DNA of 64,000 bases, from contig JAFTSB010000067.1 in the NCBI GenBank assembly GCA_017461945.1, positions 62,001 to 126,000 on the forward strand, written 5' to 3'. This DNA comes from Clostridia bacterium. Lineage in GTDB: Bacteria; Bacillota; Clostridia; Oscillospirales; CAG-272. Under the pieces are notes generated by a model. It saw only the letters and a program-made list of their open reading frames with translations. It was not told the origin of the DNA and did not search any database. The translations under genes were made by a program, and so were the position numbers. Within the stretch, counting starts at the first letter, position 1. Each line of letters opens with the position of its first letter. This document shows positions 1-64,000 of the stretch, piece after piece.

Positions 1-1311
1 TTCTGCCTTGTCTTCAGCAGCCTTGGGGGCTTCGTCGGTAATGACAGCCTTCTCACGAACGAGATCCATAGCCTTCTTTACACGCATATCGTCGGTGATA
101 GCATCGGCAGGGATGCTTTCCTTTACCTGATCAACAGGCATATTGTATGCATCGGCAATGCGCTGATATTCGGCGTTGATATCCTCCTCGGTGGCCTCTA
201 CCTTTTCCAGCTCAGCAATCTTCTCCAGGGCAAGGCGAGCCTTTACCTGACGCTCTGCCTGGGGACGGAACTGCTCACGCAGGCCATCCAGGGTCATACC
301 GGTATACTTCATGTAGGTGTTCAGATCCAAGCCGGACTGACGCAGTCTCATATCGTAATCGCGCAGGAAGTTCTCAGCCTCGGCCTCAAACATAGGAGCA
401 GGGATATCGGCAACCAACTTCTCGATCAGGGCATCTACCAGCTTTTCGTCAGCAGCAGTGCTGGCGCTGTCCAGATGTCTCTTTTCGATCTTTGCCTTCA
501 GATCAGCCTTGTATTCAGCAAAGGTGTCAAATTCAGAAACATCCTTTGCAAACTCGTCATCCAGCTCGGGGAGCTCGGTGCGAGTCAGAGCGTGCAGCTT
601 GCACTTGAACACAGCCTCCTTACCGGCCAGCTCCTTGGAGTGGTACTCGGTGGGGAAGGTGACGTTTACATCAAACTCCTCGTCGATCTTCTTGCCGACG
701 ATCTGATCTTCAAATCCGGGAATAAAGGTGTTGGAGCCCAGCTTCAGAGCGTAATCCTCGCCCTTTCCGCCCTCGAATGCCTTGCCATCGCAAAAGCCCT
801 CATAGTCGATTACAGCGGTATCGCCCATCTCGGCTGCACGGCCCAGAACCTCGGTCTCGCGAGAATTGCGCTCACGAATAACCTCGATTTCGCGATCAAC
901 CTCCTCGTCGGTGACGGGAGCAACGGTGCGGGTAACGGCAAGACCCAGGTAATCAGCAATCTCAACCTCAGGCTTTACAAAAACCTTGGCAGAGAGAACC
1001 AGACCCTCGTCGTCCAGAGAAACAATATCAAACTCGGGCTGAGCCACGGGGTTGATCTTGGATTCCTCAAGAGCTGCGGTATAAGCATCGGGGATGAGAT
1101 CGTTAATGGCGGTTTCATAGAACACACCCTTACCGTACATCTTTTCGATAATGCTGCGAGGAGCCTTACCCTTACGGAAGCCGGGAATGCTCATCTTTTT
1201 ACCTTCCTTTTGAAATGCCTTGTTTACGGCAGCATCAAAAGTCGCCTTATCAATCGAGATATGCAGCTCGTACTTGCTTGCCTCGATCTTTTCAGCTTTG
1301 ACCAATTTCAT
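1..1311 (-). CDS. tig: trigger factor, 3' end cut by window edge
   Basis: Ribosome-associated chaperone and peptidyl-prolyl isomerase that meets nascent chains at the tunnel exit. The reading frame stays open from the ATG at 1311 to the window edge: 437 codons without a stop, so only a few C-terminal codons are missing (the family is usually 430-450 aa). The ribosome-docking signature GFRKGKAP lies near residues 44-51; an FKBP-like domain follows around residues 155-245 and the helical C-terminal chaperone arms after that. The start is set by GGAGG eight bases upstream; the ATG just before it (1319) runs into a stop at once. A sigma-A promoter lies directly upstream, so the gene is probably expressed on its own. 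The family call is very secure. Confidence 0.96.
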   Translation of the reverse strand, partial: MKLVKAEKIEASKYELHISIDKATFDAAVNKAFQKEGKKMSIPGFRKGKAPRSIIEKMYGKGVFYETAINDLIPDAYTAALEESKINPVAQPEFDIVSLDDEGLVLSAKVFVKPEVEIADYLGLAVTRTVAPVTDEEVDREIEVIRERNSRETEVLGRAAEMGDTAVIDYEGFCDGKAFEGGKGEDYALKLGSNTFIPGFEDQIVGKKIDEEFDVNVTFPTEYHSKELAGKEAVFKCKLHALTRTELPELDDEFAKDVSEFDTFAEYKADLKAKIEKRHLDSASTAADEKLVDALIEKLVADIPAPMFEAEAENFLRDYDMRLRQSGLDLNTYMKYTGMTLDGLREQFRPQAERQVKARLALEKIAELEKVEATEEDINAEYQRIADAYNMPVDQVKESIPADAITDDMRVKKAMDLVREKAVITDEAPKAAEDKAE

Positions 1312-1353
1312 TTTTTCATCCTCCAGAGAATTAGAAAATTTCACACATCGTAT

Positions 1354-1382
1354 ATTTTACTGTTTTCACACTGGTTTGTCAA
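1354..1382 (-). promoter_or_regulatory. sigma-A promoter of trigger factor gene
   Basis: On the minus strand TTGACA (1382-1377) and TAAAAT (1359-1354) are separated by exactly 17 bases, about 40 bases upstream of the tig start codon. Confidence 0.75.
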
Positions 1383-1425
1383 GAGTTTTCCATAAAATAA
1401 TAATATAAAGCGTGGAAAATACGCT

Positions 1426-2148
1426 TCAAACGATTAAAAAAGGGGTAAAATTTAAGAAATCGGAAGAAATCATCCGAATGGAAAGCTCGCCGACTTGCTT
1501 TGTGGCAGGAATGTGATAGGTGCCGTGGATGTGCCCGTGGTAGCAGCGCCGTATGCCATAGCTTGAAAGCAGGTCAATGATCTCCTTACATTCAAAGCCA
1601 TTCCAAATGGGAGGGAAATGCAAAAAAACCAAAATTTCTTTATCGGCATTTTCGCCGGTTTTCAGCGCCATGGCAGCATCCAAGCTGAGCTTTAGTCGAA
1701 GAACCTCGCGGTTAACAATCTTGGCATAATCCACATCGCCAACCGTTTGTTGCTGCCCTTCTTCTACAAACCAACCGCGCGTGCCGCAAACAATATAGTT
1801 TTCAATCACAAAGGCGTTGTTGTAAAGCAGATTCAAGGTCGAAATTTGGTTTTCGGCAAAGAAACGCCCCATCTTTGCGGCGGTTTCCCACCAAAAATCG
1901 TGGTTGCCCTTGCCAAGATATTTTTGCCCGGGAAGGGAATCCAAAAGCTTGAAATCCTCTCGCGCCTCGTTCAGATGCATCGCCCAAGAAACGTCGCCGG
2001 GAATAATGACAGAATCCCGCTCGCCAACCACGGCACGCCAATTCTTGCAAATCTTTTCGGTGTAACCTTGCCAACGGGCGCCGAACACGTCCATAGCATG
2101 ATCTGAGCCGTTTGACAAGTGAAGATCGGCGATAACAAAAAGTGACAT
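1426..2148 (-). CDS. calcineurin-like metallophosphoesterase
   Basis: Predicted cytosolic metal-dependent phosphohydrolase of the calcineurin superfamily, 240 aa. The metal-ligand motifs are in canonical order: D-x-H (residues 8-10), GD (51-52), GNHD (81-84) and a GHIHG-type C-terminal His motif (about 205-209). The protein resembles the stand-alone predicted phosphohydrolases common in Firmicutes rather than the nucleotidase or exonuclease subfamilies; no extra domain is attached. The substrate cannot be told from sequence. It is a single gene between tig and the divergent DUF1540 gene. Start: ATG preceded by AAAGGAG. Confidence 0.88.
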   Translation of the reverse strand: MSLFVIADLHLSNGSDHAMDVFGARWQGYTEKICKNWRAVVGERDSVIIPGDVSWAMHLNEAREDFKLLDSLPGQKYLGKGNHDFWWETAAKMGRFFAENQISTLNLLYNNAFVIENYIVCGTRGWFVEEGQQQTVGDVDYAKIVNREVLRLKLSLDAAMALKTGENADKEILVFLHFPPIWNGFECKEIIDLLSSYGIRRCYHGHIHGTYHIPATKQVGELSIRMISSDFLNFTPFLIV

Positions 2149-2229
2149 AACGGCTCCTTTCTAAAAAGTGTATAAGTGAAGGGAAAGTGGGGCAAACTGA
2201 TATCATCCCGGGAAAGGAGATGAAATCAA

Positions 2230-2415
2230 ATGGAAATGAACAAGAAAAACGATTGCTGTGAAAACGTCAACCAAGGCATTACCTGTGACGTTAAGAACTG
2301 CCAATACCACGAGGGCGATTGCTATTGCACCGCACACAAGATTGCGGTTGGCCCCAGCTTCGCTACGTCCAGCACCGATACGGTGTGCGCCACTTTTAAG
2401 CCCAAGAAGGACTGA
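2230..2415 (+). CDS. DUF1540 small cysteine-rich protein
   Basis: A 61-aa protein with eight cysteines, including a CC pair near residue 9, C-x4-C (residues 19-24) and C-x-C (residues 32-34), typical of the DUF1540 family of Firmicutes. Members are small, probably metal-binding, and of unknown role. AAAGGAGATGA precedes the ATG. It is monocistronic, ending in the terminator at 2431-2458, and faces thrC convergently. Confidence 0.85.
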   Translation: MEMNKKNDCCENVNQGITCDVKNCQYHEGDCYCTAHKIAVGPSFATSSTDTVCATFKPKKD

Positions 2416-2430
2416 TTTTATCTTTTCTTG

Positions 2431-2458
2431 CAAAACGGAGCAAATTTGCTCCGTTTTG
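2431..2458. terminator. bidirectional intrinsic terminator
   Basis: Perfect 12-bp inverted repeat (CAAAACGGAGCA / TGCTCCGTTTTG) with a short AT loop and T/A flanks, between the convergent DUF1540 gene and thrC. Confidence 0.85.
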
Positions 2459-2468
2459 TCTTTTATGA

Positions 2469-3950
2469 TCAGCCAAGATATTTCTGAACGGCCTTCCACA
2501 TATCGGCAGCAGGAACCACGTCGGTAAAGCGAATCTTTCGCTGCCCAATGCCGCGCAAGGGATAAGGGATTTCGGTACCGGTTTTCGCAGAAAGCTCATC
2601 CAGCGCAGCCAAAGGATCGGTAGGATTGGTGCCGTAAAGAGAACGGTAAACATCGTTTGCAAACTTGTAAGGGCTGGCGGTAGAGGCCACGACCATAGGC
2701 TTGGTATCGCCGGACACCTTCATATACTGGCGAGCGGCCGAAAGTGCAACTGCAGTGTGCGTGTCGGCCAAATATCCCGACTCTTTCATGGTGTCTCGGA
2801 TGGTTTGGGCGGTCTCCTCCTCGTTGGCGCAGAAGCCACTAAAGGAGGCGTCAATTGCCTTTTTGATTTCAGGCTCTATGGTATAAGCACCGGTTTTATT
2901 CAAGGACTCCATGTAAGCTGCCGTATGCTCGGCACCGGCCATGAAATAGAGGAGACGCTCCAGGTTGCTGGAGATCAGAATGTCCATAGAAGGGGACATG
3001 GTCAAATGGAAGGCGCGGTTACGGTCATACGTGCCGGTCCGGAAGAAGTCGGTCAAAATATTGTTTTTATTAGAGGCACAGACCAGACGATCAATGGGGA
3101 GACCCATGAGCTTGGCAATATAGGCGGCCAGAATATTGCCGAAATTGCCGGTGGGGACCGTAACATTCATTTTCTCGCCCATTTGTAGCGTACCGTTGTT
3201 CAACAGATCGCAGTAAGCCGATACATAGTATACGATCTGCGGTGCAAGACGTCCCCAGTTGATCGAGTTGGCAGAGGAGAAGAAAAATCCTTTTTCATTG
3301 AGATATTTCACATCCTCGTCGCTGGAGAAGATCTTTTTCACGCCGGTTTGTGCATCATCAAAGTTGCCGTTAATGGCGCAAACATACACATTATTGCCAG
3401 TTTGGGTCTGCATCTGCAGCTTTTGGACACGGCTGACACCGTCAACAGGGTAAAACACCACCATTTTAATACGGTCAATGTCCTTATAGCCCTCCAATGC
3501 CGCTTTGCCGGTATCACCGGAGGTTGCGACCAAAATCAGCGCTGTGCGCTCCTCGCCGGTCTTGACCAAAGCACGGGAGAGCAAACGGGGCATGATCTGC
3601 AGAGCCATATCCTTGAAGGCAGCAGTGGGACCGTGCCAAAGCTCCATAGAAAACACGTTGTTCTTCAGAGCCACCAAGGGCGCAGCACCGCCCACAAAGG
3701 AGCTTTCCGCATAGGCGGCACGGCAGTCGGCCAGCAACTCCTCCTCGGTATAGTCGGTTAAAAATTTGCCCAAAATTTTTGCAGCGCGCGTAGGATAATC
3801 AGCGTTGCGCAATGCCTCGATCTCGGCTACGGTTAAGGTGGGAATGGATTCGGGCACAAACAGACCCCCATCCGAAGCAAGACCTTGCTTGATCACCTGT
3901 GCGGCAGAAAATTTAGTGGCGCTTTGATCGCGAGTACTTTGAAATTTCAT
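2469..3950 (-). CDS. thrC: threonine synthase
   Basis: PLP-dependent enzyme converting O-phospho-L-homoserine to L-threonine, the last step of threonine synthesis. The protein is 493 aa, the long bacterial/fungal (class II) type. It opens with the characteristic STRDQS-like N-terminus. The PLP lysine is in HGPTAAFKD (Lys near 113), followed by the ATSGDTGKAA phosphate-binding loop and GNFGN. No homoserine kinase or dehydrogenase gene lies beside it, so the pathway is scattered. An AAAGGAG-type ribosome site precedes the ATG. It is followed on the same strand by the terminator at 2431-2458. Confidence 0.96.
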   Translation of the reverse strand: MKFQSTRDQSATKFSAAQVIKQGLASDGGLFVPESIPTLTVAEIEALRNADYPTRAAKILGKFLTDYTEEELLADCRAAYAESSFVGGAAPLVALKNNVFSMELWHGPTAAFKDMALQIMPRLLSRALVKTGEERTALILVATSGDTGKAALEGYKDIDRIKMVVFYPVDGVSRVQKLQMQTQTGNNVYVCAINGNFDDAQTGVKKIFSSDEDVKYLNEKGFFFSSANSINWGRLAPQIVYYVSAYCDLLNNGTLQMGEKMNVTVPTGNFGNILAAYIAKLMGLPIDRLVCASNKNNILTDFFRTGTYDRNRAFHLTMSPSMDILISSNLERLLYFMAGAEHTAAYMESLNKTGAYTIEPEIKKAIDASFSGFCANEEETAQTIRDTMKESGYLADTHTAVALSAARQYMKVSGDTKPMVVASTASPYKFANDVYRSLYGTNPTDPLAALDELSAKTGTEIPYPLRGIGQRKIRFTDVVPAADMWKAVQKYLG

Positions 3951-3978
3951 GATAGATATGCTCCTTTAATAGGTTTCA

Positions 3979-4380
3979 TTAGTGCAAGGAACCGTCCGCG
4001 CCAAAGGCGTCGGGAATGTGGTTCACCTTAAAAGGCTTGTTGGTGGATCGGTTCAAGTAGATTTCAATCACATCCAAGCGTGGGATAAGGTTTGTGGGGT
4101 GTTCTTGGAGATAATAGCGCATCGCTTCGACGGTTCGCCGCCTTTTGGCCATATTGACAGCCATAGAAGGGCGGCGTTTCAAGGAATCCTCCGAACACTC
4201 AAAGGTCAGGGATTTTACCTCCACAAAGACAATATAGCGGCCGTCGCGCATTACAAGATCCAGTTCATTCTTGCCACATTGGCAATTTCGATTCAAGAGC
4301 TTGTATCCTTGCTTTTTTAAGTGTCTTGCAGCCGCATCCTCGCCTAAAAATCCGATGTCTTTTTTAGAAAACAGCTTCAT
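3979..4380 (-). CDS. YraN/UPF0102 family nuclease-like protein
   Basis: A 133-aa protein of the UPF0102 family, with a restriction-endonuclease-like fold related to Holliday-junction resolvases. Visible features are the N-terminal helix GEDAAARHLKKQGY, then NELDLVMRDGRYIVFVEVKS, where D, E and K form the PD-(D/E)xK-like core (residues about 40-57). The start is ATG at 4380, overlapping the rnhB stop by four bases (ATGA), so the two are translationally coupled; longer upstream readings lie inside rnhB and are not credible. The rnhB-yraN adjacency is conserved in many bacteria. Exact function unknown. Confidence 0.9.
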   Translation of the reverse strand: MKLFSKKDIGFLGEDAAARHLKKQGYKLLNRNCQCGKNELDLVMRDGRYIVFVEVKSLTFECSEDSLKRRPSMAVNMAKRRRTVEAMRYYLQEHPTNLIPRLDVIEIYLNRSTNKPFKVNHIPDAFGADGSLH

Positions 4381-4976
4381 TGATCCAAGAACCGAATGAA
4401 TTTGGTGCGATAGATCTCGCAAGGACCGTATTGGCGCAAGGCATCCATATGCGCTTTTGTGCCGTAACCTTTGTGCTTGGCAATGCCGTATTGGGGATAT
4501 TTTGCATCCAACTCGGCGCACAGGCGATCACGGGTCACCTTGGCTAAAATTGAAGCGGCAGCGATGCTGGGAGAGGTGGCATCACCGTGAACCACAGCAC
4601 GGCAGGGAAGTGTGAAATCGCGTGTAATATTCCCGTCGATCAAGGCAAAATCGGGCTTGGGATCCAGTTGATCAATGGCCTCGCGCATAGCGTGCAACGT
4701 GGTGGAAAGAATATCCGTTTCGTTGATCTCCTCTACACTCCCCAGCACAATGGCATAAGCAACGGCGTTTTCGCAGATCTGATCGTACAGGATCTCGCGT
4801 TTTTTCTCGCTCAATTTTTTAGAGTCGTTTAACCCCTCCAGCACAAGCCCGGTAGGCAAGATGCAGGCTGCGGCGGCAACCGGTCCGCACAAGGGGCCTC
4901 GTCCCGCCTCGTCCACACCGCAAATAAGGGAATACCCTTGGCGGATCAGCTCTTCTTCCAATTCATATGTCAGCAT
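4377..4976 (-). CDS. rnhB: ribonuclease HII
   Basis: Cleaves the RNA strand of RNA-DNA hybrids and starts ribonucleotide removal from DNA. The protein is 199 aa, normal for the family. The GVDEAGRGPLCGPV signature near residue 20 carries the first catalytic Asp and Glu; later acidic residues occur in LIDGN and in the VHGDATSPSIAAASILAK block. It lies between ylqF (gap of 2 bases) and yraN (4-base overlap) in a clear lepB-ylqF-rnhB-yraN operon. Confidence 0.96.
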   Translation of the reverse strand: MLTYELEEELIRQGYSLICGVDEAGRGPLCGPVAAAACILPTGLVLEGLNDSKKLSEKKREILYDQICENAVAYAIVLGSVEEINETDILSTTLHAMREAIDQLDPKPDFALIDGNITRDFTLPCRAVVHGDATSPSIAAASILAKVTRDRLCAELDAKYPQYGIAKHKGYGTKAHMDALRQYGPCEIYRTKFIRFLDQ

Positions 4977-4978
4977 GA

Positions 4979-5854
4979 TTACGGTGCCTCCTTACCAAGG
5001 AAATCCAGCGTAATGCGGCCGATTTTGGCAGCGCGGAACTCGTCCAACAGGGTGTTGGCGGTCCGCTCCTCATTGATATCGCCGCCGCTGATCAAAAAAC
5101 CGCGCTTCTTACCGATCAGCTCAAAAAGCTCATAATCGGTTAGCTCTGACGCTGCATCGGGATCGAATTTATAGCGAGCGCCCAGCAAAGCAGGGTAGTG
5201 GGAACGCAGCTTGTGGCATAACGCCACGGCAAGCGTCTCGATCTGTACGACGTCATCCTTGATGGCGCCGGTGATCGCCAGATTTTCGCCAATTCTTCGA
5301 TCATCAAATCGCGGCCAAAGCACGCCGGGCATATCCATCAGATCCAGCCCTAAAGAGGTGCTGACCCATTGTGGGGCAAGCGTTACACCGGGGCGATTTT
5401 CCACCTTGGCTTTTTTATTGCCGCAAAGGCGATTGATCAGAGAGGATTTTCCCACATTGGGGATTCCTACAACCATTGCGCGCAGCTTGCGTCCGCTCAT
5501 ACCCTTTTGATTGTAGCGTTCGATCTTATCCGAAAGCAGCGCGCGGATAGTGGGCATCAGCTTGTCCATTCCTTTGCCGCTGACACAGTCCACGGCAAGG
5601 CATGTCTGGCCAAGGGAACGATAATGGGCGATCCAACGCTCGGTGGCATCGGGATCTGCCAGCATCGCCTTGTTTAACAGCGTGACCACCGGTTTTCCCT
5701 CGGTCAGCTTTTCGATTTCGGGGTTGCGGGAGCTATACGGAATGCGCGCATCCAAAAGCTCGATCAAAACATCCACATTTTTAAGATTTTCCTGCATCAA
5801 ACGGCGGGTTTTCGCCATATGACCGGGAAACCATTGAATAATATCTGTTGGCAT
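4979..5854 (-). CDS. rbgA: ribosome biogenesis GTPase YlqF/RbgA
   Basis: GTPase needed for late 50S subunit assembly. Its circularly permuted G-motif order is visible: G4 (LLNKAML) near residue 60 comes before G1 (GIPNVGKSS) near residue 130 and G3 (DMPGV) near residue 175, diagnostic of the YlqF/YawG group. The protein is 291 aa with the usual C-terminal helical domain. It is placed between lepB and rnhB as in Bacillus-like operons. Confidence 0.95.
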   Translation of the reverse strand: MPTDIIQWFPGHMAKTRRLMQENLKNVDVLIELLDARIPYSSRNPEIEKLTEGKPVVTLLNKAMLADPDATERWIAHYRSLGQTCLAVDCVSGKGMDKLMPTIRALLSDKIERYNQKGMSGRKLRAMVVGIPNVGKSSLINRLCGNKKAKVENRPGVTLAPQWVSTSLGLDLMDMPGVLWPRFDDRRIGENLAITGAIKDDVVQIETLAVALCHKLRSHYPALLGARYKFDPDAASELTDYELFELIGKKRGFLISGGDINEERTANTLLDEFRAAKIGRITLDFLGKEAP

Positions 5855-5861
5855 TGTTACC

Positions 5862-6491
5862 TCATTCTACCTTTCCAAAGGAGGAAAAGGGACTTAAGCG
5901 AAGCAGAACCTTTCCCAAAACGCGGCGCTCATCCACAAGCCCCACATAATGTGAACGGCTGTCAGCCGAGTTGTTGCGATTATCGCCCATTACAAAAAGA
6001 TACCCTTCGGGAACAGCAAAGGTCTCCTCTGCGCGACCTCCAACTGCCTCTTTCCAAGCGCCGTTGGGGTTGGCAAAATAGGCATAATTGCTCTCATCAA
6101 TTACTTCGTTTTCTGTAAAATCAGCATCGTTTGATACATACACCTTATTTTCAGTATAGTTGATGCGCACGTGTTGACCGCCTGTGGCGATCACGCGCTT
6201 GACAATGGGCTCGTTGAACTGATCATAAACTTCGCTGGTTTGGTGAAAAACAATGATGTCGCCCTGCTTGGGAGTATACATAAAATTGGAAATCAAAACG
6301 CGCTCGTTGTGCTGCAGGGTCTGATTCATCGAAGGACCATTGACAGCGCAAAGGCGTACTGCAAAGGTCATCAGCAAAATCACCGCCACAGCGGCGAACA
6401 CAAACATTTCCATATACTCAAATAGCGCGGCGGTGAAGCTTTTTTCCTTTTGGGGAGCAGGGGAGGGGGTGATTTCGGTTTGCTCGTTCAT
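5862..6491 (-). CDS. lepB: type I signal peptidase
   Basis: Membrane serine protease (family S26) that cleaves secretory signal peptides. 209 aa from the ATG at 6491, chosen because AAGGAGG stands six bases upstream; the longer reading overlaps apgM and lacks a ribosome site. One membrane anchor at about residues 27-48 is followed by the catalytic Ser in NGPSMNQT, the catalytic Lys in IVKRVIA, and the C-terminal box MGDNRNNSADSR. A single anchor is typical of Gram-positive SipS-like enzymes. It begins 10 bases after apgM and is followed by ylqF, suggesting one transcript. Confidence 0.95.
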   Translation of the reverse strand: MNEQTEITPSPAPQKEKSFTAALFEYMEMFVFAAVAVILLMTFAVRLCAVNGPSMNQTLQHNERVLISNFMYTPKQGDIIVFHQTSEVYDQFNEPIVKRVIATGGQHVRINYTENKVYVSNDADFTENEVIDESNYAYFANPNGAWKEAVGGRAEETFAVPEGYLFVMGDNRNNSADSRSHYVGLVDERRVLGKVLLRLSPFSSFGKVE

Positions 6492-6501
6492 AAAAACCTC
6501 C

Positions 6502-7716
6502 TTATTTTTCGATGAGAAGCTCCATGAGTTGATAACCGTTGGCCACATAATAATTCTGTTGTGCGGCGCTTTCCTCTGAAAAATGACAAACACCGTTCTG
6601 TGTATTGCTGGAGGAATAGATCATAAAGGGAACCGGCAAAATGGTGTGGGTGCGCAAACGAATGGGAGTTGGATGATCGGGCAGAATCATCACCTTAAAT
6701 TCCTCTCCGGTGCTACGCAGATAGTCCAAAACAGGCGAAAGGATCTCGGCATCGATCTTTTCCACGGCCATCACCTTATTTTCCAGTTCGGCGCGGTGGC
6801 CGCACTCATCGGGGCCTTCAACGTGAACGTAAACATACTCATAACCGTCACGGAACGCTTGTACGGCAGCATCTGCCTTGCCCTTGTAATTGGTGTGACA
6901 GTTGCCGGTGGCACCTTCTACATCGATCGAACGCATGCCGGCGCAAAGGCCAATGCCCTTGATAAGATCCACGGCAGAGATCACGGCACCCTTCAATCCC
7001 CATTTTTCAGAGAAGGAAGGAAGCTGCGGCTTTTTGCCGGGGCTCCACAGCCAAGCGGAATTGGCAGGCTTTAAGCCACGGGCACGTCGGACCTCATTAA
7101 CGGGATGATGATTTAAAACATCAAAGCTTTTGCGCATCAGTTCATAAAACGCCGCACCGCCATTTTCCGCCTTGGGCAGATAGTCTCCGATACGCTGCCC
7201 CAAGATATCGTGAGGACGATTAAAGTCATAACGATCATCACCATTTTTCCAAATCAGGCAATGACGATAACTGATGCCGGTATGAAAGGTCTTGATCTCG
7301 TCGCCCATTTCTGCCTGCAAGGCCTTGATCAACTGATCGGCTTCCTCAGTACTGATCTCGTCAGCGCTATGATCCAAAATGATCTTATCGTCATAGTCCT
7401 CGCCGTTGTCGCTCAGGGTCACCACGTTGCAACGATAAGCGGTTTCGTCAGGCTGCATTTCGATGCCGATGCTGACAGCCTCCAATGGGGAACGACCCTT
7501 GGAAAAAACCTTGGGATCATACGAAAGAATCGCAAGATTGGCGGTGTCACTTTCCGGCACCATTCCTTGCGGTACATTCGAAACAGTACCTACCAGTGAT
7601 TCCTTGGCCAAAGCATCCATACAGGGCTTGTGCGCTTTTTGCATGGGCGTGACGCCGCCCAACGCTTCAATAGGCTCGTCGGCCATGCCGTCTGGAATCA
7701 AAACGAAATATTTCAT
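6502..7716 (-). CDS. apgM: 2,3-bisphosphoglycerate-independent phosphoglycerate mutase, ApgM type
   Basis: Interconverts 3- and 2-phosphoglycerate in glycolysis; 404 aa, the archaeal-type (ApgM) branch of the alkaline phosphatase superfamily rather than GpmI. Visible marks are the N-terminal metal site IPDGMADEP, the nucleophile Ser in PESDTANLAIL near residue 60, and ILPDHPTPIRLRTHT near residue 345. A sigma-A promoter lies upstream. It heads the run apgM-lepB-ylqF-rnhB-yraN. Close relatives are sometimes annotated as phosphonopyruvate decarboxylase-related, but the motifs fit the mutase. Confidence 0.93.
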   Translation of the reverse strand: MKYFVLIPDGMADEPIEALGGVTPMQKAHKPCMDALAKESLVGTVSNVPQGMVPESDTANLAILSYDPKVFSKGRSPLEAVSIGIEMQPDETAYRCNVVTLSDNGEDYDDKIILDHSADEISTEEADQLIKALQAEMGDEIKTFHTGISYRHCLIWKNGDDRYDFNRPHDILGQRIGDYLPKAENGGAAFYELMRKSFDVLNHHPVNEVRRARGLKPANSAWLWSPGKKPQLPSFSEKWGLKGAVISAVDLIKGIGLCAGMRSIDVEGATGNCHTNYKGKADAAVQAFRDGYEYVYVHVEGPDECGHRAELENKVMAVEKIDAEILSPVLDYLRSTGEEFKVMILPDHPTPIRLRTHTILPVPFMIYSSSNTQNGVCHFSEESAAQQNYYVANGYQLMELLIEK

Positions 7717-7752
7717 GACAAATTCCTCATTAAATATATAAAATTATATTTT

Positions 7753-7781
7753 ATTATATCATATTATAACGTACAGAGCAA
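7753..7781 (-). promoter_or_regulatory. candidate promoter of apgM operon
   Basis: TTGCTC (7781-7776), 17-base spacer, TATAAT (7758-7753) on the minus strand, about 40 bases upstream of the apgM ATG. Several overlapping TATAAT-like words make the exact -10 uncertain. Confidence 0.5.
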
Positions 7782-7823
7782 CAGCGAAAATCGGATTTTT
7801 TGAAAAATTTACGAAAAAATAAA

Positions 7824-7854
7824 GAGTCGATCCTGAAAAAATCAAGATCGACTC
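7824..7854 (-). terminator. intrinsic terminator
   Basis: Perfect 9-bp stem GAGTCGATC/GATCGACTC followed, in minus-strand direction, by a T-rich tract. It follows the 139-aa gene ending at 7868. Confidence 0.85.
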
Positions 7855-7867
7855 TACGTTTTTATAA

Positions 7868-8287
7868 TTAGAGGCTGTCAACGATGCGATGTGCCCAATC
7901 CAGACAAGCTTTCTTTTCCTCATCCTTAACGCTGTTAAGGAAGGGAAGGAAGCTGCTCTTTACATAAAAGACCTCGTCCTTAACGTTAGTTCCGGCCTCG
8001 GCCAAAATACCTTTAACGTACTTGGCACCGGCTTCGTTGCCGTCGATAACCAAAGCCACGTTCTGGGCACGAGCCTTGGTCAGCTCGCGGCAGAACAAGC
8101 GAACCTGGTTTTCCAGATCGCCCTTGGTAGCAAGCAGCAGAACAACCAAACGCTCGTTATTGCAGGAATAAGCAGGAGGAATAACGTCGGTAGCGTTGAT
8201 GTCAAGACCAAACTCCTGATGAATCATAGGGGCGAGAGCGGCAACTTTGCCTTTGCCGGTATGAAGAACGCGCATTTTGATAGCCAT
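7868..8287 (-). CDS. conserved hypothetical protein, possibly flavodoxin-like fold
   Basis: 139 aa, soluble, no membrane segment or signal peptide. I do not recognise the family firmly. The first strand and loop (RVLHTGKGKVAALAP), followed by alternating hydrophobic strands (LVVLLLATKG, NVALVIDGNE) and helices, look like a flavodoxin-type alpha/beta fold with a phosphate-loop-like turn, but no FMN-binding signature is certain. It has a good ribosome site (TTGGAGG), its own terminator and a plausible promoter, so it is a real monocistronic gene. A second ATG three codons in (KMRVL) is an alternative start. It is the last recognisable gene before the AT-rich accessory region. Confidence 0.8.
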   Translation of the reverse strand: MAIKMRVLHTGKGKVAALAPMIHQEFGLDINATDVIPPAYSCNNERLVVLLLATKGDLENQVRLFCRELTKARAQNVALVIDGNEAGAKYVKGILAEAGTNVKDEVFYVKSSFLPFLNSVKDEEKKACLDWAHRIVDSL

Positions 8288-8456
8288 GAAAAAACCTCCA
8301 AAATATGTTTAAAATATCATGTAAATATGATCTTATTATAGTATAACATAGCAGGGAAGCATAACGCAAATATTTTTATAAAAAAAGAATAAAATCGGAG
8401 TTTTTAACAGTTTTTTATGGCATTTTTTATTCAAAATGCTTTAATAAACCCTTCTT

Positions 8457-8488
8457 TTTTTTGTTGTTGACTTGTCAACAACAAAAAA
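8457..8488. repeat. perfect palindrome, 15-bp arms
   Basis: Arms TTTTTTGTTGTTGAC and its complement around a 2-base centre. Because T runs precede and A runs follow on both strands, it does not have the polarity of an intrinsic terminator; an operator or a mobile-element relic is possible. Confidence 0.6.
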
Positions 8489-8677
8489 GGGTGCCATTAC
8501 AATTATTTTAAATAAGTCAAGGTATCAATTGTTTTTCGCATTTAAAATTTTTAATAAAAGCCAAAGATGGAATTGTCTATTAAAAAAAATAATCAAAGAT
8601 AATAATAAATATTTTTTATGGAAACAATCCGTGGTCGTTGCAGCAGTTTTTTGTAGAATGAAAAGATTAAATACTTT

Positions 8678-8714
8678 CATTAAAAATTTTAAATAAAAAC
8701 GATGGATCGTCCAT
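8678..8714. repeat. degenerate direct repeat, copy 1
   Basis: A 37-base word beginning CATTAAAAATTTT and ending GTCCAT; about 31 of 37 positions match the copy at 8844-8880. After each copy there is a T-rich stretch and then ACGCGTTC. Confidence 0.6.
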
Positions 8715-8843
8715 CCGGCAACTTTTTATTGATTGGCGGAAAACGCGTTCGCAAATGGCAATGAAAATTTTTGAACAAAACAAGGGAGAGTCCGTTGAAA
8801 GAAATTTTAAAAAAGCATATATGATCCGCCACAGCCTTTATAA

Positions 8844-8880
8844 CATTAAAAATTTTCAACGAAAACGATGAACTGTCCAT
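8844..8880. repeat. degenerate direct repeat, copy 2
   Basis: Second copy, 166 bases to the right of the first. Weaker resemblances near 8540 (TTTAAAATTTTTAATAAAAG) and near 9010 suggest an older array with a unit of roughly 140-170 bases. Confidence 0.55.
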
Positions 8881-9165
8881 AAGATCCATTTTTATTAAAC
8901 GCATCCAAGCGATCGGCACGCGTTCAGAATAAAAGGTATTAAAAGTTCAAAACGCTCCTTGGCTCAGGGGCTATTTATTTACCAATGTAGATCAGAAAGA
9001 ACACTTCGAAACAAACCTCGCTAAAAACACCATTTAACAAAGACATCCGCATTGCAACGCGTTCGATTGATTTATCCCGGCTTTTTTATCCCCTTTTTTA
9101 TACAAAACTTTGATTTTGTATAATTTAATACATATTTTAAAAAGGGGTAAGCCCTCCACGTTTAT

Positions 9166-9194
9166 AGTATATCATACTCTTTTTGTTTTGTCAA
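9166..9194 (-). promoter_or_regulatory. leftward sigma-A promoter at the element's left edge
   Basis: TTGACA (9194-9189), 17-base spacer, TATACT (9171-9166) on the minus strand. It would transcribe leftwards into the AT-rich region, where no gene is seen. Confidence 0.65.
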
Positions 9195-9227
9195 GAAGTA
9201 ATTTGCGCCAACTGGGTGGGGCGAAGG

Positions 9228-9279
9228 GGCGCTGCACTTGGGTGCCCCCCACTACTGGTGGGGCCCCCAAGTGAGCGCC
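9228..9279. repeat. long GC-rich imperfect hairpin
   Basis: Arms beginning GGCGCT(G)CACTTGGG pair with CCCAAGTGAGCGCC, with about 20 paired bases around a short TACTG loop. It lies in a ~120-base block present left of the left cassette but absent at the right cassette. It could serve a single-stranded replication intermediate or be a small insertion; no function is shown. Confidence 0.6.
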
Positions 9280-9296
9280 ATTTTCGCAAAGCAAAA

Positions 9297-9320
9297 AGCC
9301 GTAGCGCTTGCGCCACGGCT
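9297..9320 (-). terminator. intrinsic terminator of leftward antisense RNA
   Basis: AGCCGT/ACGGCT outer and GCGC/GCGC inner stem, followed on the minus strand by TTTTTGC. It lies about 200 bases downstream of the leftward promoter at 9504-9532. Confidence 0.7.
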
Positions 9321-9392
9321 TCAATTTGCCCTACTCTTAGACTTGCTCCGTTATGGACGGGCTTCGTAAACAAGCCGAAAGGAGGTGATATT

Positions 9393-9479
9393 ATGCTACT
9401 ACATCGTATTTGCTATTTTGTCAATGTCCATGGCCAAATGTTCCTTGACATAATAGCATTGCTCGTTGTCGCAAGATAA
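9393..9479 (+). CDS. 28-aa hydrophobic small protein, left cassette
   Basis: ATG at 9393 is preceded by AAAGGAGGTGAT (9378-9389), fully complementary to the 16S 3' end. The peptide has a polar N-terminal third with CY..N.H.QM, then a hydrophobic run LDIIALLVVA ending in Arg. Its partner at 14008 has the same length; 14 of 28 residues are identical and most others are conservative (V/I, L/I, R/K), which argues that it is translated. Enclosure by an inverted repeat that reaches the ribosome site, together with a strong opposing promoter, resembles type I toxin-antitoxin loci. I do not recognise a named family. No convincing plus-strand promoter was found. Confidence 0.65.
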   Translation: MLLHRICYFVNVHGQMFLDIIALLVVAR

Positions 9480-9503
9480 CACGCTCTTTCGGCTTGCCCG
9501 TCT

Positions 9504-9532
9504 ATTATACCATAACGGGCAAGTCTTGTCAA
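9504..9532 (-). promoter_or_regulatory. near-consensus leftward promoter antisense to the 28-aa ORF
   Basis: TTGACA (9532-9527), 17-base spacer, TATAAT (9509-9504) with an extended TGG before the -10. A 9-bp dyad CTTGCCCGT/ACGGGCAAG (9493-9501 and 9515-9523) straddles the -10 and could be an operator. The transcript would cross the small ORF in antisense and end at 9297-9320. Confidence 0.8.
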
Positions 9533-9717
9533 GAGCCAAGGTAGATACCTCAATCCACCCCTAACCGAATTTGTAGCCGTGGAAAACGCAAGCGCTTTTT
9601 GTTGGCCCGGGGGAGCATCTCGCCGCGCACCTCTCGGTGTCTGCGGCTTCGGTCACCTCGTCTGCGGACTCGGAAAAATGGCAATTAGGGATGGTGTCCC
9701 TGACCCACCCACCCTTG

Positions 9718-10512
9718 TTAGTCGGTGTCGGTTGTGAGCGGTTCCCTTCTCTCTTTGGGCAAGGTCAAAAGGCGGTTGGTCTGTAGCACCTTCCATCGGT
9801 CTGCAACTTCGGTGGGTACGCTTTTATAACGGCCTGCATAGCAGTGGGTATCGTAGGAGCGGAAAAAGGGGTTGATGAAGCCAACGAGGGTGCGCATATT
9901 GTCTTCGGTATTCCCTTCTTCTACTGTCTTGATTTCCTCGGAAATGCTGATGTTACGGCACTTGACCCAGTAGAAGCACAGAAACTTCTTAAAGTGCATC
10001 AAGTTATACACTACGTTAATGCGGCGGCGGATTTCAAGCACGATGTTTTCGGAGCACTGGTCATTGCACACGATATAGCCACCGCGCGTGTAGTGTCGAA
10101 ATAATCGAATGGCTTCGTTAAAGTTCTTCAGCACCAAGGGATTTTTGAAATCAAACTGATTGGCAAATGCACCTATCTCGTCAATGAAAACCACGGAGCG
10201 TGGGACGATACGTTCCCACAAAAGCAAATGCCCTGCTGTGAGAACTTCGGCATACTCCTTGCGGCTGATGCGCAAAGGGATAGACGAATATAGCAAGGGC
10301 TTTTCCCATCTATCCTTGGGGTGCAAAAGGTTGTGCCATTTCACCTTGCGGCGGTTTTTACGTAGCAACTTCTTTGCCTGCTGTACCGATTTTAATGACT
10401 TCCCCGAGCCAAGGCCGCCAGTATAACATTGAATGGTGTCATAATGGATGATGTAAGGCTTAATGAGCCACACAAGAAAGATGATTGTCAGCGCAATGAT
10501 AAGAAATGCCAT
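9718..10512 (-). CDS. Zot/pI-like filamentous phage assembly ATPase
   Basis: 264 aa from the ATG at 10512 (AAGGAGA five bases upstream). An N-terminal membrane segment (about residues 3-20) is followed by a Walker A loop GGLGSGKS (32-39) and a Walker B strand VVFIDEIG (107-114), the layout of the Zot domain shared by cholera Zot and inovirus gene I proteins. Such proteins energise assembly and extrusion of the filamentous virion at the inner membrane. It starts one base after the preceding frame, in the final position of the structural operon. No secretin gene follows, as expected for a host with a single membrane. The family call is from motifs and context; a profile search would settle it. 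Confidence 0.85.
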   Translation of the reverse strand: MAFLIIALTIIFLVWLIKPYIIHYDTIQCYTGGLGSGKSLKSVQQAKKLLRKNRRKVKWHNLLHPKDRWEKPLLYSSIPLRISRKEYAEVLTAGHLLLWERIVPRSVVFIDEIGAFANQFDFKNPLVLKNFNEAIRLFRHYTRGGYIVCNDQCSENIVLEIRRRINVVYNLMHFKKFLCFYWVKCRNISISEEIKTVEEGNTEDNMRTLVGFINPFFRSYDTHCYAGRYKSVPTEVADRWKVLQTNRLLTLPKERREPLTTDTD

Positions 10513-10513
10513 A

Positions 10514-11119
10514 TTATCTCCTTCCTCGCCACTCACTACCATAGAATTTATCAAAATCTACAGTATCAGCGGCAACACCGATATTTATACCATCCATTCT
10601 GACCTCGCCGTCCTCTACCATCCGTTGCCAGTCCAACGGCAACAAACAATACTTGAAAGCGTTAAACCAATCTTTCGAATTAAAGACTCGGTCAAGATAA
10701 CTGGTCATAGTTCCCCACGCATTACGGATAGGCAGAGTCAACCACTCTACGGCGGTTTGGATATTTGACCATAACTTGGGAAAAACACCGCCAAGATTGT
10801 CAAAGAAATGCCGCATATAAGTTATACAGTTATTCATAAAGTCTGTGATGGCCTTGGGCACTTCAGACCATTTTTCAACACTAACTTCTTGCCAACTGGG
10901 GAAATTAGGCATTAACTCAACATAGCGCGGCACAAACCCTTCCTTGTGATATTCTACATCATCAAGGGTTGGGAAGGTTTCAAAAAGCACGGCCATACGA
11001 TTGAGATATTGAGCCGCATTGATGTGATAAGTGCTCACGATCGGCATTGATCCTATCTTTGCAAACAGAGCCGATACCAGTAATGCGGCACACAAAACGA
11101 AAACAAAAAACGTTCTCAT
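10514..11119 (-). CDS. membrane-anchored inovirus-like structural/assembly protein
   Basis: 201 aa from the ATG at 11119, which overlaps the previous stop by four bases (ATGA). A GTG four codons earlier is possible. One hydrophobic N-terminal segment (residues about 3-22) precedes a Trp/Phe-rich soluble part with amphipathic helices; no known motif is seen. Its place between the 65-aa membrane protein and the Zot ATPase is that of a minor virion or assembly gene (pVI/pI region of Ff-type phages). Function is inferred from position only. Confidence 0.7.
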   Translation of the reverse strand: MRTFFVFVLCAALLVSALFAKIGSMPIVSTYHINAAQYLNRMAVLFETFPTLDDVEYHKEGFVPRYVELMPNFPSWQEVSVEKWSEVPKAITDFMNNCITYMRHFFDNLGGVFPKLWSNIQTAVEWLTLPIRNAWGTMTSYLDRVFNSKDWFNAFKYCLLPLDWQRMVEDGEVRMDGINIGVAADTVDFDKFYGSEWRGRR

Positions 11120-11313
11120 CGTTTCAACCACCCTTTATATTTCATAAAGCGAAGCAAAAAATGGTAAGGCACACACACAAAGAAATGTACCATCACGGCG
11201 GCTACGGCGGTGATGAAGATATAGTAGAAGGTCTTTTCGCCATAGCCTTCGTATAGGCTTAAGTCGCCAAAATGAGGCATAATGTACGTATGAAGAATTT
11301 CATAAAAGGTCAT
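11116..11313 (-). CDS. 65-aa single-span membrane protein of the phage operon
   Basis: One long hydrophobic span (YIFITAVAAVMVHFFVCV, about residues 31-50) and a basic C-terminus. AAGGAGG lies seven bases before the ATG. It is translationally coupled to the next gene by an ATGA overlap. Size, topology and position fit a minor coat protein of a filamentous phage (pVI/pVII/pIX-like), but there is no diagnostic motif. Confidence 0.7.
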   Translation of the reverse strand: MTFYEILHTYIMPHFGDLSLYEGYGEKTFYYIFITAVAAVMVHFFVCVPYHFLLRFMKYKGWLKR

Positions 11314-11325
11314 ATACTTCCCTCC

Positions 11326-12276
11326 TTATCCGAAGAAGAATTTGCCACAGATGCCAATCACGAAAGCGGCAACAACGAACGTAAACACTTGGACTACTAC
11401 ACCTGCAAGATTGAAACCGAAAACCTCAAAATCAAACATGGTCGATACCGCCCTATAGGGAGCAAATGCAATCTCGCCTATAATGTCAAGGAAACTTTCG
11501 CTTACATCGTTGCTTTCGCCTTTAGTGACTCCGTTTCTGTACGCAGTATTAACTTGTTCAGCAACATCAGCAAGGCCTGCGGCCTTTCCTTCGTCAAAGC
11601 CTTCATTATAGCCGCTTGGTTCACCATCGTTAAAACCCTCTTCGTACCCGTCATTCCACGCAAAGCCCAAATCTTCCTCATCATAATATCCTGCATGTTT
11701 TTCAATCCAAAAGATAGGGGGTGTATATGGCATTGAATAGACTCCAACCGTACTGGGTAAAGCGTTCAAATTCATTGAAATAGAAGTGTCTAAACCATTA
11801 CCACCATTGGCATAATAAAGCCATATGGTGCAATGTGCCCCAGCCTTAACCACAGAAGACGAACACTCGTAATTATCATCACCGATAAGCCGTATTTCGC
11901 TTTCAGTACCATCTAAATTCTCGATATAAACAACAATCTGCCAGTCAAGCATTTCAGAGTCCTCTATTGGGCGATCCGTATATTCAACAGTAACACCGAA
12001 ATATACATCTTGGGTGGTAAACAATTCAAAAGAGCCAAGTTTAATTTCATCAGTTTGGCTTTCGTGATCTATTACCATATCAATCACCCCATTTGAGTGA
12101 ATAACATAATTGCACTCCTGCCTTTCAATAGGAATTTCAGGCATTTCATTCCAAATGATGTGATTTGTATAAATATTTTCTTCCATTGGGCTAAGATATG
12201 TTGCCGATGCCGTAACGGCAAACGCAGAAACCATCAGCACAACCAGAGTCAGCAATACAAACATTCTCTTTTTCAT
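11326..12276 (-). CDS. pIII-like secreted and membrane-anchored adsorption protein
   Basis: 316 aa with a cleavable-looking signal peptide (residues 1-25, ending ASA), a large Tyr/Glu/Asp-rich extracellular part, a Gly/acidic repeat segment (GY..GF.DG units at about 207-235), and one C-terminal membrane span (about 288-312). This is the architecture of inovirus gene III adsorption proteins: secreted head, flexible glycine-rich linker, C-terminal anchor. AGGAGAAAG precedes the ATG. It is the first gene after the coat-protein terminator and is followed 12 bases later by the 65-aa membrane protein. Confidence 0.75.
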   Translation of the reverse strand: MKKRMFVLLTLVVLMVSAFAVTASATYLSPMEENIYTNHIIWNEMPEIPIERQECNYVIHSNGVIDMVIDHESQTDEIKLGSFELFTTQDVYFGVTVEYTDRPIEDSEMLDWQIVVYIENLDGTESEIRLIGDDNYECSSSVVKAGAHCTIWLYYANGGNGLDTSISMNLNALPSTVGVYSMPYTPPIFWIEKHAGYYDEEDLGFAWNDGYEEGFNDGEPSGYNEGFDEGKAAGLADVAEQVNTAYRNGVTKGESNDVSESFLDIIGEIAFAPYRAVSTMFDFEVFGFNLAGVVVQVFTFVVAAFVIGICGKFFFG

Positions 12277-12296
12277 TTCTTTCTCCTTTCAAATAA

Positions 12297-12327
12297 AAAC
12301 CCCATCCGGCATTGCTGGATGGGGTTT
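12297..12327 (-). terminator. terminator after the major coat gene
   Basis: 11-bp stem AAACCCCATCC/GGATGGGGTTT followed by TTTTTATTT on the minus strand. It separates the 74-aa coat-like gene from the adsorption gene, the same position as the central terminator of Ff phages. Confidence 0.85.
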
Positions 12328-12331
12328 ATTA

Positions 12332-12556
12332 TCAGCCGCGCAGGTGCTTGATAAAGGCAAAAATGCCCATTACAAGACCAATCGCAAGACCAATGCCGCC
12401 GACAGTCAGACCAACTTTTGCAATGTCCGAGAGCACAGGCTCGGCTGCTGCAGGGTCAGCATAAATCAAATGCGAAAATGCCGTTTTAATGCCCTGCGTC
12501 ATAGGCTCGATGATGCCAGTAAAGCCATCGCCAATCTGTTTAACGATATCGCCCAT
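12332..12556 (-). CDS. major coat protein-like (pVIII-like) small protein
   Basis: 74 aa: an amphipathic N-terminal part, an acidic/Ala stretch (YADPAAAEPVLSDI), one hydrophobic helix (VGLTVGGIGLAIGLVMGIFAF, about residues 48-68) and a basic tail KHLRG. Acidic-hydrophobic-basic order on a short helix is the hallmark of filamentous phage major coat proteins, whose basic end contacts the DNA. A strong ribosome site AAAGGAG overlaps the preceding stop. It is followed at once by a strong terminator. No clear signal peptide is seen, so it would insert without cleavage or be processed unusually. Confidence 0.75.
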   Translation of the reverse strand: MGDIVKQIGDGFTGIIEPMTQGIKTAFSHLIYADPAAAEPVLSDIAKVGLTVGGIGLAIGLVMGIFAFIKHLRG

Positions 12557-12558
12557 TA

Positions 12559-12720
12559 TTACTCCTTTCCGACAAGCGCAAGAAGCAAGCGACGGTCGCT
12601 CTTGAACACGGGTTTGATGGGAATATCAAAACCGCGCACGCGCAGAATTAACTGCTCAAAATGTACCTTCTCGCCCGTCTCCTGATTGTCAAAATCACGG
12701 GTTTCAGTATAAAGTTCCAT
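12559..12720 (-). CDS. 53-aa protein in gene V position
   Basis: Small soluble protein: an acidic N-terminus (ELYTETRDFDNQETGE), two strand-like segments (FEQLILRVRGFDIPIKPVF) and a C-terminal KSDRRLLLAL stretch. AGGAGG lies nine bases before the ATG, and a perfect 12-bp-arm hairpin (12736-12760) abuts that site. It lies between the Rep gene and the major coat gene, where Ff-type phages carry the single-stranded-DNA-binding protein (gene V). No homology can be claimed; that role is inferred from position and beta-like pattern. Confidence 0.6.
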   Translation of the reverse strand: MELYTETRDFDNQETGEKVHFEQLILRVRGFDIPIKPVFKSDRRLLLALVGKE

Positions 12721-12735
12721 ATGCACATACCTCCT

Positions 12736-12760
12736 TTATGGCTTTATTATAAAGCCATAA
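12736..12760 (-). promoter_or_regulatory. hairpin abutting the ribosome site of the 53-aa gene
   Basis: TTATGGCTTTAT and its perfect complement with a single central base. On the minus-strand RNA the 3' arm runs directly into AGGAGG. It may modulate translation or protect a processed mRNA end. Confidence 0.55.
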
Positions 12761-12776
12761 ATCCGAATATGATATA

Positions 12777-13361
12777 TCACTCTAAAATTTCTCCAGTTTC
12801 TGTATCGCACGTATTCCACATAGGGCTCTGTGCCAAAGCAACCAATTTCAGCAAGGAATTTGCTTGATAAATGAAGGAAGGGTGTGTGCGCAAAAATGCC
12901 TTGTAGCCAATTTGATTTAAAGCAAGGGATTCAATATCTTCAAGCAGAGTTTCGTTCTTATCTTCTTCGGTCTGCTCTGTGACCTTTTGAAGCACTTCTT
13001 CTAATTCGGCAGGGGCTAAATTAGTATCAAGGTCAACTTGCTTATATTCGGGCTTTTCGGGGTTATCCAAATGGAGCAAATATCGCACCGCGCCGTTGGG
13101 CTTGGTGGCAAGAGGGGCTTGCACAAATCTATTGTCAAGGCCAAGCCGCTTGGCTATGGTGTACTGAAATTCCCTTTTATCCGACATCACAACAAGGTGA
13201 AAATGGACTTTTTTGGCCGTTCCATCTTCGTTAATGTCTTGGTCATGTTTTATCATCGCATAACGATAGCCAAAGGCCTTAAGGCCTGCCCTTACGCTCT
13301 CTACGTGTTCCTCATAGAACATGGACGGAAACCACTTTGCACGCGCTCCTCTTTCAGCCAT
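12777..13361 (-). CDS. rolling-circle replication initiator, Rep_2 family
   Basis: 194 aa. The HUH metal-binding motif is seen as HFH (residues 53-55) in KKVHFHLVV, and the catalytic Tyr region as AVRYLLHLDNPEKPEY (Tyr near 94), both typical of the Rep_2 family of small Gram-positive plasmids (pMV158-like). It would nick the double-stranded origin and start rolling-circle replication of a single-stranded-DNA phage genome. It overlaps the upstream regulator-like gene by eight bases. The length is shorter than plasmid Rep proteins with a long C-terminal domain; a C-terminal helical region is present. Confidence 0.87.
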   Translation of the reverse strand: MAERGARAKWFPSMFYEEHVESVRAGLKAFGYRYAMIKHDQDINEDGTAKKVHFHLVVMSDKREFQYTIAKRLGLDNRFVQAPLATKPNGAVRYLLHLDNPEKPEYKQVDLDTNLAPAELEEVLQKVTEQTEEDKNETLLEDIESLALNQIGYKAFLRTHPSFIYQANSLLKLVALAQSPMWNTCDTETGEILE

Positions 13362-13635
13362 TTCTCGCCACCTCGCTTTCGTTCACAATTTGTTCATGGA
13401 CAATGGACAATGGGGGCAGATGGTCGCAGTACATCTGCCCTGCCCACCCTTCCTCTGCAGGGTCAAAATCGTCAACGAAAATACCGTAATATGGGTTTTG
13501 AGTACATCCAGTTACAATGCGGTGCACTTGTAACCAAGATAGACCAAGGAAACGTGCAACGTCTGCTTGCGAGTAAAACAACGCTACTGGTAATTGTGCT
13601 TCGGTGCGCTTTTCGTAAATAAGATATGAACGCAT
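13354..13635 (-). CDS. small protein with HTH-like segment, probable phage regulator
   Basis: 93 aa from the ATG at 13635. The segment SQADVARFLGLSWLQVHRIVTG (about residues 22-43) reads as a helix-turn-helix; the C-terminal half is acidic and aromatic. It is the first gene of the element's operon and overlaps rep, a usual position for a copy-number or transcription regulator. I do not recognise a family. Its ribosome site GGAGG is the 3' arm of a 9-bp hairpin that is followed by seven T residues. Confidence 0.65.
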   Translation of the reverse strand: MRSYLIYEKRTEAQLPVALFYSQADVARFLGLSWLQVHRIVTGCTQNPYYGIFVDDFDPAEEGWAGQMYCDHLPPLSIVHEQIVNESEVARNG

Positions 13636-13642
13636 AAAAAAA

Positions 13643-13666
13643 CCTCCACAGTTTTTACTGTGGAGG
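13643..13666 (-). terminator. terminator-like hairpin that sequesters a ribosome site
   Basis: On the minus strand CCTCCACAG, a 6-base loop and CTGTGGAGG are followed directly by TTTTTTT and then the ATG of the 93-aa gene. The hairpin can act both as an intrinsic terminator and as a mask of GGAGG. Confidence 0.75.
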
Positions 13667-13923
13667 GCTTGCAATCTAAAAATATAATAAATTATGCCCT
13701 ATACGGGCACTCGCTCTACCCGCGCGCCTTGCGGCTTTCAAAGCACGGGCGAGTACAAAATCAGCATTTTGTGCAAAGAAGCAAATGTATAGGTAAAAAG
13801 CCCTACTGGCTTTTTGCAATCCTTCTTTACACAAAACACACGCTCGATTTTGTATAATTGTATGTATAAATAGATGAGGGCATGTGCCCCCTTGCTCCCT
13901 TGTTATAGCATACCTTTCGAATT
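13667..13923. other. element intergenic/origin-like region
   Basis: Noncoding stretch rich in inverted repeats: GCCC/GGGC (13691-13710 area), a longer imperfect pair around CTCGC...GCGAG (13709-13753), ACAAAAT/ATTTTGT (13754-13771), and the terminator hairpin at 13795-13815. Hairpin-dense noncoding DNA next to rep is where the replication origins and packaging signal of a filamentous phage would lie. I could not pick out a Rep_2 nick site. The open frames crossing it (for example 13676-13939 minus) lack ribosome sites. Confidence 0.55.
13795..13815. terminator. bidirectional terminator hairpin
   Basis: Perfect 8-bp stem AAAAAGCC/GGCTTTTT with a 5-base loop. It would stop leftward transcripts coming from the right cassette before they reach the phage operon. 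Confidence 0.75.
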
Positions 13924-14143
13924 GCGCCACGGTTGTCAATTTGCCCTACTCTTAGACTTGCTTCGTCATGGACGAGCTTCGTAAACAAGCCGAAAAGAGG
14001 TGATATCATGCCGTTTAAAACTTTTTGCTACATAATCAATACTCACACCCAAATGATACTTGATATTGTAGCACTAATCGTTATTGCAAAATAACACGCT
14101 CTTTCGGCTTGCCCGTTTATTATACCATAACAGGCATGTCAAG
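13924..14143. repeat. direct-repeat cassette, right copy
   Basis: About 220 bases matching 9310-9533 in the same orientation. It ends 28 bases from the spoIIID stop codon. The leftward promoter is altered here: TTGACA (14142-14137) and TATAAT (14124-14119) are only 12 bases apart because of a 5-base deletion, though the extended TGG-TATAAT remains. The 10-bp inverted repeat CAAGCCGAAA/TTTCGGCTTG enclosing the small frame is kept. Confidence 0.85.
14008..14094 (+). CDS. 28-aa hydrophobic small protein, right cassette
   Basis: Same length and layout as the left copy: a Lys-bearing N-terminus, CY..N.H.QM, hydrophobic LDIVALIVIA and a C-terminal Lys. The ribosome site is AAAAGAGGTGAT, one base off the perfect left version. 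Substitutions relative to the left copy are mostly conservative, so both are probably real peptides, possibly membrane-active. Toxin-like behaviour is inference. Confidence 0.6.
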   Translation: MPFKTFCYIINTHTQMILDIVALIVIAK

Positions 14144-14171
14144 AAATTGTTCCCTTTTGCTTAATGTTATC

Positions 14172-14441
14172 TCAGATGTTCTTTTTTTCGCCACTATTTT
14201 TATACTTTTGGCGCGTAGCCTCGCCGCCACGCAAATGGCGCTCGTTTTTGTTTTTTTGTAAAATATCCTGTACGCGCTCAAACAAACAACGATTGACCCC
14301 TTGCAATTCTACTGTAACGTCTTTATGTACGGTGCTTTTGCTGATGCCAAAATATTGTGCAGCGGCACGAACGGTGCAGCCGTATTCCACAATATAATTC
14401 CCGATCAGCTCGCAGCGCCTTGGTTGACTGAAGTATGCCAT
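14172..14441 (-). CDS. spoIIID: sporulation transcriptional regulator SpoIIID
   Basis: 89-aa DNA-binding regulator that acts in the mother cell between the sigma-E and sigma-K stages of sporulation. The HTH GCTVRAAAQYFGISKSTVHKD (about residues 21-41) and the basic C-terminal block ERHLRGGEATRQKY are diagnostic; the usual length is about 80-95 aa. The presence of spoIIID marks the host as an endospore former. Its 3' end directly adjoins the right cassette, so the phage-like element was inserted immediately downstream of it. Confidence 0.95.
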   Translation of the reverse strand: MAYFSQPRRCELIGNYIVEYGCTVRAAAQYFGISKSTVHKDVTVELQGVNRCLFERVQDILQKNKNERHLRGGEATRQKYKNSGEKKNI

Positions 14442-14457
14442 GATTCTCTCTTTTCTG

Positions 14458-14486
14458 TTGAAAAATCAGAAGAAATCTGTTATACT
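14458..14486 (+). promoter_or_regulatory. promoter of the RNA methyltransferase gene
   Basis: TTGAAA (14458-14463), 17-base spacer, TATACT (14481-14486), about 45 bases before the ATG at 14532 and within the spoIIID upstream region. Confidence 0.65.
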
Positions 14487-14531
14487 ATATTATGCCAATT
14501 ACCGCAGATAAAGAACTGAAGGGTTAAAAAT

Positions 14532-15302
14532 ATGATAAAAGAAGAAAACCGCTTTGTTTCCTCCAATATTTTAGAAGGAATGACTTCTATTTCTGCCCTC
14601 CTTGGGGCGCAGGATGCCGGTGTAAATGATCGCATGATAACCGAGATTCTGTTTGACAAGGCTAAAAAAGCCAAAAAGTCACGTGAATATGCTTTTCTTG
14701 CCCACAAATGTGCAGAAAAAAATATAAAACTAACCTTGACCGATGCCGAAGCCTTGACAAAGATCTGCATCGGTAATACCCACGGCGGTATCGTTGCCCT
14801 TTGCGGAGAGCGGACACTCCCCTCCCCCTCGCGCAACAATTTGCCCTCAAACGGTTTTTTATGCCTTTTGGAAGGGATTGAGGATCCCTATAATTTCGGC
14901 TATGCACTTCGCTCTCTTTATGCGGCCGGATGCGACGGCATCCTGTTGGGTGAGCGTAACTGGATGAGCGCAGCCGGCGTTGTTGCCCGCGCCTCGGCTG
15001 GTGCTTCAGAGTCTATGCCCATTTGGACCGGTAACACCGAGGACGCCATTTCTTTGCTGAAGGAAATGGGATATCGGATCGTATGCGCCGGTATACGCGA
15101 CTCGGTTGGTTTGTACGATGCCGACTTAAAAAAACCTCTATTGCTGGTGGTGGGTGGCGAAAAACGCGGCATTTCTGCCGATATGCTTTCCAAGGCCGAT
15201 CAGATCGTGCGCATTGACTATGGTCGGGAATTCCGCGGTTCCCTTTCTGCCGCATCGGCCGCAACCGTAATGGCGTTTGAGATTTTAAGACAAAACTCAT
15301 AA
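14532..15302 (+). CDS. TrmH/SpoU-family RNA 2'-O-methyltransferase
   Basis: 256 aa: an N-terminal RNA-binding (SpoU substrate-binding-like) domain (VSSNILEGMTSI to about residue 95) and a C-terminal SPOUT knot domain. SPOUT motifs are ED.YNFG..LRS near 117-127, VVGGEKRGI near 205 and a final SLSAASAATVMAFEI near 235. The family methylates rRNA or tRNA ribose using SAM. The usual IPM.G..SSLNVS motif is modified (VRIDYGREFRGSLSAASA), so the target nucleotide cannot be named. It is monocistronic with its own promoter and terminator. Confidence 0.87.
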   Translation: MIKEENRFVSSNILEGMTSISALLGAQDAGVNDRMITEILFDKAKKAKKSREYAFLAHKCAEKNIKLTLTDAEALTKICIGNTHGGIVALCGERTLPSPSRNNLPSNGFLCLLEGIEDPYNFGYALRSLYAAGCDGILLGERNWMSAAGVVARASAGASESMPIWTGNTEDAISLLKEMGYRIVCAGIRDSVGLYDADLKKPLLLVVGGEKRGISADMLSKADQIVRIDYGREFRGSLSAASAATVMAFEILRQNS

Positions 15303-15348
15303 ACAAACCTTGGCGGTTGTGCAACGAAATTTGAAAGATTGGAAATAG

Positions 15349-15384
15349 AAAAAGCCCCTTGCGATTACTCGCAAGGGGCTTTTT
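15349..15384. terminator. bidirectional terminator
   Basis: 15-bp stem AAAAAGCCCCTTGCG/CGCAAGGGGCTTTTT between convergent genes. Confidence 0.9.
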
Positions 15385-15386
15385 TA

Positions 15387-16571
15387 TTATTCGGTGGTAT
15401 AGTTGTCGAAATAACCTTGGATATAGATGATAGGAGTGCCCTTATCGCCCGAGCCGGAGGTCAGATCGCAAAGGGAGCCAATCAGGTCAGTGAGACGTCT
15501 GGGGGTGGTGCCCATCTGCCCTTCTTGCTTGGTATCCTTATGAGAAATCTTATCCTCAATAGCGGCACGAAGTTCCTCACCGGTCAGATTGGCAAAATCA
15601 TTGTCAGCCAGGTACTTCAGCTTCAACTCATTGGGGGTTCCCTCCAGGCCCTTGGTATAAGCAGGAGAAACCACCGGGTCAGCCAGCTCCCAGATCTTAC
15701 CGACAGGATCCTTAAAGGCACCATCGCCATATACCATGACCTCAACCAACTTGCCGGTCTCCTGCAGGATACGATCCTGAATGGCTTCTACCAACGTCTG
15801 GCAATCGCGGGGAAACAGCTTGACCTTATCATCGGTGGCCTTATTGGAACCAAGCAGACCGTAATTCTCGTTATAACCGCTGCCGTCGATGGGGGCAGAC
15901 ATAATATCGTCCATGCCGTATACCGTCTTGGCACCGGCAGCCTTCAGCAGTCTCTTGGTGCGAGCACGGGTGTGAATATCGCAGCAAAGAACGTTATCGG
16001 TATACTTCAAAATGGCGCGAGGATCGTTTGCAAAAATAATTTCGCAATCGGCGCCTTCTGCACGGACAAGCTGCTCGTAATATTCTACATAGTCTACACC
16101 GGTAAAGGTGTGCTTTTCATAGCCAAAGCACTCACGGTAGCGCTTCACGTCCAAAACATCGCTGTAAGGATTGATCCCTGCTGCGTCAATAGCATCCAGG
16201 CTGACCAAGTGGTTGCCCACCTCGTCCGAGGGATAGGACAGCATGATCACAACCTTTTTGGCACCTCTGGCAATGCCGGTCAGACACACAGAAAAGCGAT
16301 TGCGAGAAAGGATCGGGAAAACGATACCAACCGTCTCACCGCCGAATTTATTGCGAATGTCGGTTGCAATATTGTCATTGGTGACGTAATTCTCCTGTGC
16401 GCGCGCAACGATAGATTCAGTCATAGCAACAATGTCACGATTTCTGATCTCATAGCCGCCGTCCTTGGCAGCCTCTATAATGCAATTGGTAACGATTGCT
16501 GTCAAATCGTCTCCGCCGCGAATAATGGGGGCGCGAACTCCGCGAGATACAGTACCGATCATACGGCTCAT
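15387..16571 (-). CDS. CofE-like (F420-0 gamma-glutamyl ligase family) protein
   Basis: 394 aa from the ATG at 16571 (AAAGGAG ten bases upstream; a TTG two codons earlier is too close). The N-terminal half contains the ligase-type start (RAPIIRGGDDLTAIV) and motifs MTESIVARAQ and GIVFPILSRNRFS seen in the F420-0:glutamate ligase family. The C-terminal part (VYGDGAFKDPVGKIWELADPVVSPA) is also characteristic. No other F420 gene is in the window and the organism class rarely makes F420, so the true substrate may differ; the large Clostridia subfamily is uncharacterised. Confidence 0.8.
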   Translation of the reverse strand: MSRMIGTVSRGVRAPIIRGGDDLTAIVTNCIIEAAKDGGYEIRNRDIVAMTESIVARAQENYVTNDNIATDIRNKFGGETVGIVFPILSRNRFSVCLTGIARGAKKVVIMLSYPSDEVGNHLVSLDAIDAAGINPYSDVLDVKRYRECFGYEKHTFTGVDYVEYYEQLVRAEGADCEIIFANDPRAILKYTDNVLCCDIHTRARTKRLLKAAGAKTVYGMDDIMSAPIDGSGYNENYGLLGSNKATDDKVKLFPRDCQTLVEAIQDRILQETGKLVEVMVYGDGAFKDPVGKIWELADPVVSPAYTKGLEGTPNELKLKYLADNDFANLTGEELRAAIEDKISHKDTKQEGQMGTTPRRLTDLIGSLCDLTSGSGDKGTPIIYIQGYFDNYTTE

Positions 16572-16640
16572 AAACAAACCACTCCTTTTTTAAGCCGCTT
16601 GCCTTGCAAGCAGGGGTAAGATGATTTTACCACATCCATT

Positions 16641-16669
16641 AGTATACCAAAAAAATGTCGGTTTGTAAA
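16641..16669 (-). promoter_or_regulatory. promoter of CofE-like gene
   Basis: TTTACA (16669-16664), 17-base spacer, TATACT (16646-16641) with an extended TGG, minus strand. A GCTTGC/GCAAGC hairpin lies between promoter and ATG. Confidence 0.7.
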
Positions 16670-16751
16670 GGTTTTTCGAATAAAAAAACGCTGTTTTTTT
16701 CGTTTTGGCAAAGTAGTATAATATTATTGTATTATAGTTTGAATTTCCGTA

Positions 16752-16794
16752 AAAATGAATAAAGAGGGGCGTATTGCCCCTCTTTATTCATTTT
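16752..16794. terminator. intrinsic terminator with 19-bp perfect stem
   Basis: AAAATGAATAAAGAGGGGC pairs with its complement across a 5-base loop, followed on the minus strand by more A/T. It ends the serine hydrolase gene. Confidence 0.85.
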
Positions 16795-16800
16795 GGGTCA

Positions 16801-17946
16801 TCAATATTCCAATGCTGCATAGATCAAATTGCGCAGTCTGGGATGTACAATGGGCTCTTTGCTGTTCAGCATGTGCTGCAGATAAACAATAGAAAGCTCC
16901 TTTTCTGGGTCACAATGCACATATGCCCCCGCAGCACCTCCCCAGGCAAATTCACCAAGCGAGGTAAGCGATCCGCCCTTTGCCGGGCTGATAAAGGTGC
17001 GAACGCCAAAGCCGTAGCCATAGCCACGGAAAGCATCCCAGTTGAAATCGGGACGCGTGTTATCATCCAGGCAGTCCGAACGCATCAGATCCACCGCACG
17101 TCCGGAGAGAATACGGTTGCCATTGGGAGCAACGCCCTTGTGCGTCAACGTCTCAGCAAACAGAATATAGTCGTCCACGCAAGAAATGCACCCTGCCCCA
17201 CCGCTTTCAAACTTGGGGCCAAAGATATGATCGTTTTTAAAGCCAAACTCAATCGGCTTTCCCTGTGCAGCGTCGAACTTATATTGCATGGCCATTCGTG
17301 GGATCAGATCATCGGTCAGGTGATAATAAGAATTCTTCATCCCGATCGGATCAAAAATATTTTTTTGCACATAATTGCCAAAGGATTCTCCGGTCACCAC
17401 CTCGATAATGCGTGCCAACACATCGTGTGAAAAACCGTACATCCAATGCTCGCCCGGATGGAAATTCAAGGGACGAGTGGCAAAGGCCTTGATGATATCA
17501 GCAGTGCTGGGGGCGCCGTTGTGCTCCTCCATACAAGCCATAATTTCAGGGGCCTTTGTGTTGTAAGCGATACCGGAGGTCATGGTCATTAAATGCCAAA
17601 TGCGCAAGGTGTGACGGGCGGGAACGGTGGAGCTTGCACCTCTTGCATCCATCACCTTTACTTTGGGGTTAACATATTCGGGTAGATACTTACTAACCGG
17701 CTCCTGCAAAAGGATTTTTCCTCGCTCCAGCTGCTGCAGGGCCGCCACCATTGTCAAGAGCTTAGAGGCGGAATACATATAATAAAGATCGTCACGGCGA
17801 ATCGGTTCTGCGGTGGCCAGATTACGATATCCGGCGCTGTGCCGATAGATTTCTTTTCCCTTTTGATAGATTACAATATCTCTGGAAGGAACGCCCTCCA
17901 AATCATACAAATTGTCAATGTATTCAGTCAAATATTTGAAATTCAT
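16801..17946 (-). CDS. serine hydrolase, beta-lactamase class C/esterase family
   Basis: 381 aa from the ATG at 17946; the ATG two codons earlier directly touches the GGGGGAGG ribosome site, so the second is preferred. The catalytic motif SASK (S-x-x-K, near residue 60) and a YGFSHD segment replacing YxN (near 168) place it in the beta-lactamase/D-peptidase/esterase superfamily. There is no signal peptide, so it is cytoplasmic and more likely an esterase or peptidase than a resistance enzyme. It is co-oriented with the SGNH hydrolase 14 bases upstream, suggesting joint action on an acylated substrate. Confidence 0.85.
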   Translation of the reverse strand: MNFKYLTEYIDNLYDLEGVPSRDIVIYQKGKEIYRHSAGYRNLATAEPIRRDDLYYMYSASKLLTMVAALQQLERGKILLQEPVSKYLPEYVNPKVKVMDARGASSTVPARHTLRIWHLMTMTSGIAYNTKAPEIMACMEEHNGAPSTADIIKAFATRPLNFHPGEHWMYGFSHDVLARIIEVVTGESFGNYVQKNIFDPIGMKNSYYHLTDDLIPRMAMQYKFDAAQGKPIEFGFKNDHIFGPKFESGGAGCISCVDDYILFAETLTHKGVAPNGNRILSGRAVDLMRSDCLDDNTRPDFNWDAFRGYGYGFGVRTFISPAKGGSLTSLGEFAWGGAAGAYVHCDPEKELSIVYLQHMLNSKEPIVHPRLRNLIYAALEY

Positions 17947-17960
17947 AGCCATCCTCCCCC

Positions 17961-18689
17961 TTATTTTGCTTGGTACATTGTGCTTTCGTTTTCCGGCGTT
18001 GCGTTCAATTCTTTGCCAAAGATCGTATCAAACAGCATATCCGCAAACAAATGGTGCATTTCTCTCGTAGGGTGATTGATGCGATTGCACAGCATCATAG
18101 TGGTATCCTCGGTCTTGCTTTTTTTCTTCCAGACCGAATAGCAATCACACACCGTAACGCCCATTTCCCTGGCCAAATCGCAAGCTTTTCCAATAAACAG
18201 ATCCATTTTGCCGCTGTTTTGCATATCGGCGGTTTTGTGGGCGTAATCCCACCAGCGTTTTTCGGTATCCTCGGCCACGTAGGTATTCAGCATATTGGGA
18301 GACAGATAAATAACATCCGCCCCCGAGGCAAGACATTTTGCAAAAATTTCGCGCATAGCCTCAAGAAAGCTTTCCAGTTCCTTGTTCACATCATTAAGGC
18401 CAAAACAAACAATTACAAGGTCGGGCTCGTGCTTCAGCACCTGCTTTTCCAAACGCGCCACCGAGGCCTTGGCGGTGGTACCGCCGATAGCGGCATTGAT
18501 CACGTTAACCGGCACGTAATTCCGCACCTTATTCAGCTTTTGCCGCAACAGATTCCAGTAAACAGTATCATAATCGATTTCGCCCTGTAGGGCACCGTGT
18601 GTGACACTGTCGCCAAAAGCAACAATTGTAATCGGACCGTACTTTTCCAGATCGGCGCGCTCCATATACAATTTATCTTTAATATGCAT
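17961..18689 (-). CDS. SGNH/GDSL hydrolase
   Basis: 242 aa from the ATG at 18689, preceded by GGGAGGG. Block I GDSVTHG (about residues 25-31), block III GLNDVN near 98 and a C-terminal region with a candidate catalytic His (NRINHPTREMHH) mark an SGNH esterase; no signal peptide, so cytosolic. Probable role is deacetylation of imported oligosaccharides, by analogy with rhamnogalacturonan acetylesterase-like relatives. It forms an operon with the serine hydrolase. Confidence 0.86.
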   Translation of the reverse strand: MHIKDKLYMERADLEKYGPITIVAFGDSVTHGALQGEIDYDTVYWNLLRQKLNKVRNYVPVNVINAAIGGTTAKASVARLEKQVLKHEPDLVIVCFGLNDVNKELESFLEAMREIFAKCLASGADVIYLSPNMLNTYVAEDTEKRWWDYAHKTADMQNSGKMDLFIGKACDLAREMGVTVCDCYSVWKKKSKTEDTTMMLCNRINHPTREMHHLFADMLFDTIFGKELNATPENESTMYQAK

Positions 18690-18869
18690 CGGACATCCCT
18701 CCCATCGGTTTCTTTTATTATACTCTTTTAAGCAACCACCCGTCAACCCTTTTTCACAAAAAGCAAGATATTGAAAGAAAACTTGACCAAAAACTTTGAT
18801 TTTGAGAGTTTAGGGCGGTTTTTTTATCGATTTTAAAGGAAAACAGCGATTTTTCCCCTTTTTGACCCA

Positions 18870-18898
18870 TTGACGAGTACCCTAAATTGTGATATAAT
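18870..18898 (+). promoter_or_regulatory. strong promoter of the CNNM transporter leader
   Basis: TTGACG (18870-18875), 17-base spacer, TATAAT (18893-18898) with an extended TGA before the -10. It gives a leader of about 190 bases. Confidence 0.85.
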
Positions 18899-18943
18899 TA
18901 GGCTATCCTAATAATATTGAGGAAAGGAGAACCCACACCGAAC

Positions 18944-19033
18944 ATGGACGCGGACAGTTGTACCCCCAAGCACGACGAACCCCCTTTACAATCTTGGCTG
19001 TTTTGTGATGGACATAACCCGATGCTTATGTAA
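18944..19033 (+). CDS. 29-aa leader peptide upstream of CNNM transporter
   Basis: A 30-codon frame inside the transcribed leader. Its start is rich in Asp and its middle holds an acidic-proline cluster (MDADSCTPKHDEPP...), similar in composition to leader peptides that destabilise ribosomes at low magnesium, such as enterobacterial MgtL. The TAA stop (19031-19033) lies exactly in the 4-base loop of the inner terminator hairpin. AAAGGAG is present but about 14 bases from the ATG, longer than ideal, so translation efficiency is uncertain. The attenuator role is inferred. Confidence 0.55.
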   Translation: MDADSCTPKHDEPPLQSWLFCDGHNPMLM

Positions 19034-19061
19034 ATAAGCGTTTTTGGTTATGCCTTTTTTT
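19010..19061 (+). terminator. leader intrinsic terminator (candidate attenuator)
   Basis: Outer stem GG(A)CATAACC/GGTTATGCC and inner stem GCTTAT/ATAAGC, then seven T residues, 36 bases before the transporter ATG. A terminator between promoter and gene implies conditional readthrough. No known riboswitch class was recognised in the leader. Confidence 0.8.
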
Positions 19062-19096
19062 GCGCCTATTTTTAAATTGTAAAGGAGTTTTTTAAC

Positions 19097-20440
19097 ATGA
19101 ATATTGCTTTGATGCTATTGCTTCAGGTCGTTCTGATCGCCCTGAATGCCATTTTTGCCTGTGCCGAAATTGCGGTGATCAGCACCAATCCTGCCAAGCT
19201 GGAGCAGCTGGCCGAAAAAGGTGATAAGCGCGCCAAGCGGCTGCTGAAATTAACCGCCCAACCCGCCCGTTTTTTGGCCACGATTCAGGTCGCCATTACC
19301 CTTTCCGGCTTTTTGGGCTCTGCGTTTGCAGCAGATAACTTTGCCGAGCCCCTCGTTCATTGGCTAGAGAGTATAGGCTTACATATCCCCGAGGCGGTTA
19401 TCGTGATTTTGATCACATTGATCCTGTCCTTTTTCACGCTTGTTTTTGGTGAGCTTGTTCCCAAGCGTCTTGCCCAGCGAAAGGCCGAATCGCTCTCCCT
19501 TGGCATTTCCGGCTTGGTTTACGGTATTTCCAAGATTTTTGCCCCTTTGGTAGCCCTTCTGACGGTTTCCACCAACGGCATTTTGCGATTGTTTCACATC
19601 GATCCCAATGCCACTGAGGAGGATGTCAGCGAGGAGGATATCAAGTTGACGATTGATACTGCCTCCAAGCAGGGATCCATTGAAGAAGAAGAAAAAGAAC
19701 TGATCCAAAATATTTTTGAATTTGACGATCTGACGGCCGGTGAGATCGTAACTCACCGCACCGAGCTGGCTTTGCTTTGGACCGAGGAAAGCGACGAGGA
19801 GTGGGAAAACACCATCAAGACCAACCGCTTTACCCTTTACCCTGTTTGTGAAGAAAGCGTTGACAAGGTGGTGGGTATTCTCAGCACCAAGGATTATTTC
19901 CGTTTGGAGAGCACCGATCGCGAAACCGTTATGAAAGAGGCTGTCCGTCCCGCTTATTTCGTCCCCGATGGCGTGAAGGCTGACGTATTGTTCCGCAATA
20001 TGAAGCAAGAGCGCGTTTCTTTAGCCGTGGTCATCGACGAGCACGGTGGCGTACTGGGCATCGTTACCATGAACGACCTGATCGAATGTCTGTTGGGCGA
20101 CCTGACCGACGAGGAGACCCCCATTGCTCCCGAGCCTGAAATCCAGGCCTTGGAGGACGGTAGCTGGCATGTACTTGGTTGTGTCACCTTAGATGCCCTT
20201 AGTAAGGAGCTTGGCATCGAGATTGAAAACGAGGATTGTGACACCATTGGCGGCCTTGCCCTGGCAAAGCTTGGCTCTATCCCCGCCGACGGAACCGGAT
20301 TTACCGTGGAGACCGAGCAGCTTTCTATCGAGGTAGATAACGTACAAGATCTCCAGGTTGTCAGCGCCCTTGTGCGCATTCTCCCCCCCGTCCTCACTGA
20401 AGAAGACGAGAAAAACACCGATGATGAAGAAAATGAATAA
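19097..20440 (+). CDS. CNNM/CorC-type transporter (hemolysin C family)
   Basis: 447 aa. The N-terminal DUF21 membrane domain (about residues 1-185, with the ACAEIAVISTN and FGELVPKRLAQRKAE motifs) is followed by two CBS domains (about 205-335, ending in the DEHGGVLGIVTMNDLIE motif) and a C-terminal CorC_HlyC domain (about 345-430). Bacterial members are linked to magnesium/cobalt efflux (for example MpfA of Staphylococcus). The gene has its own promoter, leader with terminator and downstream terminator. AAAGGAG lies 10 bases before the ATG. The very acidic tail (EEDEKNTDDEENE) is unremarkable for the family. Confidence 0.93.
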   Translation: MNIALMLLLQVVLIALNAIFACAEIAVISTNPAKLEQLAEKGDKRAKRLLKLTAQPARFLATIQVAITLSGFLGSAFAADNFAEPLVHWLESIGLHIPEAVIVILITLILSFFTLVFGELVPKRLAQRKAESLSLGISGLVYGISKIFAPLVALLTVSTNGILRLFHIDPNATEEDVSEEDIKLTIDTASKQGSIEEEEKELIQNIFEFDDLTAGEIVTHRTELALLWTEESDEEWENTIKTNRFTLYPVCEESVDKVVGILSTKDYFRLESTDRETVMKEAVRPAYFVPDGVKADVLFRNMKQERVSLAVVIDEHGGVLGIVTMNDLIECLLGDLTDEETPIAPEPEIQALEDGSWHVLGCVTLDALSKELGIEIENEDCDTIGGLALAKLGSIPADGTGFTVETEQLSIEVDNVQDLQVVSALVRILPPVLTEEDEKNTDDEENE

Positions 20441-20477
20441 CAACAAGCGCCGTGGAGCTTCCACGGCGCTTGTTGTT
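20439..20477. terminator. bidirectional terminator
   Basis: 18-bp perfect stem AACAACAAGCGCCGTGGA and its complement with a 3-base loop, between the transporter gene and the convergent ABC permease; it overlaps the last base pairs of the permease stop. Confidence 0.9.
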
Positions 20478-21372
20478 ATAATTTTCTTTTTTTGATCGCG
20501 TGAATGAAAATATACACTCCTATTAAAATTGCAACGCTGATACCTAAAATGAGGTACATAACAGAAGTGCTGACCAAATGATCGAAAAAATAGAGGTTAC
20601 AATCCAACGCATCTCGCAATCCAACCATCGTCTGTTCGGGAACGCCTTCCTTTTCCAATTGCTCCAGTGCCCCTCGCATGGCGTGATTGCGGATCAGCGA
20701 GGTTCCATAAGTGCCGGGCAAAAAAGAGATCACCGTGCGCAGGCCTTCTCCAAAGGTGGAGATTGGCATATATGCACCGCAAATAAAACCATATCCCGCG
20801 CTGACCAATGTTCCAACAGCAGAGATCTGCCCCTGTGTCGACAAAAAGACGTTAATAATGGAAGAAAGTGCCGTGCCAAACAACACCAGCAGGAAAACAT
20901 CCAAAAGAAGTAAGAATACATCTGCAACAGAAAAATACCAACCCACAAACCCGATATAAATCAGGCACACAGCAGCCGCCACAAGGCAAACCAATAATGT
21001 GGAAAGCAGCGTCGCGGTATAATAACTGATCGACAATGCCGCAGGACGGAGCGGTGAGATGCAAAAATCCTTATTTGCTCCGGTCACCTTGTCCTGTACC
21101 ATTAAAAAATTAGAGCAAAAGGCAACGGTTACGCAAGACACCGCTAAAATGGAGGAGATCAGCTGACCGCCAACAAGGCCGTTGATCAGCTTTTCTGACA
21201 GCTGTAGTTGTGGCGGCAGGTTGGAAAGAAAGCTGTCTCGATATACATTTCCTAAAAAGGTAACATACAGAACCAGCAAAATGGCGGGTGTGATCAGCGC
21301 GGTAAAAAACATCCCCTTATCTTTAAAAAACAGCTTGACATGGCGTTTTATCAAGATGATTGTTGTGTTCAT
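20476..21372 (-). CDS. ABC-2 type transporter permease
   Basis: 298 aa with six predicted membrane spans and a long extracellular loop between spans 1 and 2, the ABC-2 exporter layout. A reentrant AYMPISTFGEGLR segment before a late loop is typical of drug/antibiotic export permeases. It overlaps the ATPase gene by four bases (ATGA), so both subunits are coupled. Substrate unknown; an antimicrobial or lipid-like compound is plausible. Confidence 0.9.
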   Translation of the reverse strand: MNTTIILIKRHVKLFFKDKGMFFTALITPAILLVLYVTFLGNVYRDSFLSNLPPQLQLSEKLINGLVGGQLISSILAVSCVTVAFCSNFLMVQDKVTGANKDFCISPLRPAALSISYYTATLLSTLLVCLVAAAVCLIYIGFVGWYFSVADVFLLLLDVFLLVLFGTALSSIINVFLSTQGQISAVGTLVSAGYGFICGAYMPISTFGEGLRTVISFLPGTYGTSLIRNHAMRGALEQLEKEGVPEQTMVGLRDALDCNLYFFDHLVSTSVMYLILGISVAILIGVYIFIHAIKKRKL

Positions 21373-22283
21373 TTCCCTTCACCTCCATTCAATTTCTTGC
21401 CGGTAACTGCAAGAAACACATCATCCATTTTCCCCTTTGTGACCTCGAAATCACGGAATGCTGCAGGATGATTTGCGATCAACTCAGCAGCAGCGCGTGT
21501 ATTGGGAACAGACAAACGGAATGCATCCCGGATCGGCTCGTACGGAAGACCAAATGCACGAATTGTCTCCTCGCTCTCTCCGTAAACGGTGATAAAATCC
21601 CCGGTGTAGGCGTTTTTCAATTCCAGCGGTGTTCCCTTTGCGGCAATGCTTCCCTCGTCAATGATCACCACGTAATCGGCCTCTGCTGCCTCTTCCATAT
21701 AATGCGTCGTTAAAAACACCGTCAGCTGCTCGTCCCTTCTCAAAACCGATAGAACATCCCACAGCATTTTTCGGGTCTGAGGATCCAATCCTGTGGTGGG
21801 CTCGTCCAATATCAGAATCTCGGGCTGATGCAATAAAGCTCTTGCAATATCGATTCTGCGCCGTTGTCCCCCTGAAAGCTTGGCAACAGGGCGCTTTAAA
21901 AGCGGCTCCAGCTCCAATAGCGCAGCAAGAACATTTAACCGCTGACGAAAACGCTCGCCGGTCAAGCCGTAAAGTGCGCCGCGACACTCTAAATTGTCAT
22001 ACACACACAATGCGCCGTCCAGCACAGAATTCTGAAAGACCACTCCAAGTTTTTGTTTTACCGCATCCGGAGCAATGGCAGGATCATCTCCGCCTATTAA
22101 AATTTTACCGTTATCCTTTGAGAGCTGACCGCACATCATATGAATCGTAGTAGACTTGCCGGCGCCGTTGCTGCCAAGAAATGCAAAAAGATCTCCCTTT
22201 TTAACGCAAAAGCTGATATCCTTTACCGCCTTTACTTCGCCAAAGCTTTTTTGCAAATGTTCGATTTCAATAATGTTGCTCAT
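21369..22283 (-). CDS. ABC transporter ATP-binding protein
   Basis: 304 aa from the ATG at 22283 (GGGAGGG before it; the longer frame has no site). Walker A GSNGAGKST near residue 36, signature KLSGGQRRR near 135, Walker B ILILDEPTTGLDP near 155 and a switch His (LTTHYMEEA) are intact. The C-terminal extension of about 75 aa is typical of the DrrA/daunorubicin-type exporter ATPases. It pairs with the permease that follows. Confidence 0.93.
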   Translation of the reverse strand: MSNIIEIEHLQKSFGEVKAVKDISFCVKKGDLFAFLGSNGAGKSTTIHMMCGQLSKDNGKILIGGDDPAIAPDAVKQKLGVVFQNSVLDGALCVYDNLECRGALYGLTGERFRQRLNVLAALLELEPLLKRPVAKLSGGQRRRIDIARALLHQPEILILDEPTTGLDPQTRKMLWDVLSVLRRDEQLTVFLTTHYMEEAAEADYVVIIDEGSIAAKGTPLELKNAYTGDFITVYGESEETIRAFGLPYEPIRDAFRLSVPNTRAAAELIANHPAAFRDFEVTKGKMDDVFLAVTGKKLNGGEGK

Positions 22284-22380
22284 AATACCCTCCCTTGCCG
22301 TTTCTGCTTTTATTTTACACAATCTCTATGAGTTTTGCAATATTTTTTTACTGTTCGGTCAGTTTAAAAGGGTAAACGGC

Positions 22381-22418
22381 AAAAAAGGAACAGACACTTG
22401 CGTGTCTGTTCCTTTTTT
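22381..22418. terminator. intrinsic terminator with 17-bp perfect stem
   Basis: AAAAAAGGAACAGACAC/GTGTCTGTTCCTTTTTT with a TTGC loop, directly after fucO on the minus strand. Confidence 0.9.
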
Positions 22419-22423
22419 GTTTA

Positions 22424-23569
22424 TTACATCAGGCTTCTGTAAAGCTCGGCGATCTCGGCCTCGCTGGTTTCGCGAGGGTTGCCGGGACGGCAGGCATCGG
22501 CAAAGGCATCTCTTGCCAGTGCGGGGATATCCTCCTCCTTGGCAACGCCCTTAAGGGAGCACTGAATACCAACGTCTTCAGCCAACTGGCGAACGGCGTC
22601 AACAGCAGCCTTGCGGTATTCTTCCTGGGTCATATTATCTACGCCCTTAACGCCCATAGCACGGGCAATCTCGCGGTATTTTTCGCCGGTGTAATCCGCA
22701 TTGTAAGCCATAACGGTGGGCAACAGCGTTGCGCAGGCCTTGCCGTGAGGCATGTCGTAATAAGCGGAGAGGGTATGTGCCATGGAGTGGTCAACACCAA
22801 GACCTACATTCGAGAAGCCCATGCCGGCCACATATTGGCCAAGCGCCATGCCTTCTCTGCCCTCCTGGGTGTTCTCCACAGCACCGCGCAGACTCTTTGC
22901 AATGATTTCAATGGCCTTAATATGGAACATATCAGAAAGCTCCCAAGCGCCCTTGGTGATATATCCCTCGATGGCGTGGGTCAGTGCATCCATGCCGGTT
23001 GCGGCAGTCAGGCCCTTGGGCATCGTGGACATCATATCGGGATCGACCACAGCCACAACAGGGATATCATGCACATCAACGCAAACAAACTTACGCTTCT
23101 TTTCCACGTCGGTGATTACATAGTTGATGGTAACCTCGGCAGCAGTACCGGCGGTGGTGGGCACAGCAATGATCGGCACGCAGGGGTTCTTGGTGGGAGC
23201 TACACCTTCCAAAGAACGAACATCCTCAAATTCGGGGTTGGCAACGATGATGCCAATCGCCTTGGAGGTATCCATAGAAGAACCGCCGCCAATGGCAACG
23301 ATGCAATCTGCGCCGCAAGCCTTAAAGGCCGCAACGCCGTTCTGCACGTTTTCAATGGTGGGGTTTGCCTTGATGTCGGAATAAACAGCATAAGGAATCT
23401 TGGCGGCATCCAGAAGGTCGGTAACCTTGGCAGTTACACCAAACTTGATCAGATCGGGATCGGAGGCAACGAAGGCCTTCTTAAAGCCGCGGTTCTTGAT
23501 CTCGTCAGGAACAACGGAAATGGCTCCTGCGCCGTGGTAAGAGGTCTCATTCAATACAAAACGATTCAT
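22424..23569 (-). CDS. fucO: lactaldehyde reductase (iron-containing alcohol dehydrogenase)
   Basis: Reduces L-lactaldehyde from fucose or rhamnose breakdown to 1,2-propanediol. 381 aa, group III iron-dependent alcohol dehydrogenase. The cofactor motif GGGSSMDTSKAIG lies near 95-107. Metal ligands sit in TGMDALTHAIEGYI (Asp/His near 195-200), DHSMAHTL (His near 262) and DMPHGKA (His near 276). The stretch VPTTAGTAAEVTINYVIT and the PGNPRE tail are close to E. coli FucO. It lies 48 bases downstream of rhaA and forms an operon with it. Confidence 0.92.
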   Translation of the reverse strand: MNRFVLNETSYHGAGAISVVPDEIKNRGFKKAFVASDPDLIKFGVTAKVTDLLDAAKIPYAVYSDIKANPTIENVQNGVAAFKACGADCIVAIGGGSSMDTSKAIGIIVANPEFEDVRSLEGVAPTKNPCVPIIAVPTTAGTAAEVTINYVITDVEKKRKFVCVDVHDIPVVAVVDPDMMSTMPKGLTAATGMDALTHAIEGYITKGAWELSDMFHIKAIEIIAKSLRGAVENTQEGREGMALGQYVAGMGFSNVGLGVDHSMAHTLSAYYDMPHGKACATLLPTVMAYNADYTGEKYREIARAMGVKGVDNMTQEEYRKAAVDAVRQLAEDVGIQCSLKGVAKEEDIPALARDAFADACRPGNPRETSEAEIAELYRSLM

Positions 23570-23617
23570 TTGTAGTACCTTCCTTTATTATTTTTGAAGC
23601 AATGTTGCTTTACAAAC

Positions 23618-24868
23618 TTATTTGCGCGCGGCAAGTACATTTTTTTCGTACTGCTGCACTTCTGTAAACCAGCGCTCATCTGCAGGAACGCCGCAGCGGT
23701 TGCAGAACTCCTCCCAAACGATGCATTCGGGATAGAATTTCAGTTCCTCACTCATCACAAGCAGATCGGTGAATTTGCCCTCATCCTGCAGCTTTTTAAA
23801 GGCAGCATGAGGCATCAGCAATGCGCCCAACAAAGCACGCTGCATATTGCGCATGCCAACTACCCAAGCAGCTACGCGATTGATGCTGGCATCGAAGAAA
23901 TCCAGCGCCAACGCCACATCGCCCATGCGGCCGGAAGCCACCAGCTCCTTGGCGATCTCACGGGTCTCATCATCCAAACGAACAACGTGATCGCTATCCC
24001 AGCGAACACCGCGAGTCACGTGCAAAGCAACCTTTTTGTTGAACAAGAACATCGCGGATAGCTTATCGGATACCACCTCGGTGGGATGATAATGGCCGTT
24101 GTCCATCAAGGGCACCAAGCCGTTCTTAGCTACATAGCTCATGGTGAATTCGGCAGATCCAACCGTATAAGACTCCACGCCAATGCCAAACACCTTGGAT
24201 TCCAAGCAAACCAGAACCTTCTCCTTATCGTAAGGAATGGAAAGGATCTCGTCCAACGACTGAGCGAAACGCGCACGGGGGCCCATACGATCTGCGGGGG
24301 TATCCTTGTATCCATCGGGAATCCAAATGTTCATTACACAAGGAATGCCGGTCTCATTTGCAAAATATTCAGAAATGCGGATGCAAGCCTTACCGTGCTC
24401 TACCCAAAAGCGACGGACCTCATCATCGGGCGAGGAGAGGGTCAAGCCGGAGGCGGCCATGGGGTGGGAGAAAAAGGTAGGATTGAAGTCAATACCCATA
24501 CCGCGCTCCTTTGCATAGGAAACCCAACGCTTGAAATGCTTAGGCTCCAGCTTGTCGCGATCGGCAAACTCGCCCTTTTCAAAAATGGCATAGCTAGCAT
24601 GCAAATTGACCTTATGCTTGCCGCCAATCAGCGAAAAAGCTTTATCCATATCGGCCATCAGTTCCTCAGGCGTGGTAGCGCGACCGGGATAGTTACCCGT
24701 GGTCTGAATGCCACCGGAAAGTGCCTCTTTGGTGTCAAAGCCGCGGACGTCATCCCCTTGCCAGCAATGCATCGAGATGGCATATTTTTGCAACGCTTTG
24801 ATGGCGGCCTCGGTATCAACACCCAATGCCGCATATTTAGTTTTAGCCCATTCATAGCAGCTTGCCAT
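23618..24868 (-). CDS. rhaA: L-rhamnose isomerase
   Basis: Converts L-rhamnose to L-rhamnulose, the first step of rhamnose catabolism. 416 aa, as usual. Family marks are HCWQGDDVRGF near residue 34, SHPMA near 134 with FNPTFF just before, the metal-binding region with MDNGHYHPTE near 266, and LHVTRGVRWDSDHVV near 293. It is first in the rhaA-fucO operon and divergent from an AraC-type regulator. No rhamnulokinase or rhamnulose-1-P aldolase is in the window. Confidence 0.95.
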   Translation of the reverse strand: MASCYEWAKTKYAALGVDTEAAIKALQKYAISMHCWQGDDVRGFDTKEALSGGIQTTGNYPGRATTPEELMADMDKAFSLIGGKHKVNLHASYAIFEKGEFADRDKLEPKHFKRWVSYAKERGMGIDFNPTFFSHPMAASGLTLSSPDDEVRRFWVEHGKACIRISEYFANETGIPCVMNIWIPDGYKDTPADRMGPRARFAQSLDEILSIPYDKEKVLVCLESKVFGIGVESYTVGSAEFTMSYVAKNGLVPLMDNGHYHPTEVVSDKLSAMFLFNKKVALHVTRGVRWDSDHVVRLDDETREIAKELVASGRMGDVALALDFFDASINRVAAWVVGMRNMQRALLGALLMPHAAFKKLQDEGKFTDLLVMSEELKFYPECIVWEEFCNRCGVPADERWFTEVQQYEKNVLAARK

Positions 24869-24905
24869 GATTTAATCCCCCTTAAAAGGTTTTATTTTCA
24901 ATTTC

Positions 24906-24934
24906 ATTGTAACACAAATATGAGAAAATAATAA
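24906..24934 (-). promoter_or_regulatory. candidate activator-dependent rhaA promoter
   Basis: Extended TGT-TACAAT -10 (24911-24906) on the minus strand with a poor -35 (TTATTA) at 17 bases. The conserved AraC-locus motif begins ten bases upstream of this -35, as expected for an activated promoter. Confidence 0.5.
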
Positions 24935-24943
24935 GAACGGCTA

Positions 24944-24970
24944 TTTCACAAAAATAGGGCTATTTTTAAT
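24944..24970. promoter_or_regulatory. conserved AraC-locus motif, copy 1
   Basis: TTTC-A-CAAAAATAGG followed by GC-TATTTTTAAT; contains the inverted repeat AAAAATA/TATTTTT. A near-identical word occurs at 34581-34606 in the other AraC divergent region. Confidence 0.6.
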
Positions 24971-24978
24971 GAAACCTA

Positions 24979-25007
24979 TTGCAGAACAACGCTTTTTGTG
25001 ATATACT
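24979..25007 (+). promoter_or_regulatory. promoter of araC-type gene
   Basis: TTGCAG (24979-24984), 17-base spacer, TATACT (25002-25007) with an extended TGA, 29 bases before the ATG. Confidence 0.7.
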
Positions 25008-25035
25008 GAATGTATCTTACCAAAGGAGTGGCATC

Positions 25036-26034
25036 ATGAGAGAGGATATTCTGACACGCTTGGCTCAAATCAACGAAGAGGAACGCAAGATCCTGGATGG
25101 CGAGCACAAGGTAAACAAGCGCCTTTACACCGCCTTTGCCAAAGAATTTATCGTGAATAGCCACCGCTTGATGCAAGAGGGCGAGCAGATTGCCCTGCGC
25201 CGCCACACACGCTTTGCTGACTTTCCCGCTCACGGTCACAACTATGTAGAAATGACCTACGTAGCCAGCGGTCATGTTACCCACGTGATCAAGCACCGCG
25301 AGGTTAAAATGCAGGCCGGCGATGTTTTGCTGCTGAACCGCCATACCCAGCACAGCGTACGCAAGACCGGCGAGCACGATCTGGCGGTTAACATCATGTT
25401 GGCCACAGAATGCTTCCATTCGCTGGCATCGGTGCTGCCCCCGGCATCTCCCCTTTCCTCCTTTATGGCCGAAAACATCCGCTCCAATGGTGAGCCGGAA
25501 TATATGCTGTTTTCCACCGAGGGTGTCCCCCCTTTGGAAAACCTGTTTGAAAATCTGACCTATGCCTTGGTAGGCAACGACATCACCGGCGTTGACACAC
25601 TCAAGGCCACGGTGGCCTTAATCCTTCGTTATTTTGGCGAGCTGCCCGAATGTATGATCTCCGCCGCCCGTCACCGTTCGGATTCCGAGCTGCTGCAGGC
25701 ACGCATTGAGGACTATCTGCAGACCGATTTCCGCACCGCAACGCTCAGCGAGCTTGCCGAAAAGCTGGGGCTTAGCGTTCCCTATCTTTCCAAACGCGTA
25801 CGCGAGCTTTGCGGCTTTACCTTCAGCCAGCTTTTGCAGGAGGAGCGCTTCAAAGAAGCTATTCGCCTTTTGGAGGAAACCGATCTTCCCGTTGGCGACA
25901 TCATTATTGCCGTAGGCTATGAAAATACCAGCTTTTTCCACAATCAATTTAAAGAGCGTTACCATTGCTCCCCTTTCCGATGGCGCCGCAATCAGCGATT
26001 GCTGCATGAAAATGAAGAGCTTGGTGTACAATAA
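25036..26034 (+). CDS. AraC-family transcriptional regulator of rhamnose genes
   Basis: 332 aa from the ATG at 25036 with AAAGGAG ten bases upstream. An N-terminal cupin (HNYVEMTYVASG...GDVLLLNRHTQHSV, about residues 65-120) would bind the sugar; two C-terminal HTH segments follow (TLSELAEKLGLSVPYLSKRVRE about 240-260, and VGDIIIAVGYENTSFFHNQFKERY about 290-313). It is divergent from rhaA-fucO, so it probably activates them in response to L-rhamnose. Confidence 0.9.
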   Translation: MREDILTRLAQINEEERKILDGEHKVNKRLYTAFAKEFIVNSHRLMQEGEQIALRRHTRFADFPAHGHNYVEMTYVASGHVTHVIKHREVKMQAGDVLLLNRHTQHSVRKTGEHDLAVNIMLATECFHSLASVLPPASPLSSFMAENIRSNGEPEYMLFSTEGVPPLENLFENLTYALVGNDITGVDTLKATVALILRYFGELPECMISAARHRSDSELLQARIEDYLQTDFRTATLSELAEKLGLSVPYLSKRVRELCGFTFSQLLQEERFKEAIRLLEETDLPVGDIIIAVGYENTSFFHNQFKERYHCSPFRWRRNQRLLHENEELGVQ

Positions 26035-26085
26035 GCAAAAAAGCGCCTTTATGCAGGAAACGGAAACGCCCCTTCCCAATAAAAT

Positions 26086-26117
26086 AAAAAACCGGCCGAA
26101 ATAATCGGCCGGTTTTT
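26086..26117. terminator. bidirectional terminator
   Basis: AAAAACCGGCCGA and its complement with a short AT loop and flanking A/T runs, between the araC gene and the convergent Cys-rich gene. Confidence 0.9.
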
Positions 26118-26122
26118 TGCAA

Positions 26123-26980
26123 TCAGGAATTTCCGCAGCAACCAGACGAGCGTCCGCCACATCCGCCACTGCCGTTGGCGGTGGTAGCGGGCGAGGTGAT
26201 CGGGCAAAATGCCGAGGTCGGGAACGGCATCTTGCGGAAGGTGCAGCAAGGATCCTCCTCGTTCGGCTCGCAGCACTCCTTGTCGGGCAAGCAGAACTCG
26301 GTAGCCTGCACTAAAAGCTGACCGGGACGAACCAACCGAACAACCGAGAAAATACCAAGAGAAACCGTGAGATAGCGAACCGCACCATCCCCCATATCTA
26401 CCAGCGTTCCGTTAACGGTATCTGCCACCGAAGCGGGGATATCGCAGCAGCTGCAGCAGCAATGACAGCTGTTACAAGCCTCTTGGATCTGCGCCCCAAG
26501 CACCACCGGCTCTACCACCTCAACAACCGCCTCGGGATCCTTTTTGGCGCAGCAAACAGGCTCAGGAATCGAGCAAAATCCGTTGGTATCGCCGCTGCGG
26601 AACACGCTGACGCAACTCTCGCCGCCAAACAGCACCACACGCTTTTCCAGCACGGCAACGCCTTCAAATTCCTGGGATTGCCCCATAGGCACACAGACCT
26701 CAAAGGTCAAGGTGATATAAAAGCGGATCGAAACCGAGTAAAAACCGCGATTGAACTGAATGGGATCGGTGGTAATGTTGGCGCCGCAGAGCTTGGCGCA
26801 TTTGACGCGAACGTTGTTGGTGCGAGTGATCAGATCCTCTCCGACGGCGGTCAGAAAAACACGCACGTTCTCAAAGCAATCTCTGTCACGGCAGGCGTCC
26901 AGAATACGAGAGGCTTCAATGCCAAAGCTCTCACTCGCCCCCGAAGAATGTCCGAGACAGGAATATCTGTTTTCTCCCAT
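26123..26980 (-). CDS. cysteine-rich conserved hypothetical protein
   Basis: 285 aa with about 30 cysteines: C-x3-C (DACRDRDC), CC pairs near 143, a CxxCHCCCSCC cluster near 175, CCEPNEEDPCC near 238, and a Gly/Ser/Cys-rich tail. Long beta-type segments (FYSVSIRFYITLTFEVCV; VSLGIFSVVRLVRPGQLLVQ) suggest two similar beta domains. I do not recognise a named family; the N-terminus looks conserved among spore-forming Clostridia, and Cys-rich composition is common in spore coat/exosporium proteins, but that is only a hint. It is monocistronic, with GGAGGG before the ATG. Confidence 0.8.
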   Translation of the reverse strand: MGENRYSCLGHSSGASESFGIEASRILDACRDRDCFENVRVFLTAVGEDLITRTNNVRVKCAKLCGANITTDPIQFNRGFYSVSIRFYITLTFEVCVPMGQSQEFEGVAVLEKRVVLFGGESCVSVFRSGDTNGFCSIPEPVCCAKKDPEAVVEVVEPVVLGAQIQEACNSCHCCCSCCDIPASVADTVNGTLVDMGDGAVRYLTVSLGIFSVVRLVRPGQLLVQATEFCLPDKECCEPNEEDPCCTFRKMPFPTSAFCPITSPATTANGSGGCGGRSSGCCGNS

Positions 26981-27086
26981 AGGATAAGGGCCCTCCTTAT
27001 TGGATTTGAGCTACAAAAAGCAGCTCTTCCTTATTATGCTATGCGAGAATACCGAATTTGACAAAAAACTTGGAGTTTTGTCGAAA

Positions 27087-29369
27087 TCACTCCAGACGGT
27101 AGATACACTCCCCGGGCAGTAATATGTGCTTTTCTTTATCATACCCGATAAACAGATCCGGATATTCTTTTCTGGCAAGCACCAGCTCGTCAGGGGGCGT
27201 GGTATACGACAGTGCAAATATTTCTTTTGGGATGGGACCATGTGAGCCAAGAATCAGAACCTCCGGTGCTTCGCCGCTCCGTACAATATTGGCGTGAGCG
27301 GCATATTCCGTATAAGAAGCGCTTTGATAAAGCAGCTCGCTTTCTCCAAAGCGGAAGGACAAGCAATACGCAGGCTCTACCGATCTTTCTTCAAACAACG
27401 GCGTTGACAACTGTATGCTCCCCGTCTCAAACACCGTTAAGGGACAGTTTCGTTCATAAACCGTTACGGGAATCTCGGCGCGCATGGCGACCTCTAAAAG
27501 CGAAAAATGAACGGCAAGATCCTTCTCGGTGATCGGCGGCGGCAGCCAAAGGGCTCGCACGGGAATATCGCTTGCAAAGCGTGAGAGAGCGGTCACCTGC
27601 TTGCTATGATAATGCGTCAGTAGCAGAACATCCACATCGGTGGCGCCCATTTCCTGCGCCAAACGATAGCTCCCTTGCAATTGCGTGCGGCTTCCGTTTG
27701 AAAGATCACAAAGCACCGTGTCTCCATTTTGCACCAACACGATCCCCTCGTTACTTCCTTGATATCGATAGATAGCCTCAACATGGTCCTTGCCCGTCTT
27801 AGCAACTACGATCGTGCATATCACAAAAGCAAGCAATGCCACAGCCGATGGTACGCAAACAAGCGCGCGCCATTTCTTCAGATCGACCAGTAAGAGCACG
27901 GCAGTCATGAAAAAGAGTGGGATAAAAATGTACGGAACAAACTCCTGGCGCAGTGAAATCACACAATCCAGAGATGCCAGTTGTTCTGTTACGATCAGAA
28001 TGCCTTTTGCCGGCAAAGCGGTTATTGTTGCCACAATAGAAGCAACTGCCGGCAATGGCAGCAGAAGTACCGTGATCACCGACAAGATCAAAAGCGGAGT
28101 CAAAGGCAATAGCATTGCCAGATTGGATAGCGGTGCCACAAGAGAAAGCTCACCGAAAACCAGCCATTGCACCGGCAGGACGGCAATCGTTGCAGAAAAT
28201 GTAATAAAAAGCGAGGCGATCACAGCGCGCAAAGCGCCCACAGCAATTCCCTTGATTCCTTTTTGGGCCGGCAGCCATTGGTGCAGTTGATTCCAAAGCT
28301 CTCCAAACGCCAGAATACCAAAGGTAGCCAACATGGTCATTTGAAAAGAAAGATCAAACACCGCACCCGGGGTCGCAAGCACCATCGCAGCGCCCGAGAA
28401 ACACAAGGAGGTCAAGGGGTCACGGTCTCCCCCTGCAAAGAAGGCACCGCCTGCCATCAGCAGCATCAGCACGGAGCGCAGCATCGAAAATGTACACCCG
28501 GTAAAAATCAAATATCCGACACAAAGCACCGCCACACCGAGAATGCGCCAACGCCGTGACACTCGACAAAGATACAAAAAACGATCGGTAGCCCCGGCGA
28601 GGATCGACAGATGCAATCCGCTAAGAGCCAGCAAATGCGATAATCCTACGCGGCGAAAATCGCGCGTTACGCGATCCGAAAGTCCATTCTTTGTACCAAG
28701 CACCAAGGCAGAAATCAAATCCCCTTCATCACCCGAAACAACGCGCTTTATTCGCAAGCGTAAGCCTTCTCTGAAATCGGCCAGACGCGCACGGAAGGAA
28801 TGCGTGCCGCTTGCCATCAGTTCTACATCAGCTTGCGCAACCAAAGCGGCATAAGCGCCTTCGGCAACATAGCGGCTGCTCTCCCCCTTATAATATATGT
28901 GATCCTCCAGCGGTGTAATCGTAGCGCGCACACGAATTTGGTCGCCATAGTAAAGCGGAGTCATGCCGTCAAAAACCATCAAAGCATTGCCCTGCACGCG
29001 CTCCCCTGCCAGTTCTTCTACTTTCACCAAAAGGCGCGAGCCATAGGCGGTACGATCATAGATCTCCCGAACACGCACCACGCAGGTAACGGTATTGCTC
29101 ATATAAGAATCAAAATCTTCCTTTGCCTGTGTCCGATCCCATAACACGCGGCCGCCACCAAGCAACATGCACAGCAAAATTAAAAATACAGTCAAGGCGT
29201 GGTGGTCAAAGCCGCGGCATTTTGCACATATAAAAAACAATAACAGCAGCGCGGCCAAGACAACGATTGCGATTTGAAGAACGATATGCGAAACAAAGAA
29301 AGAAGCAGCAACGACCACGATCAAGCAAATGGTTGCAAACGCAAGAGGACGAAACCGCAAAAGTGCCAT
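27087..29369 (-). CDS. comEC: competence DNA-uptake channel protein ComEC/Rec2
   Basis: 760 aa from the ATG at 29369 (GGAG ten bases before it). Order: N-terminal membrane spans and an OB-like DUF4131 region (about 1-200), the Competence channel domain with 8-10 spans including LSGLHLSILAG near 245, and a C-terminal metallo-beta-lactamase-like domain (about 545-760). ComEC carries the transforming single strand across the membrane. In this protein the usual HxHxDH metal motif of the C-terminal domain reads THYHSKQ, so the last Asp and His are lost and nuclease activity is doubtful. No comEA is adjacent. Confidence 0.92.
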   Translation of the reverse strand: MALLRFRPLAFATICLIVVVAASFFVSHIVLQIAIVVLAALLLLFFICAKCRGFDHHALTVFLILLCMLLGGGRVLWDRTQAKEDFDSYMSNTVTCVVRVREIYDRTAYGSRLLVKVEELAGERVQGNALMVFDGMTPLYYGDQIRVRATITPLEDHIYYKGESSRYVAEGAYAALVAQADVELMASGTHSFRARLADFREGLRLRIKRVVSGDEGDLISALVLGTKNGLSDRVTRDFRRVGLSHLLALSGLHLSILAGATDRFLYLCRVSRRWRILGVAVLCVGYLIFTGCTFSMLRSVLMLLMAGGAFFAGGDRDPLTSLCFSGAAMVLATPGAVFDLSFQMTMLATFGILAFGELWNQLHQWLPAQKGIKGIAVGALRAVIASLFITFSATIAVLPVQWLVFGELSLVAPLSNLAMLLPLTPLLILSVITVLLLPLPAVASIVATITALPAKGILIVTEQLASLDCVISLRQEFVPYIFIPLFFMTAVLLLVDLKKWRALVCVPSAVALLAFVICTIVVAKTGKDHVEAIYRYQGSNEGIVLVQNGDTVLCDLSNGSRTQLQGSYRLAQEMGATDVDVLLLTHYHSKQVTALSRFASDIPVRALWLPPPITEKDLAVHFSLLEVAMRAEIPVTVYERNCPLTVFETGSIQLSTPLFEERSVEPAYCLSFRFGESELLYQSASYTEYAAHANIVRSGEAPEVLILGSHGPIPKEIFALSYTTPPDELVLARKEYPDLFIGYDKEKHILLPGECIYRLE

Positions 29370-29481
29370 GAATACCACACTCCTTTCTTGTTTTTTCAAC
29401 AAATTCCTTTTCATTATAGACAAAAATCGGCAAAGTGTCAACTTTTCCTATAGTCCCCCACAAAAATAGCATCAAACGCCC

Positions 29482-29510
29482 TTGACAAATACGTTTTTTT
29501 TCGCTATAAT
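29482..29510 (+). promoter_or_regulatory. acpP promoter
   Basis: TTGACA (29482-29487), 17-base spacer, TATAAT (29505-29510): perfect sigma-A consensus. Confidence 0.88.
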
Positions 29511-29559
29511 GATAAAAAAATATGCGACAACAGTTTGAATTTATTGGAGGAAGATTTCT

Positions 29560-29781
29560 ATGTTTGAAAAAGTAAAAGACTTGTTGGTTGAAGAACTGCA
29601 GCTCAACCCCAACGACATCACGCTGGACGCTGAGCTCTCCAAGGATCTGGGTATCAACTCCATCGAGTTGGCCGATCTCATCATGCTGTGCGAAGAAAAG
29701 TTCGGCATTGAGATCTCCGAGGATGATTCCAACACCTTTAACACCGTTGGAGACGTTGTTAACTATCTCGAAACCCTCTGA
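29560..29781 (+). CDS. acpP: acyl carrier protein
   Basis: 73-aa four-helix carrier. The phosphopantetheine Ser lies in LGINSIELADL (residue about 34); the residue before it is Asn rather than the usual Asp of the DSL motif, which is seen in some clostridial ACPs. Highly acidic. The ribosome site is TTGGAGGAAG. It has its own consensus promoter and terminator and stands away from other fatty-acid genes, so it could be the housekeeping ACP or a specialised carrier; the strong promoter favours a major role. Confidence 0.92.
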   Translation: MFEKVKDLLVEELQLNPNDITLDAELSKDLGINSIELADLIMLCEEKFGIEISEDDSNTFNTVGDVVNYLETL

Positions 29782-29790
29782 TCAAACTTA

Positions 29791-29820
29791 AAAGCAGAGC
29801 GCCTTGGCGCTCTGCTTTTT
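29791..29820 (+). terminator. intrinsic terminator after acpP
   Basis: AAAGCAGAGCGCC/GGCGCTCTGCTTT stem with a TT loop, then TT; very strong and of terminator form. Confidence 0.9.
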
Positions 29821-29871
29821 ACTTGTCATAAAAGCCGTGAACTGCCCTTATATTGTAACGAGGTGATTACA

Positions 29872-30591
29872 ATGAAGCAAAACAGGGCTTTTTTCTTTTT
29901 TGGAGCTGTATTTCTTTCCTGCACGTTGCTGTTCTCTGCCGTTTTTCGCGTATGTCTACAACAATTAGAGACCGAAATCCCCACCAACGGTTCATCCATT
30001 CGCGATTCGCCCGTGATCATTTTGGATGCCGGCCACGGTGGTGAAGACGGCGGCGCCACCGGCACCAACGGCGTTCTGGAAAAGGATCTGAATTTAACAG
30101 TTACCAACACGCTGGCCGCCTTACTGCGCCTATCGGGCTACACCGTAGTGGAAACCCGCACAGAAGATAAGCTTTTATACACCGAAGGCACCAAAAAGGG
30201 GCACAAAAAGCAATCCGATCTGGAAAACCGTTTGTTTTTTACCACCCAATATGAGCAATGCCTGCTGATCAGCATTCATATGAACACCTTTCCTGATACC
30301 TTTTGTCAAGGGGCGCAGGTATGGTTTTCTCCAAATCACCCAACTTCACGTGAGCTTGGCGAGCGTATACAAAACCGAATCACCAACCTTGTGCAGCAAG
30401 ACAATCATCGCCGCATAAAAGAGGCAACCAGCGGCATTTACATTCTGCGACACGCGCAGGTACCTGCAGTGTTGATCGAATGTGGATTTCTTTCCACTCC
30501 ATCGGATTGCGAAAGGCTTTGCACCCCTGAATATCAAAAAAAGCTGGTGCTGGCCATTTTTGATGCCATTGTGAAAAAAACAGAGTTATAA
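29872..30591 (+). CDS. cwlD: N-acetylmuramoyl-L-alanine amidase, CwlD-like
   Basis: 239 aa from the ATG at 29872 (GAGGTGAT upstream; a GTG three codons earlier overlaps that site). An N-terminal signal/anchor (residues about 7-25) precedes an Amidase_3 domain: metal ligands in LDAGHGGEDGG (His near 56), Glu in the VLEKDLNLTV region, SIHMNTF (His near 130), and the catalytic Glu in VLIECGFLS. Single-domain amidases of this length with an anchor match CwlD, which makes muramic-delta-lactam in spore cortex. It fits the other sporulation genes in the window. Confidence 0.88.
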   Translation: MKQNRAFFFFGAVFLSCTLLFSAVFRVCLQQLETEIPTNGSSIRDSPVIILDAGHGGEDGGATGTNGVLEKDLNLTVTNTLAALLRLSGYTVVETRTEDKLLYTEGTKKGHKKQSDLENRLFFTTQYEQCLLISIHMNTFPDTFCQGAQVWFSPNHPTSRELGERIQNRITNLVQQDNHRRIKEATSGIYILRHAQVPAVLIECGFLSTPSDCERLCTPEYQKKLVLAIFDAIVKKTEL

Positions 30592-30654
30592 TCTTGAAAG
30601 CCTGCCATCAATATGTTATAATAACGGTAAAGTAAGACTTGATGCGAGGTCCAT

Positions 30655-32043
30655 ATGAAGCTAAAAACCGTTTATGTTTGCTCCGAATGCACCTACCGCT
30701 CCCCGAAATGGATGGGTAAATGCCCTTCTTGCGGTGCTTGGAACAGCTTTGTGGAGGATGTGATCGGTGAGGAAAGCAAGCCCGACACCGCCCGTTCTCC
30801 CCGTCGTGCGCTGACAGCACGCACCGGTGATCATAAAGCAACCCCTTATAAGGAAATGGAAATGCCCTCCTATATCCGTACCGCAACCGGCCTTGGCGAG
30901 TTGGATCGCGTACTGGGCGGTGGTCTGGTGCTTGGCTCCGTGGTTTTACTTGCCGGTGAGCCCGGCATTGGTAAATCCACATTGCTGATGCAAATATCGG
31001 ATATTTTAGGCAGCCACCGCAAGGTGCTCTACGTTTCGGGCGAGGAATCTGACGGTCAGCTTAAGCTTCGTGCCGAGCGGCTGGGCGTGGAGGGAGCCAA
31101 TCTTTCGATTCTGACCGAAACCAACATTGAGCGGATTCTGGGAGAGATCGACCGCGTGTCCCCGGATGTCATCATTGTGGATTCTATTCAGACCATTTAC
31201 AGCGATAATATCGCCTCTACTCCCGGCGCCGTAACGCAGGTCAAGGAAACCGCACTTGCCTTTATCAACAAAGCCAAAACCGATAATATTTCGGTAATTC
31301 TTGTAGGCCACGTTAACAAAGAAGGCACCATTGCAGGCCCCAAGGTATTGGAGCATATGGTCGATGCCGTGCTTTATTTTGAGGGCGAACGTCAGCAGAC
31401 CTATCGCATCATTCGCGCCATTAAAAATCGCTATGGCTCCACCAATGAGATCGGTGTCTTTGAAATGACCGACGAAGGGCTTGCAGAAGTAGTCAATCCC
31501 TCGGAAATGCTGCTGGCAGGCCGCCCCCAAAACACCCCCGGCAACTGCGCCGTTTGCACCATGGAGGGTACTCGCCCTTTAATTGCAGAGATCCAGGCTT
31601 TGGTCAGCCCCACCGCCTTCCCTGCCCCCAGACGCACCTCCAACGGCATTGATTATAACCGTCTTTGTTTAATTTTGGCCGTTTTGGAAAAAAGACTTGG
31701 CCTTCGTTTTTCTGTCAACGATGTGTATCTGAATGTCATTGGCGGCATGCGCTTAGACGAGCCTGCCTCGGATGTGGCCGTGGCTATGGCTTTGATTTCG
31801 TCGCTGACCGATCGCGCCGTGCCCGACGATCTGATTGCCATTGGCGAGCTGGGGCTGTCGGGCGAATGCCGCTCGGTTTCCGGGTTGGAATACCGCGTCA
31901 AGGAGGCCGCCCGGCTGGGCTTTAAAAAGGCTGTGATCCCCTACCGCAATCTGGAAAAGCGCGCCATCAAGGCCGACATTGAGCTGATTCCCATCAAAAG
32001 CATTTTTGAGGTGCTGAAATATCTCTCTGCTCCTGAAAAATAA
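30655..32043 (+). CDS. radA: DNA repair protein RadA
   Basis: 462 aa. Four-Cys zinc finger (C10-x2-C ... CPSC near 25), RecA-like ATPase with Walker A GEPGIGKST (about 104-112) and Walker B VIIVDS, the RadA-specific KNRYGSTNEIG motif near 258, and a C-terminal Lon-protease-like domain from about 300. RadA helps branch migration in recombinational repair. It has a 12-base gap between AGG-type site and ATG and its own terminator. Confidence 0.96.
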   Translation: MKLKTVYVCSECTYRSPKWMGKCPSCGAWNSFVEDVIGEESKPDTARSPRRALTARTGDHKATPYKEMEMPSYIRTATGLGELDRVLGGGLVLGSVVLLAGEPGIGKSTLLMQISDILGSHRKVLYVSGEESDGQLKLRAERLGVEGANLSILTETNIERILGEIDRVSPDVIIVDSIQTIYSDNIASTPGAVTQVKETALAFINKAKTDNISVILVGHVNKEGTIAGPKVLEHMVDAVLYFEGERQQTYRIIRAIKNRYGSTNEIGVFEMTDEGLAEVVNPSEMLLAGRPQNTPGNCAVCTMEGTRPLIAEIQALVSPTAFPAPRRTSNGIDYNRLCLILAVLEKRLGLRFSVNDVYLNVIGGMRLDEPASDVAVAMALISSLTDRAVPDDLIAIGELGLSGECRSVSGLEYRVKEAARLGFKKAVIPYRNLEKRAIKADIELIPIKSIFEVLKYLSAPEK

Positions 32044-32047
32044 ATGC

Positions 32048-32081
32048 AAAAGAAGCGCTTGGTTTTCCAAGCGCTTCTTTT
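32048..32081. terminator. bidirectional terminator
   Basis: 15-bp stem AAAAGAAGCGCTTGG/CCAAGCGCTTCTTTT with a TTTT loop between radA and the convergent ygjV-like gene. Confidence 0.92.
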
Positions 32082-32085
32082 GTTA

Positions 32086-32637
32086 TTAAGCGGTTTTATC
32101 CTCTGCATCCTTTTTCCGAAAAAGCGGCATCAGCAGCGAAACCAACGCCGAGGTGATTGTAAAGGTCACCCCAATGTATACCGTAATGGAATGTGCCTGC
32201 ATAATGTTATAGATCAAGGTGCAAAGCGATGCCAGAATTGCCAGCATTTTGGTGTGCCTCGGCTCCTTCATCCAGAACGCAACGGTAGATAGCGAGGAAC
32301 TGATGGCCGGAAAAATGCTGAAAATGTTGCTCCACGTCAGCACGGCAGACACCGCATACAGAATGATAAAAAACGGAAGCCACAGAATGCTTTTGCCAAA
32401 TTTTTTATCTTGATTGTAAAATACAAAGGCACGGCAAAGGCAAAGGGCGCTGGTGGCGGCCGCCGGAAAGGCCGCAATCAGTAAATAGTGCGTCAGCCAG
32501 GATAGATCCTGCACCGTTTTAAAGGTCAAAATTCCCTTTCGCGTTTTGCGCTGATAAATGATCAGCGACATCGTCACGGCGACAACGCCAAAGCCTTGTG
32601 CGATCCAGTATAACGGCGAATTCAAAGCTCCACCCAT
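32086..32637 (-). CDS. YgjV-family inner membrane protein
   Basis: 183 aa with five or six short membrane spans and the family-like openings IAQGFGVVAVTMSLIIYQRKTRK and SWLTHYLLIAAFPAAATSALC. The Imp-YgjV family is of unknown function; some members appear with sugar or quinate genes. Its start overlaps the end of the isomerase-dehydrogenase gene by 16 bases, implying translational coupling; a later in-frame ATG is not near a better site. Confidence 0.85.
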   Translation of the reverse strand: MGGALNSPLYWIAQGFGVVAVTMSLIIYQRKTRKGILTFKTVQDLSWLTHYLLIAAFPAAATSALCLCRAFVFYNQDKKFGKSILWLPFFIILYAVSAVLTWSNIFSIFPAISSSLSTVAFWMKEPRHTKMLAILASLCTLIYNIMQAHSITVYIGVTFTITSALVSLLMPLFRKKDAEDKTA

Positions 32638-34502
32638 CCTTCTTTGCCCTTGGCGCTCTCATACAGCTTATCCAGGACATAGCGAGAACGAATACCGTTT
32701 TCTGCAGTCACGATAAGGGGTGTGCCGGTGCGCAGCGCATAAGCGAAATTATCGGCTGCCTGGTTCCATTCCTTTTTCACGGGATAGGGGCTTTCCTCGG
32801 TCCAGCTGCCGTCCTTCCACCAATAGATGTGATCGCCCTCCGGACCGCCTGCGGTCAGCAGATAGGCACCCTTGTCACCATAAACCTCCAGCCTGGTATA
32901 CCAGGACGAGGCGGGATAGGAGGTGGTGGAGGAAAAGCGTGCGATCATACCGTTTTCGTAAAGAAGCTCACCGATGCCGTAATCCTCTGCCTCGATCTGA
33001 TGGGTTTGCGTGGTCATGGTACATCTGACCTTTTGAGGCATGCCAAACACGCTTAAAAAGCGGTCTATCTCGTGGATGCCCTGATTGCTCATCGCACCGC
33101 CACCATCCATAGCCCACGTGCCGCGCCAAGCGCCGTTTTCATCAAAATAGGCCTTGTTGCGGCGGATATTCAAAATGATGTTGGCAGATTTCAGCTTGCC
33201 GAAATATCCGTCCTTCACTGCCAACTGCAGCTCCTTCAGTGGGCCGCGAAAATGCAGATCAAAATCCGGGGCAAACAGCAGACCCTTCTCCTTTGCCAGC
33301 TCCGCCACGTGGGCACATTTTTCATAAGTGACGTCCATGGGCTTGGTGGTCAGCACGTGCTTGCCGGCGCGCAGGCATTTCTCTGCAATATCGCAATGGG
33401 TGCCGGTGGGTGTTACAACATACATCACCTCTACGGCCGGATCCTTTAAAAAGGTGTCGATCTCCGTGCTATGGGGCACCTTGAACTGCTCGCCAATGGT
33501 CTTTGCCTTTTCGGCATTGATGTCACAAACACCCATCAGCTTGATGCCGCAGGTATCGCTGATCTGTGCGCAACGGTTTTTGCCCATACCAAGACCCACC
33601 ACCACCATACGAACGGGATCATCCTTGTAGGGGCGATCAAAATAATGCTTCACCGACAGTGCCGTCTTCATATCCGCAGGCGCACTTTCGGGCCATACCT
33701 TTTTGATGTGCTGATAGCAGCGCTTAGTAGCTTCCTCGGCGGTCATGGAGGTCACGACGGAGGGTAAATGTGTTTCAATGGAAATGGGCAGCTGCTTTCC
33801 CGTCACGGCGGCGCCGCGCAAAACGCGATCCCAAGGCACCTTTTTGCCCTCGACCTCTGACAGCACGCCACGGCATTTCACGTGTAGCATATTGGCATAT
33901 TTCAAAGCCTTGGTGAAATAAGCAATGCAGTCTCCTTGCGCCTCGGGCAACAGTTCAAACATATTGGAAACATCCCACGCCATACCCCATTCGGGCACGT
34001 TCAATGCCTCAAGAAGCGTGATGACCTCATCAGGGGTTTGACCGCAATTTTCAAAACCGAGGATCAAGCCCGCCTCCCTGGCGCGCTTGGCAAAGGGATC
34101 AAACATCTCCAGCACGCGAGAGAGCTCGTCGGGGCGCATAGCAAGATCGCCGCAATGGGGATCATTTTGATCGTGCTGCCAGAAGTTAAAGGCGCGCACC
34201 ATACGGCAATCCAGAATGTCGGCCGCACGGATGATTCCCTCCAGCTTTTCTCTTTCGGCCTGGATGCGTTCTGCATCGGGTAAATGTGTTTTACAAAGCG
34301 AGGATTGGATCACACCGGTTTTGAGTCCAAGGGCATCCAGCTGAGCCTTTAAGGCCTTTAACTGCTCGGTGCTTTGCTTTTCAATGGGTGCACCGTTGAT
34401 CCGACCGCGGAAATCAACGTACTCCAACCCCCACTCGGCAAATTTGGGTAATACCTCGGTAACCTCTTTTTTTAGTTCATCGGTAAAAACAGAAATATAC
34501 AT
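32622..34502 (-). CDS. fused sugar isomerase/epimerase and Gfo/Idh/MocA dehydrogenase
   Basis: 626 aa. Residues about 1-275 form a xylose-isomerase-like TIM barrel (AP_endonuc_2 type) with GFENCGQ, WDVSN and SIETHL metal-site segments. Residues about 295-626 form a Gfo/Idh/MocA oxidoreductase with Rossmann motif VVVGLGMGKNR near 298 and the catalytic-type segment TTKPMD near 385, then a beta domain with a GAMSNQGIHEIDRF signature. The two usually lie in separate genes acting on the same inositol- or keto-sugar. A fusion suggests substrate passing between epimerase and dehydrogenase. Divergent from an AraC regulator. Confidence 0.9.
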   Translation of the reverse strand: MYISVFTDELKKEVTEVLPKFAEWGLEYVDFRGRINGAPIEKQSTEQLKALKAQLDALGLKTGVIQSSLCKTHLPDAERIQAEREKLEGIIRAADILDCRMVRAFNFWQHDQNDPHCGDLAMRPDELSRVLEMFDPFAKRAREAGLILGFENCGQTPDEVITLLEALNVPEWGMAWDVSNMFELLPEAQGDCIAYFTKALKYANMLHVKCRGVLSEVEGKKVPWDRVLRGAAVTGKQLPISIETHLPSVVTSMTAEEATKRCYQHIKKVWPESAPADMKTALSVKHYFDRPYKDDPVRMVVVGLGMGKNRCAQISDTCGIKLMGVCDINAEKAKTIGEQFKVPHSTEIDTFLKDPAVEVMYVVTPTGTHCDIAEKCLRAGKHVLTTKPMDVTYEKCAHVAELAKEKGLLFAPDFDLHFRGPLKELQLAVKDGYFGKLKSANIILNIRRNKAYFDENGAWRGTWAMDGGGAMSNQGIHEIDRFLSVFGMPQKVRCTMTTQTHQIEAEDYGIGELLYENGMIARFSSTTSYPASSWYTRLEVYGDKGAYLLTAGGPEGDHIYWWKDGSWTEESPYPVKKEWNQAADNFAYALRTGTPLIVTAENGIRSRYVLDKLYESAKGKEGWVEL

Positions 34503-34580
34503 AACAATGCTCCTTTTTCTTGACTTTTTGTGTCTTCTCTTTTATAATAATCTTAAAATCATTTTATTTATAGCACAAAA

Positions 34581-34606
34581 TTTCTCAAAAATAGGATATT
34601 TTTAAT
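34581..34606. promoter_or_regulatory. conserved AraC-locus motif, copy 2
   Basis: TTTCTCAAAAATAGG followed by ATATTTTTAAT; differs from the copy at 24944 by a substitution and a one-base length change. It lies 79 bases from the start of the divergent fusion gene (76 at the rhaA locus) and runs up to the araC start codon, covering its weak ribosome site. Confidence 0.55.
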
Positions 34607-35470
34607 ATGAGCGTTTATTTTAACAGACAAATCGAACTGAAGCTGATGCAAAAAAGCGCACCTGTCCTCTTTGTACACAAACGCAGCTTTGACACGCCAG
34701 AGGGCTTTTCGCTACATCTGAACGACTGTGTTGAAGTCTATGTTTACGTTTCAGGCGAAACCGATTATATTATTGAAGAAAATTATCACACCCTGCGCCC
34801 CGGCGATATTATGGTGATATCTCCCCACGAGGTACACGTCCCCGTATTGAAATCTCCCTGTGAATATGAGCGCTTTTATTTGCTGTTTCCCCTTGACACC
34901 TTTGCGGATTATCGGTTTGACCCCCTGCTCCCTTTTGTGACAAGGCAGAAGGGCGCGTCGGCCAGGCTGGCACTCTCTGCACAGGAAAAAGACAAGGCGT
35001 TAGATATTCTGCATCAGATCAGCGCCCTGTGTAAGGCTGATCCATCTCCCGGTGATCAGCTGACCGCGTGGGGGCTGACAACGCAATTTTTGGGGCTGCT
35101 ATCTCCGATTTCGCAGACCTGCGGTGATGAGGAGCCCTCCGGTGTTCCCGTTTTGCTGCGGCAGATCCTGCAATTCATCAGCATTTCTCCCCAGGAGCTG
35201 AAATCTGTTGGCGACATTGCCAAACATTTTCATATATCACCCCCTTATCTTTCCGCCTTGTTCAAAAAGCACGTAGGGGTGACAGCCAGCAGTTATCTGC
35301 GTATTAAAAAAATAGCACTTGCCAAAAAGCTGCTGGAAGCGGGAAACTCTGTGGCCTACACCTGCTATGAATGCGGCTTTTCGGATAGCTCTCACTTTAT
35401 CAAAAACTTTAAGAATTTCACCGGGATCACGCCCTATCAATACAAGGAAATACACACAAAAAAGAGATGA
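34607..35470 (+). CDS. AraC-family transcriptional regulator
   Basis: 287 aa: an N-terminal cupin (LHLNDCVEVYVYVSGETDYI...RPGDIMVISPHEVHV, about residues 35-85) and a C-terminal pair of HTHs (SVGDIAKHFHISPPYLSALFKKHVG about 202-226; VAYTCYECGFSDSSHFIKNFKNFTG about 248-272). It is divergent from the isomerase-dehydrogenase fusion and probably controls it. The ribosome site before the ATG is weak (AGGA, spacing about 11) and embedded in the conserved motif, which suggests autoregulation. Confidence 0.88.
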   Translation: MSVYFNRQIELKLMQKSAPVLFVHKRSFDTPEGFSLHLNDCVEVYVYVSGETDYIIEENYHTLRPGDIMVISPHEVHVPVLKSPCEYERFYLLFPLDTFADYRFDPLLPFVTRQKGASARLALSAQEKDKALDILHQISALCKADPSPGDQLTAWGLTTQFLGLLSPISQTCGDEEPSGVPVLLRQILQFISISPQELKSVGDIAKHFHISPPYLSALFKKHVGVTASSYLRIKKIALAKKLLEAGNSVAYTCYECGFSDSSHFIKNFKNFTGITPYQYKEIHTKKR

Positions 35471-35513
35471 TAAAAGGGAGAGATGCTCCGTTTGGAGTAT
35501 CTCTCCCTTTTAT
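35470..35513. terminator. bidirectional terminator
   Basis: Long stem ATAAAAGGGAGAGAT(G)CTCC / GGAG(T)ATCTCTCCCTTTTAT between the araC gene and the convergent isomerase gene. Confidence 0.9.
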
Positions 35514-35517
35514 AGCT

Positions 35518-36372
35518 TTATGCTTTTTCAAACATTTCGATCAATAGTCGACCGGTTTTGCCTGCCGTGGCCAAGAAATCTGCCACCATACAATCGGGCA
35601 GCTTACCATAAACAAATTCAAAAGTCAGATTCCCTTGATAACCAATCTCCTTAAGGGATGCCATTTGCTCTCTCCAGTCAATATCCCCTTGAAACGGCAT
35701 AACGTGCAGATCTTTGTTGTAGTAATTGTCATGAATGTGGGTGCAGGTTATGCGGGAGCCAAGCTCACGCATAGCAGCCGGCATCCCCTCACGGGTAAAA
35801 GCAAGACGTGCGTGACCGCTATCCCAACAACATACGACATGAGGATTATCAAAGCGATCGATCAGACCCTTTAATTCCTCCAAGCGCGAGGTGAAACGGT
35901 TGGGGGGTGCATCCTTGGCCCGGTTATCTTCAAAAACCGTTTCAAAAGCCACGCAAAGCCCCTTGGCTGAAGCCCGATCTACATACGGTGCCCACAGCTC
36001 ATACATTTCCTTCATAGCAGCATCAGCATCGTAAACGCCATCCTTTTGGACACGATAATCATCACCGTGCACGACAATTTGCTTGTTTCCCATGCGAATG
36101 GCGGCCTCAAAGGCGATATCCAGCAAAACCTTGTACTCCTCCATAGAGCGTTTTTTATAACGGTTAAAGGGAGCGTGGCTCTGCTCGATGGGCAGTTCCA
36201 GGGACTCGGAGGCATTTAAAAGCGAGGCCACCTGCTTTTCCCAGTTTTCGCTGCTGGGACTGTAATCAACAACAGTAAAACCAGCCTCTTTGCAAAGGCG
36301 GAACATATTCATTGCACTTTTATCGGTCAGCTCGGTTCTTTGCAAATAGTTGGCACAAATCGAAAGCTCCAT
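35518..36372 (-). CDS. sugar phosphate isomerase/epimerase (TIM barrel)
   Basis: 284 aa from the ATG at 36372 (GGAAAAAG site; the longer frame overlaps malQ). Xylose-isomerase-like barrel with metal-site segments VHGDDYR near 121, VAFETVFED near 155, CWDSGHARL near 194 and THIHDN near 222. Substrate unknown. It lies 23 bases after malQ in the polA-malQ-isomerase run and may be co-transcribed. Confidence 0.87.
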   Translation of the reverse strand: MELSICANYLQRTELTDKSAMNMFRLCKEAGFTVVDYSPSSENWEKQVASLLNASESLELPIEQSHAPFNRYKKRSMEEYKVLLDIAFEAAIRMGNKQIVVHGDDYRVQKDGVYDADAAMKEMYELWAPYVDRASAKGLCVAFETVFEDNRAKDAPPNRFTSRLEELKGLIDRFDNPHVVCCWDSGHARLAFTREGMPAAMRELGSRITCTHIHDNYYNKDLHVMPFQGDIDWREQMASLKEIGYQGNLTFEFVYGKLPDCMVADFLATAGKTGRLLIEMFEKA

Positions 36373-36395
36373 ATCTTTTTCCTTTCCGAACGTTT

Positions 36396-37841
36396 TTACT
36401 TTCTTCCGTATAGTTGATTCATATGGCAAAATTTAGAGCGATCCAGGCTTTGCAGTTGCTCCTTGGTAATGCGGTAACCCCAGTTACCGTCGGCCTTGCC
36501 GGGGGTGTTCATACGGGTATCTGCCCCAAAGCGCAGGAGATCCTGCACGGGAAAAATGGTCAACCCTGCGTGAGAGCCCAGCATGGTGCGGAAGATAGCA
36601 TCATACCCCCGATCCCAATCGGAATCGGTATAACCGCAATATTCCAGCATCTGCCGCCGGGTGTTGGCATCCTGCTCCCAGACATAACCAAGCAGAGTGT
36701 TGTTATCGTGAGTACCGGTGTAGGCAATGCAGTTTGCCGGATAATTATGAGGCAAATGCGGCGTTTGGGGATCTCCAAGAAATGCGAATTGGAATACGCG
36801 CATCCCCGGGAAACCACTCTTTTCCAACAGCTTTTGCACAGCGGGCGGAATATCGCCCAGGTCCTCGGCAATGATCATCCGCCCCCCTGCGACCTCTTTC
36901 ATAGCTTTTACAAAAGCCATCCCTGGGCCCTTCTTCCACTGACCTTCTCTGGCGGTTTCGGCCGTTGCGGGAATGCGCCAATAGGATTCGATACCGCGAA
37001 AATGATCGATACGAACGCCATCAAACAGTGACAAGGTATGCGCCATACGCGCGCGCCACCAAGTGAAATCATCCTGCTTCATCACATTCCAGCGATAAAG
37101 CGGATTGCCCCACATCTGGCCATCCTTGGAAAAATAATCAGGCGGACAACCGGCAATGCTTGTGGAATATCCATCGGCATCCAGTTCAAACTGATCGGGA
37201 TGACAGTAGACATCTGCACTATGCAAGCCCACATAAATCGGCAGGTCACCGATGATGAAGATCCCCTTTTTGTTGGCATATTCCTTGACGCGTTTCCATT
37301 GCTTTAAAAAGTGGAACTGCACAAAAGCGTGATAGAAATAATCCTGCTCATCATATTGCGTGCTTTTCCAATCCTGCCAAGGCAAGAAATGATTGGCTTT
37401 ATCCAAAGCCAAAAAGCGACAGGCTTCATCCAAATAGGGTTGCCCTTGGATGAAATCAAGGATTTCCTGCTTATGGATAGTGCGAGATGCGGCACGGCGC
37501 AACAACAGCTCGCGCTCGATCGAAAGGCGCTTGGCTTCTACCTGATAAGGGTCCTTTTGCTGCGCCAGGGCAAGCTCGGCAGTGGTGATCAGCCCCTCTT
37601 CATAGAGCGTAGGCAGATCAATAAAGTAAGGATTGCCCGCAAAAGCAGATACTGATTTATAGGGTGAGTTGCATTCATCGGGAATGGTAAAAGGCAGGAC
37701 CTGCCAATAACGAAAACCACAATCCGACAAAAAATCTATAAACTCCAAGGCTTCCTTGCCAAAGGAGCCAACCGAAAACTCACCATGAAGTGAGGAAACA
37801 TGCATCAATACGCCCGAGGCACGGGATTCAGTGACTGTCAT
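36396..37841 (-). CDS. malQ: 4-alpha-glucanotransferase
   Basis: GH77 enzyme that transfers alpha-1,4-glucan segments between maltodextrins or glycogen. 481 aa from the ATG at 37841 (AAGGAGAG nine bases before it), the short DPE1/MalQ form. The catalytic Asp is in DGVRIDHFRGIESYW near 283, the acid/base Glu in IIAEDLGDIPP near 333, and the third Asp in AYTGTHDNNTLLGY near 388. Its start lies 14 bases inside the end of polA. No other glycogen gene is nearby. Confidence 0.95.
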   Translation of the reverse strand: MTVTESRASGVLMHVSSLHGEFSVGSFGKEALEFIDFLSDCGFRYWQVLPFTIPDECNSPYKSVSAFAGNPYFIDLPTLYEEGLITTAELALAQQKDPYQVEAKRLSIERELLLRRAASRTIHKQEILDFIQGQPYLDEACRFLALDKANHFLPWQDWKSTQYDEQDYFYHAFVQFHFLKQWKRVKEYANKKGIFIIGDLPIYVGLHSADVYCHPDQFELDADGYSTSIAGCPPDYFSKDGQMWGNPLYRWNVMKQDDFTWWRARMAHTLSLFDGVRIDHFRGIESYWRIPATAETAREGQWKKGPGMAFVKAMKEVAGGRMIIAEDLGDIPPAVQKLLEKSGFPGMRVFQFAFLGDPQTPHLPHNYPANCIAYTGTHDNNTLLGYVWEQDANTRRQMLEYCGYTDSDWDRGYDAIFRTMLGSHAGLTIFPVQDLLRFGADTRMNTPGKADGNWGYRITKEQLQSLDRSKFCHMNQLYGRK

Positions 37842-40335
37842 ACCAATTCTCTCCTTCTGCAACACCAACCTTCAGGGCTACCTTTAATGAAACGGCATTT
37901 TCCATTTCGCTAACCAACAGCTCTCGTGCGGCGGCGACATCCTGCTTGGAGGCTTCTACGATCAGCTCGTCATGCACCTGCAGGATCAAACGCGCGTCCA
38001 AGCCGGAGGCCTTCAGCTTTTGATCCACACGCACCATAGCGATCTTGATGATGTCAGCAGCAGTACCCTGAATGGGGCTGTTCATGGCCACGCGCTCGCC
38101 AAAGTGTTGCATATTTTTGTTTTGCATTTTCAGCTCCGGAATGTACCGGCGGCGGCCCAAAAGCGTGGTAACATATCCGTTATCATATCCACTTTGAATC
38201 ACCGATTTCAAGTAACCGTCAATCTGGGGATAGGCGGCGAAATAGCCCGCAATATACTCCTTGGCCTTGGCCTGCGAGATGTGCAGATCCTCGGAAAGGC
38301 TATAGGCCCCCATACCGTAAAGAATGCCAAAATTCACCGCTTTGGCACGTTTTCGTAACTCAGGAGTCACCTGTTCTATCGGCACGCCAAAGACGTTGGC
38401 GGCGGTTGCTGTGTGGATATCCTCGCCGCTTTCAAAAGAGGCCAGCATTGCCTCGTCCTCGGCCAAAGCAGCTAACAAGCGAAGCTCAATTTGCGAGTAG
38501 TCTGCATCAATTAGCAAATAATTGTCGTTCTCGGAGATAAAATAACGCCTTAATTCCTTTCCCAGATCAGTACGAATCGGAATGTTTTGCAGGTTCGGCT
38601 CCGCCGAAGAAAGTCGGCCCGTGGCCGTTCCGGTCTGCTTGAACACCGTGTGAATGCGACCGTCGTCGGCAATTTGCTTCAGCAATCCGTCGGCATACGT
38701 GCTGTTCAGCTTGGTAACCTGCCGATAATCCAAGATCTCCTCAATAATAGGATGATACGGCCGTAATTTTTCCAAAACCTCCGCATTGGTAGAATATCCC
38801 GTTTTCGTCTTTTTTCCATGGGGCAAGCCCAGCTTTTCGAACAGCACCTCGCCCAACTGCTTGGGAGAATGAATGTTGAATTCTCCCCCTGCCAGATAGT
38901 AGATGCGTTCTGCCAATGCCTCGCTGACACTGGTCAGCTCTGCGCCATAAGCCGCAAGGCCATCCTTGTTCACACGAAAGCCGATCCGCTCCATATCGGC
39001 CAGTACGGCCGCCAAGGGCATTTCGATCTCATACAACAGCTTTTCCATGGCAAGCTCGGTAATGCGCTTTTCCAGCTCTGCAGCAAGAGACAGAACGGCG
39101 GTCAGATGAGAAGGGGCAGCGGCAGGCTGTTTGCCGCAGTATTGCAATGAAAGACGAGATAGATCAAACCCACCCTCTGCAGCATTGAGTACATACGCAG
39201 CCAGCATCGTATCCATTGCACAACCGCGCCAATGGATCCCCTGCTCCTCCAGCTCCTTATAAATTCGCTTGCAATCGTGGCAAACCACTTTCAGATCTTT
39301 CGAAAGCAACGTTTGAATCGCCTCGGTATCCGCCAATTTCCATATGCGGCCCTCTGCGGCCATATAGCCCGCACCTTCGTAAAGATCAAATGCCACCGTA
39401 CCGTTCCACGCAGCAAGGGCAGCAGCATCCATCGTGCCGATTTCGGTAACTGTCTCGATTGTTACTTGTTGTGGCTCAGCCAATCCAAAGCGCTTGATAA
39501 AGGCATTGAATTCAAATCTGGTGAAAAGCGCCAGTGCGGCGGTTTTGTCAATGCCGTTGTATGTCAATTGCGATAGGGATTTTTCAATGGGCGCTTGGCG
39601 AAAAATGGTAGCCAGCTTTTGCGATAAATAGGCACTATCCTTGCCGCCCTCCAGCTTGGCGCGCACCGAAGGAGTGTGCTTGGCGGTGGGCAACTCACGA
39701 TAGATACCATCTAGGTTGCCGTATTCGGCAATCAGCTTTAGAGCAGTCTTTTCACCGATGCCCGGCACGCCCGGAATATTATCAGAGCTATCTCCCATCA
39801 GCGCCTTGACATCCACAAATTGCGTGGATTCTACACCGTATTTCTCGCGGAATTTCTCGCGGTTCATATCAATTGTCTCGGTATTAGTAGCCAACAACAC
39901 GTGTACCCGATCCGAAATCAGCTGCAAAGCATCGCGGTCCCCCGTCAAGATATAGGCTTCGCAGTCTTCAGCCTCTGCCATAGCAGCCAGCGTGCCAAGT
40001 ATATCGTCTGCCTCATATCCCTCCAGCTCCAAAGGCGTAAACCCAAGAGCGGCGGCAAGCTCCTTTGCAAGGGGCAATTGCGTAAGCAGCTCCTCCGGCG
40101 TGGGGCGGCGACCGGCCTTATAAGCATCGTACATCTTGTGGCGGAAGGTCGGCGCCTTAAGATCAAAGGCGATGGCGGCAAAATCGGGCTTGACCAGCTC
40201 CAGATTTTTCTCCAGGATACTGACCATGCCAAACAGCGCATTTGTAGGCAATCCCTCTTTATTGGAAAGGGGGCGAATGCCGTAAAAAGCGCGATTAACA
40301 ATGCTATTGCCGTCTACAGCCAGAATTTTTTTCAT
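37828..40335 (-). CDS. polA: DNA polymerase I
   Basis: 835 aa. Order: 5'-3' FEN-type exonuclease (about 1-285, with DGNSIVNRAFYG and TGDRDALQLISD), a 3'-5' exonuclease-like domain (about 295-460) and the family A polymerase (about 460-835: motif A DYSQIELR near 630, motif B KRAKAVNFGILYGMG near 675, motif C QVHDELIVEA near 795). The proofreading domain looks vestigial: the usual D-x-E pair reads FDLYEG and the exo II region lacks its Asn/Asp pattern, as in Bacillus PolA. It fills gaps in repair and lagging-strand synthesis. Confidence 0.96.
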   Translation of the reverse strand: MKKILAVDGNSIVNRAFYGIRPLSNKEGLPTNALFGMVSILEKNLELVKPDFAAIAFDLKAPTFRHKMYDAYKAGRRPTPEELLTQLPLAKELAAALGFTPLELEGYEADDILGTLAAMAEAEDCEAYILTGDRDALQLISDRVHVLLATNTETIDMNREKFREKYGVESTQFVDVKALMGDSSDNIPGVPGIGEKTALKLIAEYGNLDGIYRELPTAKHTPSVRAKLEGGKDSAYLSQKLATIFRQAPIEKSLSQLTYNGIDKTAALALFTRFEFNAFIKRFGLAEPQQVTIETVTEIGTMDAAALAAWNGTVAFDLYEGAGYMAAEGRIWKLADTEAIQTLLSKDLKVVCHDCKRIYKELEEQGIHWRGCAMDTMLAAYVLNAAEGGFDLSRLSLQYCGKQPAAAPSHLTAVLSLAAELEKRITELAMEKLLYEIEMPLAAVLADMERIGFRVNKDGLAAYGAELTSVSEALAERIYYLAGGEFNIHSPKQLGEVLFEKLGLPHGKKTKTGYSTNAEVLEKLRPYHPIIEEILDYRQVTKLNSTYADGLLKQIADDGRIHTVFKQTGTATGRLSSAEPNLQNIPIRTDLGKELRRYFISENDNYLLIDADYSQIELRLLAALAEDEAMLASFESGEDIHTATAANVFGVPIEQVTPELRKRAKAVNFGILYGMGAYSLSEDLHISQAKAKEYIAGYFAAYPQIDGYLKSVIQSGYDNGYVTTLLGRRRYIPELKMQNKNMQHFGERVAMNSPIQGTAADIIKIAMVRVDQKLKASGLDARLILQVHDELIVEASKQDVAAARELLVSEMENAVSLKVALKVGVAEGENWYDSH

Positions 40336-40404
40336 ATCTTCCTCCGCGAATGGGATTTTATGATCACATTATACTACTTTTTTATGCTTTCGTCAATCTT
40401 TCAC

Positions 40405-40433
40405 TTGCCTTTTGAAGCAAGATATGCTACAAT
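40405..40433 (+). promoter_or_regulatory. promoter of the 168-aa membrane protein gene
   Basis: TTGCCT (40405-40410), 17-base spacer, TACAAT (40428-40433). Confidence 0.6.
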
Positions 40434-40463
40434 AAAAATAGATATTTTCAAAGGAGACCCCTT

Positions 40464-40970
40464 ATGATCGCAAAAGATTTCTTTAAAAAGATCTGCATAC
40501 ATACCTGCTTCTATTTTACAGCTGCTACGCTGCTGCTGATCTTATTCGGACTTGCCGTAAATCAAGATTTGAGTCGCGGCATTCACCCAGGGGCACAAGC
40601 ACTTTTGCTCCCCTTCTCATTTTTGCTTGCCACTGCCAACATCCAATTTAAATATGCGGACTTTCACATTGCCGGCCGAACCGCAATACATTATGCTTTG
40701 ACAATGTTTGGAACGATGTGCTGTTTGTATCTCCCCAATAAAAATGCAGGGGCTGGCGGCTCGCAGGGCCTGATCCTTTTCGTGGCACTATCGGCAATTT
40801 ATGCCATCATTATGGGTATTGTGCTGGGCATCCGCGCCAGAATCAAGCGCGTGACTCGTGATGAATCGCGTTACAAAAGCGTATATAAGCAAGACCGAGA
40901 TGAGCCAGAACCGGTAAAAAGAGACCATAAGAAAAAAGACGATTATCAAAGCGTATTTAAAAAGAAATAA
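40464..40970 (+). CDS. four-span membrane protein, DUF3021-like
   Basis: 168 aa with four hydrophobic spans (about 15-33, 45-60, 72-88, 102-122) and a long basic, charged cytoplasmic tail containing two similar motifs (RYKSVYKQ and DYQSVFKK). It resembles DUF3021-type small membrane proteins but I cannot confirm the family. AAAGGAGA precedes the ATG. It is first of a likely three-gene operon with the two lipoproteins. Confidence 0.8.
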   Translation: MIAKDFFKKICIHTCFYFTAATLLLILFGLAVNQDLSRGIHPGAQALLLPFSFLLATANIQFKYADFHIAGRTAIHYALTMFGTMCCLYLPNKNAGAGGSQGLILFVALSAIYAIIMGIVLGIRARIKRVTRDESRYKSVYKQDRDEPEPVKRDHKKKDDYQSVFKKK

Positions 40971-40999
40971 GGGTTACAATACGGTTGGAGGTATTTGAT

Positions 41000-41713
41000 A
41001 TGCCATTCAACCGTATTTTTCTTTTTATTTTTATAGCATCCTTAACCGTAATTCTAACGGCAAGCTGCCAAAAGACCGCTACCGATCTGCCGACAGATAT
41101 TGCGCCTTCTGATCGCAATTTTACAGAAAAACTGACCTTTCTCGGTGACTCTACCACCGCCCATATGCAACAGCGTTCCTCATTAAAGCCACAGCAGATC
41201 TGGGCCACAAAAAACCGCTATCTGAATTTGGATAGCCGCATCACCTATGCCAAGATCATTGCCCCCGACACCGGCAAAGAGGAGCCGATCGCCGATGTGG
41301 CGGCTCGCCTTCATCCTTCCTATTTAGTAATCACCTTGGGCGTGGATTACGGCGTTTATTATTATCGCGACCGCCCCGAGGAATTCACGCACTATTATGA
41401 AAAACTACTTTCTGCCATTCAGCAGGCCTCGCCCGATACCGTTTTGGTGCTGCAATCCATCTTTCCAGTGGCGAAAAGCAGTCAGGTGATTACAAACGCC
41501 ATGATCCAAAAGGCCAACCAACTGGTCTCAGATATCGCGCAAAGGCGCGGTATTATATATGTTGATCAAACACCGATACTGGCTGATGAAAACGGTTTTT
41601 TACGCCCCGAATTCTGCTTTAGCGAGGATGGCATCCATCTGACTGCCAAGGCGTATGATGCTATTTTAGAGCATCTCGCCACTTTGCAAGCAGAGATTGG
41701 AGGCCACGCATGA
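41000..41713 (+). CDS. SGNH-hydrolase-like lipoprotein
   Basis: 237 aa from the ATG at 41000 (TTGGAGG eight bases before; a TTG five codons earlier is rejected). Signal peptide with lipobox LTASC near 23 anchors it outside the membrane. SGNH blocks: FLGDSTT (Ser near 50), VITLGVDYG, and EDGIHLTAKAYD with the Asp-x-x-His pair near 216-219. The block III Asn is replaced by Val/Asp, so catalysis may be altered. In Clostridia such proteins pair with a DUF4358 lipoprotein, as here. Confidence 0.85.
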   Translation: MPFNRIFLFIFIASLTVILTASCQKTATDLPTDIAPSDRNFTEKLTFLGDSTTAHMQQRSSLKPQQIWATKNRYLNLDSRITYAKIIAPDTGKEEPIADVAARLHPSYLVITLGVDYGVYYYRDRPEEFTHYYEKLLSAIQQASPDTVLVLQSIFPVAKSSQVITNAMIQKANQLVSDIAQRRGIIYVDQTPILADENGFLRPEFCFSEDGIHLTAKAYDAILEHLATLQAEIGGHA

Positions 41714-42174
41714 AAAAAATCTGCATCGTGCTGATCCTGTTGTCTTTTTTACTCTCGGCTTGTGCGCGCGCGGCACACAGCCTGCGCGTTGATGATGCAG
41801 CAAAGGCTGTTCTGCAAGAATTCGGAGAGACGGAACAATTTCAAAAAGCAGACGAGGATTTTATTACAACCAATTTTGACACCGAAAACGTAACCGAGGC
41901 AGCTGTTTATTTTGCCGATGATGGCACAGAATTCGGCTTTTTTCAACTGGCTGACATCAATGAAAAAGATACAATGCAAGCCTCTATCAGAGCCTATGTG
42001 AATAGCGAGCGTGAATCGGTAAACTCTCTTGCTGCGCTTTACCCCGCCGAGGAGCTGACGCGACGCTTAGAGCGCTTTGACCATGTTAATATAGGGGTTG
42101 TAGGAGATCTGGTCTATTATTTTATCTCCGACGAAGCCTTGACAAAACGCGCACTAAAGCAAATTCACTCATAA
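41710..42174 (+). CDS. DUF4358 lipoprotein
   Basis: 154 aa; signal peptide with lipobox LLSAC (Cys near 18), then a DUF4358-type domain (VDDAAKAVLQEF ... ADINEKDTMQASIRAYVNSE ... VVGDLVYYFISDE). Function unknown; the family regularly accompanies SGNH hydrolases. It overlaps the preceding gene by four bases (ATGA). Confidence 0.85.
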   Translation: MKKICIVLILLSFLLSACARAAHSLRVDDAAKAVLQEFGETEQFQKADEDFITTNFDTENVTEAAVYFADDGTEFGFFQLADINEKDTMQASIRAYVNSERESVNSLAALYPAEELTRRLERFDHVNIGVVGDLVYYFISDEALTKRALKQIHS

Positions 42175-42177
42175 AAG

Positions 42178-42206
42178 AGGCCCGCAGGCAAACTGCCTAC
42201 GGGCCT
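42178..42206. terminator. bidirectional terminator
   Basis: 13-base stem AGGCCCGCAGGCA/TGCCTACGGGCCT (one mismatch) followed by T7, between convergent genes. Confidence 0.9.
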
Positions 42207-42210
42207 TTTT

Positions 42211-43662
42211 TTATTTTCCTCTTTGCTTTTTGATCATGCCATATTTGAGGTCCCACAGCTTTTGAGACAAGTCTACATAATAATTATGGGGGTTTTCAAA
42301 GCGCTTGACCTCGTCCCACATACTTTCCAAAGAGGCGCGACAATGGGCGCGTATCTCCTCAATGGTAGGCAACTCATATACCTGATTGCCATCCTTGAAA
42401 ATGGGTACAAGCAATTCTTCTGCCTTAAAGTTAGTGAGTGTCTTGGTTTTCCAAGTATTGTCAGGATCAAAAATTTCCAAAGGCTTGGTGTCATCCACGG
42501 TCTCATCATATATGCAAAGCAGATCGGCCTCTGCCTTTCCGTTTTCGCGGTCATAGAGACGATAGACCTTTTTGAAATGGGGCGTGGTGATCTTGCCCAC
42601 GTTCTCGCTGAGCTTAATCTTGGGCGTAATATTCCCTTGATCATCCTCAACAGCGCAAAGCTTGTAAACGCCGCCAAATACAGGAGCGCTCTTGGCGGTG
42701 ATCAACCGTTCGCCAACGCCAAAGGCGTCGATCTGCGCACCTTGATGAATCAGGCCACGAATGATATACTCGTCCAAAGAGTTGGATGCCACGATCTTGC
42801 ATTCCGGAAAGCCGGCGTCATCCAGCATCTTACGGATCTTGTTGGAAAGATAAGCAATATCTCCGGAGTCAATGCGCACAGCGCATTTGGTGATACCTTT
42901 AGGCGCCAAAATTTCCTTGAACACGCGAATGGCATTGGGCACACCGGATTCCAGCACATTGTAAGTATCCACCAATAAGGTAACGTCATTGGGATAGATC
43001 TCGCAATAGGCTTTGAAAGCCTCATATTCGCTATCAAACATCTGTACCCAAGAATGGGCCATGGTGCCGGTCGCAGGCACGCCAAATACCGTGTCAGCAA
43101 TCGCGCAAGCGGTACCGTTTACGCCACCGATATAGGCAGCGCGAGCGCCCAGGATTGCCGCATCTGCGCCCTGTGCGCGACGGGAGCCAAACTCGCTGAC
43201 CACACGCCCCTTGGCCGCACGAGTAATGCGAGCGGCCTTGGTTGCGATCAAGGATTGATGGTTGAGCATCATCAGCAAATAGGTTTCGATAAACTGCGCT
43301 TCAATGGCAGGGGCGCGCACGGTCATCAAGGGCTCACCCGGGAACACAACCGTGCCCTCAGGCACAGCCCAGATGTCACCGGTAAAATGAAAGCCACGCA
43401 GATATTCCAAAAAGTCCTCGTTAAAGCAACCGCGGCGGCGGAGATAATCAATATCTTCCTTGTCAAAGTGCAAGTCGTTAACATATTCTACCACCTGTTC
43501 AAGACCCGCTACGATAGCATATCCGCCTTCATCGGGATTTTTGCGATAGAAAACGTCAAAATATGCGATCTTATCCTTCATTCCCTTGCGGAAATATCCA
43601 TTGCCCATGGTCAGCTCATAATAATCGACCAGCATTGTCAGATTACGAGAAATGTCTTTCAT
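42211..43662 (-). CDS. pncB: nicotinate phosphoribosyltransferase
   Basis: Forms nicotinate mononucleotide from nicotinate and PRPP in NAD salvage. 483 aa from the ATG at 43662; the longer frame overlaps the surface-protein gene. The phosphorylation-site region with SEFGSRRAQGADAA near 170, ATGTMAHSWVQMF near 205 with the conserved His, and RIDSGDIAYLS near 275 are diagnostic. It begins two bases past the end of the upstream 919-aa gene. Confidence 0.95.
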   Translation of the reverse strand: MKDISRNLTMLVDYYELTMGNGYFRKGMKDKIAYFDVFYRKNPDEGGYAIVAGLEQVVEYVNDLHFDKEDIDYLRRRGCFNEDFLEYLRGFHFTGDIWAVPEGTVVFPGEPLMTVRAPAIEAQFIETYLLMMLNHQSLIATKAARITRAAKGRVVSEFGSRRAQGADAAILGARAAYIGGVNGTACAIADTVFGVPATGTMAHSWVQMFDSEYEAFKAYCEIYPNDVTLLVDTYNVLESGVPNAIRVFKEILAPKGITKCAVRIDSGDIAYLSNKIRKMLDDAGFPECKIVASNSLDEYIIRGLIHQGAQIDAFGVGERLITAKSAPVFGGVYKLCAVEDDQGNITPKIKLSENVGKITTPHFKKVYRLYDRENGKAEADLLCIYDETVDDTKPLEIFDPDNTWKTKTLTNFKAEELLVPIFKDGNQVYELPTIEEIRAHCRASLESMWDEVKRFENPHNYYVDLSQKLWDLKYGMIKKQRGK

Positions 43663-43663
43663 A

Positions 43664-46423
43664 TTATCCGTCCTTTTTCTTTTCGTGCTTTCCCTCTGTG
43701 CTATCCTCTGCACGGGGAGCTTTGCCGTTTGCGAAAATGCGAGCGTGGTGGCGGTGACGCAGTATCAGGCTTGCTACCAACGCAAGGCTTGCAGCAATGA
43801 TGATCACCGTAACCAAAATAGGCGTGGTGTAATCCTTGCTTGCCTCTTGTTCGCCTGCATCCGCTCCATCATTTTGCGCTGCAGCAATGCGATCAGCAAG
43901 CTGCTCGCTGTTTAAGGTAGTGCTTTCCAGCGTTAAGGTGTGCAATTTTAAATTATATTCGGCTGTGGTTGATTCCAATGGGCGTGCCATAATACGAATG
44001 CCGCGCAAAGCGTTAATGCCAGACAACGCGCCCGAGAAATCCAAAAAGAGATCGTTTGTGCTTCCTCCCAGCATTACAACAGAGGAAATAACCGTTGTGC
44101 TCTCTCCCAGTAATCGCACCTGTACCTCAAAGGGAACCGCGCTCTCACCATCCAGTGTCACGCGCAATCGCATCAAGGGAGCGAAGGAGAAATTTTTGAT
44201 ACTACTGTAATGATAGGCAAGCTCGGCATATTCCTCACCGCCGGTGGATTTAAACGTGGCATTCAGTGCATTTCCCAATACAGAAACATCCGTACAGGCG
44301 TAGCCGGCATACCAACCAAGGGTATCGGTTGTGGTAGTAAAGCTCCATAGATCATAGCTTCCAATGGGCTGCGCTCCACTTTGATATGCATTCTCCTGCA
44401 GTGGCAACCGTATGATGCTATGGTGCTTCAACGAAGAAGCATTGAAATTCGGAAAAATCTGTGCCAAGGAATCAACACGAAGGCTTTCTAAAATGGGGGC
44501 AAGCACTTCAGCGCTGGAATCGGTATCTATGTGCGTCACCAAATGCTGCAACGCGTTCTTTACGAAACGGTATCCCTCCCCTTCCAAGAGCGAAAGATCC
44601 ACGAAAAATCCGTCCACACGTCCGTTTCGCAATAACATGATATATTGAAGCACATATGCTGCTCGTAACGTCTCGGCCGAGCAAGAGGCATCGGGCTGCC
44701 AGGCATAGAGAACACTGGTGTCAATAAAATTGTAATAACTGTGATATTGCTCTAAGATGGAAAGAAAGGATTGCACGCGATCCGCACCGTAGAAGCACGC
44801 GCTTTCCTCTTCTACAAGGCGGTCAGGGATTGCAACGGACTCCAGCATCACCGAAAAGGCAGGCGGCGTCAATACGCGCGAACGCAACGCTTCCAGCAAA
44901 GAAAGCAAGAATAACTCCGTGAAATAGTCTCCAGTTAAATTGCTCTCGGTTACGGTGTGAGGCCACATCCGATCGGAAAGCGGCACCACAACATTGATCG
45001 ACGGAATGTTACCGCGCGCAGTGCCTGCGACCAGGTTCAATGTTGTAGCGTACAGCTCGGCGTATTTTTCAAGGCCCATATTGCCGACATAGCCATAGGT
45101 AGCGGCTTGATCAGCTCTGCGACCGAGGATAATGCCATTGACCCGTCCCTCGTTTCCGCCCGCATAGCGCATGGTCAAAAAGTCAGTAAAGGCATGAATG
45201 GAAAGCAAAGCCTCCTCATTATCTACCACAATTCCCTTGTTGATAATACCGGCAGAGCTTTCGGTATACGTGACGAAAGGCAAGCCGTTTGCATCGGGAG
45301 AAATCAAAAAGCGAAGATAAACATCACATCCTGCACCGGTCAGGTTGCGGATGCTTTGATCCAACTCATTGATATAGCTTTCATCAAAATAGTAGTAGGA
45401 GTGCGCGCCGGCATACAAAATACCGCTGTTTCGGGGGCTTTGCAGGCGATCCAGATATACATCCACAATTTCAACATCAGCCCCGCTGTCAATTACCGAA
45501 AAGAAGGAATCGGTATGGAACCCCTTAAAGCCGGTTTCCATTTTCGTGTCAGATGCTTTCACATCGGGATAGAAGGGGGAGCAAAGCGGAATGTGTTCGA
45601 TCATTGTCTCGCCGGTCTGGTCATCCGTACTGGTCACAATAGCGGCTAACAAATACCGGGCGTAAACATCCTCGGCACTTTTTACAGGTACGGAGAAAGA
45701 AAAGGAAAACGAAACTCCCATACGCGCCACCGGTGTCTTTTTGGAAAGGTAGTACTCCTCATCAGGCTCCAGTGCGAACAACGCAAGTGTACCGTTGGAG
45801 TAGTTAACCGTTGCCTCCCAACTGAGATCACCGGAAATCTCTATGGTTCCCTTTTCCGCATCGTGCCGACACACCTCAACGGTGGCCTCGGCGGCATAGC
45901 CTTCTGGCAAAAACGAATCGTTATAAACCGAAACATCAAACAAAGAATACAGCGTAACGGTGCCTTTCAGCTCTCCTTCCCCCAAAAACTCAATGGAAAG
46001 ATCGGTCAAATGATTGGACAGATTAGGGGTATGTAGTACAAAGGATTGCTCCTCTTTTGAGTTAGGCGTTAAAAGCTGCTCAACACTTTTTTGGGCCGGA
46101 GAGTTAATGTTATATTGATAGGTGATACGCACCCCAGTCGCATTAGAGTTATTAACCAAGGAAACGTAAATGGCATTGGTAGAGCCATTTTCTCCCATAG
46201 CTTGTATCTCTTGCGCTTTGAACACTACATTGTCCGAAGTCAAGGGCAGATCCAATTCTTCGCCAGCAGTAAAGGATGTGCCATCCTTGGCGACAAGAGA
46301 AGCGAAGATAAATTGCTTTTCATTGGCAGCATCAGCCCGAACAGCGCCGAGGGTAAGCAGCATCGGACATAAAAATGTCAAGCACAACACCAAAGCGCAA
46401 AAACGCTTTACTCTATGCTTCAA
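43664..46423 (-). CDS. large surface-anchored protein, DUF5722-like
   Basis: 919 aa with a signal peptide (residues 1-33, ending ADA), beta-rich N-terminal domains (about 35-290), a probable TIM-barrel-like part (about 295-665: GFKGFHTDSFF, YYYFDESYINELDQSI, VDGFFVDLSLLEGEGY) that resembles the DUF5722 glycosidase-like family, a jelly-roll-like carbohydrate-binding-type domain (about 690-845), a membrane span (about 868-890) and a short basic tail. Probably displayed on the cell surface and acting on polysaccharide. DUF5722 is my recognition by eye, not a search result. Confidence 0.78.
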   Translation of the reverse strand: MKHRVKRFCALVLCLTFLCPMLLTLGAVRADAANEKQFIFASLVAKDGTSFTAGEELDLPLTSDNVVFKAQEIQAMGENGSTNAIYVSLVNNSNATGVRITYQYNINSPAQKSVEQLLTPNSKEEQSFVLHTPNLSNHLTDLSIEFLGEGELKGTVTLYSLFDVSVYNDSFLPEGYAAEATVEVCRHDAEKGTIEISGDLSWEATVNYSNGTLALFALEPDEEYYLSKKTPVARMGVSFSFSFSVPVKSAEDVYARYLLAAIVTSTDDQTGETMIEHIPLCSPFYPDVKASDTKMETGFKGFHTDSFFSVIDSGADVEIVDVYLDRLQSPRNSGILYAGAHSYYYFDESYINELDQSIRNLTGAGCDVYLRFLISPDANGLPFVTYTESSAGIINKGIVVDNEEALLSIHAFTDFLTMRYAGGNEGRVNGIILGRRADQAATYGYVGNMGLEKYAELYATTLNLVAGTARGNIPSINVVVPLSDRMWPHTVTESNLTGDYFTELFLLSLLEALRSRVLTPPAFSVMLESVAIPDRLVEEESACFYGADRVQSFLSILEQYHSYYNFIDTSVLYAWQPDASCSAETLRAAYVLQYIMLLRNGRVDGFFVDLSLLEGEGYRFVKNALQHLVTHIDTDSSAEVLAPILESLRVDSLAQIFPNFNASSLKHHSIIRLPLQENAYQSGAQPIGSYDLWSFTTTTDTLGWYAGYACTDVSVLGNALNATFKSTGGEEYAELAYHYSSIKNFSFAPLMRLRVTLDGESAVPFEVQVRLLGESTTVISSVVMLGGSTNDLFLDFSGALSGINALRGIRIMARPLESTTAEYNLKLHTLTLESTTLNSEQLADRIAAAQNDGADAGEQEASKDYTTPILVTVIIIAASLALVASLILRHRHHARIFANGKAPRAEDSTEGKHEKKKDG

Positions 46424-46634
46424 ATAGCATCCCTCCTTATCAATGATTATAATTATTTATATTATAACATAAAATATTAAGTTTGAAAAGATATTTTTAA
46501 AACATTCTTTATTTTGCACATTTTGATTTTAAAAGCAATAATCAGTCGGAAAATACAACCAAAATCGTCCTTTTTATTAAATTATTTTATGATATAATGA
46601 TGATAAAGTATACTGTAAACCAGGAGGTATCATT

Positions 46635-49600
46635 ATGCTGTATCCAAAAAATAAAGAGAAAGAGCTGTCTCTTTCCCTGTTTCAATCCCCCACCAGCGAG
46701 TATCGTGGCACTCCCTTTTGGGCATGGAACAGCGATTTGGAGGAAAAAGAGCTACTTCGCCAGATTGATGTACTGCAGAAAATGGGCTTTGGCGGCTTTC
46801 ATATGCACGTGCGCGCCGGTATGTCCCTCCCCTATCTTTCTGACACATTTATGGATCGGATCGAGGCATGCGTAGAAAAAGCCAGAAGCAACAAAATGCT
46901 GGCTTGGCTTTACGACGAGGATCGTTGGCCCTCCGGCTTTGCAGGCGGCCTTGTAACAAAGGATCCTCAATTCCGCCAGCGCTTTTTGGTTTTTGCGCCC
47001 CTACTTGACGAAAACGGCAGCACCTACTCCTTTGCTTTTAGCCAAACCATCAGCGCCGACGGCGTAAAAATTGGCAAAGACAAAGGCGCCATTCTCGGCA
47101 CATACGACATCGTTTTGGATGAAAACGGTTCCTTGCGCTCTTACCGTCTGCTCAAAGACGGAGAGAAGGCTGAGGGCATCATTTGGCAGGCATATCTACA
47201 GGTCTCTCCCACCTCGCCTCGCTTTAATAATCAAAGCTATGTCAACACATTGGACAAAAAGGCCATGGATCGCTTTATTGAGATCACTTACGAAGCCTAT
47301 AAAAAGCGCGTAGGAAAGGACTTTGGTGGGGTTGTCCCTGCTATGTTCACCGACGAGCCCCAGTTTGCCCGCAAGCAGACCCTTTCCTTTGCGCAAAGCC
47401 TGAAATCGGTGCTCCTCCCTTGGACCGAGGATCTCCCCGACACCTTCCAAGCTGCTTATCATGAGGATTTGCTGACACACTTGCCTGAGCTGATTTGGGA
47501 AAAGGCAGACGGAAAACCCTCTACTGTGCGCTACCACTATCACGATCACGTGTGCCAGCGCTTTACCGAGGCCTTTGCCGACAACTGTGGCAACTGGTGC
47601 AAGGAGCATGGCCTTGCCCTGACCGGTCACATGATGCAAGAACCTACGCTCCACTCCCAGACCGGCGCCGTTGGTGAGGTCATGCGCGCCTTCCGCAGCT
47701 TTGAACTACCCGGCATTGATATGCTGGCCGACAGACGCGAATACACTACCGCCAAGCAGGCTCAGTCCGCCGCCCATCAATATGGCAGAGAGGGCGTAAT
47801 GAGTGAACTGTATGGCGTAACCGGTTGGGATTTTGATTTCCGCCGCCATAAGATTTCCGGTGACTGGCAGACCGCCCTTGGCGTGACCATTCGAGTTCCC
47901 CATCTTTCTTGGGTGTCTATGAAGGGCGAGGCTAAGCGCGATTACCCTGCTTCGATCAACTATCAGTCTCCTTGGTATCAGGAATACAACTATATTGAGG
48001 ACCACTTCGCCCGTGTACACACCGCTTTGACTCGCGGTTGCCCTGTGGTGCGCGTTGGTGTGATCCATCCCGTAGAAAGCTACTGGATGCATTGGGGTCC
48101 CTCCGAGCAGACTGCTCTTGCGCGTGAGCAGTTGGATAATAACTTCAAGCACGTCACCGAATGGTTGCTGTTTGGTAGCATTGACTTTGACTATATCAGC
48201 GAATCTCTGCTCCCCGAGCTTTGCGAAACCGGTTCCGCGCCCTTGCAGGTTGGCAAGATGGCTTACGATGTGATCGTAGTACCCGGTTGTGAGACCCTGC
48301 GCAGCAGCACCCTGGATCGCTTGGAAGCCTTTCAAAAAGCTGGCGGCAAGCTGATCTTTATGGGCAAAGCTCCCACATTTGCCGACGCCGTGGAAAGTCC
48401 CCGTCCTGCCGCGCTGTATGAGAAATCTGATTCCATTGCCTTCTCTCGTTCTGCCCTGTTGGATGCGCTGGAGCCCTACCGCCTGGTGGAAATTCGCAAT
48501 GCCAGCGGCGCTATTAGCAATGACCTCCTGCATCAATACCGCAAGGATGGCGACTGCCATTGGCTGTTTGTGGCCCGTGGCAAGCTCCCCTACAATCACG
48601 ACCTGGAAAACAAGCAGATCATTCGTGTTACCATAAAGGGGCAGTATGCCGCAGAGCTTTATGATTCGATGAATGGCACCATTGCACCGTTGGACTCCGT
48701 CCAGAAAAACGGAAACACCGTGCTTAACTTTACCCTGCACGCCCATGACAGCCTGTTGATCAAGCTCACACCCTTTGTGGGCGATCGCAAGATCGACAAA
48801 AAAGCCGCATACCATGCCGTTACCCCTGTAGATATTCCTGCTCGTGTGAATTATACCCTTGATGAGCCAAACGCATTGCTGATGGATATGGCAGAGCTGA
48901 AGCTGGATGACGAGGCTTGGCGCCCTGTTGAGGAGCTGCTGCGAGCCGACACGGCCATTCGCAAACAACTGAAATACGATGTTTGGGGATCCTCTCATTG
49001 CCAGCCGTGGTGTATGGAGGGCAAGGACGATGTTCATCAGGTAAAGCTGCGCTTCACTTTTGAAAGCGAAATTGATGTAAAAGGCGCCAAATTGGCAGCT
49101 GAGCTCCCCGATGACGCCACCATTGTATTGGATGGCAAGGCCCTTTGCAACAAGCCTGATGGCTTCTATGTAGATCACGATATTCGCACTTATGCGCTCC
49201 CCACCTTTCAGGCTGGAACCCACGTATTAGAGCTTACCTTTGCCTACGATACTCATTCCGCCCTGGAGTGGTGCTATCTCCTTGGCGAGTTTGGTGTATA
49301 TAACGCAGGACGCTATAACACCATCACCAAGCTGCCCGCCAAGCTTGGTTTTACCGATATCACCAAGCAGTATTTGCCCTTCTACAGCGGCAAGCTAACC
49401 TACCACGTGCCCGTTGAAAGCCCCACGGATAAACTAAAGGTTCGTGTATGTCAGTACCGCGCCTCTACCGTACTGGTCAGCGCCAACGGCGGTGTTCCGC
49501 AGCAGGCGTCTCTGGCGCCCTTCACCGTAATTTTAGATGCAAACAAGGGTGCAAACGTTATCGACCTGGATGCTTATATCAGCCGCACTAACGGCTTTGG

Positions 49601-49748
49601 CCCCGTCCATCTGGCAGATCGCAATATGGAATATGTCAGCCCCAAGGGCTGGAGAACCGAGGGCGATTCCTGGACTTATGAGTATCTGCTTCACGAGGAA
49701 GGCATATGCTCCTCGCCCGTGATCGAAGCGATCAGCGAAGAAGAATGA
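46635..49748 (+). CDS. GH106-like alpha-L-rhamnosidase
   Basis: 1037 aa, no signal peptide. The N-terminal catalytic barrel starts FWAWNSDLEEKELLRQID (about residues 24-41) and continues with GFGGFHMHVRAGM, AWLYDEDRWPSGFAGGLVTKDP and AMFTDEPQF, all typical of glycoside hydrolase family 106 (inverting rhamnosidases). Middle and C-terminal beta domains (about 640-1030) complete the family length. Likely a cytoplasmic enzyme releasing rhamnose from imported oligosaccharides, to feed RhaA. CAGGAGG lies before the ATG. It is divergent from the surface protein and followed by an SGNH esterase. Confidence 0.87.
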   Translation: MLYPKNKEKELSLSLFQSPTSEYRGTPFWAWNSDLEEKELLRQIDVLQKMGFGGFHMHVRAGMSLPYLSDTFMDRIEACVEKARSNKMLAWLYDEDRWPSGFAGGLVTKDPQFRQRFLVFAPLLDENGSTYSFAFSQTISADGVKIGKDKGAILGTYDIVLDENGSLRSYRLLKDGEKAEGIIWQAYLQVSPTSPRFNNQSYVNTLDKKAMDRFIEITYEAYKKRVGKDFGGVVPAMFTDEPQFARKQTLSFAQSLKSVLLPWTEDLPDTFQAAYHEDLLTHLPELIWEKADGKPSTVRYHYHDHVCQRFTEAFADNCGNWCKEHGLALTGHMMQEPTLHSQTGAVGEVMRAFRSFELPGIDMLADRREYTTAKQAQSAAHQYGREGVMSELYGVTGWDFDFRRHKISGDWQTALGVTIRVPHLSWVSMKGEAKRDYPASINYQSPWYQEYNYIEDHFARVHTALTRGCPVVRVGVIHPVESYWMHWGPSEQTALAREQLDNNFKHVTEWLLFGSIDFDYISESLLPELCETGSAPLQVGKMAYDVIVVPGCETLRSSTLDRLEAFQKAGGKLIFMGKAPTFADAVESPRPAALYEKSDSIAFSRSALLDALEPYRLVEIRNASGAISNDLLHQYRKDGDCHWLFVARGKLPYNHDLENKQIIRVTIKGQYAAELYDSMNGTIAPLDSVQKNGNTVLNFTLHAHDSLLIKLTPFVGDRKIDKKAAYHAVTPVDIPARVNYTLDEPNALLMDMAELKLDDEAWRPVEELLRADTAIRKQLKYDVWGSSHCQPWCMEGKDDVHQVKLRFTFESEIDVKGAKLAAELPDDATIVLDGKALCNKPDGFYVDHDIRTYALPTFQAGTHVLELTFAYDTHSALEWCYLLGEFGVYNAGRYNTITKLPAKLGFTDITKQYLPFYSGKLTYHVPVESPTDKLKVRVCQYRASTVLVSANGGVPQQASLAPFTVILDANKGANVIDLDAYISRTNGFGPVHLADRNMEYVSPKGWRTEGDSWTYEYLLHEEGICSSPVIEAISEEE

Positions 49749-49753
49749 CTTCA

Positions 49754-49790
49754 AGCCATTGCTGCTTGCTTTTTGCAGGTAGCAATGGCT
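49754..49790 (+). terminator. hairpin after the rhamnosidase gene
   Basis: AGCCATTGCT/AGCAATGGCT stem with a 17-base loop but no good T tract; may be a weak terminator or an mRNA 3' stabiliser. Confidence 0.45.
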
Positions 49791-49869
49791 AAAATGAATT
49801 TAAAATAAATTTATGTTCTTTTTTTCAAAAATATAAGTTGTGATTATAGAACCAAACCAGGAGGTAAAA

Positions 49870-50763
49870 ATGAAAACCATTTGTTTTTTGGGTGATAGTA
49901 TCACTCGCCGTGGATACTGGATCGCAGAGATTTTTTCGCATTTGAAGACCCAGGGGATCCGTGTTTATAACTGCGGTGTCAGCGGCGATAGTGCCACGCG
50001 TGCCATTCCCCGCCTTTACTCTGATTGCCTGCAGCGTACGCCCGACACGGTTGTCATGATGTTTGGCATGAACGATGTCGGACGTGATCTGTATGACGAG
50101 GGTAAAAACGATGTAGAACAAAAAAAGGCCGATCGCCTGGTCAAATATGAAAAGTCTCTCCGTACACTAAAGGCTATGCTGGACAAGGCCGGCTGCAAGA
50201 CGATTCTTTGCACCCCTACTCCCTGCGATGATGTGACACCCAACCCTACCGTTGTCAATGACTGCAATATAGGGCTTGCCAAATGTGCCGATATCGTGCG
50301 CGGATTGGCCAAGGAATGGAATGTTCCGTGCGTAGACTTCTTTACTTACCTTTCCCCTCTTGTTGGCACGGAATATCAAACGCTCCCTGATCGCGTGCAT
50401 CCCACCCCCGAAAGCCATCACCCCATGGCGCAGTTCTTTATGAAGGAAATGGGATGGATCGAAGAAATGGATAGTGCCCCCTTCCTACCCTTGGATGAGC
50501 TTTCGCAGGCGCGCTTTCAAGTGGAACAAAATGCCCGTGAAATTCAGTTCATTGAATGGAACCAGATGTTCACCGATCGCACCACAAGAAAAATGGCACA
50601 CGCTGATTTTTTGGCTTTGGCTGCGGAGCGACTGGCTTCCGCCCGGGCCGCTGGAGACGAGCGGCAAATCGGGTGGTACAGCAATTATCTCAATATCGTA
50701 GAAAACCGCACAGAATACGAATCTGAGCTGGTACGCTTGACATTGGAAATGTCCGCATTATGA
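49870..50763 (+). CDS. SGNH/GDSL esterase
   Basis: 297 aa from the ATG at 49870 (AGGAGG before it). Block I FLGDSITRRG (Ser near 9), block II GVSGDSA, block III MFGMNDVG near 65-71 and C-terminal DRVHPTPESHH (Asp near 177, His near 180) give a complete Ser-Gly-Asn-His set. An extra C-terminal helical part of about 90 aa follows. No signal peptide. Next to the rhamnosidase, it likely removes acetyl groups from rhamnose- or galacturonate-containing oligosaccharides. Confidence 0.88.
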   Translation: MKTICFLGDSITRRGYWIAEIFSHLKTQGIRVYNCGVSGDSATRAIPRLYSDCLQRTPDTVVMMFGMNDVGRDLYDEGKNDVEQKKADRLVKYEKSLRTLKAMLDKAGCKTILCTPTPCDDVTPNPTVVNDCNIGLAKCADIVRGLAKEWNVPCVDFFTYLSPLVGTEYQTLPDRVHPTPESHHPMAQFFMKEMGWIEEMDSAPFLPLDELSQARFQVEQNAREIQFIEWNQMFTDRTTRKMAHADFLALAAERLASARAAGDERQIGWYSNYLNIVENRTEYESELVRLTLEMSAL

Positions 50764-50764
50764 C

Positions 50765-50803
50765 AAAAACAGAGGCACGACAAACAGTCGTGCCTCTGTT
50801 TTT
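50765..50803. terminator. bidirectional terminator
   Basis: 16-bp stem AAAAACAGAGGCACGA/TCGTGCCTCTGTTTTT with a 7-base loop, overlapping the stop of spoVFB. Confidence 0.9.
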
Positions 50804-51363
50804 TAACATTGAAACAATCGCTGATACTGCTTTCCGTTTAATGCCGCCTCTAATGTACCCGACAGCATCGAAAAATCCGCCACCAACGAATGGGGTTTCC
50901 CCTCCGGATCGTCCTGCTTCATGGGCACAAAATAAACGTTTTTTCGTGTGAGAAGCGTTCCGATATTTTTCAAATTAGCAGAAAGTGCATCATTAGAAGC
51001 AAGCGCAATTACCAAGGGGCGGTTGCTGCGCAAATGTGCCTTGGCAGCCATTGTTACCCCCGAATCCGTAATACCGTTGGCCATTTTGGCCAACGTGTTA
51101 CCGGTACAGGGACAAATAATCAAGGCCTCAAGAGGCACAGCAGGCCCCAACGGCTCCGCTCCCACAATATCGTGGATCAACTCCTTGCCTGTTAACTGCT
51201 TGACCTCATCCAAAACCTCTGCGGCTGGCGCAAATCGTGTATCAGTCGCATACACCGCTTCGCTAACAATTCCTTGCACCTCATATTTGTCCGTTAATCG
51301 CTCCAGCTCAACCAAAGCACGTCGGATCGTGCAAAAAGATCCGCACAATGCAAAACCGATCAT
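50803..51363 (-). CDS. spoVFB: dipicolinate synthase subunit B
   Basis: 186-aa flavoprotein-like subunit (DpaB) which with DpaA forms dipicolinic acid for the spore core. Marks: IGFALCGSFCTI at the start (nucleotide-binding loop), LIICPCTGNTLAKMANGITDS near 85 and the NRPLVIALASNDAL region. It starts four bases inside the end of spoVFA (ATGA). In Clostridia of this type DPA is made by SpoVF. Confidence 0.95.
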   Translation of the reverse strand: MIGFALCGSFCTIRRALVELERLTDKYEVQGIVSEAVYATDTRFAPAAEVLDEVKQLTGKELIHDIVGAEPLGPAVPLEALIICPCTGNTLAKMANGITDSGVTMAAKAHLRSNRPLVIALASNDALSANLKNIGTLLTRKNVYFVPMKQDDPEGKPHSLVADFSMLSGTLEAALNGKQYQRLFQC

Positions 51364-52241
51364 ATAATCCCCTCCCTCGTCAGCTCCTGTAAAACCGTTT
51401 CACCAATAATTTCTCCTGCTGTTGCAGGAGCATACTTACCGGGCAAGGACAGCGCCCATATAACCCGAATGTTACGGGCTGCCGCTGCATTACTATCTAC
51501 TCCACCCGGTGCAGAGGCTAAATCTATGATTAATGTTTGAGGCGAAACCGCCTGTAGCACCGAATCGGAGAAAAGCCAATACGGAACGGTGTTAAAAATC
51601 ACCGCTTGCCCCTTGGCTGCCTCCCGTATCGCGTCCTCTCCCGTCATCAATACCGTATGACAGCCTAACGCGCGCGCCGCCAAAATATCATTTTTCTTGC
51701 GTGCAGTCACCGTTACCCGGGCATCCATGGCTAAAAGCAATCGGATCAACGCCTTTGCCACACGGCCGTAACCAGTGACCATCACCGACATACCGGATAC
51801 CGTGCGCGGCATTTCTCGCATTAGAATAGAAACCGCTCCTTCAGCGGTGGGTAACGCATTTCTTTGCTGAAGCGCCTCGTTTTCAAAGTAATCTATCAAT
51901 GAAACATCCATTTCCCCGGCCATAGCCTTTAGCGACGGGCTGAACTTTCCTCCCAATACGATTCTTTTTGCGGCTATTTTAAAAACATCCTTGACAAGCG
52001 GTACTTCATAATCACTTTCCAGGGGCATATAAAGCCTTTGTCCGTCCGGAGATGCCGGCAGCGGCAAAATAATCGCAACCGCCCCCTTTGTGGTCTCTCT
52101 CCAATCATCATAATATGGAACTTCCCTCGGCATCTTTACTCCATATACCTGTACTTGAAAACCCTTTTGGGTCAAATATTCACACAACGCCGGCTGGCGA
52201 GCGTCTCCCCCCAAGACCGCAATAACTTGATTCAAGCTCAT
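51360..52241 (-). CDS. spoVFA: dipicolinate synthase subunit A
   Basis: 293 aa from the ATG at 52241 (GAGG eight bases upstream). Contains an N-terminal IAVLGGDARQ motif and a Rossmann NAD(P) site GYGRVAKALIRLL near 160-175. It converts the lysine-pathway intermediate to dipicolinate during sporulation with subunit B, expressed late in the mother cell. No lysine-pathway gene is adjacent. Confidence 0.95.
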   Translation of the reverse strand: MSLNQVIAVLGGDARQPALCEYLTQKGFQVQVYGVKMPREVPYYDDWRETTKGAVAIILPLPASPDGQRLYMPLESDYEVPLVKDVFKIAAKRIVLGGKFSPSLKAMAGEMDVSLIDYFENEALQQRNALPTAEGAVSILMREMPRTVSGMSVMVTGYGRVAKALIRLLLAMDARVTVTARKKNDILAARALGCHTVLMTGEDAIREAAKGQAVIFNTVPYWLFSDSVLQAVSPQTLIIDLASAPGGVDSNAAAARNIRVIWALSLPGKYAPATAGEIIGETVLQELTREGII

Positions 52242-52308
52242 GACATCATCCTCGCAACCTCGAAATCTGTTCAAATCCCCTGTGGGGTACGAACAAAATC
52301 TCTTTAAT

Positions 52309-52344
52309 AAAAGAAGGACGCAATCATTTTTGCGTCCTTCTTTT
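52309..52344. terminator. intrinsic terminator
   Basis: AAAAGAAGGACGCAA/TTGCGTCCTTCTTTT stem with an AT loop, between birA (minus strand, upstream of the hairpin) and spoVFA; it ends the polC-birA transcript. Confidence 0.88.
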
Positions 52345-52351
52345 TTCCTAT

Positions 52352-53083
52352 TTACAGATTATGTCGGTTTTGGTAGTTTTGCGCCGGTCGCAACGAAATT
52401 TCGCCGCCATGCAGTGCCTCGGTTCCTCCGCCCGGGCAGGACAGCAACAAAGCGCCATCCTCTAAAATATCAACGGCTACACCGTGACGGACCTTATCCC
52501 CCTCGATAGCCATCACATTCTCGCCCAGAAAAGTGCAGTATTCGCGATAATAAGGCAACCAAGCTTTGCTGCGGATGATCTGCTCATATTCAGCCAACTC
52601 GGCCAAAATTGCGCCGATCAATGCGGTGCGATCCTCGCACGGGATACACGTGGCAATATGCCAAAGCTCGGGAGGAAAATCCACATCGGCGGTATTGATA
52701 CCAATACCTACCACAACAAAGGGACGGCCGTTTTTATCCTTACCGGACTCGGCAAGAATACCACAGATTTTTCTGCCCCCCAGCAACAGATCATTGACCC
52801 ATTTGATATCGGTCAAAACACCGGTAACGGCAGCTAATGCTCGATGTACGGCAACCGCAACCACAGGCGTAATGGAACCATATTGTGTCAAAGGCAGCGA
52901 GGGGCGCAAAACGGTGCTGAAATACGTTCCACCTTTGGGCGAAAAAAAGCTACGGTCCAGGCGCCCTCTGCCGGCACTTTGGGATGCGGCGATCACCGTA
53001 TAAAATTCTTCTGCTCCTTCGCGAGCGGCCAATATAGCCGTTTGATTGGTTGAAGGAAGCGAATCATAAAAATGTAGCTCCAT
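52352..53083 (-). CDS. birA: biotin-[acetyl-CoA-carboxylase] ligase, monofunctional
   Basis: 243 aa from the ATG at 53083. It starts directly at the catalytic domain (YDSLPSTNQTA), with the biotinyl-AMP loop SAGRGRLDRSFFSP near 40-53, IKWVNDLLLGGRKICGILAE near 95-115 and VVGIGIN near 128, plus a short C-terminal SH3-like domain. The N-terminal HTH of the regulatory BirA type is absent, so this is a group I ligase without repressor function. Its ribosome site overlaps the polC stop. Confidence 0.94.
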   Translation of the reverse strand: MELHFYDSLPSTNQTAILAAREGAEEFYTVIAASQSAGRGRLDRSFFSPKGGTYFSTVLRPSLPLTQYGSITPVVAVAVHRALAAVTGVLTDIKWVNDLLLGGRKICGILAESGKDKNGRPFVVVGIGINTADVDFPPELWHIATCIPCEDRTALIGAILAELAEYEQIIRSKAWLPYYREYCTFLGENVMAIEGDKVRHGVAVDILEDGALLLSCPGGGTEALHGGEISLRPAQNYQNRHNL

Positions 53084-53091
53084 TTCGCACC

Positions 53092-56000
53092 TCAAAACAT
53101 GGATAATTGGTCAGTTTCGTTGATATTATCCAACACGCCGGCTGCACGAAGTCTTTCCACCACGCTTTTGTTCAGACCTGCACGGATCTGCAGATCTTCG
53201 ATGGAGAAAAACGGTTCTTCTTCTCGGGCCTTGATAATGCTTTCTGCCGCATTTTCACCCACGCCCTCCAAGGCAGAAAACGGCATGCGAATGGCTCCGT
53301 TTTCGGGCAGGAAGGCTCTTGCATCCGATTTTTCCAGATCAATGGGTAAAAAGCGTAAGCGACGTGCCATGGCCTCGTTAATCAATTTCAAGGTGGGCAC
53401 CGATGCCTGCTCTTTCGGCGAAGCCTCTTTTCCGCGCTTTTCAATATCCTTAATAGTCGCCACTACACGGGATTTTCCACCCATAACGATCTCGGCATCA
53501 AAGCCGCCGGGCGCCACGGTAAACATGGCACAATAGAACGCAACGGGCATATGCACCTTATACCATCCCAAACGAATAGCAGACATTACATAAGCAGCAG
53601 CGTGTGCCTTGGGGAACATATATTTGATCTTCTTGCAAGAGCCAATATACCATTCCGGCACGTTGTGCTCTCGCATCTCGGCTTCCCATTCGGGAGTAAG
53701 ACCCTTACCCTTTCGCACGGACTCCATGATCTTAAAGGCGTGTGCATTTTCAACACCATAACGGATCAAGTCGTTCATAATGTTGTCACGACATCCGATA
53801 ACGTGAGAAATATCACAAATACCATCTTTGATCAGATCCTGGGCATTTCCTGTCCAAACGTCGGTGCCGTGAGAAAGTCCCGAGATCTGCAACAGATCCG
53901 CAAAGGAACGGGGCTTGGCCTCCTCCACCATCTTCATAACAAAATGTGTGCCAAACTCGGGCAAGCCGTAGGTGCCCAGCTGGGCATCGATATCCTCGGG
54001 AGAAATTCCCAAAGGCTTGGTGGAAAGAAACAGATCGTAAACCTCGCGAGCGTTCATCGGAACATCCATTACACTGGTATCGGAAAAACGCTCGATCCAC
54101 TTGTATTTGGTCGGAATATCGTGTCCAAGCTCGTCCAGCTTTAGCAAGGTATCGTGCAAATATTCAAAAGTGAAATGGGTGGTCACGATGTCGGAGTTGG
54201 GATCATCTGCAGGGTGCTGTACCGGGCAGAAATCATAGATCTCGTATTCCTTGGGCACAACCACGATACCGCCGGGGTGCTGGCCGGTGGAGCGCTTGAC
54301 GCCCACGCAATGTGCGGCCAAACGGTTCATTTCGGCACGTGGGATCGAAAGCTTTTTCTCCTCCAGATATTTAAGTACAAATCCAAAAGCGGTTTTATCG
54401 GCAATACCGCCGATGGTACCAGCGCGGAATACGTTTTCGGCGCCGAACAGCTCCTCAGTATATTTGTGTACGCGCCCCTGTACTTCGCCTGAAAAATTCA
54501 GGTCAATATCCGGGGATTTATCACCGTAAAAGCCCAAAAAGGTTTCAAAAGGAATGTCGTGGCCATCGTTGTTCATCTTGGTGCCGCAGACGGGGCAATT
54601 TTTATCGGGCAGATCAAAACCAGAGCCAATATGCTCGGGTACATCAAATTCATTGTGTCGGCACTTGGGGCACCAATAGTGGGGCGGCAGAGGGTTCACC
54701 TCCGAAATACCCGCCATAGAGGCAACAAACGAAGAACCCACCGAGCCACGGGAGCCAACAAGATAACCTTGGCTCTCGCTATACCACACCAGCTTTTGCG
54801 CGATCATATACAGCACGGCAAAGCCATTTTTAATAATAGAAGTCAGCTCCTTGTCCAGACGCTTTTCTACGATCTCGGGCAAAGGATCTCCGTACATCGA
54901 TTTGGCGCGATCATAGCAAATTCGCTGCAGATCCTCCTCTGCTCCCTCCATATTGGGTGTAAAGGTGCCTTTGGGGAACGGGCGGATATCACTATCGATC
55001 TGGTCGTTGATGGCATTGGTATTGGTCACCACCACCTCATAGGCCTTCTCCTCTCCCAGATAGGAGAATTCCTGCAACATTTCCTCGGTGGTGCGGTAAT
55101 AAAGATGAGAGTCCTTATCCTCGTTTTTAAATTTAACGCTGACAAGCACCTTTCGAAAGATCTCATCCTCATCCTCGGCAAAATGCGCGTCGCAGGTTGC
55201 TACCACAGGGATACCCAGCTTGTCTCCAAGAGCCACCACGCGGCGGTTCAGATTGCGAAGTCCTTCTTCATCAGCCATCAGCCCCTTGTCGATCATAAAG
55301 CGGTTATTACTGATGGGTTGGATCTCCAAATAGTCGTAAAATTTAGCAATTTCCTCAATTTCACTCTCGGGCTTGTTATCCAGCATTGCCGTGATCAATT
55401 CTCCGGCTTCGCACGCAGAACCAATGATCAAGCCCTCGCGGTGCTTTTCCAGCACGGTTTTGGGCACGCGCGGCACTTTTCGGAAATATTTCAAATAGCC
55501 AAAGGACACCAGCTTGTACAAATTTTTCAGGCCGATTTTATTTTTTACCAAAATGATCTGGTGATAAGTAGGCAAACGCAAGGCATCCGCAGAAGCGCTC
55601 ATTTCATTTTTTAAATCCTTGAAATTGCGCAACTCCATCTTTTGCATCTTTTCCTGCATCTTAAAATAGATTATTGCCAACATTTCGGCATCGTCGCAGG
55701 CACGATGATGATTAAAATCGCCCAGATTAAAGTATTTGGCCAAAGCATCCAGCTTGTGGCTTTTCAGATCTTTGTTTAAATGTCTGGAAAGCGCCACGGT
55801 ATCAAGATAGGCATTTTCAAAAGGAATTGCGTTGCGCTTTGCCGCCTCGCGAATAAAACCGACGTCAAAATCGGCATTGTGCGCAATCAAAAGACGATCC
55901 CCGACAAATGCAAGAAATTCGGGCAGAACTGTGGCAATGACAGGGGCATCTTTTACCATATCATCGGTAATAGAGGTGAGTCTTGTGATCTCCTCCGGGA

Positions 56001-57507
56001 TCGGCATTTCGGGGTTGACAAAGGTATTATATCGCTCCAGCACTTCCCCATTTTTCACTTTGACTGCACCGATTTCCGTAATACCGCAAGTGGTGTTGGA
56101 AAGACCGGTGGTCTCAATATCAAACACGACAAATTCGTCCTCAAAGCCACCGTTGTAAACGCCATTCAGGGCGCTGGCGGTATCGTTGACAAAATAGGCC
56201 TCCATACCGTAAATCACCTTTTGGCCGATCTTTTCGGAGGTAAGCATCGCATCCTGATAGCCCTGCACATTGCCGTGATCGGTAATAGCAACGGCAGGAT
56301 GCCCCCAAGCCTTTGCCATTTTAACCGCCTGATCCGGCGGAATCAGCGCGTCCATATTGGACATAGTTGTGTGCAAATGCAGCTCCACGCGCTTAACGGG
56401 GGCATGATCTACACGACCGATTCGTTTGATCGCGGCAATATCGCTATAATAAAACGTAACATCGGTATCCACCACATCCTTGTGGATATCGTGCTTGGCA
56501 TATCCCTTCATAGCGATAGCTGCGCCATCCTTGACCACAGCCGACAGTGCCTTGGCATCCTCGGCCTCTAAGGAAAACTTTTTGACCATAATAGAACTAT
56601 TGCCATCGGTCACGCCAAAGTTAATATTGAATTTGTCTCCTGTGCGATTGGTATCCTGCGTATAGCCAAACACTTCACCCACGATAACCACATTGCGCAT
56701 CTGACGATCTACACGGGCAATGGGAACAGGCTTGATCTCAAAGCTGCCGCCAATGGCAAACTCCGGTGCGGAAATGTCATATTGTCGGCTACCAATGCGA
56801 CAAATGCCTTCCTCAATTTCGGCATCGCCGATCTCCCCCATCAAGCTCATCAACCGCTTAACGTCGGGGTCCTGCTCCTGCACAGCTGCCGGAGTGGCAG
56901 ACTCGCTGGGGCCAAAGGAACGGCGCTCCTGCGCTCGCTCATATTCCGCGCTGCTCTGCTTTAGCTTGGCATCCCATTCAGCCAACTCTGTTTCGGTATC
57001 TCGAAAGGAATAGGAAGCGGCCAGCTCCGGAGAATGTACGATGCTGACTTTTACCGAAAGGCCAAATTCACTGCGAATGATTCCCTCGATCACCTCAGGA
57101 GTCTTTCCGACCTCCATTAAAAGCAGGCTTTCGCTGACGTAAGGCATTTCAATGATGAGCCGGTTCCCCTCCAGCGTACCGCGATAAGAATAAAAAAATC
57201 CTCTGGCCACAATGCCAATGCGTTGGGTTTCCTCCAAAAGCTCTGGGATGTATCCTTGCGTAAACAAATGAGAGGGATATTTGGGGAGAATGCGAACGTG
57301 GTTAAGCTCATACGCTTTGGCAATTTCTGCCTCTACAGTATATAGTGTTCTTTTTTCAATCAATTCGGGAAAAGCGGCGCTGACCTCGATCATTCGCCGC
57401 TCTTTATCCGCACGCAAATGAATGTCGGTGGCTTTTTGCATCCACTCGGCATTTCTGGTGCTGGGTTCGTATTTGGAAAATATTTCTAAAAGGGTTTTTC
57501 CCGCCAT
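53092..57507 (-). CDS. polC: DNA polymerase III PolC, Gram-positive type
   Basis: Replicative polymerase with built-in proofreading, 1471 aa. An N-terminal OB region leads to a PHP domain (VELHLHTTMSNMDALI near 385), an inserted DEDD exonuclease (VVFDIETTGLSN near 468; AHNADFDVGF near 555), the rest of PHP, a polymerase core with the PDIDLNFSG motif near 1005 and a four-Cys zinc motif (CPKCRH...CPVCG near 955-985), and C-terminal helix-hairpin-helix (LEGVGENAAESII). This inserted-exonuclease arrangement defines PolC and places the host among low-GC-type Firmicutes. Follows ispG as in Bacillus. Confidence 0.98.
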   Translation of the reverse strand: MAGKTLLEIFSKYEPSTRNAEWMQKATDIHLRADKERRMIEVSAAFPELIEKRTLYTVEAEIAKAYELNHVRILPKYPSHLFTQGYIPELLEETQRIGIVARGFFYSYRGTLEGNRLIIEMPYVSESLLLMEVGKTPEVIEGIIRSEFGLSVKVSIVHSPELAASYSFRDTETELAEWDAKLKQSSAEYERAQERRSFGPSESATPAAVQEQDPDVKRLMSLMGEIGDAEIEEGICRIGSRQYDISAPEFAIGGSFEIKPVPIARVDRQMRNVVIVGEVFGYTQDTNRTGDKFNINFGVTDGNSSIMVKKFSLEAEDAKALSAVVKDGAAIAMKGYAKHDIHKDVVDTDVTFYYSDIAAIKRIGRVDHAPVKRVELHLHTTMSNMDALIPPDQAVKMAKAWGHPAVAITDHGNVQGYQDAMLTSEKIGQKVIYGMEAYFVNDTASALNGVYNGGFEDEFVVFDIETTGLSNTTCGITEIGAVKVKNGEVLERYNTFVNPEMPIPEEITRLTSITDDMVKDAPVIATVLPEFLAFVGDRLLIAHNADFDVGFIREAAKRNAIPFENAYLDTVALSRHLNKDLKSHKLDALAKYFNLGDFNHHRACDDAEMLAIIYFKMQEKMQKMELRNFKDLKNEMSASADALRLPTYHQIILVKNKIGLKNLYKLVSFGYLKYFRKVPRVPKTVLEKHREGLIIGSACEAGELITAMLDNKPESEIEEIAKFYDYLEIQPISNNRFMIDKGLMADEEGLRNLNRRVVALGDKLGIPVVATCDAHFAEDEDEIFRKVLVSVKFKNEDKDSHLYYRTTEEMLQEFSYLGEEKAYEVVVTNTNAINDQIDSDIRPFPKGTFTPNMEGAEEDLQRICYDRAKSMYGDPLPEIVEKRLDKELTSIIKNGFAVLYMIAQKLVWYSESQGYLVGSRGSVGSSFVASMAGISEVNPLPPHYWCPKCRHNEFDVPEHIGSGFDLPDKNCPVCGTKMNNDGHDIPFETFLGFYGDKSPDIDLNFSGEVQGRVHKYTEELFGAENVFRAGTIGGIADKTAFGFVLKYLEEKKLSIPRAEMNRLAAHCVGVKRSTGQHPGGIVVVPKEYEIYDFCPVQHPADDPNSDIVTTHFTFEYLHDTLLKLDELGHDIPTKYKWIERFSDTSVMDVPMNAREVYDLFLSTKPLGISPEDIDAQLGTYGLPEFGTHFVMKMVEEAKPRSFADLLQISGLSHGTDVWTGNAQDLIKDGICDISHVIGCRDNIMNDLIRYGVENAHAFKIMESVRKGKGLTPEWEAEMREHNVPEWYIGSCKKIKYMFPKAHAAAYVMSAIRLGWYKVHMPVAFYCAMFTVAPGGFDAEIVMGGKSRVVATIKDIEKRGKEASPKEQASVPTLKLINEAMARRLRFLPIDLEKSDARAFLPENGAIRMPFSALEGVGENAAESIIKAREEEPFFSIEDLQIRAGLNKSVVERLRAAGVLDNINETDQLSMF

Positions 57508-57540
57508 TCCTTGTCTCCTTGAGGCGGGTTCCCCCGCCGT

Positions 57541-58629
57541 TTACATGGTTTCTTTGATTTTTTTCAATTCGCCGATCAATACCGAGATCACATCACCTTC
57601 GGAAATCTTGCGAATAATCCTTCCTTTGGCAATCAGCAATGCTTCTCCATCGCCACCACAAATACCAATATCTGCTTCACGCGCTTCACCCGGTCCGTTA
57701 ACCGCACAACCCATCAGCGCCACACGCAAAGGCAGATCATCTAATTTCTCCCGTTTAACCGCTTCGTCAAACTGTCTTGACAATGCAATCAGATCAATTT
57801 TGGTGCGACCGCAGGTGGGGCAACTGACAATATTAAGGCCAGCTTGTCCTTCGATGGACAACGCCGACAGAATGCGTTTGGCGGCGCCGATCTCCTCTAC
57901 CGGATTGGCCGTGAGTGACACACGGATGGTATCGCCGATACCGTCGGCTAACAGCGCTCCAATGCCGATGGCGCTTTTGATGCTACCCATTTCTACGCCA
58001 CCAGCCTCGGTTACGCCAAGGTGAAGCGGATAATCGGTGCAAGCGGCCAGCGCGCGGTTGGCGGCAATCATTGTGGAGACCTCCGAGGCCTTGATGGAGA
58101 TCACAGTGTCATAAAAATCAAACTTTTCAAGCAATCTGGCGTGATACAACGCACTTTCCACCAATGCATCCGCCGTTGGTACGCCATGTTTTTCTAAAAT
58201 ATGCTTCTCAAGCGAGCCGCCGTTCACACCGATGCGAATAGGCACGCCATTATCCTTGCAGGCCTGTACCACAGCGCGAACATTTTCCTCGCCACCGATA
58301 TTGCCGGGATTGATGCGAATTTTATCTACGCCCTGCGCAACACACGCCAAGGCCACACGGTAATTGAAATGAATATCCGCCACCAAAGGAATTTGCACTC
58401 CTGCGTGCTTTATGGCGGAAATCGTAAGCGCCGCCGTCTCATCGGGAACGGTCAACCGCACCACATCACAACCTGCGGCCTCCAGCGCGCGTACCTGCGC
58501 CAAGGTAGCCGCAACGTCGTGCGTGTCAGTATTGGTCATAGATTGAATGGCAATAGGGGCGTCGCCACCAATGCCAATCCTGCCCACCTTGACGCTTCGC
58601 GTCCGGCGGCGAATATTCTGGTATTTCAT
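57541..58629 (-). CDS. ispG: 4-hydroxy-3-methylbut-2-enyl-diphosphate synthase
   Basis: 362 aa from the ATG at 58629, which overlaps the rseP stop (ATGA). IspG/GcpE reduces MEcPP to HMBPP in the MEP isoprenoid pathway. The C-terminal [4Fe-4S] site is seen as SCPTCGRTKID near 262 and CAVNGPGEA near 305. Together with dxr and uppS in the same run it shows that isoprenoids are made by the MEP route. Confidence 0.97.
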   Translation of the reverse strand: MKYQNIRRRTRSVKVGRIGIGGDAPIAIQSMTNTDTHDVAATLAQVRALEAAGCDVVRLTVPDETAALTISAIKHAGVQIPLVADIHFNYRVALACVAQGVDKIRINPGNIGGEENVRAVVQACKDNGVPIRIGVNGGSLEKHILEKHGVPTADALVESALYHARLLEKFDFYDTVISIKASEVSTMIAANRALAACTDYPLHLGVTEAGGVEMGSIKSAIGIGALLADGIGDTIRVSLTANPVEEIGAAKRILSALSIEGQAGLNIVSCPTCGRTKIDLIALSRQFDEAVKREKLDDLPLRVALMGCAVNGPGEAREADIGICGGDGEALLIAKGRIIRKISEGDVISVLIGELKKIKETM

Positions 58630-59762
58630 CGCGCAAATAATCCTGCTATATCCTTGCACGCCACAAGGATCATAATGCCAAACAGCAACAACATCCCTGC
58701 GAAATGGATATACCCTTCTACATTTTTGTTAATTGGGCGGCGAATCACCGCTTCGATCAAAAGGAACAGGAGTCGGCCGCCGTCCAAAGCAGGAATCGGC
58801 AACAAATTGAAGACTCCCAGATTGATGGTAATAACGATCACCAAATACAAAAAATTATCAAGACCGCTCTTTGCCGCCTCACCCATCGTTTCTGTAATGC
58901 CAATGGGGCCGGAAACAGCATTCATTCCAAAGCGACCGCGCAGCAGATCAAACAGCTGATCATAGATCATTTTTACCGTAGAAACCGAACGGAACCACGT
59001 ATGCTTCATCAGATTGCCAAAGCTACGCTCCTCGGCATACACGCGAAAATCGGGAGAACCAAAGGAAATTCCCTCCGCCTCCATTCCCGGGAACAAAATA
59101 TCATTTAATTCCACACGCTCGCCGTTGCGCTCTACTGTCAGATCCACGGCCTCATATCCACGATTCATGACCTCGTAGATCAACTCATTGCCGGTATGAA
59201 CGCGCGTACCGTTAACGTGTGTAACCACATCGCCGATCTGCAAACCATAGTTGGGGCTGGTGGCACCTTCGTTGAAAGCACCAATGGTGTTAGAAGCCAA
59301 AACGGGCGTATTCAAAACCAAAATCAGCATCAACAAAAAGCCGAGCACGATATTCATCACTGCACCGGCAACGACCACAAGAATACGCTTCCAGACATTT
59401 TTGTTGCCAAAGGAGGCGGGAGAATCCGATTCCTCGTCCTCGCCCACCATGCTAACGTAACCGCCAATGGGCAGCGCGCGCAAAGAATATACGGTGACAC
59501 GCTCCTCCTCTTCCTCCTCTTCTTCGGTGGAATCAAGAGGATCACCGTTTTCGTCGATCATAATGGGGGGAAACTCCTTTTTAGGACTTTTTTCCCATTT
59601 CTTTTTCCCCTTCCAAGAGAAAATTTTGGGCCCCATACCAATTGAAAATTCACGAATACCGACACCAAAGGCTCTCGCCACCAAAAAATGGCCCAGCTCG
59701 TGAATTAAAACCAGCACACCGAATACAAACAGTGCCAGCAAAACATAAAGGGTGGTTATCAT
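58626..59762 (-). CDS. rseP: RIP metalloprotease RseP/RasP
   Basis: 378-aa site-2 intramembrane protease from the ATG at 59762 (AGGAG eight bases before). Zinc motif HELGH (residues about 19-23) in the first span, a central PDZ domain (about 170-255), and the LDGG motif (IPALDGGRLLFLL near 325) in a late span. An acidic insert (DSTEEEEEEEERV near 80-92) is unusual but lies in the cytosolic loop. It cleaves anti-sigma factors and signal-peptide remnants. Confidence 0.95.
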   Translation of the reverse strand: MITTLYVLLALFVFGVLVLIHELGHFLVARAFGVGIREFSIGMGPKIFSWKGKKKWEKSPKKEFPPIMIDENGDPLDSTEEEEEEEERVTVYSLRALPIGGYVSMVGEDEESDSPASFGNKNVWKRILVVVAGAVMNIVLGFLLMLILVLNTPVLASNTIGAFNEGATSPNYGLQIGDVVTHVNGTRVHTGNELIYEVMNRGYEAVDLTVERNGERVELNDILFPGMEAEGISFGSPDFRVYAEERSFGNLMKHTWFRSVSTVKMIYDQLFDLLRGRFGMNAVSGPIGITETMGEAAKSGLDNFLYLVIVITINLGVFNLLPIPALDGGRLLFLLIEAVIRRPINKNVEGYIHFAGMLLLFGIMILVACKDIAGLFAR

Positions 59763-59778
59763 ACAAAATTCTCCTAAA

Positions 59779-60936
59779 TTACATTCTTGCCGCGGCGCGT
59801 TCTCTCGCCTCGCGGTCGGCGTCAAGAATCTCGGAAAGCGTATGGGCCTCTTTCGCCTTTGGCATATCATCGATTACCTTTAGCACGGTATCAAAGATCT
59901 GTAACAAAGAAATACGACGATCCAGAAAAGCCCCAACCGCCACTTCATTGGCGGCATTCAGTACTGCAGGCACGCCGCCGCCCGCCAAAAAGGCGCGACG
60001 CGCTGCGCCAAGCAAGGGAAAGGTCTGCTCATCCGGCGCATAAAAGCTCATTTTGCCCAGCGAAATCAAATCAAGAGGCGGAATAACAGCGGGAGTGCGA
60101 TGGGGAGCGGTCAGCGCATATTGAACGCAAAACCGCATATCGGGCACAGACATCTGGGCGATCACGCTATTATCAATGTATTCGACCATAGAATGAATTA
60201 TACTTTCCCGATGCACCACCACATCGATTTGATCGGCACTCACATCAAACAAATGGGCAGCCTCGATCATCTCAAAGCCCTTGTTCATGAGCGTAGCGGA
60301 ATCCACTGTGATCTTAGCGCCCATACTCCAAGTAGGATGGGCCAAGGCATCGTCCACCGTCAGACCCTCCAGCTCCTTGGTTTTCTTGCCAAAAAAAGGT
60401 CCTCCCGAGCAGGTCAAAATCAACTTTTTGATCTCCTCGTGTCTGCCGGAGCGTAGTGCTTGGAAAATGGCGCAGTGCTCACTATCTACAGGCGTAATTC
60501 GTGTTCCCTTTTGACGGGCGGCGCTCATTACAATTTCGCCTGCCACAACCAAGGATTCTTTATTAGCCAACGCCAGATTCTTGCCGGACTCGATCACAGT
60601 CAGGGTGGGAATCAGACCCGCTTCACCCAAAATAGAGTTGACGGCAAACGCCGCATCACTCTCGCGGATCATTTCCAGCAACCCCTCTGCCCCGCCTTTC
60701 ACGCAAATGGGGGTATCGGCAAGTGCCGCGCGCAGTTCGCGCGCGGCACTCTCGTCCGTCATTGCCACAGTTTTAACATGAAAGGCGCGCGCCTGCTCTG
60801 CCACGCGCTTCCAATTTCGGTGGGCGCTAAGGCCGCGCACCGAAATGCCGCACTGTGCGGCCACATCCAAAGCCTGCTCTCCAACCGAACCGGTGGAACC
60901 CAGAACCAGAATGCTGGGAAATTTCGTTTGAATCAT
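59779..60936 (-). CDS. dxr: 1-deoxy-D-xylulose 5-phosphate reductoisomerase
   Basis: 385 aa, first committed step of the MEP pathway. NADPH motif GSTGSVGEQALDV near 12-24, ANKESLVVAGEIV near 124, metal-site TPVDSEHCAIFQAL near 147 and the flexible loop HPTWSMGAKITVDSAT near 205. It lies between cdsA and rseP as in the canonical order. Confidence 0.97.
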   Translation of the reverse strand: MIQTKFPSILVLGSTGSVGEQALDVAAQCGISVRGLSAHRNWKRVAEQARAFHVKTVAMTDESAARELRAALADTPICVKGGAEGLLEMIRESDAAFAVNSILGEAGLIPTLTVIESGKNLALANKESLVVAGEIVMSAARQKGTRITPVDSEHCAIFQALRSGRHEEIKKLILTCSGGPFFGKKTKELEGLTVDDALAHPTWSMGAKITVDSATLMNKGFEMIEAAHLFDVSADQIDVVVHRESIIHSMVEYIDNSVIAQMSVPDMRFCVQYALTAPHRTPAVIPPLDLISLGKMSFYAPDEQTFPLLGAARRAFLAGGGVPAVLNAANEVAVGAFLDRRISLLQIFDTVLKVIDDMPKAKEAHTLSEILDADREARERAAARM

Positions 60937-60937
60937 A

Positions 60938-61798
60938 TTACATCACCTGAAAAATCGGAAAATAGGTGTTGATGATCACCAAAACCACCGTAACGGCAAT
61001 GCTGGAGTCAAAGCGATCCAAAAGGCCGCCGTGGCCCGGGAGCATATAACCGTAATCCTTGATACCGTACTGGCGCTTAATGGCAGACATCACCAGATCT
61101 CCAATCTGCGATACGACCGAAATCACCAAACCGCCAAGAATCAGTACAAGATAATTAGGCATAACATCAAAGCACGCGTTGACAATAAAACCATAAAGGC
61201 AAGCCGTTAAAGCGCAAAATACCGCGCCGCCAACAGCACCCTCCACCGTCTTTTTAGGACTAACGGAAGGAATCAGCTTGTGCTTGCCGAACAGTCTGCC
61301 ACAAAAATAAGCAAAAGAGTCGGTCACCCAAGAAAACACAAAGGGGATGAGGAACAAAAATCTGCCGGCAACAGGCGTATCGCGCAGCAAAATAATGCAG
61401 GAAAAGGCACCAACAACATAAAAAGCGGTCATATACACCAACGCAATCTTGCTCATATCCGCCTTTCCGAACTGGAACACGATCACACCAAACAAATAGA
61501 TCACCATTGCCAAAGCGCAAAGCATGGCAACACGGATATACTCCGTGCGCATATTCACCATAATACGCGCCAGCATGGGGAATGTCAAAGCGACCAGATA
61601 CAAGGGTACGCTGACAAAATAGTTCTTATCCAGCGCGACGCAATGCAAAAGCTCCCATACGCTGACAAACGTGATCATAGAGATCAACAAAGGGAACAAA
61701 TAGTTCAAGGGGTTTGTGGGTGCAACCGGGTCAGAAAACCAGAAAAACGGAAAAATGCCTGCAATCGCAACCAATGCCGTGATAATACGGACCTTCAT
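60938..61798 (-). CDS. cdsA: phosphatidate cytidylyltransferase
   Basis: 286 aa from the ATG at 61798. Makes CDP-diacylglycerol for phospholipid synthesis. Eight or so membrane spans and the C-terminal CTP-transferase signature VMSAIKRQYGIKDYG...LPGHGGLLDRFDS (about 235-265). One base separates its stop from the dxr start region, so the genes are coupled. Confidence 0.96.
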   Translation of the reverse strand: MKVRIITALVAIAGIFPFFWFSDPVAPTNPLNYLFPLLISMITFVSVWELLHCVALDKNYFVSVPLYLVALTFPMLARIMVNMRTEYIRVAMLCALAMVIYLFGVIVFQFGKADMSKIALVYMTAFYVVGAFSCIILLRDTPVAGRFLFLIPFVFSWVTDSFAYFCGRLFGKHKLIPSVSPKKTVEGAVGGAVFCALTACLYGFIVNACFDVMPNYLVLILGGLVISVVSQIGDLVMSAIKRQYGIKDYGYMLPGHGGLLDRFDSSIAVTVVLVIINTYFPIFQVM

Positions 61799-61822
61799 TA
61801 GAACAGCCCATCCTTTCAAAAA

Positions 61823-62524
61823 TCATACACCGCCAAAACGGCGCTTTCGAGTGTAAAACTCCTCAATGGCAGCATCCAGCTCGGTGGGGCCGAAGTCGGG
61901 CCACAGCACATCGGTAAAATACAGCTCTGCATAAGCTGCCTGCCAAAGCAAAAAATTCGAAATGCGCAAATCGCCTCCCGTTCGGATGATCAAATCGGGA
62001 TCTGCGCTATCTGCCGTGTAAAGCGCACGGGAAAAGCTTTCTTCGGTCACTTTCCTTGCCCCTTCGGCAATCAAACGGTTGCAGGCATGAACGATCTCAT
62101 CCCTGCCCCCATAATTAAAGGCAATATTCAAGGTGCGTGAGCGATGCTGAGTGATGGTTTCCAAATGCTCCATACGCGCTTTGCGCTCCGCATCGAATAC
62201 ACTTTTATCGCCCAAAAAACGCACGCGAAAATCGTATTTTTCCATACGACGCTCGCACTCTGCCACGTAGTGATCCATCAATTTCATAATGGCTTCTACT
62301 TCTCGTTGCGGCCGCCTCCAGTTTTCGGTAGAAAAAGCATAAACTGTGACGGTTTCAATGCCAATATCGCGGCAATGTTCTACAATGCGTTCAAAGGCCT
62401 TGACGCCAAAGCGATGGCCGTGTTCACGTGGAAGTCCTCGCTTCTTTGCCCATCGACCATTGCCATCCATAATAAAGGCAATGTGCCGGAGCCGCTCTCT
62501 TTCTTCGATCGGTGTTTCCATCAT
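61823..62524 (-). CDS. uppS: isoprenyl transferase (undecaprenyl diphosphate synthase)
   Basis: 233 aa. Cis-prenyltransferase making the C55 lipid carrier for peptidoglycan. Catalytic region HIAFIMDGNGRWAKKRG (about 14-30, Asp near 20), FSTENWRRP near 72 and the C-terminal RTGGDLRISNFLLWQ near 185. Two adjacent ATGs are possible starts. Gap of 24 bases to cdsA. Confidence 0.97.
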   Translation of the reverse strand: MMETPIEERERLRHIAFIMDGNGRWAKKRGLPREHGHRFGVKAFERIVEHCRDIGIETVTVYAFSTENWRRPQREVEAIMKLMDHYVAECERRMEKYDFRVRFLGDKSVFDAERKARMEHLETITQHRSRTLNIAFNYGGRDEIVHACNRLIAEGARKVTEESFSRALYTADSADPDLIIRTGGDLRISNFLLWQAAYAELYFTDVLWPDFGPTELDAAIEEFYTRKRRFGGV

Positions 62525-62582
62525 TTCTCACCTCAAAAATTGGAGAGCGGAAAGGCACACTTGTGTCTTTCCGCCTGCTCCG

Positions 62583-63137
62583 TCAAATGGCCATGACGTC
62601 GCTCTGCTTTTTGGCAACGGCGGCATCAATCTGCTTGGTATATTTATCGGTCAGATCCTGAACCGACTTTTCGGAGGACTTCGCCTCATCCTCGGTCATC
62701 TCGCCGTCCTTTTGTGCCTTTTTGATGGCATCATTGGCGTCACGGCGGATGTTACGTACTGCAACCTTGGCATCTTCGCCCATCTTGGTTACCTGCTTGC
62801 AAAGCTCCTTGCGGCGCTCCTCGGTCAGCTGGGGGAACACAAGACGGATCACCTGACCGTCATTGGCGGGGGTGATGCCCACATCCGAGGCCAGAATGGC
62901 CTTTTCCATTGCCTTGAGCGTAGAACCATCGTAAGGCTTGATCACCAGCGTTCTGGCATCCGCCTGACGGATATCGGCCATAGAAGGCAGGGGAGTGGGA
63001 GAGCCATAGTACTCAAAGGTCACACGGTTCAGCACAGAAGCACTGGCCTGGCCGGCGCGAATCGTGGCGAAGTTGCTATCCAAGGCTGCAATGGCCTTGG
63101 TCATTTTTTCTTCATAAGGCTTGGTGTTCAGTTTCAT
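62583..63137 (-). CDS. frr: ribosome recycling factor
   Basis: 184 aa, standard length; splits the post-termination ribosome with EF-G. Conserved N-terminal segment (KMTKAIAALDSNFATIRAGQA), PLPSMADIR near 52 and the C-terminal VRNIRRDANDAIKK helix. Lies between pyrH and uppS as in most Firmicutes. Confidence 0.97.
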   Translation of the reverse strand: MKLNTKPYEEKMTKAIAALDSNFATIRAGQASASVLNRVTFEYYGSPTPLPSMADIRQADARTLVIKPYDGSTLKAMEKAILASDVGITPANDGQVIRLVFPQLTEERRKELCKQVTKMGEDAKVAVRNIRRDANDAIKKAQKDGEMTEDEAKSSEKSVQDLTDKYTKQIDAAVAKKQSDVMAI

Positions 63138-63161
63138 CGTTTTTTCTCTCTTTCTGTTAGA

Positions 63162-63872
63162 TTAGCGGTGAAGCTCGGTGCCGATGCGTTCGCCCATTAC
63201 AACACGATAAATGTTTTCGGGGTCGCGAAGCTCAAATGCATAACAGCAAATGCTATTATCCATGCAGAAGGTGGTTGCGGAAAGATCCAGAGCCTTCAGC
63301 TCCTTATCCAAAACCTCCTTGTAGGTCACCTCTTTATATCGTACGGCGCTGGGATCCTTTTTCGGATCGGCAGTATAAACACCGTCAATATTCTTGGCCA
63401 TCAATACCGCATCAGCATTGATCTCGGCGGCACGCAGCACGGCAGCCGTATCGGTGGAAAAGAAGGGCTGGCCCAAACCGCACGCAAAAATAACGGTTTT
63501 TCCCTTCTCCAAAGCGCGCTTGGCATCGCGCACGGTAAAAGCATCGGCAAAGGCAGGCATTTCCACAGCACTCATGACAATCGTGTCAAGTCCTGCAGCC
63601 ACAAAGCGATCCTGCAAGGCCAAGGCATTGATCGCCGTGGCAAGCATACCCATGTGATCAGCCTGTGTACGATCCATTTCGCCGCCCTGGCGGCCACGCC
63701 AGATGTTGCCGGCACCAACGATCACACCGATCTCCACGCCGGCATCACGACAGCGGTTTAACACCTCTGCAATTTTGTCAATAAAGTCAAAATTCAGAAT
63801 CCCATCACTGCCGGCAGCCAAAGCCTCGCCGGACAGCTTTAACAAGATGCGCTTGTATTTCGGAGCTGTCAT
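63162..63872 (-). CDS. pyrH: UMP kinase
   Basis: 236 aa, amino-acid kinase fold. LKLSGEALA near 11-19, GAGNIWRGRQGG near 51-62, and TADPKKDPSA near 160 with the nucleotide-binding LMAKNIDGVYT before it. It phosphorylates UMP for pyrimidine nucleotide supply and is GTP-regulated in many bacteria. It has its own promoter upstream, so it may head the run. Confidence 0.97.
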   Translation of the reverse strand: MTAPKYKRILLKLSGEALAAGSDGILNFDFIDKIAEVLNRCRDAGVEIGVIVGAGNIWRGRQGGEMDRTQADHMGMLATAINALALQDRFVAAGLDTIVMSAVEMPAFADAFTVRDAKRALEKGKTVIFACGLGQPFFSTDTAAVLRAAEINADAVLMAKNIDGVYTADPKKDPSAVRYKEVTYKEVLDKELKALDLSATTFCMDNSICCYAFELRDPENIYRVVMGERIGTELHR

Positions 63873-63906
63873 CGCAATACCTCGCTTATTTATTATATTC
63901 TTATAT

Positions 63907-63935
63907 ATTGTACCTTATTTTTCTTTGTTTGTAAA
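63907..63935 (-). promoter_or_regulatory. pyrH promoter
   Basis: TTTACA (63935-63930), 17-base spacer, TACAAT (63912-63907) on the minus strand, 35 bases before the pyrH ATG. An 8-bp-arm AT palindrome (63973-63991) lies further upstream. Confidence 0.7.
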
Positions 63936-64000
63936 GGGCTAAAAGAGAAAAAAGCGCGAATTTCTCGCAAAAATATATACTTTGTATATATGATATCATT

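What the first reader, a model, noticed from the sequence alone, without database searches (positions are those of the whole stretch)
9310..14143. Compact inovirus-like filamentous prophage in a spore-forming Clostridia genome
Seen: on one strand, in Ff-like order, an HTH-like gene, a Rep_2/HUH replication gene, a 53-aa gene, a short coat-like protein with acidic-hydrophobic-basic layout, a terminator, a signal-peptide plus C-terminal-anchor adsorption-like protein, two small membrane proteins and a Zot-type ATPase with intact Walker motifs. Repeats at both ends define a unit of about 4.6 kb, small for the group. No secretin gene is present, as expected for a single-membrane host, and no integrase is visible. 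Known: inoviruses are recognised mainly by the Zot/pI ATPase and small coat proteins. Inference: this may be an active or recently active filamentous phage or a phage-derived element.
Basis: partly seen in the sequence, partly recalled or inferred. Interest (0 to 1): 0.78.

Follow-up and report, generated by a model that had tools for sequence, protein, structure and literature searches.

The report
Filamentous phage lodged at chromosome terminus
A small filamentous phage in an uncultured spore-forming gut bacterium sits in what looks like the bacterium's own chromosome-dimer-resolution site, and it probably gets in without an enzyme of its own by folding its single-stranded DNA into a copy of that site, a trick known from the cholera-toxin phage and not met for Gram-positive bacteria in the papers searched.

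Summary
The block is an inovirus-like provirus (Zot-type ATPase, Rep_OBD replicase, coat-like and adsorption-like proteins), but the 205-nt repeats are not its ends. It spans 4,734 nt (9123-13856) between a palindrome TATACAAAA-N6-TTTTGTATA (9099-9122) and a copy with an 11-nt centre (13828-13856). The palindrome behaves like dif: one copy in this genome; exactly one in 69 of the 73 (of 146) family genomes that have it; 43-174 bp from spoIIID, with no phage between, in 13 of 17 same-genus loci; GC skew changes sign around it in 7 of 7 long contigs. Six related proviruses without a detected integrase also lie at dif or a variant; six of nine proviruses elsewhere carry an integrase. In five dif proviruses, this one included, an inverted second dif-like site can pair with the long-centre site, as described for CTXphi attP(+). 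In the same five a near-consensus promoter at the zot end points across the attachment site, so integration should part it from the replication genes. Best reading: a Xer-dependent, CTXphi-type provirus in a Gram-positive host with apparently one Xer-like recombinase. No experiment or read evidence shows activity.

The parts
9099..9122 (.). dif-like palindrome TATACAAAA-CTTTGA-TTTTGTATA, left attachment site
   Evidence: single copy in own genome at <=2 mismatches; family, genus and GC-skew data
9123..13856 (-). provirus between equivalent points of the two attachment sites, 4,734 nt
9166..9194 (-). near-consensus promoter TTGACA-N17-TATACT at the zot end, pointing across the left attachment site
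   Evidence: 1 mismatch; counterparts in four related proviruses
9321..9525 (.). repeat R_A inside the element: about 126-nt imperfect hairpin with ribosome-binding site and 28-aa ORF (9393-9479, +); a perfect TTGACA-N17-TATAAT on the minus strand at 9504-9532
9718..10512 (-). Zot/pI-type ATPase, 264 aa from ATG, N-terminal hydrophobic stretch
10514..11131 (-). 205-aa membrane-type protein, no family found
   Evidence: only a weak positional counterpart in G463 (E 0.05)
11116..11313 (-). 65-aa small membrane protein
   Evidence: homologues in G229, G370, G463
11326..12276 (-). 316-aa adsorption-like protein with signal peptide and C-terminal anchor
   Evidence: homologues in circular inoviruses and proviruses
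12332..12556 (-). 74-aa coat-like protein
   Evidence: PF05356 E 0.015, below cut-off; homologues
12559..12726 (-). 55-aa protein, perhaps the ssDNA-binding protein (guess from position)
   Evidence: no family
12777..13361 (-). replication initiator, Rep_OBD
   Evidence: PF01719 E 5.5e-12
13354..13635 (-). helix-turn-helix-like protein (ATG start)
   Evidence: weak HTH hit PF13542 E 0.006; weak counterpart in G229 (E 0.009)
13754..13777 (.). inverted dif-like site with a 6-nt centre (attP2-like)
   Evidence: pairs with the long-centre site
13828..13856 (.). long-centre dif-like site TACACAAAA-N11-TTTTGTATA, right attachment site (attP1-like)
13936..14140 (.). repeat R_B outside the element, read as remnant of an older tandem neighbour; 28-aa ORF 14008-14094
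   Evidence: the remnant reading is inference
14172..14441 (-). spoIIID, host gene flanking the site
   Evidence: PF12116 E 5.7e-31; TIGR02844 E 2.6e-27, below its cut-off

Best explanation
A filamentous-phage provirus without an integrase that entered the chromosome at dif by borrowing the host's Xer recombinase. The phage strand carries two inverted dif-like sites, one with a 6-nt centre and one with an 11-nt centre, which pair around a loop and recreate a dif-like duplex with a bulge; the host recombinase exchanges this with chromosomal dif. An intact dif remains at the zot end, so dimer resolution can go on, and a long-centre site at the rep end, a poor substrate as double strand, so the provirus stays. 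New phages enter at the remaining dif, so tandem arrays form; R_B is most likely the leftover of an older neighbour. Because the attachment site lies between the end promoter and the replication genes, integration should cut the promoter off; circularisation or a tandem neighbour should restore it. Shown by sequence: gene content, sites and their position, phage-free loci, recurrence, pairing capacity, no detected integrase, promoter placement. Inferred: which recombinase acts, that the substrate is single-stranded, silencing, any activity.
For: Palindrome once in own genome at <=2 mismatches; 73 of 146 family genomes at <=1 mismatch, 69 of them exactly once, reversed control 3 of 146. 43-174 bp from spoIIID without mismatch in 13 of 17 same-genus loci. 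GC skew positive left and negative right in 7 of 7 contigs. 5 of 14 Zot loci in 395 family genomes lie at it without an integrase; chance of 5 or more within 6 kb about 1e-8. Tandem arrays at dif in L123 and G370. Inverted partner site pairs better than 500 of 500 shuffles in 4 of 5 phages; DNA folds z -4.3 to -6.9 in three phages, both strands. CTXphi attP1/attP2 layout in passages of PMC4246890. Promoter with <=1 mismatch at the zot end in 5 of 6 dif proviruses scanned. One strong XerC/D-like protein per genome in 56 of 59 and 7 of 7.
Against: Half of the family genomes lack the palindrome at <=1 mismatch, and 3 of 17 genus loci lack it near spoIIID. The skew maximum is 12.5 kb off in the own contig and 11.8 kb in G020. 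Bases next to the right arm are shared between dif and the far site over only 1-2 positions in window, G229, G463 and L123. G370 fails the shuffle test (11 of 500 reach it). G432 and the G370 remnant show no promoter in the stretch scanned, and the DNA right of the window's far site supplies none. The missing inner promoter is weak evidence: about one chance hit was expected in those 3.1 kb in all, and consensus scans miss promoters. Zot and coat hits are below cut-off. The genomes are mostly metagenome assemblies; no reads, circles or assays.
Confidence: 0.75

Rival explanations
1. Dif-located provirus integrated as double-stranded DNA by ordinary Xer recombination (VGJphi- or TLCphi-like); the inverted site and hairpin serve replication or packaging.
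For: G116 looks like this: variant dif with a 17-bp repeat of centre and one arm at its far end. Filamentous phage intergenic regions carry hairpins anyway (recalled).
Against: Centres of 11-12 nt in window, G229, G463, G370 and L123 match the CTXphi site that passages call unsuitable as double strand; the partner site pairs with exactly this site in all five.
Confidence: 0.15
2. The palindrome is not dif but an operator or other conserved site, and some other recombinase inserts the phages there.
For: No biochemistry. It differs from the B. subtilis dif (recalled sequence; no match within 9 mismatches on the own 128-kb contig).
Against: One copy per genome, 9-6-9 arms with variable centre, different neighbour genes in other genera, skew switch, use by proviruses without a detected integrase.
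Confidence: 0.07
3. One reading: insertion by recombination between the 205-nt repeats.
For: R_A and R_B are direct copies 4,615 nt apart.
Against: Only 81% identical; no second repeat match at E <= 1e-3 except a 29-nt hit among 195 relatives, and R_A lies well inside the dif-type boundary; related proviruses have no room for R between dif and zot.
Confidence: 0.03

Closest known systems
CTXphi-type element exploiting Xer (filamentous phage of Vibrio cholerae)
   Same: Filamentous phage without integrase at dif; two inverted dif-like sites, one with a long centre (12 bp there, 11-12 here) and one with a short one (5-7 there, 6-7 here); tandem arrays (passages of PMC4246890)
   Different: Gram-positive Clostridia host; a symmetric dif of another sequence; apparently one Xer-like recombinase; sites about 50 nt apart in the window instead of 90; end promoter separated from the replication genes by the attachment site
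Inoviruses of Enterocloster and Hungatella (PMC10061712, passages)
   Same: Inovirus proviruses in Gram-positive gut Clostridia flanked by direct repeats
   Different: The main text holds no word beginning with Xer; particles were shown there, not here
bajarodino virus 71, PQ006122.1
   Same: Circular 5.3-kb inovirus with the closest Zot in the phage collection (53.8%); coat- and adsorption-like homologues
LME-1 and XerL/dif of Legionella (PMC9765430, passages)
   Same: A mobile element reveals an unnoticed dif served by a single recombinase; altered site at one end of the integrated form
   Different: Not a filamentous phage; Gram-negative host; another recombinase

Membership tests
Inoviridae-like filamentous phage | Zot/pI-type ATPase | tested here: met
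   53.8% identity to an annotated inovirus Zot; 5 of 7 relatives hit PF05707; own Pfam hit below cut-off
Inoviridae-like filamentous phage | small hydrophobic major coat protein | tested here: inconclusive
   PF05356 E 0.015, below cut-off; homologue in PQ006122 E 1e-6 in a small ORF set
Inoviridae-like filamentous phage | rolling-circle replication protein | tested here: met
   Rep_OBD E 5.5e-12
Inoviridae-like filamentous phage | filamentous particles and circular ssDNA | not testable with these tools
   needs culture or reads
IMEX (element exploiting Xer) | lies at chromosomal dif | tested here: met
   dif by conservation, single copy and skew, not by assay
IMEX (element exploiting Xer) | no integrase of its own | tested here: met
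   none within 9 kb of zot with five recombinase queries
IMEX (element exploiting Xer) | integration needs the host Xer recombinase | not testable with these tools
   needs assay or xer removal
CTXphi-type attP(+) | two inverted dif-like sites, one with a long centre, able to pair on one strand | tested here: met
CTXphi-type attP(+) | recombination of the folded single strand with dif | not testable with these tools
   needs in vitro reaction
XerCD/dif double-recombinase system | two Xer paralogues, XerC and XerD | tested here: inconclusive
   one strong hit per genome; own protein misses XerC, XerD and XerS cut-offs, but only 4 of the 14 control genomes pass the XerD cut-off; own genome 85% complete

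The most novel reading that the evidence does not exclude
A group of filamentous phages in Gram-positive Clostridia enters dif as folded single-stranded DNA with a single-recombinase Xer system, and uses the attachment site as a switch: integration separates the end promoter from the replication genes, and the circle or a tandem neighbour reconnects them. The phages thereby also reveal an undescribed, symmetric dif of their host family.
Probability: 0.45. Interest if true: 0.82.

Novelty: new variant of a known kind. Interest (0 to 1): 0.72.

Why it matters
In the papers seen here, integration of a phage as folded single-stranded DNA is described for Vibrio and other Gram-negative hosts. The same layout, fitted to another dif sequence, in gut Clostridia would mean that the strategy works in single-membrane bacteria and perhaps with one recombinase instead of two. 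It gives a testable dif and Xer partner for an uncultured family, explains how small inoviruses without an integrase persist there, and offers a clear, testable switch (a promoter split off by integration).

Tried and rejected
Rejected: the 205-nt repeats as attachment sites (see rivals). G419 as a dif case: an integrase of its own and a 71-bp repeat whose reading frames look like a tRNA gene (by eye, not tested) lie near its zot, 3.4 kb from dif. The hits to the repeat at C31:730 and G004:C21: short stretches around a ribosome-binding site before unrelated ORFs. The palindrome as spoIIID terminator: no T-run after the stem on the spoIIID strand (by eye).

Led nowhere: viral-contig scans with Zot alone, Rep alone and A4 (no relative); A1 gave one distant locus; the repeat against phages (no match); Rfam with E <= 1 (five hits, all below gathering score); NCBIfam for Zot, Rep and coat (none); PDB by sequence (two hits that look unrelated, none); 28-aa peptides in Pfam (none); Zot alignment over 394 genomes of the order (4 genomes, all known from the family); AlphaFold of the ATPase (mean pLDDT 48, too poor to search with).

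Literature: no Gram-positive inovirus at dif appeared in the listings or in passages of six papers. The library holds only CC-licensed PMC papers and the listings are capped, so this is no proof of absence.
Full report
1. What is there. Eight minus-strand ORFs lie between 9718 and 13674. The 194-aa protein is a Rep_OBD initiator (E 5.5e-12). The ATPase (264 aa from ATG) has only a sub-threshold Pfam Zot hit (E 0.008), but it is 53.8% identical over 78% of its length to the Zot of bajarodino virus 71, a circular 5,276-nt inovirus, and 5 of 7 aligned relatives hit Zot. The coat-like and adsorption-like proteins have homologues in circular inoviruses and related proviruses. Walker A is GGLGSGKS, with a hydrophobic stretch before it. 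A structure model was too poor to use (mean pLDDT 48).

2. Where it ends. The 205-nt repeats (9321-9525, 13936-14140) are 81% identical. A better pair of ends exists: TATACAAAA-CTTTGA-TTTTGTATA at 9099-9122 and TACACAAAA-N11-TTTTGTATA at 13828-13856. Equivalent points are 4,734 nt apart. What follows the right arm at 13857 resembles, by eye, what follows the palindrome in some relatives such as L034.

3. The palindrome looks like dif. In this genome (85% complete) it occurs once at up to 2 mismatches. At up to 1 mismatch it occurs in 73 of 146 family genomes, exactly once in 69 and twice in 4; a reversed control pattern hits 3 of 146. The other 73 lack it at that limit; many are incomplete, and at least one (G116) seems to have a variant. 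In the genus, 13 of 17 loci have it without mismatch 43-174 bp from the matched end of spoIIID, one has it at 1,075 bp, and three not at all in the 0.7-1.2 kb held; the centre varies while the arms do not. In other genera the neighbours differ. I took seven contigs in which it lies far from the ends (own, G147, G048, G052, G047, G224, G020). All seven have positive GC skew in the 40 kb left and negative in the 40 kb right (33.7 kb held in G224). The cumulative maximum lies -12.5, +0.25, +0.19, +4.3, +3.5, -5.7 and +11.8 kb from it, in stretches of 114-160 kb that I had chosen around the motif (128 kb, the whole contig, for the own one).

4. The recombinase. A XerC/D-like protein of 364 aa (C62:82576-83667) is present once, at E <= 1e-40, in 56 of 59 relatives. 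A XerD model finds one strong hit (E 1e-51 to 1e-61) per genome in 7 of 7 and otherwise weaker, irregular ones. The own protein misses the XerC, XerD and XerS cut-offs; only 4 of 14 control genomes pass the XerD cut-off, so this says little. A single-recombinase system, as known for XerS and XerH (passages of PMC5357621) and XerL (passages of PMC9765430), is likely but not proven.

5. Phage-free sites. In the 13 loci nothing fits between dif and spoIIID, and none of these 13 genomes has a Zot match. Of six compared by BLAST, L021, L035 and L027 also hold DNA matching the gene left of the provirus within 1.2 kb of spoIIID, L029 holds a matching ORF, and L024 and L028 do not show it in the DNA held.

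6. Recurrence. A Zot alignment found 14 loci in 13 of 395 family genomes. Six have a dif within 5 kb of zot. G419 is dropped: integrase and 71-bp repeat of its own. That leaves five: window, G229, G463, G370, G432. With 12 kb of about 2.1 Mb as target, five or more of 14 has a chance of about 1e-8. G432's far end and G370's far end are beyond their contigs. A scan of named genomes gave 12 loci; six are contigs already seen (same lengths as G229, G463, G370, G116, G432, G419). Of the six new ones, L123 (JAFTKO010000033.1, roe deer caecum MAG) lies at dif: dif, inovirus, long-centre site, then a second, different inovirus. L128, L129, L132, L133 and L134 show no such site in the DNA held, four of them being contigs of 3.4-5.3 kb. 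G370 has dif, a 1.1-kb remnant with what looks like a rep start, a long-centre site, then a provirus. Both are tandem arrays that begin at dif. G116 has a variant palindrome TATACTAAA-GTTCCA-TTTAGTATA and a 17-bp repeat of centre plus one arm 5.8 kb away, and no standard palindrome at <=1 mismatch.

7. Integrases. With the Xer-like protein and four integrases as phmmer queries, within 9 kb of zot or up to the contig end, none of the seven proviruses at dif or its variant has a hit. Of nine others, six do (G146, G334, G419, G108, G018, own C31); L129 has a Xer-like ORF about 5 kb off, possibly the host's; G362 and G036 have none (L127 is the G116 contig and is not counted).

8. Folding. Beside the long-centre site (11 nt in window, G229, G370; 12 in G463, L123) each of the five has an inverted dif-like site with a 6-7-nt centre. 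Pairing of the two beats 500 of 500 shuffles in window, G229, G463 and L123, with the long-centre side 4-6 nt longer; in G370 11 of 500 reach the score, since its outer arm lies beyond the 150 nt tested (fold of the longer stretch). Single-strand DNA folds: z -4.45 and -5.84 (window, plus and minus strand), -6.77 and -6.85 (G229), -5.18 and -4.34 (G463). Controls: 13863-13977 -0.56; 9050-9164, which holds dif, -3.60; 13600-13714, which holds a terminator-like hairpin, -4.57. So a low z alone is not special; the pairing of the two dif-like sites is. CTXphi, by passages of PMC4246890: attP1 with a 12-bp centre, attP2 with 5-7 bp, inverted, separated by 90 bp, excision never detected under standard conditions.

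9. Promoter. In five dif proviruses (window, G229, G463, G370, L123) a TTGACA-N17/18-TATAAT promoter with at most one mismatch lies at the zot end, on the gene strand, pointing across the attachment site; background is 0.018 per 150 nt of strand, stretches scanned were 128-166 nt and 595 nt in the window (two hits). G432 (216 nt) and the G370 remnant (139 nt) have none; G116 was not scanned. Between far site and first gene none with <=2 mismatches was found in 4 of 4 complete elements, but about one chance hit was expected in those 3.1 kb together, so the absence says little. In L123 the DNA right of the long-centre site supplies a perfect promoter pointing into the first phage; in the window it supplies none. 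In the circle the end promoter would read into the replication genes; in a single provirus it reads into the host. That this is a switch is inference; Tn916 and mycobacteriophages with attP-split control are analogies I recall.

10. R. Each 205-nt repeat folds into a hairpin of about 126 nt (RNA z -5.81 and -6.37; 90.2% of cells paired, four pairs changed on both sides, matched by 96 of 500 shuffles). It holds a ribosome-binding site and a 28-aa hydrophobic ORF; flanks are 93-94% identical, the ORF 64%, pN 0.29 against pS 0.60. No other near-full copy in the genome. Candidates: packaging hairpin or type I toxin-like module; not settled. Its right copy is read as a remnant of an older neighbour because proviruses stand in tandem at dif in L123 and G370.

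11. Novelty. Inoviruses in Gram-positive Clostridia are known (PMC10061712 and PMC6813254, passages); the word Xer does not begin any word in either main text. Dif-integrating filamentous phages are known in Gram-negatives. The combination was not met in the eight searches named under Tried and rejected. Hence: new variant of a known kind.

Noticed in passing
window 9321-9525 and 13936-14140: Two copies of a long imperfect hairpin holding a 28-aa hydrophobic ORF whose ribosome-binding region is paired with the 3' end; ends conserved, ORF diverged. Packaging hairpin or type I toxin-like module.
   Followed up: partly
window 13636-13666: Hairpin CCTCCACAGT/ACTGTGGAGG plus seven T on the minus strand directly before the ATG of the helix-turn-helix gene, its right arm supplying the ribosome-binding site: looks like an attenuator (z -3.9).
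   Followed up: partly
L120 (G000:C31), zot 8678-9517, integrase 3501-4376: A second inovirus-like Zot locus in the same genome, with a tyrosine integrase nearby and no dif-type site.
   Followed up: partly
L109 8944-9009 and 14274-14339: In G229 the right arm and 53 nt beyond it are repeated without mismatch at both ends, more than Xer exchange alone would give.
   Followed up: partly
L111, between dif 5180-5203 and long-centre site 4078-4106: A 1.1-kb stretch with what looks like a rep start and the folded site, like a miniature phage, between dif and the next provirus.
   Followed up: partly
window 8500-8920: AT-rich repeats about 80 nt apart left of dif; similar units stand at the same place in G001 (L021).
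   Followed up: no
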